From Xenopus tropicalis (Eukaryota > Chordata > Amphibia > Anura > Pipidae): DNA of 64,000 bases. Positions within the stretch are counted from its first letter, which is position 1. Every line of letters starts with the position of its first letter. The position numbers were made by a program, and so were the translations under genes. Of this stretch, positions 1 to 64,000 are shown one piece after another. The DNA is taken from contig NC_030678.2 in assembly GCF_000004195.4 (NCBI RefSeq), forward strand, positions 89,316,904 through 89,380,903, in the 5' to 3' direction. Under the pieces are notes generated by a model. That model saw only the letters and a list, made by a program, of their open reading frames with translations. It was not told the DNA's origin and did not search any database.

Positions 1-172
1 CACCACCCTGCTGCCAAGAGTACTGGCTATTATTATGATTGCTCAAACCTTTCGGCTTGAACAATCATAAAGGAAACCCTGCATGAGTTAAGGAACATGT
101 GGGGTTCAGGGGCAAAACCTTATTAGTTTTTGAATTTTTACCCAAACTTTTCGGTGCTAAACTTTTTCTTAT

Positions 173-967
173 TTAAAGGAGAAGGAAAGGCTAATAAAGA
201 GTTAATCTCAAGCTGCAGGCATACCTTCAGTTGTCTCAATAGTGCCCTTAAGTCTCCCCATATTTCACCTGTTCAGATGATCAGAAGCCTCATAGGAATA
301 TCAAACGCTGAACTCTGTAAAGAAAGTTCCCATAATGCCTCGCTCCTGCACCGAGACCAAGACCTATGTACATGCCCAGTTAGTAAAACTATGAGAAAGC
401 TTTCTGCTAATTGGCTCAGATCCACATTCCTAAGGGGGCAGTGAGTTCTTAGCATTCTTGAGGGAGGGGGCAGCAGGAAAGGGAAGAGAGGAGAGAGCTG
501 CGTGTCTCTGGCACAGGAAAACAAAGGCAAGAAATCTTTTGACAGAGGACCCTGTGCAGTGCAGCGACTCAGAGTGCAGCGTTTCTGTGAGTGCTTATGG
601 CTGTATTTACATAGACCTTTCTGATAAAGCTTACTCAGGCCCGGATTTGTGGTGAGGCCACAAAGGCCCGGGCCTAGGGCGGCACATACACAGGGGCATG
701 CCGCCCCGCTGCAAGCAAATTTTAACATTTTGCTCCCATACGGAGCAATGGGGACATCTCCCCACTGCTCTGTATGGGAGTTCTAAGCTAGGCGCTTGCG
801 CATGCGCATTAGCGGTGGGGAGGGGGTGTTCGCGCATGCGGAAGGTAGGCGCATGCACATTCGCGTTTTCGCGGCGGGGGGGGCGCCGAATGGGGGCGGC
901 CTTGGGGCGCCCCAAGTAGAAATCCAGCCCTGAGCTTACTGAGTTTTTACCTTTTCTTCTCCTTTAA
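173..967. mobile_element. T2-type MITE inside family A element
   Basis: The ends read TTAAAGGAGAAGGAAAGG at 173 and the inverse, with CTTCTCCTTTAA, at 967. TTAA at both borders plus AGGRR termini match the T2 MITE family known from Xenopus. Its right part is interrupted by the hAT-type element at 636-932, so this is the middle layer of a three-level nest. Confidence 0.7.
636..932. mobile_element. hAT-type MITE, family C, copy 1
   Basis: The ends are CAGGCCCGGATTT and the inverse AAATCCAGCCCTG. A perfect 8-bp duplication, AGCTTACT, flanks it (628-635 and 933-940), the hallmark of hAT transposition. The interior is GC-rich and CpG-rich, with runs such as GCGCATGCGCAT. A sister copy lies at 4788-5064. 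Confidence 0.8.
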
Positions 968-1072
968 GAAAGCCCGCTTGGGGAAAATAATTCAGCTAAT
1001 GAGGTTTAACTCGTGCAGGATTTCCTTTATGACTGCTTTAAGCTGAAAGGCTCGAGCAATCATAAACACTTA

Positions 1073-1581
1073 GGGGCTGATTTACTAATCCACGAATCTG
1101 AATCCGAATGGGAAAAATTCGGATTGGAAACGAACATTTTGCGACTTTTTCGTGTTTTTTTCGATTTTTTCGTAAATTGTCGCGACTTTTTCGTAGCCAT
1201 TACGACTTGCGCAAATTGTCGCGACTTTTTCGTAGCCGTTACGACTTGCTCGTATATTGTTGCGACTTTTTCGTATTGAGCGCTCGTAAATGGCGGGCAA
1301 ACCTTTCAGACTTTGCATGATTTTGGAAGCCTCCCATAGGACTCAATGGCACTCTGCAGCTCCAACCTGGCCCAAGGAAAGTCACGATACTGAAGCTTGA
1401 ATGAATCCGAAACTTTCGTACTCGGCGCGACGGCTACGAAAAAGTTGCGACAATTTATGAAAAAGTCGTAATGGCTATGAAAAAGTCGCGACAATTTACA
1501 AAAAAATCGCGAAATACCAATCATTACGAAAAAACGCATTCGGACGCTTTTCGTACATTCGTGGATTAGTAAATGTGCCCC
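1073..1581. mobile_element. Palindromic MITE with TTTACTAATCCACGAAT ends
   Basis: The ends are inverted copies (GGGGC, a few variable bases, then TTTACTAATCCACGAAT). The two halves are built of repeated blocks like CGCGACTTTTTCGTA and form a long imperfect foldback. Open frames in it on both strands come from the repeated blocks, not from genes. Confidence 0.65.
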
Positions 1582-2383
1582 ATAATATCCTTAGCTTATT
1601 GATTATGGAGAGTGCAGAGAACCCCTTTGTCTTTGTCCTTAAAGAGTATGCTGCTGGCCACAAACCCATATGTGGGTCATCAAAAAGTCAACCTGATTGC
1701 ATAGTATTCCTGTTTGTGTTCTTGGAGTGTTCATTTTGTATTTTCGGTATAATGATTTAATGGGGCTAGGTTTGCTGTGGTTCAAGGAACTCATTGGAAC
1801 CAATCAGCAGGCAGCATTCATTAGTATGCTGTCTGAAAGCAAACCTGTGATTAGTTGCTAGACTTGGTGCCAACTTTTTACAACTACCCTTGCACACTTC
1901 AGTTACTTTTGCCAGTAATGGACTGCAGCTTATCATAAATATGTCAAAATATATGATCAAATAATTATTATGTCTTGTAACCAGAAACCAACGCAACACT
2001 CCATATGTCATTTTTATTTAAGGTAAGGGGCCCCTTTGAATAAATTCCTGTTAAAAGAAATTTGGTACAAGTTTTATCATTTAGAAACAAGTTCCTTGTT
2101 TTTCACTAGAGGGCAGCAGAGCTCTACGGTAAAATCTAAAACCTCCAAGAACCATTTGAAGCCACTTGAGATTATTAGGAAATTTAAGGGTAGTAATAAA
2201 AATTCTATATTGCAGTAATGACTTTCCTTTTATTTGTGTTTATTTGTGAAGAACTGAAAATCACTGTTATTCATTATTTGGTATTTTGTTTGTTGTCTTT
2301 TATTTGCACCAGGAAAAGCTAATTTTGTAATGTGAACTCTCCTGCTCTTGGGGTTTCATACCTCCAAGAACCTTTCTCTAGAG
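1582..2383. other. Intergenic, no gene seen
   Basis: AT-rich DNA with short open frames only. A weak inverted pair (GGTTTGCT near 1769 and AGCAAACC near 1838) may be an old MITE. I see nothing else I can support. Confidence 0.5.
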
Positions 2384-2757
2384 CAGTCATCCCCGCCCTT
2401 TTTTACTCATAAGCCATTAGTTAAGTGGAAACACACCTAGCCTAAAGACGTACAATTTTACACTAGCCCACCTAGGGACCCTAAATCCTACTGTAAATCT
2501 GTCCCCCATGCCTTCTAATTCTTTATAGAAGTTACCAAAACACGTAATTACACATGCAAAACCAATAAGAATTCTACTGACAGAAAACTTAGTTATACAT
2601 TGAGACAGATTTACACAGATCAGATGAGATTCCCATTGGAGGAAAGTGTTTTAAAGTAGTTAAAATATACTGTTGCCCTACACTGGTACTGGTGTGTTTG
2701 CCTCAGAAACTCTACTTTAGTTTGTTTGTCACAGTTATAAAAGGTTGGGGACCCCTG
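2384..2757. mobile_element. Degraded hAT-type element
   Basis: The ends are CAGTCATCCCCGCCC and the inverse of CAGGGGTCCCCAACC. The flanking 8-mers CTCTAGAG and CTCTAAAT look like a decayed 8-bp duplication. The interior near 2670-2720 resembles a piece of the T2 element at 54818-55226 (a CCCTRCACTGGTA block), so it is probably composite. Confidence 0.5.
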
Positions 2758-3368
2758 CTCTAAATCTCAGAAAGACGGCTCTTGAAGCACCACGGACAGC
2801 CAAAGAGTAGAATAAAATTTCGATACTTTAATCACATCCTTTTAAAAACAGAACGCCTGACGCGTTTCGTGCATGTATGCACTTAATCATATGCTCTAAG
2901 CATACCCCTGCTGTGGAATACTGTGAAACTGTTTATGTTTATCAGGGCTAAGCCTTTGCATATGGTTTTATCCCTGTAATGTTTTGTCATACAGAAGCTG
3001 AGCCATTTGTAATAAAGTTTTTATATACTTCTGCCTGTGATGAAAAGTAGAATACCTACATTTGTGTATGACACAGGTTATAAGAGATTTTCTGAACAAA
3101 AAAGGGAGTATATTGTAAGATCAAGTATCTGCATCAGATCCTATTACTGGTTATATGCATGCATGTGCAAGTCTCTACAGGAACAAAGCTACCTTTAACT
3201 CTACTATAAAAGATCATTTTTAATTAGATTATAGGTAGCACATGATTATAGGGTCCTGTGCCAAAACCAGAATTTGAACAAATACTTACTGGGTGTGTAA
3301 ATTATATGTACATACTATTTATATCTCTGTAACACTGGTCCCCTTCAGTTTAAATAACAGCAGTTTTT
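2758..3368. other. Intergenic, with a fragment carrying a GACGCGTTTCG motif
   Basis: Around 2800-2905 a repeat fragment contains GACGCGTTTCGTGC followed by CACTTAATCA. Comparable motifs occur in repeat fragments near 22410, 42255 and 55390. No gene is visible. Confidence 0.4.
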
Positions 3369-3892
3369 TTAAAGTGGACCTGTATAAAAAAAAAAAAAAG
3401 CTGTATAATAAAAGTCCTTTTCAAATTAAACATGAAACCCAAAATAATTTTTTTATTACCACATCCAAACCCATTATAAAAGCATTTTAAAATCCCAGCT
3501 ATCAATCATATAATGCCTGCCCCGCCTCTATGCCTTAGGCATAGAGGTGGGGCAGAGAGTTACTTTCCCTTTCAATTCAGAACTTCTTAGATGTCGCTGC
3601 CCTCCTCACATTCCCCCTCCTTCCTCACCATGTAATTGTGTAACCAGTGCATGGACATGGGCATCAGGTCCCCCCATACTGGCACAGAAACAAGATATTG
3701 GCAGGATGCAATGACTGCTTTGATAACAGTGTCCACAAAATGGCCCCTGCCTGCTTGCTGCAATTGTGAATTCCAAGGCTGAAGAAAATAAGATTAAAAT
3801 AATTTATATAGTGTAAGTAAAGTTTATTTTGCTTGCCAAACACAATAGAAAACAATTTGAAATTATTTCTTAAGGTGACAGGTCCGCTTTAA
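3369..3892 (+). mobile_element. TTAA-flanked MITE, family B, copy 1
   Basis: The ends are TTAAAGTGGACCTGT and the inverse GACAGGTCCGCTTTAA. An internal hairpin (near 3515-3556) is built on CCCGCCTCTATGCC and its inverse. The same interior recurs at 28833-29284 and, inverted, at 25965-26337. Ends and TTAA borders suggest a T2/piggyBac-like group. Confidence 0.65.
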
Positions 3893-4130
3893 AACAAAAA
3901 CAAATATTTATCAGAAAAGCATGTCTTCTTTTTATTTCTATTAGATATAGATATATTTTTATTTCTATTCTATATAGATATATGTTAAGGAGAGCTTAAC
4001 ATGTTAAAAAACCACTCCCAGCTTATTTGTATGTATGTAAACAATTGGTAGAGTTGTGCCATAGACTGCAATGGAACAGTGCTATTTATTTTGGCAAAAT
4101 AATATTCTATTTAATATTTATGAATGCAGC

Positions 4131-4580
4131 ATGGTGACTCAGTAGGTAGGAATTCTGCTTTGCAGTGCTGGTGTACAGGGCTGGAACCAGGGTCGGACTG
4201 GGGGGTGAAGGGCCCACCGGGGCTCCCGCCCCTGGAACCAGGAGTAGGCAGAAGAGGCTCCTGCCTGGGGTGCAACAATGGGGATGGGGGGAGGGGTGCC
4301 AGGCAAGTACCTTTCCTGCCTAACCCTAGTAAGCACTCTTCTTCCCTCACAGCTTGTCTAGTGTGGCATACCCTCCCCACCATGCCACAGGGAGTTTGTA
4401 TATTTTCCCACATTTCAAAAATATACAGGTAGGTTAGTTGGCTCCTGATCAAAAATTGGTCCTCGTGTAATTGATAGTAGGGACCTTAGATTGTAAGATT
4501 GTAAGCTCCACTGGGGCAGTGTGTAAAGTGTTGCGTATAGATGTTGATACTATATAAATACCAGTAAATAAATATGTTAC
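4131..4580 (+). mobile_element. SINE-like retroposon with an inserted fragment
   Basis: The 5' part (GACTCAGTAGGTAG, then TTTGCAGTGCTGG) resembles the tRNA-like head of a common fish/frog SINE. The 3' part (ATACAGGTAGGTTAGTTGGC, TTGTAAGCTCCACTGGGGCA, ACTATATAAATA) is the usual tail. A GC-rich piece starting CAGGGTCGGACTGG near 4190 looks like an inserted hAT end. Confidence 0.55.
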
Positions 4581-4787
4581 AAAAAAGTTACACTTTGCCA
4601 TGATTTTTATAAGCTATGCAACTTTTTTCTCATAATTTCAGTATCTTTTTAGACTTCCACTATTATGTTATGTGCTTCTTCAATACAGGTGTAATTTTGC
4701 ATACGCTTTAGCAAACTGAGTACAAGTTGTGGTGTATGTTTTTGTTATTGTATTAGTGTGTGAATGGCATCACCTCTGGCACATAGC

Positions 4788-5064
4788 CAGGCCCGGATTT
4801 GTGGAAAGGCCACAAAGGCCCGGGCCTAGGGCGGCACAAGTTTAGGGGCGGCATGCCGCCCCGCCGCAACAGATTTTTTAAATTTGGCTCCCATACGGAG
4901 CAGTCGGGACCTCTCCCCACTGCTCCGTATGGGAGTTTAAATGTGCAATTGCGCATGTGCATTGATCGCGCATGCGCACTCGGGGGAGAGGGCGCTGTGC
5001 GATTGCGCATGTGCACTCGTGGCGGGGGCGGCCTTGGGGCGCTGAAAAGTTAAATCCGGCCCTG
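4788..5064. mobile_element. hAT-type MITE, family C, copy 2
   Basis: The same family as 636-932: starts CAGGCCCGGATTTGTGG and ends with the inverse AAATCCGGCCCTG. A perfect but different 8-bp duplication, CACATAGC, flanks it (4780-4787 and 5065-5072), so the two copies arrived independently. Confidence 0.8.
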
Positions 5065-5353
5065 CACATAGCATGAACAATTGTATTAGCATCTATGTAA
5101 CTGGAAGCAAGTTGCATGCATAGACACAACTCACTAAGGATTAGTGACAGGTTCAGACTGATGTTCTTTCTTAGCATGTTTGCAGTTTTTAATATTTATC
5201 ATTCCATCCAAAGCTATTAAGCTGTTTATTAGCTGCTAATATACTTTGAACTTTGTAACTACAATGCTACCTTCTGGTTAGTTCCTGCAACTGTACAAGA
5301 AGAATATTCTCCCAAGGAAAACAGAGACATCAGAAGAGTTCTCCTTGTTAGCA

Positions 5354-5400
5354 GTGGCGTAACTATAAAGGAAACAGACCCCATTGTCAGCGCCGGATTT
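5354..5400. mobile_element. Two adjoining transposon end fragments
   Basis: CAGTGGCGTAACTATAAAGG (5354) and CAGCGCCGGATTTG (5389) each look like a hAT terminal sequence, without a matching right end nearby. The first resembles, in inverse, the end at 14520-14550. Confidence 0.4.
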
Positions 5401-6660
5401 GTTAATAGATTTGCAACCAAGCAAAAAAATAATTATTATAAATTGCGCAAAAGTGTTTAGAACATCCTGAACAATTTTAGTCCAAATTTGAACATGTGAA
5501 ATGACAAATGATTGTAGAAGGTGCAGGAGAGCTTATTCCTCTACAACTTATCAAATCTACTTTTTGTGACATCCAAACACAATTGGTAATAATGTGCCTC
5601 AAAAGCAAGGCAATATGTTTAGGTTATTTACAATGGTTTAGTAATGATTTATTATACATGCAGCTAATTACCAGGGATGAATAAAAAGTTGCCCCTTGTC
5701 ACTTTAAGAGTTCTTCAATCGTGCTCTCTGCACTAGCAATGTGGCCCCCCTCTTCCCCATTATAGTTTAGAAAAACTTCTGGAGTGGCATCGGGAAGGCT
5801 GTCTTAGGTGGCATGGGGCTAAGAATTGTCCCTGGTCCTTACTTTTTGTTCAGCCTTATGGTATACAGATTTCACATCTATCCCCTATCCATATAAAATC
5901 AAACACTTATTCAAATTCTGAAGGCCTGATCAGAAATGAGCTATGTAGTGAATAGTTACACCAAAAGCATTCCTACTGCATGTATCAGAGCTGATTAGTA
6001 ATCAGACCTGCAGCAAGTTGATTTAATTTGTATTCCTTACCTCCCAGCATTAAAAACTGGGTCATTTTAGGCCATGCTGGGAGCAGCCCCAGACAGACAC
6101 GTCCTTGTCTTTTTTTTTAACACAATCTGCCCTCTGGTTAGCACAGTCCCTTTTTGGGTTCTGGAATTTGGGAGTGTCCAGACTAAAAAAGGACCACTGG
6201 GGATATGCAGATACAGATTTTTTTTTCTTGTTTAATCTAACAGGCAATGACAAAATTAACATAAAATTAATTTGACAGCCCTTGTTATTAGTTCTTTTTG
6301 GGAGCTTCTTGTATATTATCATCTCTGTCTCTGATCAATGTGCCTCCTTAAAACAATTAAATAAGTGAGTATAAAATCTACAGTGCTGATCTTGAAGTAC
6401 CAGCATGCAATCAACCTTGCCTTTACAGTTCTCCTGGCAACATGCAAAGAAGTAAGTTCAAAATTGTTTGGCACTGAAAATATTATAATAGTGACTGATC
6501 CCCTGCTTATTTGAATTGAAATCCTATTTATCCCACATACGTAACAATATGTTCCACTTACCCTGATATATTGACTCATTCAACAGGTAAACTCAAACTT
6601 AATTCCAATTTTGGTTAGATTTTAATTTCTTTGTAAAGCATCCCTCAGCTATTATATGTT
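5401..6660. other. Intergenic, no gene seen
   Basis: AT-rich sequence with only short chance open frames on both strands and no convincing splice-bounded exon or repeat boundary. Confidence 0.5.
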
Positions 6661-6866
6661 TACAGGGTAACCCTTTTGAAATAAAAAATAACAAAAGTGG
6701 TATAAAGGTGATACCTTTATTGGCTAACTAAGATAACCATAGCAAGCTTTCAGAACATTTTAGTTCCTTTTTCAAGCCAAGGAACTAAAATGTTCTGAAA
6801 GCTTGCTATGATTATCTTAGTTAGCCAATAAAGGTATCACCTTTATACCACTTTTGTTACCCTGTA
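6661..6866. mobile_element. Foldback element with 77-bp arms
   Basis: Arms 6691-6767 and 6781-6857 are inverted copies matching at 76 of 77 positions with a 13-nt loop. Outer words TACAGGGTAA and TTACCCTGTA extend the symmetry beyond an interruption on the left. The arm includes GATACCTTTATTGGCTAACT, a sequence I associate with interspersed repeats in frogs and fish. Confidence 0.6.
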
Positions 6867-7204
6867 AATATTTTTGACTGGCTAACACGGTACATCAACT
6901 TTTCCTGCATCAGCTATTATAAACACACTAGTAGAACTTTAATTAATGAACAGCAAATAAGCTTGTACTACAAGGTAGATTGGCAACTGCATATTGTAGG
7001 GAGTTCATTAGGTATCTGATGTTCTTTATCAGTAATATACATATCATTGTTTATTGGGTTGTGCAACTGGTTCACGTAAGGCTCAGTTATACTGTCAGTT
7101 ATCTTAATTATTATGGCTTCCACATTCGTGCAGCTTTTCTATTTGCTATAGAAGGTGGGCTTCTTCCTTTTAGATATTTTGTGTTATTAAACATTTGTTT
7201 ACAT

Positions 7205-7607
7205 TTTCAACTTTTCAGTTAGTCATCATTATATTATTTTTCATAGTTTTTGAATTATTTGCCTTCTTCTTCTAACTCTGCAGCTTTCAAATAGGGGTCA
7301 CTGGCCGAGGAGCCAAAAAACTATTTGTGAAGCTACAGTTTAATTGTTATTGCTACTTAATATTACTTATTTTTCTCTTCAGGTTCTCTTCTATTCAAAC
7401 CATGCCCTGGTTGCTAAGGTAATTTGGATAGCTTACCTTAGCAACCAAATAGCTGCTGAAACTCCAAACTGGAGAGCTGCTGAACAAACAGTAAAATAAT
7501 TTAAAAAAACTACATAAAATAAAAAATGAAGACCAATTGTAAATTGTCTCTACTCTGCTCTCTACATCATAATAAAAGTTAACTCACAAGGTGGACAACC
7601 CCTTTAA
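7205..7607 (+). mobile_element. TTAA-ended interspersed element, family D, copy 1 (5' truncated)
   Basis: Shares the order of blocks with 8152-8610: TTTTTGAATTATTTGCCTTC, CTCTTCTATT, CAAACCA, TAGCTGCTGAAACTCC, AATTGTAAATTGTCTCT, and a right end GGACAACCCCTTTAA. The left end is missing, while the right end has the TTAA border. Confidence 0.6.
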
Positions 7608-8151
7608 TATACTCTGTCCTTTATATATACAATCACCCCCACTACTTAACAGGTTTGAAAATCAGTAGACTAGAAATACCACAAGAGCATAGAGAGACTT
7701 TGGATTAAGGCACAAGCCACAATATACAGACAAGAAGCAAACAAGCAATATGATCAGGAGAATATAGATTCAAATACTGTATCTGCAATAGGAAACAGTA
7801 TATTTTATAGCAAAATTGTTTCTGACCTGATAATTTTGTGACAAGACTGGGTAATATCTGTGTTTTGGTGCCATACATGACATTGTAAATATCATTACGA
7901 ATCAGCTCATTAAAGAAAACAACAAATCATTATCCCCCACAGTCTGACATACACACCTTAAGCGTAATTGAATGCATATGAGACACATTAGAATGGATTA
8001 ATGGATTTAAATACTGAATCTGCAACAGGAAATAGTACCCTTGAACCCACAGCATCATGCCACACAGCCATACACATCAAAATACACTCCAAGAAGCCTA
8101 CCTTCAAGAACCTTCAAGCCCACACTCCAAAAAGCCTCCAAGAAGTTACCT
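7608..8151. other. Intergenic, with a 33-bp imperfect direct repeat
   Basis: Two similar stretches (about 7769-7801 and 8005-8037) share AATACTG-ATCTGCAA-AGGAAA-AGTA. No gene is visible. Confidence 0.4.
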
Positions 8152-8610
8152 TTAAGGTAAAATTTAGTATGTTATAGAATGGCCAGTTCCAAGCCATTTT
8201 TCAATTGGTCTTCATTATTTCTTTTTTTTTTTTTTATAGTTTTTTAATTATTTGCCTTCCTCTTCTAACTCTTTGCAGCTTTTTGAAATGGGGATCACTG
8301 ACCCCCGCTGCAAAAAATCTATTGCTCTGTGAGGCTTAAGGTTTATTGTTATTGTTATTTTTATTACTTATCTTTCTATTAAGCCCTCTTCTATCTACAG
8401 GTATATTTCCGTGACTTATTCAAACCACTCCCTGAGTGATAAGGTAATTTGGACCCTAGCAACCAGATAGCTGCTGAAACTCCATACTGCAAAACTACTG
8501 AACAAAAAGGGCAGTAATTAAAAAACTACAAATAATAAAAAGTGAGGACTAATTGCAAATTGTCTCTTTCTACATCATACTAAAAATTAACTCAAAGGTG
8601 AACAACTCAA
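8152..8610 (+). mobile_element. TTAA-ended interspersed element, family D, copy 2
   Basis: Begins at a TTAA followed by AATTTAGTATGTTATAGAATGG. It runs through the same blocks as copy 1 in the same order and ends in a decayed AAGGTGAACAACTC. It is more complete at the left end than copy 1. Confidence 0.6.
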
Positions 8611-8790
8611 GGGGCATATTTATTATAGTGTGTAAGCCAACATTACCGGTTATTTTGACAATAGTAACCAATAATTTCTTTGCTTTTGTTTTCTAAGTTG
8701 CAGGTGACTGTTCAAATCTAATTGCTGATTGGTTGTTATGGGCAACACCATCGGTGATGTTGGCTTACACCCTATAATAAATATGACCCT
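8611..8790. mobile_element. Palindromic MITE with GGGGCATATTTATTATAG ends
   Basis: Left GGGGCATATTTATTATAGTG and the inverse CTATAATAAATATGACCC on the right. Just inside, GTAAGCCAACATYACCGGT is mirrored. It directly abuts family D copy 2. Confidence 0.6.
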
Positions 8791-11415
8791 TGTAATTTGA
8801 TCCTAGGTTAGTTTTATGTTGTAAATTACAGAATGGAGAGAAACAATGGGGAGAGAGGCAATGGGAACCTTGGCCAGACCTATATTCTAAATTAGTAACC
8901 TTTTTTTAGGAATCAGAAAAATGTAATATTTTCATTGCATACAGTCTCCCCATGTGTGTGTGCATGTATCAAGTAGTCTTGCAATATGTAAGAAATACAG
9001 ATTTTTTTGCAGATAAGCAAACCTTTGAACCACCTGTCCTAAAACACTCAATATGATCATGGAAAAAATACCTCCTCACCCTAAGTAAGTTTCTATAGTA
9101 CATAATGTTACCTTTATTTTAAAACATGTGGTTTTCTACCAAAAGCATATGAGTGTGAAGAGTTAAATTGATGTATGTTTTCGAGAGGAATTTCTGTAAG
9201 CGCACACTAAAATTCTTCTTTTACCGGTAATGGAAACATTTCTACAGCAATGTTCTAAAACCTGGAACATGTGTTTCTGATTAGGAGCAGATTAACATTT
9301 GTGGGCAACATCCTGTCTTAATTTCCAAATTCGGCAGCGCATCTTAGCACAGAAAACACAGTTCTTACTCAGTGGAACTATTTCATAACACACCTTCTAA
9401 TGCCAGACAAAATCATGTGCAAATTAAAGTATATGGGAATGAATGTGACTGAGTTGCAACATTTAGCATATATGTATATACAATCATCAGTTATTCAGTT
9501 TGATGTCATTCACTAAGTGGGTTGAGAGAAGTTGTTTTCAACACCATGTAAATCTTTCCCAGTACTAATACAGAACTAAATTTCCTTAGCTTCTCCACCA
9601 TAGTGTCCAAATCAGGAGGCCCATAAGCAAGAGAACTTCATTTCCCTATGCAATCTTCTAGAGTACCTCATCTTTCTGTTGTCACCAGATATTCCATATT
9701 TGTGTGATATCATCAAATAATATAGACACCTTCTCTATCTTCTCTACATTAACATTATTAAAAAGACCGAGGCTCAGTACAGATTGGCCTTTTTATAACT
9801 TATTAGGAATAGATTGCTTTAACAATAATCACAATCTAGAGTTGAAATATAGTTTGCTTGCCTTTCGTGTCATATGCTGCTTGTCATATTTTTAATCCCA
9901 TAGACATTACTGTGACTTTCAACAATGTGATTTCAGACTAATCGCTTTTAGTGGTTTGCTATTTAATACCAATGTTATTATACCAAGAAGAATGGTAGTT
10001 TGTATCAGTATAACATTTAGTTTAGCCGTTCATTTATTTTATTAGTGAAGGCATAAAAAAAAACCATCTATTTGCCACCTAGCGATATTTATATGTTACT
10101 GTTTAGGGGGAAGGTATGTCATATGCACAAACAAATTATGACTTTGTGGTGCACTGGTCTTGATAAGGGGTGAGTGAGCAAGTTAAATGCTACTTATAAA
10201 CAAGGTGTGTTTTCTCCTTAAAGCTTTAGCTGTCTTGACTGATCAGGGAAGCATGTTATTAAAGCAATTATATATGCCTTCCTGATGTTAGTTTGATGCA
10301 TCTGTCTATTTTATATGTGGTCATGCAGCATTCTCTTACACTCACCATAGTAATTACGGTTATCTCTCTACAGTAATTACAGCGCCAGTGACAACATACC
10401 TCACACACACACTGCACAGCATTGACATGTGGCTTACAGCCATAATATGCTTTGCCAGGAATTACTAACAATTGTAATTGCTTAGTTGAAATGTACAAAG
10501 CAACTGTGATTTAAGTTTTAAAAGAAATCCTTAATACATAGAGGCAAACAGGAAATGAAAAGCAATACAAGATGCTTCCATCAAAGAACATCAGTTCCCA
10601 TTCCTAAACAAATCTGACCAATGTTTTTAGTCATATATGCAATGGGCCCACATTTTAAACAGATGTGTAGAATATTATATATTTTCGTTGATTATGCGAC
10701 AAAAAAGCTGATTGTCAGATTAATGTGTTGTTGATGCAGTTACATTAAAAAGGAAAGTCATAATCACTGGGGAGTGAATTTGTTAGACACCTTCCAATTA
10801 ATAACATTTTTTACCATGGGCCTGACACTTTAGTCAAAAACTAATTGGCCTACAATAGTTTTGAAAGGAAGTGACAGGCAGCCATCTTGGCTCAATTTCC
10901 CAATGATTTCTTGTACTACTCTAGTCTGGAACATCCGCACTATATTAAAGTCAGGTACAGCCTCAAAATGGATTGTTCAGAAAATAAAAATAAAGCTTTA
11001 AACACTTTATACACATACTAGAAATGTTATGTAAAGGATACAAAAGCAGTCTGTTATCCAAGCTTACAGATATGATCTCCAAAAATACGCTCCAGGCTGG
11101 TTTCTTGTAACCCTCGTTTAACTTTCTATGTGTTCTGTTTTGTTTTTTAATATTATTGTACATGATACCTACATGTAACCTACGTGTTACATAAAATTAT
11201 CATGCTGATAGCTAGTGAACATGCTCTTTTTATTTACACTTTTGATTTCAACTATACCTTTAATAGAGTCTGTGGCTGCTACTTAAGCAGAACATACAAA
11301 GCCTGTAGAATTTTGCTTACTTACACCTTCTAATCCTACTGCTGAGGAGGCCTGTATTAAACACTCTTGTTTCCTTAAATCAAACTTAAACTAAAAATAG
11401 TTAATTACTATAAAA
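8791..11415. other. Intergenic, no gene recognised
   Basis: Some 2.6 kb of AT-rich, apparently mostly unique sequence. Open frames are all below about 80 codons, without family resemblance. On the minus strand a frame at about 11000-11130 ends near a GTAAGC, but its acceptor is poor and I do not call it. Confidence 0.45.
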
Positions 11416-11715
11416 CAGGGATCCCCAACCTTTTATACCTGTGAGCCGTATTTAAACGGAAAAATCGTTGGGGAACAACACAAGCATAAAAAACTTTCCT
11501 GGGGGTGCCAATAACAGCTATAATTGGCTACTTATTAGCCCCTATCTGGACTGGCAGCCTACAGAAGGCTCTGTTTGGCATTATATTTTGTTTTTATGCA
11601 ACCAAAACTTGCGTCCTTACCAGAAATTAAAAAATGAGCACCTGCTTTGAGGCCCCTGGGAGCAACATCCAAGGGGTTGGTTAATAACATGTTGCTCACT
11701 GGTTAGGAAACACTG
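11416..11715. mobile_element. hAT-type element, family F, copy 1
   Basis: Starts CAGGGATCCCCAACC and ends TTAGGAAACACTG (decayed inverse). A perfect 8-bp duplication, CTATAAAA, lies at 11408-11415 and 11716-11723. The interior includes GCAACATGTTGCTCAC-like words shared with 55647-55973. Confidence 0.75.
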
Positions 11716-13006
11716 CTATAAAACATGAATTATTTGTAATATATCTGATGTAAAAACCACAAAAAACTCCAATATAAAACTTTGTCATCTAAAAGCTGCC
11801 AAGGCCATGTAGCAGTCAATGGAAATTGCCCTTATCAATTTGTAAAATCTTTATTTGATTCAAAGTTTTAGAGGGTTTCTGGATTCTTTTGGTTTTTAAT
11901 CAGATGAAAATCTTGTGAAAACAAGGTTTTCGTATTCTTATTCATATTTGTTCACATTTTTATATATTTGCTCTTTGTATATTCTAAAATGTCTAAACAA
12001 CTGTCTTTGCATTTTAATAAATGTGTAGACATTTCTGCTTTTTTTTTAAAAAAAGTAGGTTTACTAGTGGTAGAAAAAAACACAAATTTTTCTCAAATAC
12101 GAGTTTAAATAAATCTGTCTCTTAATCTTCTCTGCCACTTGTCTCCCCAAGATGCCAGTTTATCAAGATTCCACTGCATTGATGGCACAAATTAGATGGA
12201 TTTTTCTGCACAATCCTATGTCAATAGCAAAATTAGATACAATAATTTCAATACCTACCCACAACAGATTAAATAAGTGAACCCAATACAGAACAGAGGG
12301 ACTAAACTATTGGCAACTTCACTATATACAAGATCTTTCAGCTTGTTCCCTTACAGCCTGGATAACTGACTTTTGATTAAACTAAACCTAGTATGTGTAC
12401 TGGAGAAATGCAGTTGTCTGCCATGTTTACTTTTTTTTACATTACATAATGATTAACATACAGATATTACAGCCCCCCCCCCATTATAATTGTCAGCAGG
12501 AAACTGATGAGTTTTCAAAGCATCCTACAAAATTTCATGCTGTTGCATGTAGCTATGTGGCAAGATTTTGTGGTAAGTATATACAGTATATTATTGATCT
12601 AAGTCTTTTGTGCAGCTCTGCCCTTACTCTTACATTTTGAAGCATGCCGGAAACTATTGTGTTGTTGTTTGGGCTTTATCAAACCAAAGTCACTTGAGTA
12701 GCACAACTCTTGGGCCCTCTATATCATTAACCCCATCACCTATTTACCAGTTTTCCTTAATATGACCAGGGCAGGCTCAGCTTCTCTCCATCTGCGTATT
12801 CTCCACAGGCGGAAAGAAGTTCATGCATTCCCATAAACTCAGCTGGCACTGACAGGTACATGGCCTGTGTGAAGACACACTAAGGGGGTTATAAATCAAC
12901 ATTCAAATATAAAATGCAGGCTGCGAGATGCTAAGCCTGCGCCTCATGTCCCTTCAGCCTTACTGCTCTCTATTTCTGGTTTAAAATCTCCTCCAACCTT
13001 CTAGTC
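11716..13006. other. Intergenic, one weak candidate exon
   Basis: AT-rich DNA with a C-tract at about 12474-12482. The only exon-like interval is 12500-12572, listed separately. Confidence 0.4.
12500..12572 (+). other. Candidate internal exon, unrecognised
   Basis: A 73-bp interval lies between a pyrimidine tract ending TTGTCAGCAG and a strong donor, G|GTAAGT. One frame is open and reads ETDEFSKHPTKFHAVACSYV and onward. I do not recognise it, and no partner exon was found. It may be chance. Confidence 0.18.
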
Positions 13007-13317
13007 TTAAGCTGGCCATACGGGTGGCGATATCGGGGAGGCATGTAGGCGAATTCGATCGTTTGGCCCTGGGGCCAAACGATCAAATTCTGCACGTGGC
13101 AATGGGGCAGTCGGTTCGGGGACTGCATCAACGAGCCGATGCGGTCCCCGATCCGACTGGATTTTCTAACCTGGCCGATCGATATCTGACCAATTTCAGG
13201 CCAGATATCGGTCGGCCAGGCCCCTCGTTTCTGCCCCTACACGGGCCGATAAGCTGCTGAGCCGGTCCAAGGGACCGATATCGGCAGCTTCTATCGGCCC
13301 GTGTATGGGGGCCTTTA
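13007..13317. mobile_element. MITE, family G (GCTGGCCATAC ends), copy 1
   Basis: TTAA then GCTGGCCATACGGGTGG on the left, and CCGTGTATGGGGGCC on the right. The interior is GC-rich with several hairpins (GATCGTTTGGCCCTGGGGCCAAACGATC type). Related copies are at 21831, 43519, 47847, 49190 and 57364. The open frame across it is a by-product of the repeat. Confidence 0.6.
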
Positions 13318-13563
13318 CTCTGCCTTAAAAAAAACTATATTATTGTTACTGTAGTACAAGACATACTTGAGTTAAAATACATTTTGTTTCTAGAAACATA
13401 TTTTAGAACTTTAAAGACACTTGCTGTTCTTTAAAAGGAGCTCACTAAATCTGGGTTTCAAGTGTTTTGTAATAAATTTATAGATCCTAGATTTCGTAAT
13501 ATTTTAGTCTAGAGGTTTTTTCTATTTCAGAACTACTTAGAAATGTTAACTGAAATACCTTAC

Positions 13564-13698
13564 CATATTTGGAACTCAAGAGACTAGTATTAGATGAATT
13601 TAAATTCCTGAACTGCTTAGGTTGTAAAAAGTCAACAGGTGTATAATGTTCATAGTTTCCTGTAACTTCCATTTTAATCACATTTTTGTGGACATCTG
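13564..13698 (-). other. Candidate internal exon, unrecognised
   Basis: On the minus strand a pyrimidine-rich stretch ends in CATCCGCATCAG. It is followed by 135 nt open in one frame and a strong donor, TATG|GTAAGG. The peptide reads VIKMEVTGNYEHYTPVDFLQ and onward and looks protein-like, but I cannot assign a family. It could belong to an unidentified gene downstream of LUZP1 on the same strand, or be chance. Confidence 0.25.
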
Positions 13699-14459
13699 CT
13701 GATGCGGATGAACAAAGGGAGAACTTAAGGAAGATTATAAATAACTCTTCATCTGAACACACAGGGAGAGGTCACAATGCTTTTAGCCCATCCAATAAAT
13801 AAGGGTTGCAAAACTTTCCTTTAACTATCCTGTTGATCTTCCAGCTTCAAACCTTTACATATGCAGACATTTGAGGAGCACCTTTGCCTGTGCATGAAGA
13901 TATTAGTGGCCAAAGGATTTTTATGGCCCCAAGTCTGCTCATAGGCTCCATAGACATCACTATATATATCAATATTTCAATTTAATTTTGCCTTCCAACA
14001 TGCTGTGTGAGATATTATTGTCCCACTACATGTAATAAGCTGGACAGCAGTGGTTTAATACACCCTTTCTAGTCTTTATGTCTTTGCCAAAAACAGGGGC
14101 TTACAACTTACAACCGTAATGCTAAATTGCAGATGCCAACAGCAACCAATCAATTACTTTTAACCAAAGTGGGAAGTGAAAGACCTTTTGGTAACTGCAG
14201 TTATGCAGTTTAGCACTTATGTTTAGCAAATATGTTTTTAAATAAGTTCTATTGTGTTTACTGCTTACTATCAAAGTTCAAGTATAAAGGGATTATTTAA
14301 GAATCTTTTGCAAAGTGCTAAATATTTAATTTGATGCAAATTGCCAACCCAAGATGCAGTGCCTGAAATCTTTGGAGGGGCCGGGTGCGCACCAAAGTCT
14401 CCCCCAAACTCCCCCCCTGCTGTGAGCAGAAAGCACATCTGACCGAACTGGGTGCACAA

Positions 14460-14552
14460 TCATTCACTGGCTATAGAGGAAGCAGACCCCATGGTCCTGC
14501 CCCCTCACGACTGAATGGTCTGCTTCCTCTATAGTTACTCCACTGTCTTTGA
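14460..14552. mobile_element. Fragment with inverted GAGGAAGCAGACC ends
   Basis: TATAGAGGAAGCAGACC (about 14473) and its inverse GGTCTGCTTCCTCTATA (about 14518-14534), followed by GTTACTCCACTG. This matches, inverted, the CAGTGGCGTAACTATA terminus seen at 5354. Confidence 0.45.
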
Positions 14553-14825
14553 AATGTTTTCTTTTTATATATCATTTTATAAATACAAAGGTTAAATAAA
14601 TAAAATAAAAATAATGTAACTGTTACATTATCAAACAAGGACCCACTATTTGTTTACAGTCAATAAGTTGGGAAAACTGAAAAAATAAGTGAAAGAAGAA
14701 AGAAAACAAAACATAATGGCATTTAAACATACTGTATATATTACCCTTTGGAGAATGAGGACTTGAGGAGACATTAACAATGTATTTACTGAACATACTA
14801 ATAAAATCATATGTAAGGCACACAA

Positions 14826-14948
14826 CGAGGTCAGTGTATCTCTGCTGGGATTATTAGATATTCTGTTGATTTGAATGTTTCCCATGATTGGCAAATGATT
14901 ATGTTTCTCAAGAGTATCTTCCAGTAATGTTGTTGAAAAGTTCACCTT
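14826..14948 (-). other. Weak candidate exon, unrecognised
   Basis: After ATTATATTTAG on the minus strand, a frame reads VNFSTTLLEDTLEKHNHLPI and onward with no stop for over 40 codons. The donor is unclear (GTTGTG, or GTATGT further on), and its phase does not fit 13564-13698 directly. Low support. Confidence 0.13.
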
Positions 14949-15181
14949 CTAAATATAATTAAAGAGAGAAAATACAAGGTTTTGAAACTCTAAAACCTCT
15001 CCAGTAAGTCTGACATACATGGTGGGCAAGTTATTTGATATTTGTTAAGGGTTCACATTCAAAATTATGTTCTGGAGAGCATTATGAGCAGTAATCAGCA
15101 TGGCTTTAGGAAGACTAGGTCATGCCAGACAAAACTGATTGCTTTTTATGATGAGCTAAGTAAGAAGCTGGACAGTGGGTT

Positions 15182-15400
15182 ATAGATACGTGGGCAAAAC
15201 AGTTAAAGCAGTGAAAGACTGAATAGGACAACACAAATCCGATATTGTCAGCAAATGAACATAAGGCATGCTGGACATATTTTATAGATACCCCTTCAAG
15301 TCTGAATGAGAGAACAGAATAACAGTTTCTATAGGCTAAAATTTAGGTCCTGCATACTGGTGAGTATGACAATCCATCTGACTGCTAATTTCATATGTGG
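15182..15400 (+). mobile_element. Possible Penelope-like endonuclease fragment
   Basis: The reading RYVGKTVKAVKD, a stop, then IGQHKSDIVS resembles the start of the GIY-YIG endonuclease region of Penelope-like elements. Stops break the frame. It sits between two LINE pieces and so looks like an insertion or rearranged junction. The right limit is uncertain. Confidence 0.4.
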
Positions 15401-15785
15401 TTTATGTTTCTTCCTTAGGCGCTATGTGAGCGCAGTAACAACTGTTTAGAATGTAACCATAAGATGGAATGTTTATGTATTGTCCAGACCAACACCTAGC
15501 ATTGTGATGCCGACGTATGTAGACATTGACATCACTGATCTCGCAAGATTTCGAATGGTCTGGTATGCAGACTTTGGGTTTTAAATTAAGCTCAGAGTTG
15601 GTGATGGGGAATGCTGCACTGAAAAAGGGGGCGTGAGGTCCCTTAAACATCTGTACCATCCTTGCTAATTGCCCTAATAAACCACAGCAGAGGCAGTTTT
15701 TGCCCCAGCATAAACGGGAATGACATCCATCTGTTTTTGCATTTGATATGTTTCCAAGTTATCAGGAGTGTGCACTCAATGTTAG

Positions 15786-15983
15786 GGTGAAGAAACATGG
15801 AGCTACTTAGTAGCAGCTACTTGTCATGGCTACTAAACCCCAGAAAATCCCCTGCCATAGACAATACTGAGAATTGCCTCTGCCTAAACACACGTAGAGA
15901 CAATTATCAGTAAATGATCAGCATTGTCTATTTTAGTAGCTGTGACAAGTAGCTGCTACTAGTAGCTCCGTGTGTCTTTACAC
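15786..15983. mobile_element. Palindromic MITE with GGAGCTACT arms
   Basis: Left CATGGAGCTACTTAGTAGCA-GCTACTTGTCATGGCTACTA is mirrored on the right by TAGTAGCTGTGACAAGTAGC and TAGTAGCTCCGTG. It abuts the next palindromic MITE without a gap. Confidence 0.6.
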
Positions 15984-16268
15984 TAAGGGCTCTGGCACAC
16001 GGGGAGATTAGTCACCCGCGACAAATCTCCCTTGTCACGGGCAACTAATCTCCCCGAGTTGCCATGACCCGCCATCCCACCGGCGAACATGTAAGTCGCC
16101 GGCGGGATGGCACACGCCAGGAAATCGCGCCGCCTCGTGTGCCATCCCGCCGGCGACTTACATGTTCGCCGGTGGGATGCCGGGTCATGGCAACTCGGGG
16201 AGATTAGTCGCCCGTGAACATGGATTTTTGTCGCGGGCGACTAATTTCCCCGTGTGCCAGAGCCCTTA
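15984..16268. mobile_element. Palindromic MITE, family K, copy 1
   Basis: The ends are TAAGGGCTCTGGCACACGGG and its inverse. Nearly the whole 285 bp folds on itself through GGGGAGATTAGTC, CCGCCGGCGACTTACATG and CACACG blocks around a centre near 16125. It is very CpG-rich against an AT-rich background. Relatives are at 42813-42903, 51770-51969 and 53923-54198. Confidence 0.7.
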
Positions 16269-16908
16269 AAGGAACTACAGTATATTGATTCAAAAGAATG
16301 GTTTTAGAGGACTCAATCAATTCTGTTTGCTTCATGATTTTGCCTAAGTGTTTGATACAGTGCCCCACAAACGACTGCTCTCTAAACTAAGGTCTGTTGG
16401 TCTTAGTGAAGTCGTTTGCACATGGATAGGTAATTGGCTACAGAGGATGGTTGTTAAAAGTACATTCTCTACTTGGAGTGAGGTTCTCAGTGGGGTCCCT
16501 CAGGGTTCTTTATTGGGTCTATATTAATTTTACAGGATAATATTGAGTGAGAGAGGGTACAAGCTGGGAAACTAAGCTGGTAAAGGGTATGAAGTCTTTC
16601 TTCAGTTATGAAGAAAGACTGGCCAAGTTGGGTCTGTTTACACTGGAGAAGAGGCGCTTAAGATGACATGATAACTACGTATAAATATATATATAAGGGG
16701 ATCATTTAATAAATTCACTAATGCTTTATTAACCAGTAGGTCCTTCCAAATGACATGGGGGCACTCATTATGATTAGAAGGAGGTTCTGTCTAAATATTC
16801 AGGGTTTTTCTACTGTGAGAGCTGTGAAGTTGTGGAATTCTCTCCCTCAATCAGTCATGCTGGCTGATACATTATATAGCTTCAAGAAGGGGTTGGATGG
16901 TTTTTTAG

Positions 16909-18696
16909 CAAGTTAGGGAATACAGGGTTATGGGAGATAGCTCTCAGTACAAGTGAGGGAATACAGGGTTATGGGAGATAGCTCTCAGTACAAGTGAGGG
17001 AATACAGGGTTATGGGAGATAGCTCTCAGTACAAGTGAGGGGATACAGGGTTATGGGAGATAGCTGTCAGTACAAGTGAGGGAATACAGGGGTATGGGAG
17101 ATAGCTCTCAGTACAAGTGAGGGAATACAGGGTTATGGGAGATAGCTGTCAGTACAAGTGAGGGAATACAGGGTTATGGGAGATAGCTGTCAGTACAAGT
17201 GAGGGAATACAGGGGTAGGGGAGATAGCTCTCAGTACAAGTGAGGGAATACAGGGGTATGGGAGATAGCTCTCAGTACAAGTGAGGGAATACAGGGGTAT
17301 GGGGGATAGCTCTCAGTACAAGTGAGGGAATACAGGGGTATGGGAGATAGCTCTCAGTACAAGTGAGGGAATACAGGGGGGGATAGTCCAGAGGAGGAAT
17401 AAGGTAGGGATAGCTCTCAGTACAAGTGAGGGAATACAGGGGTAGGGGAGATAGCTCTCAGTACAAGTGAGGGAATACAGGGGTAGGGGAGATAGCTCTC
17501 AGTACTAGTGAGGGAATACAGGGTTATGGGAGATAGCTCTCAGTACAAGTGAGGGAATACAGGGTTATGGGAGATAGCTCTCAGTACAAGTGAGGGAATA
17601 CAGGGTTATGGGAGATAGCTCTCAGTACTAGTGAGGGAATACAGGGTTATGGGAGATAGCTCTCAGTACTAGTGAGGGAATACAGGGGTATGGGAGATAG
17701 CTCTCAGTACAAGTGAGGGAATACAGGGTATGGGAGATAGCTCTCAGTACAAGTGAGGGAATACAGGGGTATGGGAGATAGCTCTCAGTACAAGTGAGGG
17801 AATACAGGGTTATGGGAGATAGCTCTCAGTACAAGTGAGGGAATACAGGGAGATAGCTCTCAGTACAAGTGAGGGAATACAGGGGGAGATAGCTCTCAGT
17901 ACAAGTGAGGGAATACAGGGTTATGGAGATAGCTCTCAGTACAAGTGAGGGAATACAGGGGTATGGGAGATAGCTCTCAGTACAAGTGAGGGAATACAGG
18001 GTAGGGAGATAGCTCTCAGTACAAGTGAGGGAATACAGGGTATGGGAGATAGCTCTCAGTACAAGTGAGGGAATACAGGGGTATGGGAGATAGCTCTCAG
18101 TACAAGTGAGGGAATACAGGGGTATGGGAGATAGCTCTCAGTACAAGTGAGGGAATACAGGGGTATGGGAGATAGCTCTCAGTACAAGTGAGGGAATACA
18201 GGGTATGGAGATAGCTCTCAGTACAAGTGAGGGAATACAGGGGTAGGGGATAGCTCTCAGTACAAGTGAGGGAATACAGGGGTAGGGGAGATAGCTCTCA
18301 GTACAAGTGAGGGAATACAGGGGTAGGGAGATAGCTCTCAGTACAAGTGAGGGAATACAGGGGTAGGGGAGATAGCTCTAGTGAGGGAATACAGTACAAG
18401 TGAGGGAATACAGGGGTAGGGGAGATAGCTCATACAGTGGGAATACAAGTGAGGGAATACAGGGTTATGGGAGATAGCTCTTAGTACAAGTGAGGGAATA
18501 CAGGGTTATGGGAGATAGCTCTCAGTACAAGTGAGGGAATACAGGGGTATGGGAGATAGCTCTCAGTACAAGTGAGGGAATACAGGGGTAGGGGAGATAG
18601 CTCTCAGTACAAGTGAGGGAATACAGGGGTAGGGGAGATAGCTCTCAGTACAAGTGAGGGAATACAGGGTTATGGGAGATAGCTCTTAGTACAAGC
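16909..18696 (+). repeat. 41-bp minisatellite, about 43 copies, from a LINE tail
   Basis: The monomer reads GTGAGGGAATACAGGGTTAT then GGGAGATAGCTCTCAGTACAA (41 bp). About 1.79 kb of head-to-tail copies follow the LINE stop codon. The first unit starts inside the last codons of the LINE frame (GCAAGTTAGGG against ACAAGTGAGGG), and the last unit runs into the normal LINE tail (TACAAGCTGATCCAGGG). Monomers vary mainly in the centre (TTATGGG, GTATGGG, GTAGGGG, shorter forms). A few have ACTAGT for ACAAGT around 17500-17680, and irregular units occur near 17375-17410 and 18375-18450. Confidence 0.95.
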
Positions 18697-18885
18697 TGAT
18701 CCAGGGACTGGTCCGATTGCCATCTTGGAGTCAGGAAGGAATTTTTTATCCCTCTGTGAAAAAGTTTTTTTTTTTGCCTTTCTCTGGATCAACTAGCAGT
18801 TAGGCAGGGGTTATATATATGCATAAAAGGTTGAACATAATGGACGTATGTCTTTATTTAACCTACCTTACTATGTTACTATGAA

Positions 18886-19992
18886 ACCACTGCAAAAACC
18901 ATAAATGTCTTGTAGATTATAAAAACATTCAAATTCAGAAAGCACGAACGAAAAAAAGACACAGAAAAAAACGTGAAAACCGCAACTTTTTCTTATGATC
19001 ACACAAATGCAAGTGTTAAAGCCTGAAAACCACTAAAACCACGGAGCAAAAAAAGTTCTTCCAGTTGTAAAAAAGACACTTGCCATTGACTTCTTCATGA
19101 TCCCAACAGCGTTTAGATGGTGTATTTTTTCTTTCAGATTTGTTGCAGTTTTGATGCAAAAAAGGTTAGTAAATGCCCACGCTTAAGTCTTCACTTAAAC
19201 CATTAGAGTCTGTATGAAATACCTCTTTCCTGAAATAATTTACAACTGGACAGTCCCACCATGCATGTTTATAGCCTCCTTGAGCCTCTGAAGCAAGTTG
19301 AGGAAGACTTGGGGTATATTTCATGCTTGCGGGTCAGATTAATATACCAATGAAAAAACCACCTTACATCCCATTTCTTTTATTGAGTTATTTTAGGGCT
19401 GCCCAGACCTTTGGTCAAAATCGTTGAAATTTTTTTTCCCCAAACATTTCTATATTGACATAAGGGTTCCTGAGGGACACCCTGAAGAGAATAGGGAAAA
19501 GAAGATGGATTTCCGCGCATACCCAGGGCTCCTGAGAAATTAAAAGGGCATGTGTGTGCCCTGAATTTGCTCATTTGTGGCACAGAAGAAAGGGACTTTC
19601 CACAGCACAGCATTTAACTTTAAAAAAAGTGAGTGATCATTCTGAAGAAGTCAGAGAATCTTAGAAGAAATCCTACATAAGAAGTAGATCTACACGCCAT
19701 AGCCAATAATTAGCTTTATTTATTTTTTACCTTTCCTTGTCCTTTAAGCTCAAGTTCTCCTCTAAGCTCAGAGAGACAAAACAAACATACACCAAAATGA
19801 AGTCTGGAAGTCTGGACTCCTGATATCCTTGGGCTCGACAATGATCAGATCCGATGAAAAGCCCAATAAGACCTATTCCATTACCCAGTGGGAATGGAAT
19901 AGGTCATAATGGGCCCAACTTGGCCCATACATTACAACATTTTTAATTAATCCTATAAATTCTGAAGAAAATTACAAAAGATAAGATTGCCT
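18886..19992. other. Intergenic, with MITE remnants
   Basis: About 18905-19185 has a loose foldback with A-rich and T-rich arms, ending in a GTAAATGCCC word like a MITE end. A T2-type right end (CCTTTCCTTGTCCTTTAA) stops at 19749. A hairpin built on GACCTATTCCATT and its inverse lies at about 19871-19906. No gene is visible. Confidence 0.4.
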
Positions 19993-20642
19993 TTAAAGGA
20001 CATGTAAAGCCTACATTCGCCTACAATGTATATCAGTTGGGCATGTCTCCCCCACCCAAATGGCATTATTTGTACTGCATGTATCCCCTCCATTTGCCAG
20101 CACCATCACATTTTCCTAAAGCAAATAGCAGCTTTCACCCGGTGGCCATTTTTCCTCTGATACATAATCACATACATTTAAATCTGCAAACACCATACAC
20201 ACACACAGATCCTTATTCAGCATACTGTAAATTTAACCAAGAATACAGGCTCACACAGGCACAAATGTCTTTGATAAAAGTTCTACTTTGTTTGAGCTGA
20301 GCTCAGGAGAGCTGGTTGGGAGAAAAAAATAAAAAAAACTGAAGCAGACAGCTAGAGCTGAGTTTCTATGGAAACCAGCAATGCCATCTCTTCACTGGCT
20401 GCTAGACTGGAGGGAGTTTTTAGTAATCTGAGCTTAGAACAACTGAGCATGCCCACAAGCAAACAGCCAAAGCAAATTCCTGAGGGAGGGGACTGAGTGG
20501 GTTTCAGGAAGAGAAGGAAATCTAAGTGATTAAGGGGATGCTGCAGCCTTAGTAACCACAACCAGTGTGGCAGGTATTGAAAGATTTCAAAGAGGCTGTT
20601 CACTGGTTAAATTTTTGTGTGTGGGGTTTACATGTCCTTTAA
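19993..20642. mobile_element. T2-like MITE next to the LUZP1 3' end
   Basis: TTAAAGGACATGTAAA on the left is mirrored by TTTACATGTCCTTTAA on the right, giving 16-17 bp ends with TTAA borders. The element is about 650 bp, long for a MITE. It begins only about 60 bp past the likely LUZP1 cleavage site. Confidence 0.65.
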
Positions 20643-20722
20643 AGAAAAACATTGAAAATACATACCTGGGTATCACAATTGTTATGAAAGAGAGGCAATT
20701 GAAAGTAATATTTCAAATGTAT

Positions 20723-20728
20723 TTTATT
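20723..20728 (-). terminator. Polyadenylation signal AATAAA for LUZP1
   Basis: TTTATT on the plus strand is AATAAA on the minus strand. It is the last canonical hexamer before the MITE at 19993-20642. Other hexamers occur higher in the UTR, so alternative ends are possible. Confidence 0.4.
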
Positions 20729-21790
20729 ATCAAAGATTCATAGTGAATGTCATTTGTACAGGCACAATTAAAATAAAATGATTTATGGGCAAGAGGAATG
20801 TTTCACAATTTTATACAGAAATAATATAACATATTGTAAAAAAAATACACTTCCCCCATTTGTTTGTTGGTCATATGGGAACACTGTGACACACAATATA
20901 TCTTTTGAGAAGATTCAGTATCCATAAGACTGTCTGTAAATCAGGGCTGGTGCATATTTTACAAAACAAAGACATGGTCCTATACAGATACTCCCTGCTT
21001 CAGACTAAACAAAAATAAAATGCATGGAAATATTTACATGACTTAGTAACACATCCAGGATTCATTTAAAGTAAAGCTCTTCGAGTTACCCAGTATAGTC
21101 ATCTAGAGCGCAGTTTGCAAAAAGGTTCAAGTGATCACAAGAAAATAAGCCAACCAGAGCTCTCTCCTAAATGCCCTCAGCACCAATGAAATCACACAGA
21201 GAATAACCAATCAGGGCACAGGTTTTATACTCCCAGAATCCTCCTACCCTTTAAAACATTTGCCATTAGGCAGCAGTTTACATAGCATAAAGCAAAAGCA
21301 ATAATACTTTTTTAAATACATATTTATCAAAATAACTGGTAAGAACCCTGCTAAATTTATTAACCATGCCCAAAATGAACTTTTAAGACAAAGAACTAAA
21401 ATTGCTTACACTAGCCTTAAGGTTATATGTAATATATATGTGGAAGCAAAGATTAAAATGGAATTTCAGTTCACAGGAAAAAATGGTTTTAACAACGTTA
21501 TCTGCCATTAACAATGCTATTTAGATGTTTTTACATATACACGACTCATACTCAGGTTTAAAAATGCTTCGTATCTTAAAAAGGACAGCCACCAAAAAAT
21601 CAAGCTCAGCTGAAATTTAAAGAGAAACTACATGAAAAACAGTTCTTGATAGGGGGTTTAGTGTTACATTTTACTAATCAACTGTTGCTTTTGAGAACAG
21701 TGCTAGTATAGTATGGCCCTTTGTGCATGTATCTAGAGGTCAATCTATTTAAAAGCAGCAATGAAAAACTGGAGGTCCCAGCTGCTGTGA

Positions 21791-22126
21791 ACTACAATTC
21801 CCAGAATCCAGCAACCGAAACACTCAGCTCTTAAGCTGGCCATACACGCACCAATATTATCATACTATAATCGGTGTGAGTATGGTGGATCAATGAGACG
21901 ACAGATATTGGCAAAAGCCTTGGATATAAGTCATCTCGTCGATTGGGTGGTGTCCAAGCAAAAGCTACATTTAGGGCTGAATCATCAGATAGGTGTAGAA
22001 TTCCTATTGTTTCTACCTCCATATCTGACGATTCAGCCCTGAACGTCAATGGAGGGAACCAATGGTCGCAGGAAAGATCGTAATTGTAACGTGTACAGCC
22101 AGCTTTAGGAATGCTGGGAGCTGTAG
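21791..22126. mobile_element. ACTACAATTCCCAG-ended repeat in the 3'UTR
   Basis: ACTACAATTCCCAGAATCC at 21791 faces GGAATGCTGGGAGCTGTAG at 22108-22126, an inverted pair now separated by the family G element. ACTACAATTCCCAG is also the core of the vertebrate ZNF143/THAP11 binding motif. A partial relative (ACTCCCAGCA and TGCTGGGA) is at about 62048-62092. Confidence 0.45.
21831..22107. mobile_element. MITE, family G, copy 2, inside the LUZP1 3'UTR
   Basis: TTAAGCTGGCCATACACGC on the left and CGTGTACAGCCAGCTTTA on the right. Internal inverted blocks (TCAGGGCTGAATCGTCAGAT type) are shared with 47847-48167 and 49190-49531. It splits the ACTACAATTCCCAG repeat, so it is the younger insertion. Confidence 0.65.
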
Positions 22127-24153
22127 AATAAAAACAAATGTGAAGCTGTGAAGCAGCTATAATAGAACTGTCAAAAAAATAAAATAGCCACGGCCACTTC
22201 ACTTGTGAGAATAAATCGGTTGTATTCAAATGAAAAAAAAACAACTCACTTTGCAGGGATAAATTAAATTAAAGATCAATAAAAATACATACAAAAAGCA
22301 AAGCTGGCACTTTTAGCTATTTAGTACTCCCCCATGTAAAACTAACTAATGTATTATACTGCAAATATTACTAATAGATTCCCTTTAAATCACACCATCC
22401 CCAAAAAAGGTGTGTCAAGAAGCTCAAACGAAACATTTGGTTAAGATAGTTTGCTTACATAGAGGGGACCATATACAGTCTGCCCTATATTTATGCAGAA
22501 CACCAACCAGCAGTGCATAGAAACTATGTTAAATAGGAGTGTGTATATATTTGGTCCTATTTCTTTTAACATCATTTTGTACATATCCTAAATATTACAA
22601 TGCTCACTGACAAACAAATCAGTGAGATTCCATCTTTAATGCGCAGCATGTAAGTATATACAGTACATATGTACACTCCCTATTACCTTGGAGGTTATAT
22701 TATAGACAGATATGCTACATACTCATGCCTGTTCTATTACACCAGCATACCTTCCTATTGACATTCACAGCTGGAAAATAGGACAGTTTAGGTCACGATC
22801 CTACATACTACAGCTATGTCCCAGTTGTGTCCAACAAATTGCCAGATCTACTTTGTCCACTTTGTGATATCCCTACGCTTTTAGGGGCCAAAATCAGGAC
22901 TCCCCTGCCTAAATAGTAACAACTGAGTGGTATGTACCAGGCCTGGGCAACAGGTGATCCTTTATACGTTACTAAATCATTGACCCCCAAGTGCTATTCA
23001 ACAGCATCTGGAGGGTTAATATGTCAGTTAATGGATTGAGTGACAAAACTCTGTAGAGTTTCATGTACTATTGATTATTAAAAGTGACACGATGAATGAT
23101 AAGTGCTTTCAAACGCTTTCCTCTTGGAATTTCTTTGGTTCATACAACCCCCATCATCCCTAGACAGCCATTTTTAGTGTCTACATAATAGCAAAATATA
23201 TTTTCTGATATAAGGTACAGGAAACAGGTACATTTTATTCAGTAGTCTTGTATACATTTCTGATTTTAATTAAAATAGATTTTGTTTAAAACACCAAAGT
23301 GAGGGATGACGGCACTGTACACAATGAGGTTCCATCTTCGACATTTTGTGAATGTTAAAAGCAAACAACTTTGTTTCACATGCTTGTATGAGTTCACTTT
23401 TTGCACCTATATACACACATACAATAATTAGCTGTAAAACCATACATTCTTATCTATACAATGATACATGCACAGAATGAATAAACAGAACCTACACTGT
23501 ACAGAGAATTTGCACAAATAAATTCAGAACTGCCCCCAGAATTCTTTATAAGTTAAAATGGACTGAAAAAATAACGAGGAAAAAATGTACTTTTAGTACC
23601 AAATTTGTTTAAGAGCAGTAGCCATGCAAACCAATCTTTTTCTTCTGCATAATAAAAAAAACCTCTATATATAGATTTGCCCCAAATGCCATTATCTGAA
23701 CTTATTATATACAGTTACAATATCTGTGCCTTTCTTGTTACCCTGAGAGATCATGCAGTTGCATCCCTTGAAAATATGCTAAGCAAAGGAATTTACATCA
23801 ACAAAATATACAAGATGGTTACAGTCCATACAATGCTTGGAAGGAAGCGTGTGGGGAGACACAGTCAAGTGAGCAGCATTCTTCTGCTTTTAAATGGAGT
23901 GTGCGTCTCTGGAGGTCTGTAGTTTCAGGTAAAAACCCTAGAAAACAAGAAATAAAGGTTTATATACCATTTTAGACTAGTTTATAAAGCTAAAAAAAGT
24001 CTACTGATGTCAGGCTTTCACAGGAGAAATACACCTTATTTATAAATTCAGTTTCCCCATTAGATCCAAATGATCTCATAATAAAGCACCTTCTTTATAG
24101 GCACATAACGTAATGTGAAGAAGCTACCTCAACCCTTTAAAGTTGGGCTTACA

Positions 24154-24908
24154 TTAAAGGAGAAGGACAGTCATTTTGGCATTTTACTGCCAATAGATTT
24201 GCCACATTAGTGCCACCTAGAACCAGGGCTGTGGAGTCGGTAGATAAATTCTCCAACTCCGACTCCTCAGTTTCTGATACTTCCGACTCCGACTCCTCTG
24301 TTTTTAATATGCTAATGTATTTTATACATTCATACAGTCAATGAAAAGCATGCTTCATGGTCATTCAACGTGTTCGTTTATGCACTGCGTGCATTGGGCT
24401 TTTATTCTTATAGCAGAGAAGTAATTAATTATGACTGTTTGTGAATTGGGACATTTAAACTTGCTTTATTTTTTTTTATTTATTCCCATTTAAATTTAGT
24501 AGGAGTTGGAGTTGGTTCATTTTTTGCCGACTCCGACTCAGACTCCAGGTACCCAAAATTGCCTCCGACTCCTTGACTCCAACTCCACAGCCCTGCCTAG
24601 AACAATATATTTATTCTGCAGAAAGCTTTACTATACCTGAGTAAACAGCCCTAGAAGCTCCCTCTGATAGCAGCTACCATTTTAGTTTGGTATTGGTAGC
24701 TTCCTGCTGCAGTTATAGCCATTGGCAGCTCAGATCACAAATTCCTAAGGGTGGGGGAAGTGAGTTCTTATGCATTCTTATGGGAAGGGGGGCAGGAGAA
24801 GGGAGAGGGAGAAAACTGAGCATACTCAAGCCCCAAACCCGAAGGAGCCCTAATAGAGAGGAATACTGATATTGAAGAACATGTTCACAAAAAAGGAGAC
24901 TCCTTTAA
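24154..24908. mobile_element. T2-type MITE in LUZP1 3'UTR intron, split by hAT
   Basis: TTAAAGGAGAAGGACA on the left and GGAGACTCCTTTAA on the right, both at TTAA. Without the inserted hAT element and its duplication it is about 375 bp. Confidence 0.65.
24224..24595. mobile_element. hAT-type MITE nested in a T2 element
   Basis: The ends are CAGGGCTGTGGAGTCGG and the inverse CTCCACAGCCCTG. The interior is marked by repeated GACTCCGACTCC words near both ends. A perfect 8-bp duplication, CCTAGAAC (24216-24223 and 24596-24603), fixes the borders and the class. Confidence 0.85.
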
Positions 24909-25793
24909 ATCCACATCCTTCTTGATTAATTATTTATTCAGTTTCATGCTGCTTATATTGCTACTACCACACAATGCCATTGGTTGAGAAACAGACAATC
25001 TGCTCCTATTTGCTCCTTCCTGTAGCTGCACTGTGTGCAGATACATGGAATTGATTTTATCACAGAAATGTGATTCTCATGACAAATTCTGCTTCATTTG
25101 GCAGCAATTCTGGGGTCTGGGCAGCCATGCAGCATAGTTTTGCAGTGGTTATTACTGGTGATTAGTGCACTACGTTGCTCTGGGCAGGGACATATGTGGT
25201 GAAACATTATTGCTTTAGACTTATCTTTACCACATTATGTATCAAATAGATCTCCTTCAAAGGAGATCTAATGGAATAACTCATATAGGCCCATTTTGCA
25301 ATATAATGTACTAACTGTACTGTTTGCTAAGCTGCAGCACTGAAATGTAGTGCTTGATCTACGTGCATCCTAACATCCACCAGTGGTCTCTGCCTGCTGC
25401 TGTTTTTGTCCACCAATAATTATTTTTGTGCCTGTTCACTATGCGGGTCTGAACCAAAGCGCTCTGGACAGCCACACATAGTAATTAGTAAACAGACATG
25501 TCTGCACTATTTTTATTGGTGGCTGGGAATTTAAGTGCTTTGTTTTTGCAAACAGTACAAAGTTTATATTGTAAAATGTGTCCATATGATGTAGAGAACA
25601 AGCTAACAGATTATAACTTTTTGCCCTTTTATCATCTTTAAATATTATAACAGTAAAAGTGACAACTAAAGGTATATAGCAAACATAGCCTGAAAGATAA
25701 CTGTTTTAGGCGGACCTCAAAGATGCAGGTAAAAAGAGGGGACTGATAGGGAACTCCCAAACATAACAATATTGCATATTAAGGGACATATTA
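24909..25793. other. LUZP1 3'UTR intron, no further gene
   Basis: Intronic sequence without exon-like intervals. A compact perfect hairpin, TAGATCTCCTT with its inverse, lies at 25247-25270 (11-bp stem, 2-nt loop). Confidence 0.45.
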
Positions 25794-26446
25794 ATGATTG
25801 CTTGTGCCAATCATAAAGGAAACCCATCTAAGTTAAAGCAGGGGTGCTGCTGCCATGAGGTGAGTTGAAAAACTCACCTCAGGCAGTAGCAGCTCAAAAG
25901 AGCTGAAATTCCAATTTTTAAATAAGAGTTTCAGCTCTCTGTACTAGTGATGCCCCCCCTCGCTTTATTTACACTATATAAATTATTTAAATCTTGTTTC
26001 CTTAGCCTTGGAGTTACACAACTACAGCAAGCAGGCAGGAGCCATTTGGCTGGTAATGACAGCTTTGCATCATCCCAAAATCTTGTTTATGTGCCAGAAT
26101 GGTGGACCTAATGCCCATGCACTGGTACACAATTAGATTGTAAGGAGGAAGGGGAAAATTTAGGAGTGCAGTGGCATCTATAAAGTGCTAAATTGAAAGT
26201 GAAAATAATTGTCTGCTCCACCTCTAAGCCTAGAGGCGGGGCACCTAGAATTTTCAAATGCCGTTATAATGGATTCGGATTTCAAGACTTTAATTACACA
26301 GCTTTTTATGCCTGGGTGACAGGTCCCCTTTAACAAATTTGGGGTTTTTTTCCAGAGATTATTTTTGCCCGAGATCCAGCATGAGGTCCTTAACTCACAC
26401 AGGGTATCCTTAATCATTGCTTGAGCCTGAAGGCTCGAGCAATCAT
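25794..26446. mobile_element. Family A element, copy 2, with an inserted family B piece
   Basis: The left end is ATGATTGCTTGTGCCAATCATAAAGGAAACCC. The right end is AGGGTATCCTTAATCATTGC-TTGAGCCTGAAGGCTCGAGCAATCAT. It matches the terminal hairpins of 35-1063. Like copy 1, it has been used as a landing site by a TTAA-type element. Confidence 0.6.
25965..26337 (-). mobile_element. Family B MITE, copy 2 (inverted, truncated)
   Basis: On the minus strand it starts TTAAAGGGGACCTGTCACCC, runs through GCCCCGCCTCTAGGC and GTGTACCAGTGCATGGGCAT, and fades after TTTATATAGTGTAAATAAAG. It is colinear with 3369-3892. Confidence 0.55.
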
Positions 26447-26512
26447 AAATCTGGCCCTAAGTGTCTATTCACCTTATTAAAAATTGTTATTCAAGTGATT
26501 TAAAAGACTGTA

Positions 26513-26676
26513 GGGGTTATATAATAAAAGGCACTAAGTTTGACCAGGAGCAGTAACCCATAGCAACCAATCAGCAGGTAGCTTTTACTGCTCACCTGTT
26601 TAAGAACAAACAACTTAATGGTTGCTATGGTTTACTTCTCCTGGGCAAACATTGTGCCTTTTATTATGGTTATACC
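26513..26676. mobile_element. Palindromic MITE with GGGTTATATAATAAAAGGCA ends
   Basis: The left GGGTTATATAATAAAAGGCA is mirrored by TGCCTTTTATTATGGTTAT. Inside, CCAGGAG-AGTAACCCATAGCAACC is mirrored by GGTTGCTATGGTTTACT-CTCCTGG. It lies in the LUZP1 3'UTR intron. A perfect 20-bp palindrome (GGGTGGGATATATCCCACCC) lies nearby at 26850-26869. Confidence 0.6.
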
Positions 26677-27395
26677 ACATTTGTTATTGGCTGCTGTTTA
26701 CATTTTTTGTCTTCACTGCCAATGTATTACAGCCCATTACGTGCTTAATAAATTTGGGTTCACTTGCCTACATGTGGACTTACTGGGAAGCTTTGGGGGG
26801 TATCATTACAGTCATAGTATACTAAGCAGCATCCAAGGGTTAGATACACGGGTGGGATATATCCCACCCATGGGTACAGTTTTGTATACTGTAAATATTA
26901 CCATGGCAACATCAAAAAACATTCCGGTAAATACTGATACAAGCAGGAAACAGTGTTATTTTATTATTCTACTGAGCACTGCACTGCTATCTTGTCTCTT
27001 ATCCCAGGAATCCCTTGCAGCTACACTAGCTGAAGGGCATGTGCAGTAGTGTATCTTTGGAATTTAGAGAGTAAAATCTTTTATTGGAGATTAGCTTGGG
27101 AGAGTTTGTTGCCTGGCTCCCTTCCACTATCCACCTTCCTAGAGGAGTATTCTCAGTGCTAAATGCAAAAGGATCACACATGCATGGTACAATCTCAGTT
27201 TCCACAACCATAATGATATATCACTGTAGAAATCCTACAAGGGAGGAAGCAGAGTGTTGGCAGCAGCCTCCACTGCAAAACACAACAAATATAGGAATAC
27301 AGTTATTATATGGTGAAAGCTAACCCTGGAGCATTATGAGGCAGAGTGTGGAAACATATTACCACAAGATGGTGCTGTAGAGTTTATTTCACCTA

Positions 27396-27641
27396 TAGGG
27401 CTCTTACATACAGGCAGTTGTCCTGTTTCCCTTGTCCTGCTTTCCACTGCAAGGAAATGCACATGTTAATGCAGCCTGTTCTTTTAAAACATCTATTACA
27501 GGGAAGCTCCAAAATGCAGATGGAACACAACTTGGGTACAAACATATAGAAAAGAACAGGCTGCATTTCTTCAGGCATTTTATTGGGGTGAAACACATCA
27601 AAGATCGACCCCAAGGAAAAGCTCATGTGCAAGAGCCCTTA
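27396..27641. mobile_element. Palindromic MITE with TAGGGCTCTT ends
   Basis: TAGGGCTCTTACATACAGGC on the left and CATGTGCAAGAGCCCTTA on the right. The inner arms AATGCAGCCTGTTCTTTT and GAAAAGAACAGGCTGCATT are a clean inverted pair. Frames in it on both strands are by-products. Confidence 0.6.
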
Positions 27642-27934
27642 CCAAGGGCAGAAAATCATGAAACTTTGCATGCTGTTCCACTAAAGTGTCAAATAAACCA
27701 ATTGGCTGCAGTTCTACAATGTTAAGCGCTATGAACCTCATTTTTTTCATTACTGAAAAAAGATTGTTGCATCATTTTTTTACAGCAATATTTAAATCTA
27801 TAATCAATTCATTGTGAGCAGATTCATGTAACATACCATTTGTGATCAAAAATGCAGCACAATGCAACACGTTTTTGTTATAGCCTTGACAGCACAATGT
27901 TTGTATTCATAAATGCAAATAGAAGGCAGCTCAC

Positions 27935-28097
27935 CTTCTTAGGCTTGTACTTCTTCCACGGGTTATTGCTCTAACCTTCGTATCCGTTCCTCCACCATGC
28001 TTGGCTGTTGATGCAAAGATTTACTCCCAGAAGTGTCGACTTTTGTCAGTTTTTCAAGATTGTTCGCCTTTCTCCTAGAGCTATAACTGTACTCACT
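27935..28097 (-). other. luzp1: LUZP1 terminal coding exon plus start of 3'UTR
   Basis: The acceptor TTTCCTATTCAG precedes a 44-codon frame, beginning SEYSYSSRRKANNLEKLTKV and ending SMVEERIRRLEQ, then TAA at 27963-27965. A consensus donor, AAG|GTGAGC, follows 28 nt after the stop, short enough to escape nonsense-mediated decay by the usual 50-nt rule. The frame fits the large exon without a phase shift, and the ending is rich in Arg, Glu and Leu like a short helix. Predicted from sequence; not confirmed by transcript. Confidence 0.75.
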
Positions 28098-31000
28098 CTG
28101 AATAGGAAAGGAAGGGAGAGGATATTAACACCATATGGTAGGACAAAACTTTATCTTGCTTAAAGGGCCAGTAACACCTGTAAAACACTATGGTCTCATT
28201 TATTATACTTTGAACTAGAGAATCCAGAAAAATTACCTAGCATTTTTTTAAGACATCCTCTGGTGTTTTTAGTCATTAATGTCATTCCCAGCTAGTGTTC
28301 CAGTTCGGTGCCTGGCTTTTACCTGGAAACAAGCTATCTTGGCTATTGGTCTGTTAGGCCATGCACATGTACATGTATTATTAACACATTCCTCTTATTA
28401 GACTTATTAGAATGCATTGAGTTGAGAGCAGCAAGTGAGAAATAAGCCAAAATATGGATGGTGGGTATAAGGATATATGCTGGGCAGAAAATTGATTTTA
28501 TCAAATATGGGCACCAGCTGGAAAAGAAAGGTTAAATGATGCGGTCAGCAATGAGTGCCTTACAAAATATAGCACGCCAAAATTACCTTTCCTTGTTCCT
28601 TTAGTGCTGTACATAGACATTAAAGGTTTTGTGGCTTTCGGAATTATTTTGAAGCTCTGATAAACAGGGCGTTTGGTGGGTTGATCAACTGCCGGGGCCA
28701 TAACCTAAGAAAATTCAAGATGTGCAGGCCCTGTGTATATGGGCACCTAGAAAGACTTCCTGGCTAATAACCTCACACAATTGCTGACCAAAACTCAAAA
28801 AAGTCTCTGATTCTAAATAGATTTTAATCATCTTAAAGAGGACCTGTCACCCACACATAAAAAGCTGTATTTAAAAGGTCCTTTGCAAATTAAACTTAAA
28901 TCCAAATTCTTTTTTTTATTAAAACAATCATACCTTTTACAAAAGGTATTTAAAAATCTGGGCTGTCAATCATACATTGCCTGCTTCAGGCATAGAGGTG
29001 GGGCAGGCAATTTCTTTCACTTTCTATTCAGCACTTCCTAGATTTCATTGCATTTATGTATCCTGTACATGGGCATCAAGTGCCTAATTGTGGAGCATAA
29101 ACAAAATTTTGGTATGATGCACAGCTTGTCTTAATAACTTGCTTGCTGTAATTGTGTACTTGCAAGATTGAGGGTTAAAAAGATTTATAGAATTTATGTA
29201 GTGTAAGTAAAGTTTATTAAATGCTCAACCAACATGATAAAACAGGATTTGGAATGATTTCTTAATGTGACTGTTCCCCTTTTAGCAATAAGCTCAAAGC
29301 CAGAACTAAATCTGGCCAATCTGGTTGAAAAGACTGAAGAGTATAACCAGCCTGTGTGTGGGCAACTTAATGTGGCTCTGTTGGGCTTTAAGCATAATTA
29401 ATTAATTTACAAACCTTGCTACACTTCACATAATAGTCTAAGCTTTTTTTTACCAATTTTTTAAACCCAACTCTCTTCACATCTGCAGTGCTGATTCTAC
29501 TTATCACTTCTCTGATGCACCTACTGATACCTTGCCTTTAGACCTGAGCAAATAAACCCATATTTCTATGTAGGGATGCACCGAATCCAGGATTTGGTTT
29601 GTGATTCAGCCTTTTTCAGCAGGATTTGGATTCAGCTGAATTGACACTCCTTGCAGAACCGAATCTGAATCCTTAAAATCACAAGACTTTTTGTCACAAA
29701 CCTAAAAGTTGAAAAAAAATTTCTGCATGTGCAGCGCATGGTGCTCTATAACCCGTCCATATCCTAATTTACACATGCAAATCAGGGCTCCAAATCTGTA
29801 TTCGCCCAAATCTTTTACAAAGGGTTCGGCTGAATCCGAAAATAGTGGATTTGGGGCATCCTGACTGGTTGCTAAAAGTTACTGCAATAAAAATTATTGT
29901 GGACTCTTTTCCACTACCGATCAGGATTTCAAAAGCTTAAAAATACTTAATATATCAATAACAAAAGTTTATTCCTAAAAGGGACATAATGACTAATCTT
30001 CACGTCAAAAAATGTTGATTTTCTCCAATATATGAATTATTTTGCATGCACTTGTATGTTATTTATTAAAATTATCTGTTTCTGATTAAATGATTATGAC
30101 AAATATATTTTGTTTTAAAACCCTTATTTAAGAACATAATATGCTAAACCAATAAAAGCACTAAACCAACAGAAGCACAAAGAAAATAGCTATGTCATAC
30201 CTCTGTGCTCAGGCGATTCCAGGAATTAAGTCCTGCAGATGAGCTCCTTTTGGAAACCGTTTCATTGACTGTACAACTGTTTTCAAAAGAATTCCTGTTC
30301 CTTGAATACATTTCCCGGGTATGAAGTTTTCCAGGTCTCTCATCCTCGAAAGCAGACCTTCGTCTGTGCTTAGTATCCACTGTCACATCTTTGTGATTAG
30401 ACAAAATATCTAGTTCTTCAGTGGATCCAAACACATTGCGTCCATAAGAACTTCTTACCTTTACACTTTTATTATCCAAATGATTCCCTTCAATTTCATG
30501 ACTTTTCAGCAAAACAGTTTCTAGTCCAACACTATTATTGTTGTTTTTCATTTGTTCTTTGAAATTGCCAGGGTCAAAAGCCTTGCTGTTCTCCTTATGA
30601 TCCAAGTTATCTTTTGTATCCACCAATTTTAACATATCTTGTTTATTGATTGATATTTCAAATGGGATACTTATGTTATTTAACAAAGGTTGGTCATTGG
30701 CAGATAGCCGAATATTACTGGTAGAAGTATGCCTTTGTTTTATGATTTCATCTGTGTTAGATCGAGATGAAGGTGATTCGGCTGGAAAAAATGTTATGCT
30801 ACTTGTCACTTTATTTGTTGTTGTGTTAATTTGTGATCTACTCTGTTCTGCACTGGATCTTGCTCTGTATTCGCCCATACTTTCTTTTGTGTCTTTTTCA
30901 ACAATAACTGGCTTAATGATCACTGTGGATTGCAAAGCTTCTCTTGGGCTATATGATCTTGCCCTTATTTCTATGCGGGAAGGTTTTTCCATGCTTTCTG

Positions 31001-33164
31001 AATTATCAGAAGATGTTCTTCTGGATATGTCAGATAATGAATCTCTTTGTTGTTGCTGACTGTCCATATCAAACTGGGAAATCCTCTGCTCCAGTACGTG
31101 TGTCTTTTCTTTAGGATTTGACTGTCTTCTGTTCTGAATTCTTAAAGTTACATTTCTTTTGTCCCATTCTTTATTTTCAGTAGATTCTGAAATATGAGGT
31201 TTTTCAGGAATTTGTGGCTTTAAAGATGATAATGGTCTTTGTCTTTCTCTGTTATATGACACTCTATTTGAATTTAAGTTTTGATTTCCACTATCTTTAC
31301 TTGATAGTGGCTTGGTGGATTGGGCAGTGTCAGAAGAGTTTGTGATGCTATCCATTCTTGATTTAAGACGCGAGTATCTGGAAGGTCTATCCCGAGATAT
31401 GTCCTTTACTTCACTACTGTCTGAATTAGGAGCAGTCTTAGTTTGTACTTCCACCATTTTTGCCGTATATTTATCTGGAGAGGTCCCCTCTAACCCAGAA
31501 GTGACTGGTTCTGAATGCAATGCAGATGAAGAGTTATCATCCAACTGCACTTCATGAAAATTTGAATTGACTTTGTCTGATTTGGCACCAGGAGTCTCAT
31601 TTAAATCTTCATCTTCTTCAGATGTGCTCTCTTTTCTTGAGTCAACAATCTGAGTAACTTTAATAGAATAGTCTTCTCCAAATTGTTTTGCGGATACATC
31701 TTTATTTCCTGTTGATGCTTTCCATGTTTTTTGGGTGTTGTGTTCTTGGGCAGCTGGTGGATATCGACTTAATACAGATGGCTGATCTTTAGCCTTTTTT
31801 ATTTCATGTAGAGCTCCAAACTCTTTAGCAGCAGATACATTGGAAGTTAGTCTATCTTCAGATTTCCTTGAATGGCTTAAAGTCATGTCAGATAAAGTAG
31901 GTTTTAAGGGTCTCTTGCTATTTGTACTTGTGCTTGATAAATGTCTCTTAGAGGAAATATCCACATCTATGTCACGGTGTCTCTCTTTTCTCAGTTGTTT
32001 TGGAGACAAATCTCTCTGAGTATATTTTGATGCAGGAGGTTCAGGTATTACTCCTTTAGACTTATTAGCTCTTTCATTTTTCGATTTATTGTGTAAACTT
32101 AATTCATCGCTACCAATAACTCCATTTTCTACTTCATTCTGCTGACTAACTTGTCTTTTTAGTTCCTTAAGTTCACCATCCAAATGTCTGGCTTTATTCT
32201 GTTCACCAAGGAAGATTTCTTGCAATTTTCTATTTTTCTCTCTAAACTGTTTGAGCTCTTCGTCAATTCCCTCAAATCGTTTTATCTGACTTTTAAGATT
32301 CTCAATTTCTTGACACAAATCATGTATTTTATTGTCTTCTTGTTGTTTATTCCTCTCGTTTTCGCTAGTTGTTTGATTCTCTGATTTAATGTAGTCAAAA
32401 CCAACTCCTTGAGACAATTTAGATATCACATTGTCTTCAATCCGTATTTTATTGTGTTCCAGTAACTGATCAGATGACCGCTGCAAAACATTTGATTCGT
32501 TTTGGGTCTGGTCTCCAATGTTTTTTTTACCTTTTAACTGCTGTTTAAGTTCCTGAATTATTTTTTCATTCTGCTTTTCCTTCTCCAGAAAATATTTTCT
32601 TTCATTAGCAAAACCAACAGCCAAAGACCTAATCTTTTCAAGTTCACTAGTCAAAAACTCTTCAGCTTTATCCAGTTTGCTTTCAGAAGATTCCAGTTCT
32701 CTAATTCTGGCCCTAAGTGTTTCAAGTTCAGAAGTCAATTTCCTAGACATATTTTTTTCTTCATTCAAGCTAAGACACAGTTGGGTGCAGTCATTTTTGC
32801 TCTTGCTAAAAGCTTCTTCCAGCTTCTCCAGTTCTGTCATCTTTTTTTGGAGAATTTCAATTTCTGACCTAAGTTCTCGAGTAACATTTTCTTCATTTTC
32901 TAGTTTTTCCCTAACAATTCTGCACAAATCCTCCGCTTTTTTAACCTCTTCGTCTTTACCTTCAATTTTTACAACCCTCTTTCTCAAAGCGTCAATATCT
33001 GCCAACATGCTAGAGTTGTTCCCTTCTACTTGGACAATTTTTTCCTGAAGTTCCAAAACTTCATCTTCTGCTTTCTGAAGATTTCTTGTAGCTTCTTCCA
33101 GATCATCCAGGCGACGATTTAGACTTTGTAACTTAAAGCGAAGATGTCTGCTTGTGTGTTCCAT
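27963..33164 (-). CDS. luzp1: Leucine zipper protein 1 (LUZP1), two coding exons
   Basis: The CDS joins 33164-30201 to 28097-27963 and encodes about 1032 residues (human about 1076). The N-terminus carries the family block SRHLRFKLQSLNRRLDDLEE (residues 5-24). Strong heptad coiled coil covers about residues 10-215 and 272-345. The rest is Ser-rich, basic and probably disordered, with conserved islands: SVLSRYPPAAQEH (463-475), YSPREAL (738-744), VIIKPVIVEKD (748-758), KVTSSITFFP (785-794), RHTSTSNIRL (811-820). The start has a strong context (GCAGCCATGG). The donor GAG|GTATGA and acceptor CTATTCAG|AGTGAG are phase 0. In mammals LUZP1 binds actin and microtubules, sits at centrosomes and cell junctions, and restrains cilium formation; mouse loss gives neural tube closure defects. 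That role is inferred here by orthology. No frame breaks are seen. Confidence 0.95.
28833..29284 (+). mobile_element. Family B MITE, copy 3, in a LUZP1 intron
   Basis: TTAAAGAGGACCTGTCACCC at the left and a decayed GTGACTGTTCCCCTTTT at the right. The internal GCATAGAGGTGGGGCAGGCA and TAGTGTAAGTAAAGTTTATT match copy 1. It lies antisense to the gene, between the two coding exons. Confidence 0.65.
29571..29864. mobile_element. hAT-like MITE with TAGGGATGCACCGAATCC end
   Basis: The left end is TAGGGATGCACCGAATCCAG. The right end GTGGATTTGGGGCATCCTGA is a decayed inverse, and ATTCGGTTCAGC-like words are mirrored inside. The flanking duplication is no longer clear. A similar start (AAGGATGCACCAGAT) is seen at 54596. 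Confidence 0.55.
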
Positions 33165-33442
33165 GGCTGCAGTAAACTGATGGCTCTCACAAGAGCCCTT
33201 ACCAAATCTTTTTTCTAATATGAGTTCGTTGGCAAGTCAGTTATTATCCTTTCTCTTCTTGATAAGCACACCTTGGCGGACATCCAGTCATCATTTTAAC
33301 CTTAAAAAGAATGATAAAATGAAGATTACCATAGGCATTCAAATCTTTATAACATGTTTCTATACAAAATTCATTCTATATATGAAAGTGCTTCATGTGG
33401 TGTGTACATTTCTTTCAGTTGTCAGTCAACGAAGAAAAGGCT
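33165..33442. other. LUZP1 5' flank: UTR or intron
   Basis: On the minus strand CTGCAG sits 2 nt before the start codon and could be a splice acceptor, though its pyrimidine tract is poor. Otherwise the exon runs further 5'. No promoter element or CpG-rich stretch is visible here. Confidence 0.4.
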
Positions 33443-33487
33443 AAGTCACTTGGGGGTGCCAAAATGTTAGGCACCCCCAAGTGACTT
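33443..33487. repeat. Perfect 18-bp stem hairpin
   Basis: AAGTCACTTGGGGGTGCC (33443-33460) and its exact inverse (33470-33487) are separated by the 9-nt loop AAAATGTTA. It lies about 280 bp upstream of the LUZP1 start codon. It may be the end hairpin of a Xenopus repeat. Confidence 0.7.
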
Positions 33488-35526
33488 TAAGGACCAAATC
33501 TAAGCTGCACGGTCTCCACTGTGTTGGTTATTGGTTACAGTTTTGTAATGTAAAACAAGCATAACATGTTCTGTGGACCCTGGTCCGTGAAGGTAGCATC
33601 CCATTAAATCAAGCAAATGCCATAAGTAGCCCTCAAGGACTTGAGTGACTATCTTAAATTTAATATGTTTTATAGACTGTAAAGCCACAACAGGTTGAGA
33701 GGACCCATTGCCTCTTGGGGTATAGAGGTTTAAATAAAATCCTTGAAATTGCTGCCTATGAAAACTAGAACAGCGATACCTGCACAGTACAAAAAATCTA
33801 CCACAAGAAGAAAAGCTCTTGCTTTGATAGGGTGGTTTGATACCCCTACCGTGAAAAACGTTTGGGGAAAGTGAAGTGTACACTGTGTCAAGTTGCTCGG
33901 ATCTTCCCAACCAGTTTGTCCCATTCATATTTACCAGCTAAAATATTGTCACCAATTGAACCCCTTTTCTAGGGTCCTTCCACTCTCTCAGCAAACTTAT
34001 CAGGTCTTATGGCTTCAAATACCATCTATACTGATGAAACAAAATTCTTGCTCTTTGCCTGTTCTTCATCTTCTTTTGTTATATCTCATGTGTTCATCTG
34101 TTGTTCTACTATAAAACAAAACTTGTTGCGTTTATACCCACCCATACTGTCATAGTAATAACACTTACTTTGCGGTCAGATTTGTTAATAACTTTTCCTT
34201 TACACTGTACATCCAATAAATCAAATAATCTCACTAGTTACATCTCGAAAAAATTCCTGCAACGATGCACCCCTCTAGAGTACAACAACCTACTTCTTAC
34301 TGTCACTCCCCTGCATATGCCCTTAATAGATCCATAATGTTGCTGTAAAACTCAACTAAAGGTGGCCCTCAAAGGCATATTTAAGCAGCTGATTTGGGTC
34401 CTTCAGACCATTTTCGGCAGCTTATCTGCCCATGTACGGGAACCCCTGAATGGACAATATCAGGCCTACAACTGGCCAGATGTTGTAGTTCATTGGTTTG
34501 GCCCTCTAATTACTCTGATATTGCCCACCTTAGATGGGCATATAGATGGAAAGATCCACTCATCTGGCTGCCTCCACAAACAAGCGGATCGTATATTGTT
34601 ACCAGGGTGCTGCCCAAAAGGTCCACTAGACAGAGAGTAATAAATATCTTCACTAAAAAGGTAACCATGTTAAAAATTAGCTCTGTGCCATGAGACAAGG
34701 TAAGAATCTAGCCTCAGGGTCAGTGAGTGGCCAGCTACCAGGGGTGGCAAAAAGCTGCCTTTGGTAACTTAAAGAAGAGAATTTCCGTTTTTAAAAATAA
34801 AAATTTGACTCTAAGTGCAGAGGGAGCACTAGCAGAGCAAGGTGTGGCTCGTTCTTGACCCGCTCCAAACATAAAAGAGGTAAGTGTGGATGGCACTAAT
34901 AGCAGCTATAATAAAGTAAAGAACATAGAGAGTAAACTTCTGTCCTACACTAACCTAAGATATTGATCAAGACTCGTGAGTTGGATCTATATCAAACATG
35001 AAAAACAAACTTGTGAAAACACCATGTCTTTATTTTAGCACAAACATTTCTAGTCAAGATTGAACTTAAAAGCTCTTATGGGTTTATTGCAGTGATGTGT
35101 ATCTAGCAAACTGAATGACTATCTAGGAAAAAATGAGAAAACATCTATACTATTTCTTCTGCCAGGTACCCCTGTACCTCTCTGTATTTTTGAGAGATTA
35201 TTTGCATTGATCTATCATGTGGGCAGGGAGGAAAAAGAATACCTACACAGCCACCAAATGATGACATGAGCAAGCATAAGCCTATTCTATCACATCTTGA
35301 CTTAATTAAAATGTGTCTGTTTTGAATCACGCGTTTTCCTTCCCCTTGCGGAGATGGAAATGCACTAAACAATCTCTTTTTATACAACAATAATTTGCCT
35401 ATAAATATCCATTACTTTTAATGAAAAAATATAGTTAGACTGATGCAGGCCTAACTTCTTTAATATCTTCTGTTAACATATATACATGTACACATGCAAA
35501 AATTCTATCCTATATTTAAGGATTCC
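33488..35526. other. Intron/upstream DNA, repeat fragments only
   Basis: A frame of 142 codons on the minus strand (33500-33928) has no family resemblance. Near 34356 CTAAAGGTGGCC may be one end of a family G element without its partner. Nothing else is supportable. Confidence 0.4.
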
Positions 35527-35835
35527 TTTTAAAGGAAAAGTAACACTAAATTTTTTTAAGTAAAAAATCTAATCTACCCTGATCCAATAATTGCCCTATC
35601 CTTCCCAGCGTTTATTATTTTAAATGCTTTATTAGAAAATACCGGCGATCTTCCCTCTTTACAATCCACTATGTGATGAGCGACATCTTCTCCTTGCCAG
35701 ACTCCAAAACCGGAAGTCAATTGTTTGTCTGTACAGAAGGAAGGCAAGGAGGAGATGTGGATCATCGCATAGTGGATTGTGCAGGGGGAAGATCGCCGTA
35801 TCGCCGTGTTTGAAATGACCGGATGCAAAGTTTTA
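35527..35835. mobile_element. T2-like MITE fragment with 60-bp inverted arms
   Basis: It starts TTTTAAAGGAAAAGTAACAC. Inside, CCGGCGATCTTCCCTC and CAATCCACTATGTGATGAGC (35642-35697) face CGCATAGTGGATTGTGCAGG and GGGAAGATCGCCG (35765-35803). The right TTAAAGG end is lost. Confidence 0.5.
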
Positions 35836-36886
35836 GAAAGTATTTTAAACTGGCACATTTGTAGAAAACAATGCAAATAGGGACATCAGATTTAAAACAA
35901 TTTAACATTATCATTTCTGCGATTAATTTGTGACTAATTTAAATAATATCTCTCAATGCATAAACTTTGTAAAGATTAATAAAAAAAAGAAAAGAATGCT
36001 CTAGATTGTGGAAGAGACTTCAGGTCTAAATGGATACAAATTTATAGTATTTTAAGAGACTTTAGGAGCAGATTAAATTTGTGAGACAATGAAGTAACAG
36101 TTTAGGGTGAGGATACGAAAAAAATGTTCAAACCTGTACGGTCCTGCAGACAGACACACCTGTGCTGTTCAGAAACCAGTAACACAGCAAATATCAGCAA
36201 AGTATCATTCCTAAACCAGGTGCGTGTGTGTATAAACTGTCTGTGACTTGTATATATGTATTTAGCATTCACTCTGAGTCACTGAAACAGCATTTGTCAT
36301 TTTCAAAATATGCATTTTAAAGGGACTCTAATGATAATTTAAAAGCATGTCGTTTGTTGCTCTAACGTAAGCATCCAAGACTGTGGCAGCCGATTAAGCT
36401 ACCTGAGTACAAATGTCTGTCATCTACTGGAAAGAGAAAATTAAAAGCCAAATACCACAACAAAACGAAATAGCTGTTTAATACCTAACAATGTTTTGCT
36501 CGTTCAAGAAGGTTAAGCCTTTAAGCCTGTACAGCTGGGCATGCTGCAATGTACTAAACAAAACTGTCACTTATACACTGCATAAAAGCTACCCATCTGG
36601 CCTATTTTATAATGAGTTTGAAGCCTGATTTACTATAATGGAGTTTAAGCACAAGCACCATACTGCACATCACATTAGACTGACATCATAAACAGTTTAA
36701 TTATTTTGTTTTGAGGCACACAGCTACATCTGGCTTAGTGCTTAATGCTTCACATGCCATTTGTATATTAAAAGACATATTTAATCTAAACAAGCTATGC
36801 AAAAGGAAAATACCAAAGTATCTGTAATTTAACAGTTATCACCATTATCTCACACATAAAATCTTATTTTTTTTTTTTATCTAATG

Positions 36887-37190
36887 CAGTACTGTCCAAC
36901 TTCTGTGGTACCGAGGGCCAGAATTTTTCTGGCCTACATGGTGGAGGGCAGATAATGGAAGACAGTTTTGACCACTCCCCTTTTTTAAACTGCACCCATG
37001 TCATCACAAGAGCTTTTAAGACCATACCCACATTAACGGTGGCAGCGCAGCAAAAACCCAAATGGTTGGTGCTCACTGCAGGGATTTCACCCTTCTTTCA
37101 TATGTGAAAGAAGTTTATAATGTTAAAAAAAAAAAGGTTTATAATGTCATATTAAGGCATACCCTTAAATCCATATGGCTCCTCCCCCCC
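36887..37190. mobile_element. Partial hAT-like element (CAGTACTGTCCAAC end)
   Basis: CAGTACTGTCCAACTTCTGTGG resembles a known type of hAT terminus (CAG-GCTGTCCAAC). The right end is not clear, and the limit given is approximate. Confidence 0.35.
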
Positions 37191-37265
37191 TGTGGGTAGC
37201 ACAACAACCTCCAGCACATAATTACACACCTTATGGACTAAAAATGATTATTTCCAATTGCCAGG

Positions 37266-37425
37266 TTCTACTCCCACAGGCAGCATAGGGCAAACAGAGT
37301 ATGGTACACACAGTTAGCATAGGGCAGGCAGAGTTCTGCCCTATGCTGCCTGTGTTTGCCTTGCTCTGCCTGCCCTATGCTGCCTATGTGTGCCATACAC
37401 CCAGGCAGCATAGGGCAGACAGTAC
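37266..37425. repeat. Small minisatellite around GGCAGCATAGGGCAG, mixed orientation
   Basis: AGGCAGCATAGGGCA occurs at about 37277 and 37404, with variant TAGCATAGGGCAGGCAG at 37315. The inverse CTGCCCTATGCTGCCT occurs at about 37336 and 37368. Direct and inverted copies alternate, allowing hairpins. Confidence 0.6.
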
Positions 37426-37559
37426 ATACAGTGACACAATGCTGGCACTGCTCCTTCATAAACCCTTTGGGTAAATATAGGAAATGCCTAGTTGATGAAA
37501 CTGAAAGCCCAACCAAATCTGCTATAGGTCCAATTTTACCTACAGTGAAAATGGAACCA

Positions 37560-38920
37560 TAGTACTAAGATATAACTTACAGTTTAGGGGGCATTGACAA
37601 TGTTACCAACTTTATATAACTGATTGTTTGAGGTCATTACATTTTTATTTACACACAATCTAGGATCATCATCCACAAAGCACAGAATTACTTGATTTTC
37701 ATACAGAACAGCATCAACACTAATCCCTGCTCAACATCTCTACATGTTATCACAGCACTAGGCAAAGCACTGAACTTAAATGACCTTTCAGTTGATTTGC
37801 TTTCCTGCTAAAGGGGACCACATTTTGTTTTAACATGTTATCCATTATTTATATAGAGTCAACATATTTTAAACACTTTACACAGATCATCTAAATCAGT
37901 CCCTGCGCTAGGCAGCTTAGATCAGCAGCTTCACTATTCAATTCAGACACACAAAAGGGTCAATTACATTTGAAGCCAATTTGCATGCAATAAGATTGAT
38001 GATTGATAGGTGGCACCCCACCATGTAGAAACCCTTGCAATTTTGCAGTAATAATTTTTTTTTTGTTTTGTTTTTTAATTTATCCATTCATAGATATAGC
38101 CACAGCTTCAGTGCTTTAGACATAAAAGCTTTCAGCAGCTGTGCTGTCTCACACTCCACACTCCCTGCAGTGTGAGCCAATCAGACACTTGGTACCTGAA
38201 CACAGCATGTTCAGGTGGGGCTGCCTGGCACTCATGGCTGCATCTCTGGAGGACTACAAGAGCATTAACAATCAAATAAAGGGAATTCTCCATCTCTAAA
38301 GAGAGACGCCATCTCTCCACTAGAGAGAACCAGATTCTCCAAAAGGTGGCCATGTAAAAGCCAATCTCCTATGTTCTCTGAGCGTTTGGCTCACGGGCCA
38401 CATGGATGGAGATCTTACTAAAGGCCACGCATGTTATGGCTACACTTTTATTTCTCCGATCAAGTCACACTAGCTATCAGAAAGAGTATAGAAGCCTCTT
38501 CCCTTCCTTATCTCGCAATGAACCATGCACTGGTGTATTGGTAGATGAATGTTTTAAACTTGCGTTATCCCAGAATGGACTAATATGTATAGTAGACGGA
38601 TACTGGTCAGGATCAATGCCCAACAATACACAGACAAATAATGTGCACCTATGGCCGCCGTAACAGTGCTATTTGTCTTTAGGAACATTCCCACTATTCC
38701 TTCAGTGTAAAATGTCACCTGTCTCCATGCTGAAGATTGTCATTCCAGATGCAGTCAGCTTTCCCCTCTCTGCCACATTTATTAATGGAGCAAATGATCA
38801 CCTGTTTCTCTAGGCTTTAGATTCCCTCTAACCTGTTACCACCTACCTGTCGTGAATCCAGGAATTATCTTTTCAGAGAAGTGGAAGAAAGGCAAAAGAT
38901 GAAGGAAGTATATCTATAGT
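37560..38920. other. Intron/upstream DNA, nothing identified
   Basis: Only short chance frames are present. Words near 38375-38420 (CTCACGGGCCACATGGATGG) may be a repeat fragment. Confidence 0.4.
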
Positions 38921-38972
38921 ACTGGCTTTCTCAGTTCAGAATCAATCTCAATTCTGAACAGAGAAAGCCAGT
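38921..38972. repeat. 52-nt hairpin with 22-bp stem
   Basis: ACTGGCTTTCTCAGTTCAGA-AT (38921-38942) pairs with ATTCTGAACAGAGAAAGCCA-GT (38951-38972) with one mismatch and an 8-nt loop. Pairing does not extend outwards, so it is shorter than a typical microRNA precursor. Confidence 0.6.
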
Positions 38973-39309
38973 TGGATGACTAGCAAAACATCTTCAAGAA
39001 AAACTTGACTTAACTGAACATGCAGGTAATGCAGCCCTAATCCAAACTGTAATACCATCTTATCACTCAATACTTGCTCTACTATTAGGGCATCTATGGG
39101 TACCTGAACATCTGGACAACTCTATTTAGACATCTGTTCTTTGCCCACTGATTATTATTATTATAGAGATTTAGGGTCCCCTGAAAAAAAGTTAAGAAGC
39201 ACTATTCTGTAACTATTCTGTAAAAAAAAATATATATATTTACGCCTCCTAAGCACTTTCTCAAAATGCATTCACAGTTGCCACCTGGCCCATAAAAATG
39301 ATGCTTGAT

Positions 39310-39500
39310 TAGGGTTGCCATCAGTACATTCTGGGCAGAGGGTGGCCAATGATGTCACTGGGGGTAGGTCTATGACAAGCAGTCATGACTATGTAAATTA
39401 GTTAGTGGCCTGTCTGGAAAACCAGGCAAATGGTTTTGATCTGGACAGCCCTTCGGAAAACCAGGTTGCCTGGTTAAAAACCGAACAGGTGGCAACCCTA
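39310..39500. mobile_element. hAT-type MITE with TAGGGTTGCCA end
   Basis: TAGGGTTGCCATC on the left and AGGTGGCAACCCTA on the right. A perfect 8-bp duplication, TGCTTGAT, flanks it (39302-39309 and 39501-39508). Internal GGCAA and GCCTGGT words form further foldbacks. Confidence 0.8.
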
Positions 39501-39508
39501 TGCTTGAT

Positions 39509-42106
39509 GACAATGTTAGTTATAGGAAAGAAAGATAAAATACAGGAAAGCTGTTATTTTTAACAGAAAAGGCGGCAACTCTACTTACAGCAAAACATAA
39601 ACCAACTCATCCTGACATCTATTTTGTTTAATTCATATACTATTTATACAGTATATAAATGCATTTTTCAAAATGTTTCTTTACAGATGCTCTTTGATGC
39701 AATCTGTACATGGCGTCTGTTTGCTTACCTTTTGTTAATCAAGTTTAGCAATAAAAGGCAAAACTTAAAGCAGAAAAACAGCATTTGTATGCTTGTTTGT
39801 TAGCTCATCCTGGGGAAAGGATGTTAGTGACATTATACTGATCTTCTTAAGACTGTAAATCTTTTTTCTGAATGAAACTACTTGCCTCCCAAGTGCCCAA
39901 GTAACTATTAACTCACTAGAAAACTAACCAAGCATGTTATTTTTTTATTTGTCTGTTCAATGGAGGCCACAATTTCAATGGTTTAGACAATATAACAATA
40001 TAGAAGCACCTATTCAAATAATAGGTTAAAACTTAAATAGACCATATAATATTTTATATTAAAATTTTGTAATAAAAAGGAAGACATATTTCTCCTTCAT
40101 TTTTCTCTAAGAACTATGATGTGTCGGCACATTAAGTATCATTACTGCAATTATTTCACATGTGCTCACCTTTCAAGAATTCGACATCCAAAAGCAGAGT
40201 AATATTTCCCTTCACAAACCATTCCAGCACACATCAGCTATTCTTAAAACCTGATCCTGCAGAAACAAAAAAGGAACATTTCAGAAAAGGAATTAAAATA
40301 TTTGACCTGTTTCATGCACTTAGTGTGTTTTTTTATCCAAGGATCCCACTGCCACAAAAAAACCCATAAAATTAAGAATAGAACCACAAAAACAATTCTG
40401 CCTCTGTATAAAAATACATAGAACACACCTAGAATATTGTAGTTCTCACAGCTATGAGACCAAAGCTTGTACCCTAGGCCACAGCATTGATCAATGCTGC
40501 ATTTCTGGACTACAGCTTTTAGCAGTACGAGGGTGCAACAAGCCTGTGCAATGTAAACTTTGTCCCAAAAATAAAAATATAAAAAATATTTTATCGACTC
40601 TATCTACTTAACAGGGCTCCCAAAGTGAAGGTGTACACACTGCACCTGTTTATAAAAAATATTCTATGATACGTTTACTAAGAAAGTGCATGATGCAGTT
40701 TTTGGATATAATATAGTAATTTGTAACGGCGGCACCTAGATTACTGAGCTGGCAGACTGAAACACCAGAGACAGAGGAACAGCAAAGATTAAACTCAAAT
40801 GGTGTAACTAGAGGGAGCAAACACCACAACTACTGGAGAGCCTGGGTCTGTTTCCTTTGTAGGGGGCCATGGGGGTGGGAGGGGGGCGCACAATGCTCAT
40901 GAAATCACAGGTCACCCAACGGTTAACTGTAGGAGACCCACGAAGCCCCCAACTAAAGGACTCTTAGTTAAGCCACTGGTAAAAATTAAAAAGAACAGAA
41001 AGCACCTAAAAAAAAAATCTTTATTGCTGGTGTAACGAGTGTTTAAGATGAACTAGCCCTTTAACAATATCAAAACACCAAATATTCACACGCATAGATT
41101 AAGCCAAATGCTAACTGCAGCTCAGGAATACAGAAGCCTAGGATAATAAATTCCTTTCTGCTCTATCCGACTGCAGCTCTGTACTGTGCACCACAGGTGT
41201 GTAGGTCTGGTGTAGGGTTACAGGGATAGGTCAGTCACGTGCTCTTTGACAGGATTGGTCTGTAACCTCCCAATGAGTGACATCACCACAAACACACAAA
41301 ATCAGTTTTTGAATGTGTGAATGTGCGCTAATCTTGGCAGTCAAGACGCTGCACTTGGTATTTCCAAAATCTACTTATTCTCCCTTTTTCAAAGCACATT
41401 TCTCTCAGCTAGGAAAATGCAGAAAATCAAATTAACAAAATTAGTGCTGAAAAATTTATGCTGTACCTCCATCAAACAGCCAACAATTCATCCTTTGATC
41501 AGCTGAAGTGATTTTTCTTTTCCCTCCAGGCTATTTACCTGTCACCAAGCATTGTACCTTTGTTGTCCTGCAACACCTAGACAAACCATCCCATTTTTAT
41601 AGTTATGCACAATTACGTGACCTTACTTCAGTTCGCAACTCAGGCGTCTGTGATAACGTCAAGCCAGCAACTGAAACACAAAACTATTCAGCCGACAGCT
41701 CGGCTCCACCCATCCCTACAGGGGGCAAATTTCATGCACAGTGTGTTTTGCATTTTTGACATAGTTACCAGTTAATGGTCTTGTGGGAAGCTAAACATGC
41801 AGAGGACGGAGGAGAGGTTGTTGAACGTCACAAAATGGCTCGATAAAGATCTTCCTTGGCAATTACTAAATTTTACTTCCATGTCAGCATTTATCTCCAC
41901 TCTTTTTCTTTTACACCCGCATCACTTTTCAAGGCTCCTTTGTATCCACTTTCCTCCTGTCACCTCCTCCCCAGGTAAAAGGGAGGGAGGAGGAAGAGGC
42001 AGCACATCAAACTTCTCCTCTGCTATTTCAACCTTTGTACTAGAGGTTATGCCCCGTCACACACATCCACCCATCACAATTAACCTCTTAAGTATATACT
42101 AATATT

Positions 42107-42111
<5 letters not shown>
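39509..42111. other. Intron/upstream DNA, no gene recognised
   Basis: AT-rich. A frame of 101 codons at 41797-42102 is low-complexity towards its end and unlike any family I know. A T2-like right end (TAGCCCTTTAA) is at about 41056-41063. Confidence 0.4.
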
Positions 42112-42149
<38 letters not shown>

Positions 42150-42370
42150 CATACATACATACATATAAGACAAAAAAGTGTCAGCACTCACAGGATTTAA
42201 AATATTTGAAAAAGGATAAATTTTATTACAAAATATGAAAAAGGAACATTACAGACCTCAACGTTTCAGTCCCCCACAGGGACTTTCGTCAGGAGGCAGA
42301 GAAAAGACAGTACAAACAACTCTCACTCAAATGTACATATATACAAACACACACACACACACACACACCC
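42112..42370. repeat. Microsatellites (TA)n, (CATA)n and (CA)n with a repeat fragment between
   Basis: (TA)n at 42112-42145 runs into (CATA)n to about 42165, and (CA)n lies at about 42345-42368. Between them is a fragment carrying CAACGTTTCAGTCCCCCACA and GGGACTTTCGTCAGG, reminiscent of 2860 and 55390. Confidence 0.75.
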
Positions 42371-42812
42371 TAAACTTGGATTATTTTTTACATTTACATT
42401 CTGAAATAAGTTCATTTATCGGTATAAAATTAAAGCATAGTCTGTTTCTACTTTAGTGGACCAGTTTCTTTTAGCCAGCTGCAGGTGTAACAACAAAAGC
42501 AAACATATGATTGGTTTCTATGGATTACTGTGCATTTCCACATTTGCACAGTGTTTATAAAGCAGTACCATTTGTATTTCAATGAAAAAAAAAAGTCTTT
42601 CAGACTGCATCATATATTTTATCTTGTCGACTGCTGACATGGCATACAGTGTTTCCTTCTTACAGGCATATAATGTCAGATCTTCCATGTAATTTACACA
42701 CCAGATTTTTCTATCAGTCCCATTACTTTTTAACCCATGCAACTACATCCAACTTGTAGGAATGCAATATTGACCAGACAACATCCTACAAAATCTCCTG
42801 TGTAGTTCAGCT

Positions 42813-42903
42813 CTAAGGGCTGTGACAGACGGGGAGATTATTCGCCGCGTGACAAATCTCCCTTGTTGCAGCGACTTATCTCCCCGTCTGTCACAGCCCT
42901 AAG
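42813..42903. mobile_element. Minimal family K MITE, copy 2
   Basis: CTAAGGGCTGTGACAGACGG-GGAGATTA faces its inverse TATCTCCCCGTCTGTCACAG-CCCTAAG. With only about 91 bp in total, it is little more than two ends. Confidence 0.7.
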
Positions 42904-42938
42904 GGAGGTTGGAAAAAGGTTGTTATGTGTATAATGGT

Positions 42939-43345
42939 TTAGGCGGATGCCACACGTGGCATTTTTACGCTGCGTATTTTCTAATTCTCTCAGCGGCTGA
43001 AAAACGCCTGATATCATCATCCATAGAAATAACTTTAAAAGACTAGAAGCAAACCACACATTGCGGAAATACGCTAGAAAACGCCTTAGCACAGATTTTT
43101 CAAGCGTTGGCTGAAATACACCAGTATTTGCAAAGCAAGCTATTCCTATGTATACACAAAGGCAGCTGCCAGACCTAGCTGAAATACGCAGCGTTTTTTT
43201 ACTATTTTGCACCATGGAAACGGGATTTGCTACGTCACCAGTACTAGGCTGAAAAACGCAATAGTCAGGGGCTGTGTGGCTTGTGCTGCGTTTTTAGGCT
43301 GAGAAAAAACGCAGCGTAAAAACGCCACATGTGGCATCAGCCTAA
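42939..43345. mobile_element. Palindromic MITE with TTAGGC-GATGCCACA ends
   Basis: TTAGGCGGATGCCACACGTG-GCATTTTTACGCTGCG on the left and CGCAGCGTAAAAACGCC-ACATGTGGCATCAGCCTAA on the right. Many AACGC/GCGTT words inside strengthen the foldback. The 125-codon minus-strand frame across it is incidental. Confidence 0.65.
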
Positions 43346-43518
43346 CTTTGAATTTGTGTTATCAGGTGTAAAAAAAAAAAAACCAAAAAACCTCATAAAA
43401 AAAAAAAAACACAAACTCTCAAAGTAAGGAGTACTAGTAAAATTGTAATAAAAGCAAAAAAGCATGGTAGTTGATGATAAATACACCTGTTAAAAATATT
43501 TCATGCTGCAAACAACTC

Positions 43519-43780
43519 TTAAGGTGACCACAGAAGGGTCAAGTTAGCAGCATATCGAGTGTGTATGTGGCCCTCAGACGGGCCTGCCCAACCAATATTT
43601 GGGAGAAAATAAGCCAGGTGTCTATGGGGCAGGTTTTAAAATGCTGTTGAGGCAAGGAGGGCATTGGATCGTTGATACAGCCCTCGCCCTGACAGCCTGT
43701 ATCCCACCAATGGGATCCTATATCCGCCACCTCAAGGTAGTTGTATCGGTAGAAGATCTTTCAGTATATGGTCAGCTTTA
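43519..43780. mobile_element. MITE, family G-like, copy 3 (diverged)
   Basis: TTAAGGTGACCACAGAAGG on the left and ATATGGTCAGCTTTA on the right. The interior shares TGTATCCCACCAATGGGAT-like hairpins but is clearly diverged. Confidence 0.45.
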
Positions 43781-45926
43781 CATGGTTTGAAGCCCAGACT
43801 GAGCACAGAAGAAGTTGGCTTTACAATTGGTAGATTGGCACAAAAATCATGTATTAGTTAACTGGTTTCTATCATGGCTCAGTCATTTGGAATACCCAAC
43901 TTCCAGAGTGATGATCAACATGTTTGATGCAGAAAAAAAAATAAAGTTAGGCTGAGGTGGCACCACACAAAAACCCATGTATATTTTACACTTCACAATA
44001 CTCTCAGTACAGTTGAATCAATGAAGGCAATATACACTAAGGGGGGCTCAAACAAGTTAAATTGGTTTATCAATTTAAACTTGGGTATAAGCAGTCCAGT
44101 TATACATGTTTTTACATGTATTATTCAGATATACAAGAGGGAATGGTGGCTATATTTATTACAGTCGTACAAAAGGGAAATTCAGTGATCCAAAACCTGC
44201 TGACTTACTATTGTGTTGCAATTACAGAGAACTTTGCCTCAAACTCCGAAGCAACAACACCGGACTCTCCCATTTTTATAATGAATAGAGTTTATTTTCA
44301 TACATATTGTAGCAAATTGTGTTTGTGTAAAACAATAAGAAGAAAAACTGTGCTACAAACAAAGGTTGAAATCTGACAAAGGGAAAGCAATAAAAACACA
44401 AAATTACATTTGTGAGTCTGTTACTTCCTTAAACTGCTAAAATCCTACAATATAAAAATTAAGGCCAATGGGACATATGGCATTTTACCCACCGCAGCAC
44501 TCACTTTGAAAATGAGCACACCCCAAATATCCCTACCACCAATAGCAGTTTCTCATTCAAATAAAAATGAAGAAAGCTCTACCTATTGCTGCTGTCTGAA
44601 GGAGCTTGAAAGCAAGTAATCCCATCTGGTAATGTAAGAAAAAAAAAAGTGACATTTGATAACATCTGGTAACCCACCGCTGACCAGTAAATGCTACCTT
44701 CTGATTGGTTGCTTGAGTTATTAGACAAGTAAAGACTATGGGGCATATTTATTATTCTGTGTAAAAAACAGCAAGAAAATTCACCACATAACGCCAGGCT
44801 TTGCCATGTAAAAACTGGCGTAAAATCGGCATAAGTGTTTTATGCGTTTTTTCTTACGCCGGAACCAACGTAAAATAACGGCATAAAATTGGGTGTTCAG
44901 ACGGCGGTCTTCTCAGTTTGCATAACTGCATAATCCATGGGTACATTTTCACCTCCCTTCCGCCCCTGCTCTAGTTCTTCTGCATGTTCCCAGGTACATT
45001 TCTTCATCCCCCCCCTCCAGAGGCAGATTTCTTCTACATGTCACCATTCATGGGTACATTTAGCCCTCACTTTTTCTCAAGGGCACATTACTTCCAGCTC
45101 CTACAGCCTGCATAGACTGCATTCATTGCTACCTTACGCTGACAAAATGCTCTTTAGTAACCCAAAGAAACCAGGCTCCACAAAATTGGCTTTTTCTTTA
45201 AAAAGTTAAAAAAAAAGTGATTTCCAACTGCTAATTTATTTACATTTATACATAGTGGGACATAGAGTAAAGGTCAGTCAGTTGATAAGGTTTAATAAGG
45301 AACATTGTGGTGCATTTCTGTCTCTACTAAATGGTGGAGTTATAGATAAAGCCTCACGCTGCATTTTTTAGCAGACATTGCTCTGAATCTTTTTTTTCTC
45401 TCAGTTACTGCAATGCGTCACAGATGCTTAATGCAGTGTAAACCCCCCCCCCCCCAGTTCTGCTAAAAAGGGTTAAATCCCACAAACTGCCTCCTCATAC
45501 ATCCTGCCCCTCCTTTTTCATATAGAGGAGATGGGCTTCCTGTTAGGCAATACCAGAGAATGGAAAAGAATGCAAGGAACAAAAGGGAAGACATCAGGAA
45601 TGTTTATGCCATGTCCAGGCAAAGAAACCTAAAATGTAACAGTATATAGAAAATGGTTACATGTAATCTCTCTGTTCATTTTCCTGTATTTTTGTTTTCT
45701 TAAAATGGATCCTTGCAACTTTTGTAATGTAATCCATTTGAACAATTAATTGAGTCCTGACTGTCTGCCACTTCTATAATTTTTTTTGTTTTAATTATTT
45801 CCTTCTAGTTAATAATGTAAAAAGCTTTAATCCTTTTCTGTGCATTGGTTGGCTCCTTGAGTTTTGCTGCATGTTGCAGTGTAGATTAACGTGTTGCATA
45901 TATTTTCCCAATGTCAATAATGTATT
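43781..45926. other. Intron/upstream DNA, MITE remnant and C tract
   Basis: GGGGCATATTTATTATTCTG at about 44741 is one end of a palindromic MITE type like 8611-8790, with no clear partner. A run of 13 C lies at 45443-45455. No gene is visible. Confidence 0.4.
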
Positions 45927-45977
45927 TTAGTCTCCCACTTTCTCATATACTTCGATTGCCTGCTCAAATGGTGAAGT
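45927..45977 (-). other. Candidate exon start with 16-codon frame
   Basis: A strong acceptor on the minus strand (CTAGATTATATTCTGTTTTTCAG, branch-like word plus pyrimidine tract) is followed by an open frame reading TSPFEQAIEVYEKVGD and a TAA. It is on the LUZP1 strand and upstream of it, so it might be an alternative or 5' non-coding exon. No clear donor follows. Confidence 0.18.
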
Positions 45978-47846
45978 CTGAAAAACAGAATATAATCTAG
46001 ATAGAAGATTCCCTAAAATTTTTCATGCTGTGGCCCAAGGGATCCACTATTTAACGTAAGGGGGACAAATAATTATAAAACAAATAAGACATACAAAGAG
46101 GCCTATGGAGATCCTGGGCATGCTGGAAGCCATAAAATCTTTTAAAGGGCCACATTCAATGGGACTCCTGTAGGACAGTTGTGTGCTAATACATTCATAT
46201 TTAAACACTTATGGATAAAAATAAATACATTACAGCAGGCTATGTGCAATCAAAGCCTTGTAACAGGTTTGTGCCACTTTAAAAAGTAGAGAAAATATAA
46301 CATTCATGCACCCAGACATATCGTACAAAAGTCTAGCACCCCAAGATATGTATTTTACTTAGGAAAAGCCACAATGATAAACCTCCACAGGTGACATTGC
46401 CCTATTAAGTATTAGTGATGAGGTAAAATGCATCACTAGGTGAAGTGACATCAAATGTTTAGTTGCCCTTTACTGTTGCTTTTATTTAGTATTACTCATG
46501 CCAAATGTTAGCCATTTGACGTCTTGTTAATTACATTCAAAAAATACAGGGAAATGATTTACAGTAACTCTACCACCATATTTATCAAAGGGATTGTGCC
46601 ACATGAGCACCATTATTGTCAATACACATGTGCATGAGTGCCGTACTCATAAGCATTATAATGTGAAGCAGTTAATTTTTCATGTTATGCTGAAAAGACT
46701 TGGAAAAAAAAAAAAAAAAGACAAAATGAATCTGCCAAGGTTACATATTCTGCGCACCTAACCCTTCTCACATCTCAACCACAACAGCTCTTCACTCTTC
46801 TACTAATGGTTTGTTTTTTTCTTTTCTTTTACTTCTTCTTTCCCATTATTTGTGTGTCTTGGCTGAGAGCGACTGCCACCGCTCAAAGGGTCAGTATCAT
46901 AAGGAAATGATTTAGTAATATTAAATACAATATGATGAAAACATACCTTTGATGTGTTAAGTTAGGCTTTGCAAGCGGTTTTTCTCTCCCTGATGAAAAA
47001 TACATTGCTGTCTCAGCTTCTAAAAAGACTTAAAAATTTTACTGACGTGCTTTGTGAATAGTCAGCAACACTTTTTCATAATTTCGAGTGAGGACACTGT
47101 GTGCAAGTGCTAAGTGAACGCTCCAAAAAACTTGCAAGCTGCATTCCCAAATGATAAGCCAGCCAAGAGACATGCTGTTTGCGCATCTGACCTCATTTGA
47201 CTACAGTTTTAAGAGTTTTCTTGCAGGGAAAAAAATACTCATCTGTTATAGCCTTTGGTATTTAATATGATTTCACAATTTTGGTACCAGACTGTGTTGT
47301 ACACATGCAAGTTGGTGCCAGCTTTATTGACTGGTGCTATGCTATGCACTAAAACGTAAGTTTTTCCCCACAATTAATATTAAGATGTCTCAATTTCGGT
47401 CTGATAGAGTTTTGCCATACTATAATGCGTATCAAGAATACAGGCTTCTTACATATAAGCACTGCACAGCAGGGGAACACATGAGTTAACACAGCCCATG
47501 CTTGTAATGTGTTTGTACTGTGCTGCTCAGAATTCCAGACACAGGTGAAAACAACTTGCAGCTAACTGCATGAAAAACAACACTGCAGGTGAATATGGGT
47601 ACAACTGGTAAAATCAGGGGGTTCCCAGATAAGGGGACTTTCTATAATAAGGAGCCTATAGTCTCCAGAAATCATTTAAACACTCAAAATAATCAACAAA
47701 AATTGCTTTGCCTTTGATGATTAATCTTAGTTAAACGGATTTTTTTTTAGTTGTAATATTGGTGTAGGCAGCCATGTTCCTGAGTCTGAGCTTTTAGAAA
47801 GAGCCAGCGCTACACATTAGAACTGCTTTCAGATAACCTGTTTCTC
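45978..47846. other. Intron/upstream DNA, nothing identified
   Basis: A poly-A run lies at about 46704-46719. Only short frames and no repeat borders I can define. Confidence 0.4.
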
Positions 47847-48167
47847 TTAAAAGGTGGCCAAATACACGTTCCGATTTTCGATCTTTCGTGCGACCATTGA
47901 TCACACGAAAGATCGTTCCCACACTCCACAGACGTTCAGGGCTGAAACGGCAGATAAGGAGGTAGAAACAATAGGATTCCACCTCCTTCTGTCGATTCAG
48001 CCCTGAATGTAGATTTTGCTTGAGCGCCTTCAATGGCACCTGATCAAAATCTTTTAACCCCCGATCGACGAGTCGACCGATATCCGCAGCCTTGTGCGAT
48101 ATTGGTCGCCTCGTCGAGCTGCCATACACACGAAACGAGTTTTTGTACAATATCATGGCCAGCTTTA
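47847..48167. mobile_element. MITE, family G, copy 4
   Basis: TTAAAAGGTGGCCAAATACACG on the left and ATATCATGGCCAGCTTTA on the right. The interior shares CTTTCGTGCGACCAT, GGGCTGAAACGGCAGATAAGG and AGGAGGTAGAAACAATAGGA with 49190-49531. Confidence 0.65.
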
Positions 48168-48700
48168 CTCCCATGTAACTGGAGGAGTCCCAAGCCTAGA
48201 CTTGGATTTCTTACTATTGAGTGCTATTCTGATATCTACCACAGGTGTCGAGGAGCTGATATCTTGCTACCTTCCCATTGTTCAGTTGATCGGCTGCTGG
48301 GGGGGCAAAGGGAGGGGGTGATAACACTTCAACTTGCAGCTAAACAGTAAAGTATGACGGAAGTTTATCAGAGCAACTGATGCATTAAAAAAAAACAAAC
48401 AAAAAAAAAAAACGTGTTTTCCCCATGACAGTATTCCTTTAAAATGAAGGTATTATAATTACAAGGAAAAGGCAAGTTAGTAAACAAATCAAGAATTAAA
48501 CAGAACACTATGGAATACCAATTGCTTGTGTTTCAGAAATTTCTAAAAATCTGGAAACTTATTTTATATCTTTTATAATATAGATACATTGTGCAGTGCT
48601 GGCAGAGATTATTCATCATTCTCATAAACCTCATCATGAATGCTAGTGAAGTAATACAACTTGAAATTTTAAATGGTTAAAAAAATAATAAGCCACTTGT

Positions 48701-49010
48701 TTCAGGTATGGGATTTGTTATCCAGAAACCCTTTATCCATAAAGTTCTTAATTAAGGGAAGGCCATCTCCACAGAATCCATTACAAGCAATTAATTCCAG
48801 TTTTAAACATCATTTCCTTTTTATTGGTAAAAATTAAACAGTACCTAGTACTTAATCCCAACTAAAATATAATGAATCCTTATTGTGTTTATTTAATGTT
48901 AACATGATTTTTTAGCAGATTTAAGGTATGGAGATCGAAATTACAGAAAGACCCCTTATCCAAAAAACTCCAGGCCCCAAGTATTCTAGATAACAGGTCC
49001 CATACCTGTA
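48701..49010. mobile_element. TACAGGTATGGGA-ended MITE, family N, copy 1
   Basis: TTCAGGTATGGGATTTGTTA and the inverse GGTCCCATACCTGTA. The interior has TTATCCAGAAACCC and TTAAGGTATGGAGAT words typical of a very abundant Xenopus element. Confidence 0.7.
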
Positions 49011-49189
49011 TTATACAATTGTATTAAATATATTATATTTTGGCTGGGATACTATTAACTCCACATTTACATATTGATAGTAATTGTGGGGTTTTTGCTA
49101 AGTGTCCCAAGATTGGGTGGAATGGACAAGAGTCACCTGAGTAACACTAAATATGACCTTATGCAATGAGAATTGTATCTAAATTTGGG

Positions 49190-49531
49190 TAAAGCTGGCC
49201 ATACACGTGGCGATCTGACGATGTTTCGTGCGACCATCGGTCGCACAAAACATCGTCAGATCCGCCACACACAGTCAGGGCTGAAACAGCAGATAAGGAG
49301 GTAGAAACAATAGGATTTCTACCTTCTGCCGATTCAGCCCTGACAGCAGATTTTGGGTTAGCGCCTTCTATGGCGCCCGATCAAAATTTTCTAACCTGGC
49401 CGATCGGCGAGTCGTCCGATATCAGCAGCTTCCTGCGATATCGGTCGACTCGCCGACATGCCATACACGCACCGAATATCATACGAAACGAGGTTTCATG
49501 CGATAGTATTGGTGGTGTATGGCCAGCTTTA
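49190..49531. mobile_element. MITE, family G, copy 5
   Basis: TAAAGCTGGCCATACACGTGG on the left and GGTGTATGGCCAGCTTTA on the right, a clean 18-bp inverted pair and the best-preserved member in the window. The interior is a series of hairpins, including a CGATGTTTCGTGCGACCATC stem. Confidence 0.75.
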
Positions 49532-51184
49532 GTTGCTAATGATGGTTTTATAGTACACATTTCATTAACTTGTACTTCAGTAGTTCACATCCCACATTTC
49601 ATCATGACACAGTCATTTTCAGCACTGACTTTAAGGGTGGGACTGGGGAAGTTATTAAATTGAAAAGGTGAGTCACAGCAAGAAATCACATCCTCATTTC
49701 CAGTCAGTGTTCCACAGAACAATGGCAACCTCCAACACTGCCAACAGACGCCACAGCTTGAGCACAGGTGGGTCAGTGATTGCAGAAAGAGTGCACGGTT
49801 CATCCAGGAATATTACTACTCCATACTAGAGCTTAAATATGGCTTAAATATGGATATTTCGCTTGAGCTAAAATTGACAAAATGGTGAAAACTGAAAATG
49901 TAACATATCTGTCTATTCTCAGGAAAAAGTCCCCCTCTTTCAGCAATGAAACCACTCAGTCAGCTAATGTTGTCCTATTAAAACTCTGGTCTGTGTCTCA
50001 AGCTGCACAGGGATTACAGCCTTTAAGCTTTAGGGAGGATATAACGCCCACAATTTAGAACATGGTAGGTAACTTCGTAGGTAGCACAATTTAGAACCAT
50101 TTAGGAGCAGGTAGCACTACTATATTATAGTGATACGGACACCATTTGTGGTCGCCAAACGAGAGCATCTTTGTCCATGCAAAGAAGCATGTAATTTATA
50201 ATTAAGTTACACGTCAGTACATTCATCCAAGCTTGATAATGCAGTTTCAGAAGATGTCTCTCGTAAAGTGTATACATAGGAGTATCCAAATACACACAGG
50301 GTGTTGGCCTAGCTAGTCTGACCTTATTTTCGGTTTTGCTTAAAGTGCAATTATACCTACTGGAAAACATGGTTTAACAACCACTAAATAGACAGCAAAT
50401 TATGAAAAAGCTGCATACTGAACATTTTTTTGTAATATCGGTCATTTATGTATATGAAAAGAAGCCGATACAATGCTTGTCTCAGCTGAGAAAAATGTTT
50501 GGCACAAAAACAGCTCCCTTAATGGTTATGAATAGATGGCACTTTAGCTATTACAGTCATTGCAGCAAAATCACATGGGTTGTTTTATCTTTAAATGTAA
50601 TTCTGTGTTTTAGTAATTAATTAAGGGCTATAGACTCTGTTTGAAATCAGTATATGCACTCTCTCAGTAAAGCAATAATTATTCCTTAATTTGAATATAC
50701 ACACAGAAGCAAAACATGCCGGGTGTTGCCAAGGAGAGAATGTATGTGGACGGTGCCTGCTTACATGATACACAGCAAGGCCAAGGCAAAGACATATAAA
50801 ACATGGTAAAATGTTAAGTCCATAAACACCATGGTATTTAAAACAAAGGATGGCACTCAAACCTGATACAGCAGGCATTCTCTGGTTACTGTGAGTTTTC
50901 TTAAAACAGAGTGTATATATAATGCATTTCTTGTGCAGCAGACAGTTACATTCACACCCATCCCATTTCTTTTTCTGTTCATTTGTTAACAAGTCATTTA
51001 AATATCTAAGAAAAGACTTGGCAGGGCAGGAAGTTTTGAGGTCTGGTCTGAACCATTTGTCTGCATATTTTTCCAGCTACTAAGCTTTGTTCTAGAAGTG
51101 ATTAATTTCCTTTTAAAATGCTGCACATTTTGTTAACACTCTCAGTGCTGTTCAGCAGCAGGAAAACTGGAATGTGATCATCCA
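49532..51184. other. Intron/upstream DNA, nothing identified
   Basis: A 123-codon minus-strand frame (50621-50992) has no recognisable features. No repeats with definable borders. Confidence 0.4.
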
Positions 51185-51556
51185 TTAAAGAGGCAGTATA
51201 CCCCCTTGTTCAGCTTCAATGAATAGGGATTATGCCAAACATACCTTTTGCATATTCTAAAATTACAAAAAATCTATGCCCTATAAACTGGGCAAACAGG
51301 GAAATTTAAGTTACTCCATGTTTGGTCCTTGCAAGCTAGATAATTAGATCACTAATGCTAATATAGTCCCCTTCACAATGGACTCCTCTGAAACAAAACC
51401 GTGGAGGGGATGGGTATAATTAAATTATCTACATATAAGGACCACTCATACACACACAGTATAGTCAGTTTACCCTGTTTAGCTCATGAAATAACAAAAT
51501 AGATATAGATTTTTCAGGATTAAAATGTGTGAACAAAGCAGTATACTGCCCCTTAA
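51185..51556. mobile_element. T2-like MITE, first of three abutting
   Basis: TTAAAGAGGCAGTATACCCC on the left and CAGTATACTGCCCCTTAA on the right, with TTAA at each border. The right TTAA (51553-51556) is also the left border of the next element. Confidence 0.7.
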
Positions 51557-51773
51557 AGGAGAATGCAAGTCAAAATTTAACTACTGCCCAATAGTCCTCC
51601 TATTGTTTAGTAAAAATGCCACACTCACTGTAGTCTTTACACTGCTGTAGGCTGCCAGCACCATATCTCAGAGAAGCAAGCAGGGATCTGGGAATTTAGA
51701 TATGCAGTAAGTACTTAAAAAGAATGCCTTTAGACTTACTTTTGATTTATATTAACCTTTCCTTTTCCTTTAA
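51553..51773. mobile_element. T2-type MITE, second of three abutting
   Basis: TTAAAGGAGAATGCAAG on the left and CCTTTCCTTTTCCTTTAA on the right. It is about 220 bp. Its right TTAA (51770-51773) is shared with the third element. Confidence 0.65.
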
Positions 51774-51969
51774 GGGCCATAGCTAACGCACAGGCAACTA
51801 ATCTCACAGAAATGTCTTCCCACCACCAATAAAGTGAATAGCAGGTGGGATGTGTATGCCTTCCCACCAGCTATTCACTTTATGGCCGATGGGAAGGCAT
51901 TTTGGGGAGATTAGTTGCCTGTGGTAGCAGAGATTTAACTGCGAGCAACTAATCTTTCCATGGCCCTAA
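51770..51969. mobile_element. Family K-like palindromic MITE, third of three abutting
   Basis: TTAAGGGCCATAGCTAACGC on the left and CTTTCCATGGCCCTAAA on the right. The inner arms (GGCAACTAATCTC, CTTCCCACC-ATAAAGTGAATAG) are mirrored, giving a long hairpin. Confidence 0.65.
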
Positions 51970-53311
51970 AGAACAACCCCACCAATCATGGTGTTTAAGA
52001 ACAAACGCACAGTGGGGCTGATTTATAAACAATGGCCAATATTGTACCAGTGGAAAAAGTTATAGCAACTAGACCTTGGGTTTCCTTTTCTAACATGCAC
52101 TAGACTATTCAAAGCTATTTGTGGGTTGCTATGGGTAAATGCACTACTGCAAAGAGTTGGGATAGTATGTATGTGTTAGGGATTTTGTGTGCATTTACAA
52201 TTGCAGTGTACCAAGTTCAAGTTCGGATGAAATGCAGCACAATTGTACACGATTCAGAGCAGTAGACAGGACAGACTGGAGCTAAGTGCAACTAGGAGCA
52301 TCCCTGGATGTATTTCCTTTAATGATTCATCCATCTTTGAGCAGTTGCAGTGGTAAATGAGTCCTAAAGAGTGTCTATGTAAGAAAGAATGTGTGGGTGG
52401 AGTGCACAAGGTTATAAAAGGCAGAAAGAAAGGGAGAACCAACAGAAAGAGAGAATAACATTTGGTATGCATGTTTCTTCATATGACTATCATTTGTATT
52501 ATTATGTACTTGACTGCCGAATACTAACTCCCTAGGCACTGGTTGAGGTTACCTTGCATTTTATGCCAAGTATGTATTTAAAATTTCACTCTTTCAGAAG
52601 GTTTAAATGTAGTTTATATTATCCTCCCAAAGTGGTTTTAATGTGTATTTTATTACTGCCTGCCTAGGCATTTATAAATAGATTCGAAGCTAAGTATTGT
52701 TCAAGGGGTCTGGAACATGACTGGTATAAAACAACACTTTTTAAAAACTACTAGGACTACAGGAAATAAAAGAGTTTGGATACAGTAAAAGAATTGTAGG
52801 CCTGGTGATCGCCAGTGCAATAAAAGTTGTTTATGGTGAATGCTATTTCACCAAGGTTTAGGACCACACAGTGCAAAATATTTAGGAACTGTCTTATGGG
52901 ACACATTTAAAATGACCCAAATGGCTATTTTGGTATCATCACATGTTTTTATTACAAGGTCTATTTCTATAGAAGCACCTTTTACAAAAAAAAAAACTGC
53001 TCTATAATATTGACAATTAGAATGAAGATTTGCTGCCATTTTTTAAACCAGGTAAAAAGATAAAAGATGGAAGCAATGGCACAACACATGTGGCCCCTTT
53101 GCACTCAAACATCTACTGTATGCCTATGATCATTTCTAAATCCCACTCCTTTATATCTACCAATGTTACTCAATCCTTCGATAATGGTTTACAGTGTTTT
53201 ACAGGTTTAAAAAAGTTCACCTTCATGCCCCATGGATTGCAATCTCAGCATCTCCTTATTTACTATCTTTATGAGGACATAATTTACTATGGGTGAAGGC
53301 TGATGTTGTTA
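51970..53311. other. Intron/upstream DNA, repeat fragment only
   Basis: GGGGCTGATTTATAAACAATGG at 52016 resembles the end of a palindromic MITE, with TTGCTATGGGTAAATGCACT near 52130 as a possible partner. No gene. Confidence 0.4.
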
Positions 53312-53488
53312 TACAGGTATGGGAGCTGTTGTCCAGAATACCCGTGACCTGGAGTTTTCTGGATAAGGTGTCTTCCATTATTTGGATCTCCACACCTTAA
53401 GTCTACAAAAAAATAAATTTAAACATTAAATAAACCCAATAGGATTGATAATAAACAGGTTTCCTGGATAACAGATCCCCTACCTGTA
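53312..53488. mobile_element. Family N MITE, copy 2 (internally deleted)
   Basis: TACAGGTATGGGAGCTGTTG on the left and GATCCCCTACCTGTA on the right. It carries CACCTTAAGTCTAC and AATAAACCCAATAGG. At 177 bp it is much shorter than copy 1. Confidence 0.7.
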
Positions 53489-53700
53489 CTTGTTTTCAAG
53501 CAACCAGGTAATTTACTCTCTTTATATCATTACTGGAAAGACGGAGATCATCCCCTTATGTAACAATAGTAAAAAATAGTGCCACAGTCTGTACTGAATT
53601 CTTAAGGTGGTTTAAACAGCCACTGCAACCTTTTAATAAGTTGTAAAAGACGAATACAAAACAGAGACTGCCCAAATTGTCTGCAGCGCAAAATATTTAA

Positions 53701-54420
53701 CAGATTTTTCATGCAAATCTCCCTTATCAGCCCTGGAATGGTATAGCTTGGCAAGGAACAGAGTAGAGGCAAGCACACTGACATTTCAATGGGGAATTAC
53801 ATCACCTCTATTAAAATATTTTATTACAAATTACACTGTTCAAATTGTGTGGATTGCACAACATTTTGGGGGGCTCCTGCCTCTTCTTCTCAGGTGAAGA
53901 AGTGAATTGGGCTGGGAGAGGATTAAGGGCTGTGGCACACGGGGAGATTAATCGCCCGCGACAAGGGAGACTAATCTCCCCGATATGCCAGCCCACCAGC
54001 GAGAATGTAAATCACCGGTGGGATGTATACGCGGCGCCGCGATCGCCGAAGTTGCCTTCAGAGGAAACTTCGGCAATTTCGGTGCCGCGTTTTGCGACCC
54101 CACCAGCGATTTACAGTCTCACCGGTGGGATGGCATATCGGGGAGATTAGTCTCCCTTGTCGCGGGCGATTAATCTCCCCGTGTGCCACAGCCCTTAATC
54201 CTCTCCCAGCCCAATTCACTTCTTCACCTGAGAAGAAGAGGCAGGAGCCCCCCAAAATGTTGAGCAATCCACACAATTTGAACAGTGCAATTTATAATAA
54301 AATATTTTAATAGAGGTGATGTAATTCCCCATTGAAATGTCAGTGTGCTTGCCTCTACTCTGTTCCTTGCCAAGCTATACCATTCCAGGGCTGATAAGGG
54401 AGATTTGCATGAAAAATCTG
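53701..54420. repeat. 720-bp near-perfect palindrome around a family K MITE
   Basis: Arms 53701-53990 and 54131-54420 are inverted copies matching at 287 of 290 positions; the mismatches fall in 53821-53880. The centre (about 53923-54198) is a family K MITE (TTAAGGGCTGTGGCACACGG ends), whose own core (53991-54130) is a poorer foldback. The outer about 222 bp of each arm is not MITE sequence and resembles ordinary flank copied in inverse. Confidence 0.9.
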
Positions 54421-54490
54421 AAAGATTAGTCGCCCGCAACAAGGGAGATTTCTCACGGCCGACTAAACTCCCAGTCTGTCGCGGCCCTAA
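54421..54490. mobile_element. Half of another family K MITE, adjoining the palindrome
   Basis: AGATTAGTCGCCCGCAACAAGG, then ACTCCCAGTCTGTCGCGGCCCTAA, is a right half of a family K type element. It starts exactly where the palindrome stops. Confidence 0.5.
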
Positions 54491-54817
54491 AAAACCCTAT
54501 AACAGATGCAGCAGAGTTATAAGTTGGTGAGTGTGGATAAACTTGTTTTGAAAGTTTGGAAAGAAGACACAGGCTTAAAGCCTTGCTTTGCAATAAGGAT
54601 GCACCAGATGTAGGAATTGGTCAGGATTCCAATGAATTGAAGCACATGTTGCACACTGTTTAGCCAAACCAAACTCAAAGTCATGTGACTAAAACAACAA
54701 ATGATGATGACGACAGCTTTGTTCCCAGGTGATTATTTTTATTTTTTTTAAAATATGAATATGAAAGTTATGGTTCGACTCAACTTATGTAAAATAACCT
54801 GATGGATGCTGTCCAAA

Positions 54818-55226
54818 TTAAAGGAACAGTAACACCAAAAAATGAAAGTGTATAAAAGTAATGTGCTGCTGCCCTGCACTGGTAAAAGTTGTGTGTTTAC
54901 TTCAGAAAGTCTACTATAATTTATATAAATAAGCTGCTATGTAGCCATGGAGGCAGCCATTCAAAGGAGAAAATGCACAGGCACATAGCAGATAACAGAT
55001 AAAACACTATTGTATTCTATAGAACTTATCTGTTATCTGTAACCTGTGCCTTTTCTCCTTTTTTCCAGCTTGAATGGCTGCCCCCGTGGCTACACAGCAG
55101 CTTATTATATAAATTATAGTAGTGTTACTGTAGCAGACACACCAGTTTTACCAGTGCAGGGCAACAGTGCATTATATTTTTATTACTTTAAAGCTCTTTC
55201 ATTTTTTAGTGTTACTGTTCCTTTAA
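54818..55226. mobile_element. T2 MITE, intact ends
   Basis: TTAAAGGAACAGTAACACCA on the left and GTGTTACTGTTCCTTTAA on the right, with TTAA at both borders. The two halves mirror each other through CCCTGCACTGGTAAAA, ATAAGCTGCT and AGATAACAGATAA words. It is a textbook member of the family. Confidence 0.8.
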
Positions 55227-55323
55227 GGGATGTAGACAAAAAGGAGACCTTCCTTGCACACCCTAGCTCTCCAAAAAATTAAAAAGCTCTGTGCACAATG
55301 CCAGAGGCACCCTCCCAAAAATA

Positions 55324-55480
55324 CAAATAGTAAAAAAGCACTGGGACACAGAGCTACAAACAGGACAAGCATGCTTGATAAAGGGGTTACTTTACCCCGA
55401 AATGTTGCACCTCTGCAATAAAGATTTCTAAGGGCTTGTCCCGTTTGTAGCTCTGAGTGCCAGTGCTTTTTTACTATTTG
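55324..55480. mobile_element. Short element with 47-bp inverted ends
   Basis: CAAATAGTAAAAAAGCACTG and AGAGCTACAAAC-GGACAAGC (55324-55370) are mirrored at 55434-55480 with only a few differences. The 63-bp centre carries CTTGATAAAGGGGTTAC and TACCCCGAAATGTTG. Confidence 0.65.
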
Positions 55481-55646
55481 CAAATTAAAAGGGATGGGCA
55501 TCAACCATACAGTCTATTTAAAGGGCTGTAATAGCCCTCCGGCCCCGGTGTGGACAGCCATGTTGCGGCACTCACATGGGAGTGAAGCATGGGTAAAATC
55601 TACATTAATATTTGTGACATCGGCATAGGTAAAATCTTTTAGTATT

Positions 55647-55973
55647 TATGTATCCCCAACCTTTTTTTTTTTACTCATAAAAATTATGAAAAAAGTGTCG
55701 TAAAAAGTTATGTAAAAAGTGTTGGTGAGCCACACAAGCAAGAAAAAAGTTCCTTATGGATACTAAATAAGGGCTCCTATTGGCTATTTGGTAGCCCCAT
55801 GCAGACTGCTGGCCTGCAGGAGGCTCTGCTTGCAATAAAACTGTCTGTGCTTCCAAAACTTGTTTTCAAGCCAAAAATTTAAAAAAGGGCACCTTCTTTG
55901 AGGCCACTTGGAGCAACATCAAAGAGGGTGATAAGCAACATGTTGCTCACAAGCCACTTGTTGGGGATCACTG
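55647..55973. mobile_element. hAT-type element, family F, copy 2
   Basis: A decayed left end with TATCCCCAACC, and a good right end TTGGGGATCACTG. GCAACATGTTGCTCACAAGCC is shared with 11416-11715. The 8-bp duplication cannot be read on the left. Confidence 0.6.
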
Positions 55974-57363
55974 TCCTAAGGCATTCCTTATTAAAAAGGT
56001 ACCTTTTGGAAACTCCTACTGTAACTATAGAAGTACAGTTCTTTATCCCAATATTGTTCTGCAGTTACTATTGCTTGTGTATCATATGCCTTCTCCATTT
56101 AGGTTCATTTGTTTTCTTTTTGGTTGTTTGTATTGGTTATCTTTTTTTTTTAGATGTATTGTCAGTGTACTGTATATACCCATACAGAACTGTGGAATAT
56201 ACTGGTGCTTTATAAATATATGTTTATAATTTAATAATAAAGCCCTACTACCAGGGAGCTCTGTACACCGCCAGGCTGATCAGTAGAAAATAGTAACTTC
56301 ACTGTACACAAGTCACTAGAAGAAAAGTCAAAGTAAAACATAAGCAACGTATTAGGATGATTGCTACCATGTGTCAGTTTATGAGTAATTTATTATATTT
56401 ACAGTCTTTTTTTAGAGAATGGTGAATATATTTAGCATAGATTTTAAAGCCTATTTAACACATGTTAACAAGGAATGGAAAGGTATTTAAACAGTGCAAA
56501 AAATGTGCCTGCTAAAATGCAGCCAAATGAAATTAATGATACAGTATATTAACTTTAAAGAGTGTCCACTCTTTCTATCTAGCAGTGACTTATACCTACT
56601 ATTTAACCAGCTTTTTGTATTTTGTCATATCCAGTTTACAGCACTTTTACAGACTTTGTTTCAACATAAATTTAAAATGAATAAAAAGGGTTATTTTATG
56701 AATTCTGGCAAGGCCTGGTATACCAGAGACTATGTAGACACATCTACATCTGGCAGGAGCAGTTGCAGCTTCTGTAGTTTTAGCGGTTACTTTCCCATGC
56801 TTGGTTTCATGGGATCCTAGTGTGAATGCTAGCATAATATTTACTGCATGTTGCAGCATCTTCTGTTAGACCAGCCTTTAGGGAGCTGCAAATGATTTTG
56901 CTCTGAGTTACATGGAAAATCGATTTCCACTTACCATATGAATTTAATATTTATATAAAATATATTTAGAAAAAGGATCTGATCGTGATGTTCTCAGCAC
57001 ACTTATCAAAAATGAACTGGATGTCAGACAGCTGAATGTAAAAAACTAAATGCTAATGTCCGCCCTTTAATTCTGGAAGTTTTATGCCATTGCTTAACAG
57101 TAGATAGACTTTTGCATATCCTATTTTAAAGTAACACAAGTAATTATTCATAAATGTGCACAAGCGGTTTTCACAAGCTGGCTCCTATGTACTCCAGAGG
57201 TTTCCAATTAATAGTTCAGGCACTGCTTATCACTTGAGCAGCAGAAGAGCTCATACAAGATAAGGGAGGTTTTGCTGCCTCCATTTTCATAAGAAAGGCA
57301 TATTCTCAGCTTTTGTATCAAACTATGTTATGTACTGCTTATTTAGCAAGGGTAAAAACTGGC
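55974..57363. other. Intron/upstream DNA, nothing identified
   Basis: AT-rich. The two frames of just over 100 codons (55898-56215, 56494-56820) lack any family signature. Confidence 0.4.
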
Positions 57364-57645
57364 TTAAACTGACCACTCGTTCAGCCCACTTGCCAAGTGA
57401 GCGGGTCATTCCCCATCATGCCCACCTTGAGGTGGGCCAAATGATCCGATTACGTTAACAGAATGCAGGTCATCAGGGCGAGGGCCACTTCAACGAGCCA
57501 GTGCACTCCTCACCCCAACAGGATTTTTAAACATGCACAATTGACACGCCAATTTTTCCCAGATATTGGTCAGGTAGGCCAGTGGGAAAACCTCATACAT
57601 GGGCTCCACTGGCAGCTTTAACTGGTCCATGTATGGCCACCTTAA
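57364..57645. mobile_element. MITE, family G, copy 6 (diverged)
   Basis: TTAAACTGACCACTCGTTCAG on the left and CCATGTATGGCCACCTTAA on the right. CCAATTTTTCCCAGATATTG and GGCAGCTTTAACTGG words tie it to 13007-13317. Confidence 0.5.
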
Positions 57646-60335
57646 CATTCCTAAAAATATGTAATGGGAATAATGTAGCCCTACTTTCATTTAAAAAAAT
57701 ATAAGGATATGTGGAGTCAGAGATAATTCTCTAGTTTATATAGGTCATGGACTGCATTAATGTAAAAATGGTACACTAAGTCATATAAACATACAGTACA
57801 ACTTATTTGTTAAGTCACCCATTATGAGAAACAATGCACTTCCAGCATAAAATGTTATGCATGTTGAACAGTTTGTGTGGCCCTCAACAAAATGATTAAG
57901 TGATCATCATGAGCTCTTTGTGTGCCTCAGCAAAAATGACTAAATGCCACTGGGCCTGAACTATACTTTCTAACATCTGCAGTGTACAAGGTTTTTTCAA
58001 TGACAGCTGGCATGTCAAAGAGTTGACTGTCTCTAGCCTGTCTGTGGATGATCAGTTTATATATAATTACTGTAAGTGCTCACTACCAAGTAATCTAAGC
58101 CCTAAGCTTGCTTTAAACCATGAAAACACAGAATACCATCCTTTCCATGCGACGTCTTATCTAGTGCCACTGCCTCTATCTGCTGTCAAATTGTCTCCTT
58201 CTGTTATATCTCATTTTGCCTGCAGCAAGAGGGGGTTGCTAAATGTAAAGAACACTTCTCAGAATTTTTGTAGGATTGATATCATGTATTTCCTGCGCAT
58301 GGCTTCTGCTTAGGTAGCCTTTCTTAAGTCATACCAGTGTTTGTCTTACAGGTAAGACCATTGTTTAAAAAGAAATGTGTTTAAATAAATCTCTGCAAAG
58401 GGGTTGTGACTACCACAGATGGGACCAGGGCTACACTATGAGACCAATAAAAAGGGTACAGGCATACATTATATAATGAATAATATACACCCTATTGTAA
58501 AAAGTAAGAATATTATATGTCACCAAGACGTTTCAATACCATATAAATGCACAAGGTTCAGCCAAATCGGGCTGTTCCAATCATTTGGGCCTGGGGGCCG
58601 ACAATCGATTCACGGTACAAAACTTCACAGATCTGTTGGTACATTTCAACCTACACAACAATATCCAACAGATATGGAATAGATAGATGTACTTTAGAAC
58701 AGATAAAAATCCTTTAGTCTGATGTATTTACCTTAACGGTTAAATGTTATACAATATGAGCAGCACAGTAACAGGTGGTAAACAGAGGTTCCACCTCATC
58801 TAAAGATTCCAATAATTTTATGGTATGGCTATAACAGGAGTCATTAATGGCTATATTTGGACTCTCTCCCTCATAGAAACCTCTCCATAAATGACCGTGA
58901 CAGACTGTAATCTCAAAGAGTTAGGACACGGGGGGGGGGGGGGGGGGGGGGGGCAAGTTTGCCTGGAGTGTGGAAAAACTGAAATATCTAAGCATATATT
59001 AGAAAGCAGTATACAATTACATGCAAAGCATATAAAACACCTAAAGCTATGCAAACACATTATGCAATGGTTTTGCCACATATCAAAAAAAACTTTGATT
59101 TTAAAGTTTAACAATAAAAAAGTAATGGCACAAATCATGATGTATAGCTTGAGCAAAAACTAAACTGTTGGGCCATTTTTACATGTCTGTTTTCTGGAAA
59201 TTCAATTAATCTCAAAGATAAAAACCAGTGGTATAAAAAAAAACGTATTATTTTGGCATATGCACATTCACAAGTAGGAAGGAAAAGAAGGTCTCTACAG
59301 GCAGTGAAAACTGTTATCTTTTAAATGTTTGCTCTACACTGGCACATATGTATGTATGTATAACTTTATTTATAAAGCGCTACTTACGTACGCAGCGCTG
59401 TACAGTAGACATAGTAGGAAAGGCAATATTTTAAGTGCATGTTAAGGTATATGTCTCATTTTATATGTATATAATACACAACAGCGATGAATATTATGTA
59501 TATATATCCTTATAAACTGAGCTTAGTGATGTCCCTAGTTATAATCGGTGTTTAGTGATGTAATTCCTGTCACATGACTCACTGAAATAGATAATGTAGC
59601 ACCTGTTGTAAAATCTTAGGATATAAGAAGTCACCTTGGAGCTCCATGACCTGTATGAAAAGCACTTGGCATTTGGCCTCGTGTTTTTATATGGTCATGA
59701 AACTTCTCGGTGACTTATAATACCCATATATTTTACAACAGGGGGCATTTTATTCAATAAATATAGTATATGTAACATAGTTAACTTTTTAGTTATTAAA
59801 TACCTCTATTGAGGCAAATTATAAAAACAAAAAAAGACAACACACAACTTCACCATGTCTAAAAGTTTTTGACATTTTTAAGCCTAACAAATATAACGGA
59901 GAAACTAAACACACAAGAGAAATATGCAATGCTGAATAAAAATGCCTGTCTATTTTCCAGCTCTCAGGGATGAAGATGAAATGAAAACATTTCCTTTCCC
60001 CCAGACCAAAATAGAACAATTTATCAAAATCAAAACATTCTGGGGATATTTGAGTGCAGGCATATGAAGTCCAGACAACTTTATATTTAGATTTTTTTTT
60101 TTTTTGCTTAGTTAAGAAGATTAGAAGGAAAAAACCTTGCCAAATATGTCCTAATATAACAAATATATACAATACGTATTTTATATTCTAAATAAAAACA
60201 TTACCATTTTTTTTTTCAATTCTTATTTTTCCAGTAATTACTCTTGCTCAGAGCAGATTCCTAATGATGTTTGCAGACTATAATCTGCCCTTTACCTCTT
60301 CCACTGTACTTGCACCTTTAGGGATTCTCTCAGTC
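57646..60335. other. Intron/upstream DNA with a LINE-tail fragment
   Basis: TTTATTTATAAAGCGCTACT and CGCAGCGCTGTACAGTAGAC (about 59367-59412) are the tail of a common vertebrate LINE/SINE group. The rest shows nothing beyond the G tract. Confidence 0.45.
58930..58953. repeat. Run of 24 G
   Basis: A pure G homopolymer from 58930 to 58953. Such runs can form G-quadruplexes on the plus strand. The exact length is prone to sequencing error. Confidence 0.85.
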
Positions 60336-60539
60336 TGCATTTTGTAAGCACAGCGTCATCCTGAGTTCAGCCACACAGGGCAGAGGTCAGTCTGAAAAAC
60401 CGGAAAGCATGAATTTTCAGGCAAATCTCCTCTCCTCCCGTGTAACTACGCTCAGGCCGATGCTATGCCTCTCAGTGCAGCTAGACACAGAAGTGTATAG
60501 GAGCGGATCCGCTTCTCTCCGACTGCTTACAAAATGCAG
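60336..60539. mobile_element. Foldback element with CTGCATTTTGTAAGCA ends
   Basis: CTGCATTTTGTAAGCA (60335-60350) faces TGCTTACAAAATGCAG (60524-60539), an exact 16-bp inverse. It is richer in CpG than its surroundings and has a palindrome AGCGGATCCGCT at 60502-60513. Confidence 0.6.
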
Positions 60540-63500
60540 GCAAAGAGAAGGGGCCGCTATGCTTAATGTGCCCTTGCCCTTACTAGAATGGCTGTAGCCC
60601 CAAATCTGTGCACATTACAGTTTGTACTGGCCACTGCAAAACGTTCCAGTGCAGTACTTTACAACATAATTTACGAGTATCAGGTACAAAAAAGATGGCA
60701 TCTAAAAATTCCATATATGGCTAGCAAAACAGTACTATTTACTACTTGCATCTACTGTGAAAGGGCAGAAAAGAGAACTGAAGAACTTTATGAGGGATTG
60801 TTAACCTATGGGCTGGGATTCAAATATGGGTCTTCATGATCTCCAAACCTTTTAAAACAAGGCATTCAAGTGGATTTTAACAAAGTTTTATTTGCAAACT
60901 TATTCTGCAACAAAATTTGGGTGCTTAACTACAGAAATGTTGAGAACCAGATAAACATATCATCCCCTGCCTCCCATAAATCCATGGATACAAGCTTACA
61001 TTTTAATTCAAGTGATTTAGGTGATGAAAGTAACAGCACAATTATTTGTGGAAGCAATTTACATTGTTGCAATGCTTATTCTCTGGCATCCTTTTAACAG
61101 GGCACCACAGGAAACAAAATGAGCAGACAAGCCTAGTTTTTTGTCTGTTTGTGAAGACAAGACAAGATGAGGCAGGATTAGCAAAGCAGGAATTGTCACT
61201 TTTTTTCTTTTAATACAATATTCTTTACCCCACCCAGATCTCACAATGTAATACAAAGCTCTCACAAGGTGAACATTTTTATCCAGCTGAGATCATCTCT
61301 TTAGGATAACAAACATAACACCTCATTCAGAAGAGTTTCAAGACTGAAGGCATATTTGAGGTTCTTAATGAAAATGGAGAAGCCACTGATTTCACATCTC
61401 CTGTTCAAGGAAACAGTTTCTCTTCTGCCCAAGCATATGCAATATCATCATTTTAAACTTTGTTATTTATTAGGTTATTTGACTTCTTTAACTAGAGCTC
61501 CAAAAGCCACTTAAGCAATTTGGATGACCTGCTGGCTAGAGTATCACAAATGCACCCAGACATTCCTCTCAATGAAATGGTTTCTTCCTCCTCTGCAAGA
61601 CATTCTTGTTACCCTTCCATTTTACAGGGTCAAGACACTTTTGTTCAACATACACCAAACAAAAGCTTCCAAATACTACTAATAGATAAACATATCACTG
61701 GGACATGCAGCTGCATCTCTGACATTTCTAGCCAGAAGCCTAGCTTGAGGCTTCTTACAGTAACCTGAAGCTGCACACTCTTTTGTTGAGAGAAACTGAA
61801 TATTAAGAACAACATTTAGGAAAGCACCCAACACCTTCTAAACAAATTCTTAACTAATCCCCAACCAAGCTGAAAATGCAGTTAACCAGTTTAGACTTCA
61901 TATATAAATGTGTTCATCAGATTTAGCATCTTTAGATTACACACCCCATGTTTTTTTCAGTATGCATGCATGCATGCAATTATATTTATTGGAGTTAAAA
62001 AAAAAAAAAAAAACAACAAAACAGTCCTTTGACTTTTGTTGAACCAAAACTCCCAGCAGCTGGTGAAAAGCAAAGAAATGCTGGGAACTGTACTTTAACT
62101 TAGGACTGCACAATACAGTTTAATTTCAATTTTTTAAGCTTCACAATTGCTGAACTCTGAAATATCCCAACTGAAGACTTTGAGCAAATGAATACTACAG
62201 TAAAGATTGCAGACATGTCATCCTTCTTTCCCTATTAATAATAAATCATGCAACAGAACTATTTTTAGAGCAGGGAAAGAAAAGTTGCTGTTAGAAGGCC
62301 AGTGGGGAAACTGAATACTATAACCTATACACAGGCAACCCAGGCTGTTTAGTAAACATGGCCATTAATACCTTGTGAAATGATCTGGCATAACAATGAA
62401 AGATTAGCTGCAAAGAAAGTCTGATATCAGAGAAGCACAGAGAGCACCTGCATACATACATAGTTTGTGAATCACAGCATAAGGAGGACCAAAAACTTAA
62501 CATTCTTTTGCTTACTCATGTATAATATTTGATATACTGCAAGTGTGTCCCCCTTGGAAGGCCACATCACCTGTTACTTAGACCTTTACCAAAAGAACCT
62601 TTAGGTTAGTTGTATTTCCCACATTACACTCCCATGCATTTAAATATCATAGTGATAGCACTGGGTTGGATCACGATGGTCAAATGGCTGTGCTTTACAT
62701 CTTAAGGGATCTGTGATTCCCAGCATCAGCAATCAAATTATAATTAAAAGCATTTTTTTAGTCATTGAGAACATGTATTATCCAAATCTACATACTCCCA
62801 TCACCTTTTTTTAAATGTTAAGACTTAACAATGTTCACACTGAAATTTTCCATGGGGTAAAATCAACTATCACACCTTTAGGAGGGTAATGTCTATAGCT
62901 TGTCTGCTCTTGTCCCCGCTGAATACAATTCAACTACATTTCAATGCTAAACATTAGCAGAGCTGAAATAATTCCTTTTGCATGGCTCGATTAACACCTA
63001 TTCTTTTTTGTTTAAAAACTTTTCCTTTAAGTCTTTGTTGCATGACAATCTTTAAAAATTGTTCAGTCTCTGCATCTGAGCAAACATGCACATGTGTAAG
63101 TCACGCAAAGGACAGTCAACGGCATTGGAAAAATACAACATTCCTCTTACGGCTCTTCACAGTAATACATTGGACTGGGAGCTGTCATGTACCTTGCCTT
63201 GTCTAAACCACTCCTCATATGACGACAAATGCAAAAGCAGTTTCTTGCTTACCACACATATTCCTGGTGTTACCATGTATGGCTATTATAGCTGCAAACA
63301 CCTGAACAAAATTCCAGGAAGTCGCTTCTGCTGAGGCACTGCACTATGAAAGCCTTGCTCTATCTTGGCACAGGGAACCACATACTACATCCCTGAATAG
63401 GACTAATAGGCTTATACATTCCTAACACTCTTTAAAAAGGGATATATTTTCCCATGGGGTGCCTTGACACTTGACTCTGTGAAGGTACAGAAGTTTATGC

Positions 63501-64000
63501 AATGCACTCCTGACATCAGGGAGTGTCGAGGTGCAGCTGGCGTGCAAAACGGACATGGGGGGGGCTTGAGGCAGCACTATTTGGGACGTGTAAAGCAGTT
63601 ATTTCAAGTGAATCTAACACTTAACAGGGATTTTCTAGTATGCCTGCAGAAAGAAAGAACAGCATTCTTGTCACTAGAACAAATACGATGGTCATAGTAA
63701 AAATCCCACAGTGATAGTTTTCTGGACTCAAAATTAATAAAAATGGGTCTGCTATATAAAGACATTAGGCAGAATGCCTCAGAGGTAAACAATATAGTAC
63801 CCCTAATATGTATATAAGAACGTACAGAGTACACAGTAATAGATTTCTTCACAGGGTGAATTATTGATAACAGGGTATATCCCTTTAATGTGTTAATGTT
63901 CTCAGTGCCTACTCATGGCATCTGGCTTCCAAAACCCAGTATATTGCAGAGATGCCGATTGCATAAAGATGATGGAAAATCCAGTTTTTCTCCTGATGTT
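60540..64000. other. Intron/upstream DNA, small repeats only
   Basis: (ATGC)n at about 61961-61978, a poly-A run near 61997-62013, and an inverted pair ACTCCCAGCA/TGCTGGGA at 62048-62092. Frames up to about 100 codons show no recognisable protein. No exon with convincing signals on either strand. Confidence 0.4.

Follow-up and report, generated by a model that had tools for sequence, protein, structure and literature searches.

A 720-bp palindrome centred on a MITE in Xenopus tropicalis, probably formed by fold-back copying of the flank of the element

Introduction

Fold-back inversions have been described, in the papers cited here, in patients, cancers and yeast. In human inverted duplications the spacer is not duplicated and is bordered by inverted homology; at three of the 21 sequenced human junctions there are pairs of Alu or LINE elements with 82-95% identity across about 300 bp (PMC3907307). 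Yeast requires polymerase delta for foldback priming at inverted repeats, and the route consists of foldback annealing, trimming of the flap, synthesis by polymerase delta and the formation of hairpin-capped ends (PMC10622511). At an 11-bp imperfect priming repeat both mismatches had been corrected in every sae2 clone, apart from two of genotype sae2 pol3-01, which also lack the proofreading of polymerase delta (PMC10622511). Hairpins with long stems can be used near to the break or far from it, and where Mre11 and Sae2 are intact, foldbacks arise mainly from hairpins with large loops (PMC7467729). Short inverted copies are also covered by the four-point template-switch model, for which the gold-standard events in great apes do not exceed 128 bp (PMC7954356). 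The literature matches listed, as far as their excerpts extend, hold no description of an inverted duplication that is centred on a MITE and consists of the flank of that same element.

Here the analysis of such a locus is presented. It lies in a stretch of 64,000 nucleotides of the X. tropicalis genome, referred to below as the window. A sequence-only reading of the window had interpreted positions 53701-54420 as an inverted duplication centred on a hairpin-forming MITE. This is still the best reading of the locus, with new support from a step in arm identity inside the MITE, and taken as a whole it is partly supported. The parts of the palindrome and its right-hand neighbour are as follows.

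53701..53922, + strand: left outer arm, 222 bp lying outside the MITE, with 98.6% identity to 54420-54199 in inverted orientation
53923..54198, no strand: MITE K1 with TTAA on each side, 276 bp; element proper 53927-54194; TIR GGGCTGTGGCACACGGGG
53927..53990, + strand: outer 64 bp of the left TIR of K1, with no differences from 54131-54194 inverted
53991..54130, no strand: inner part of K1, an unduplicated spacer with the presumed fold-back stem and loop; the change point in arm identity falls after 53990
54131..54194, - strand: outer 64 bp of the right TIR of K1, with the identity step and the clean terminal run; probably part of the copied tract
54199..54420, - strand: right outer arm, 222 bp, its outer end adjoining truncated K2
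54421..54487, no strand: MITE K2, a short family-K element; 54423-54488 match 42881-42816, and the intact end GGCCC-TAA is at 54487

Features of the window

The window contains a frame of 989 amino acids on the minus strand (30195-33164), which is 100% identical over its full length to leucine zipper protein 1 (LUZP1) of Xenopus tropicalis, while its identity to each of two X. laevis versions is 84%; in this protein search the 7987 candidates sharing most words were scored and the best 120 of 914 were listed. No Pfam family was found in the LUZP1 frame, and of 22 stretches in viral contigs that a pattern search with this frame picked out, none was confirmed. A search of the whole window against Rfam at gathering thresholds gave no matches, and the MITE terminus pattern had none in viral contigs.

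Inverted repeats with alignments of at least 35 bp fill 37 rows for the window, and the ends of 18 of them, K1 included, were inspected. In the few palindromes with a recognisable terminus, namely family-K copies 1 and 2 (see below) and a T2-like element, inverted identity beyond the terminus was absent. The T2-like element lies downstream of the palindrome (54818-55226), is a 409-bp inverted-repeat element with ends TTAAAGGAACAGTAACAC, and resembles a T2-MITE of Kolobok type. To the left of the palindrome, 53312-53488 is a repeat with an internal inverted partner and has matches at 48703-49010. A further palindrome, of 171 bp and 94.8% self-complementary, occupies 6689-6859 and has the ends TAACAAAAGTGG.

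Extent of the palindrome

Comparison of 53701-53990 with 54131-54420 in inverted orientation gave identity at 287 of 290 positions, the same count as claimed from the letters alone. A separate repeat search agreed with it, returning arms of 322 nt (53701-54022 and 54099-54420) that are 97% complementary. The bounds proposed earlier for the 276-bp MITE centre, which include TTAA on each side, and for the 222-bp outer arms also proved correct. Immediately outward of the palindrome the identity drops sharply, to eight matches in the first 20 bp and one in the second 20 bp.

The predicted single-strand fold of the palindrome has an energy of -425.3 kcal/mol; 20 shuffled sequences average -92.0 (sd 6.1), which places the real value 54 standard deviations lower. 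Inverted words of at least 20 bp occurred in none of 500 two-base-block shuffles of the surrounding 1320-bp region, in which the longest was 18 bp; the real region has one of 30 bp, the maximum length tested.

The three mismatches between the arms, at 53827, 53833 and 53858, all fall inside 32 bp. This cluster could be a conversion patch or could be due to chance, and with a chance probability of about 0.03 it is too weak to be used as evidence.

The outer 222-bp arm has no third copy in the 64-kb window, where its other matches do not exceed 20 bp, and it has stop codons in all six reading frames. Its GC content is 0.42 with a CpG observed/expected ratio of 0.0; the corresponding values for the MITE are 0.57 and 1.15.

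K1, K2 and their relatives

The TIR GGGCTGTGGCACACGGGG of K1 is found at 53927-53944 and inverted at 54177-54194, without mismatches at either end and with TTAA outside each, and the same TIR occurs in copies 1 and 2 with one and two mismatches, respectively. The relatives of K1 identified by BLAST in the window are these.

15987-16265: family-K copy 1
42817-42899: family-K copy 2, short (83 bp)
51774-51966: family-K copy 3, diverged

Copies 2 and 3 are flanked by TAA/TAA, a direct 3-bp duplication. The flanks of K1 are TAA/TTA, as though the right one were the reverse complement of the left, a state that fits fold-back or strand-switch copying; because copy 1 has the same TAA/TTA flanks, this argument draws on only two of the three comparators. 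Copy 1 directly abuts another palindromic element (15782-15986, ends TTAGGGTGAAGA / TACACTAA), and the junction bases are common to both.

Family K is provisionally assigned to PIF/Harbinger, elements which have a 3-bp TSD (PMC2213677). The TAA/TAA flanks of copies 2 and 3 and a TIR starting with GGGC are features shared with MITEs of this type, whereas K1 itself has no direct 3-bp TSD, and the superfamily of a MITE is unprovable without a transposase. The Kolobok T2-MITEs of Xenopus, defined by a TTAA target site and terminal AGGRR (PMC6004289), were considered as another placement and rejected, as family K ends in GGGC (AGGGC if one A is counted) and TTAA is present on both sides in K1 but in none of the three comparators.

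The second MITE, K2, is 83.6% identical over 67 columns to copy 2 (54423-54488 against 42881-42816). It had been described as half of another MITE meeting the right edge of the palindrome, which is incorrect: K2 keeps about 65 bp and, relative to copy 2, is short of about 18 bp at the end that meets the junction.

An identity step inside the MITE

If K1 had been inserted into an older palindrome, the differences between its arms would be expected to be spread along the TIR or to follow the family pattern. Instead, the best change point of arm identity falls after 53990, with three differences in 290 positions outside it and 15 in 62 inside, a step matched in none of 2000 permutations, each of which was free to pick its own change point. 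Counted from the terminus, the arms of K1 run for 64 bp with no difference, and the following 64 aligned columns contain 15 (the denominators 62 and 64 reflect different trimming of the loop tip in the two counts; the untrimmed alignment of the inner part has 14 mismatches and 4 gaps in 72 columns). In the part of the arms that belongs to the MITE, 68 positions pass before the first difference, a run reached in none of 20000 shuffles.

The clean terminal runs of copies 1, 2 and 3 are 19, 22 and 7 bp, compared with 64 bp in K1. In copy 1 the gradient is opposite to that of K1, with differences at eight of 64 outer and three of 69 inner positions. These three are the comparators that the window offers; the length of copy 2 does not allow a comparison of the inner part, and copy 3 is heavily diverged, with differences in 57 of 116 columns. 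The motif TTAATCG, which both arms of K1 have and all four arms of copies 1 and 2 lack, is a weak sign in addition.

With its perfect outer 64 bp and its divergent inner part, K1 looks as if the recently copied tract included the outer MITE and started in the inner stem, so that the outer 64 bp of the left TIR seem to have been homogenised along with the flank. An identity step within K1 is expected of fold-back priming, or of a strand switch, at the MITE hairpin, and the step, together with comparators lacking such clean ends, favours an event of this kind begun in the MITE over insertion of the MITE into an existing palindrome. Alternatively, the step may come from a K1 subfamily whose TIRs are by nature identical in their outer part and divergent in their inner part.

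The unduplicated spacer is bounded by imperfect inverted homology, as in fold-back inverted duplications: inward of the step at 53990/53991, the segments 53991-54022 and 54099-54130 can form a possible priming stem with 26 of 32 positions paired, which starts where the copied tract starts.

Proposed origin of the palindrome

The arms, the identity step in the MITE, the states of the flanks and the truncation of K2 are observed, and their probable source is a single inverted duplication primed by K1. In such an event, while a break or stall on the right-hand side of K1, perhaps within K2, was being repaired, the strand bearing K1 would have become single-stranded. The imperfect inner stem of K1 would then have annealed to itself and the unpaired 3' end would have been trimmed back to the stem. 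Synthesis would have proceeded outward, through the outer 68 bp of the MITE including TTAA and then through 222 bp of the left flank, ending at the present position 53701, and the copied end would have been joined to what remained of K2. The expected product has near-perfect 290-bp arms around an unduplicated and more divergent MITE core of 140 bp. In this scheme we infer the initiating break, the direction of copying, the joining and the choice of fold-back priming over an inter-strand template switch at a fork, which gives an identical product.

The direction of copying is suggested by the two edges. The outer end of the right arm adjoins truncated K2, which makes the right edge the likelier novel junction; there the junction cuts into K2, and the end of that element is absent. 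The left arm leads into about 210 bp (53489-53700) with no family-K match. The left arm is therefore probably the original copy, and the right arm probably the inverted copy that was joined to the broken K2. The first two bases at the K2 junction (AA, 54421-54422) may be filler. As to the joining, a CTG microhomology of the arm end with a mirrored K2 end is a weak hint, the lost K2 end itself not being seen.

The presumed stem keeps six mismatches in 32 positions, which stands against simple foldback, since those of the yeast priming repeat were mostly corrected. Failed correction, priming from the outermost few bases, mutation of the CpG-rich stem after the event, or a switch between strands could each account for this. 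The mismatch at 53991 would also be an unpaired base at the end of the primer, unless the start of priming lay a few bases inward and the change at 53991 came afterwards.

Alternative explanations

The order of events could be the reverse, a palindrome with 222-bp arms and a central TTAA having come first and K1 having entered at precisely that site, perhaps through a preference for extruded cruciforms. TTAA is itself palindromic and a 4-bp duplication of it yields exactly the observed flanks GGATTAA...TTAATCC, and the TAA/TTA flanks of copy 1 are not in conflict with a TTAA preference plus one change. The 3-bp TAA duplication seen in copies 2 and 3, however, would give GCCC-TAATCC and not the observed GCCC-TTAATCC. 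Such an insertion would also leave the perfect outer 64 bp and the imperfect inner TIR unexplained and would require a separate origin for the palindrome, so that this order of events is considered improbable. A transposon with long TIRs, similar to Foldback elements, would have the overall shape and the 290-bp arms of the 720-bp structure, but its flanks should then carry a TSD: the sequences at 53700 and 54421 are TTTAA and AAAGA, with a longest direct repeat of 2 bp (AA/AA) and hence no TSD of at least 3 bp. That the outer arm lacks a third copy in 64 kb and that a complete family-K MITE with termini of its own is contained inside are further points against a transposon, and this explanation is given little credence.

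Long palindromes are difficult to sequence and to assemble, and fold-back priming occurs in vitro as well as in cells, which leaves a chimeric or self-primed molecule of the library or the assembly as a third candidate. A copy made in vitro should be identical to its template save for errors, yet the arms differ at three internal positions, and the right edge runs on into distinct sequence, that of K2 and beyond. An artefact is accordingly unlikely, and a fold-back or strand-switch event primed by K1 is the preferred reading.

Age of the duplication

The palindrome had also been judged to be either young or an artefact. Its three arm differences lean to the former, an event about 1-2 My old, although with a wide interval. 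Divergence between the arms is 3/290 (95% interval 0.2-3.0%). With a rate r of 3.1e-9 per year, taken from Session et al. 2016 as quoted in PMC9210276, T = K/2r suggests about 1.7 My (range about 0.3-4.8 My), on the assumption of no later conversion between the arms.

Implications

It is conceivable, if rather doubtful, that in the frog germ line the priming of fold-back copying by hairpin-forming MITEs, with their own flanks as the template, is a recurrent process. If this were true, a MITE-rich genome would hold a datable series of MITE-centred palindromes, with the identity step marking the start of synthesis in each, and there would be a route to new long-arm elements and to hairpin-RNA loci. 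The position of the identity step provides a simple test that could be applied to all MITEs genome-wide. As a small interstitial case from a frog that retains its presumed priming hairpin, the palindrome would allow the process to be studied as ordinary germ-line evolution.

Comparison with known rearrangements

The fold-back inverted duplications known from human and yeast (PMC3907307, PMC10622511, PMC7467729) resemble the frog locus in the inverted copy, in a spacer that is left unduplicated and has inverted homology at its edge and, probably, in a novel far junction. They differ from it in scale and setting, since the frog palindrome has arms of only 290 bp and is interstitial, with neither a dicentric chromosome nor a terminal deletion seen. 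The primer in the frog would be the arms of one MITE and not two separate repeats, and the presumed stem kept its mismatches, unlike most clones of the yeast study.

In terms of short-range template switching as outlined in PMC7954356, the locus likewise presents a local reverse-complement tract, with points 1 and 2 at about 54130 and 53990, point 3 at 53701 and point 4 at 54421, but the copied tract of 290 bp exceeds the maximum of the events given there. The K1 palindrome is probably a naturally occurring case of a known type of DNA rearrangement.
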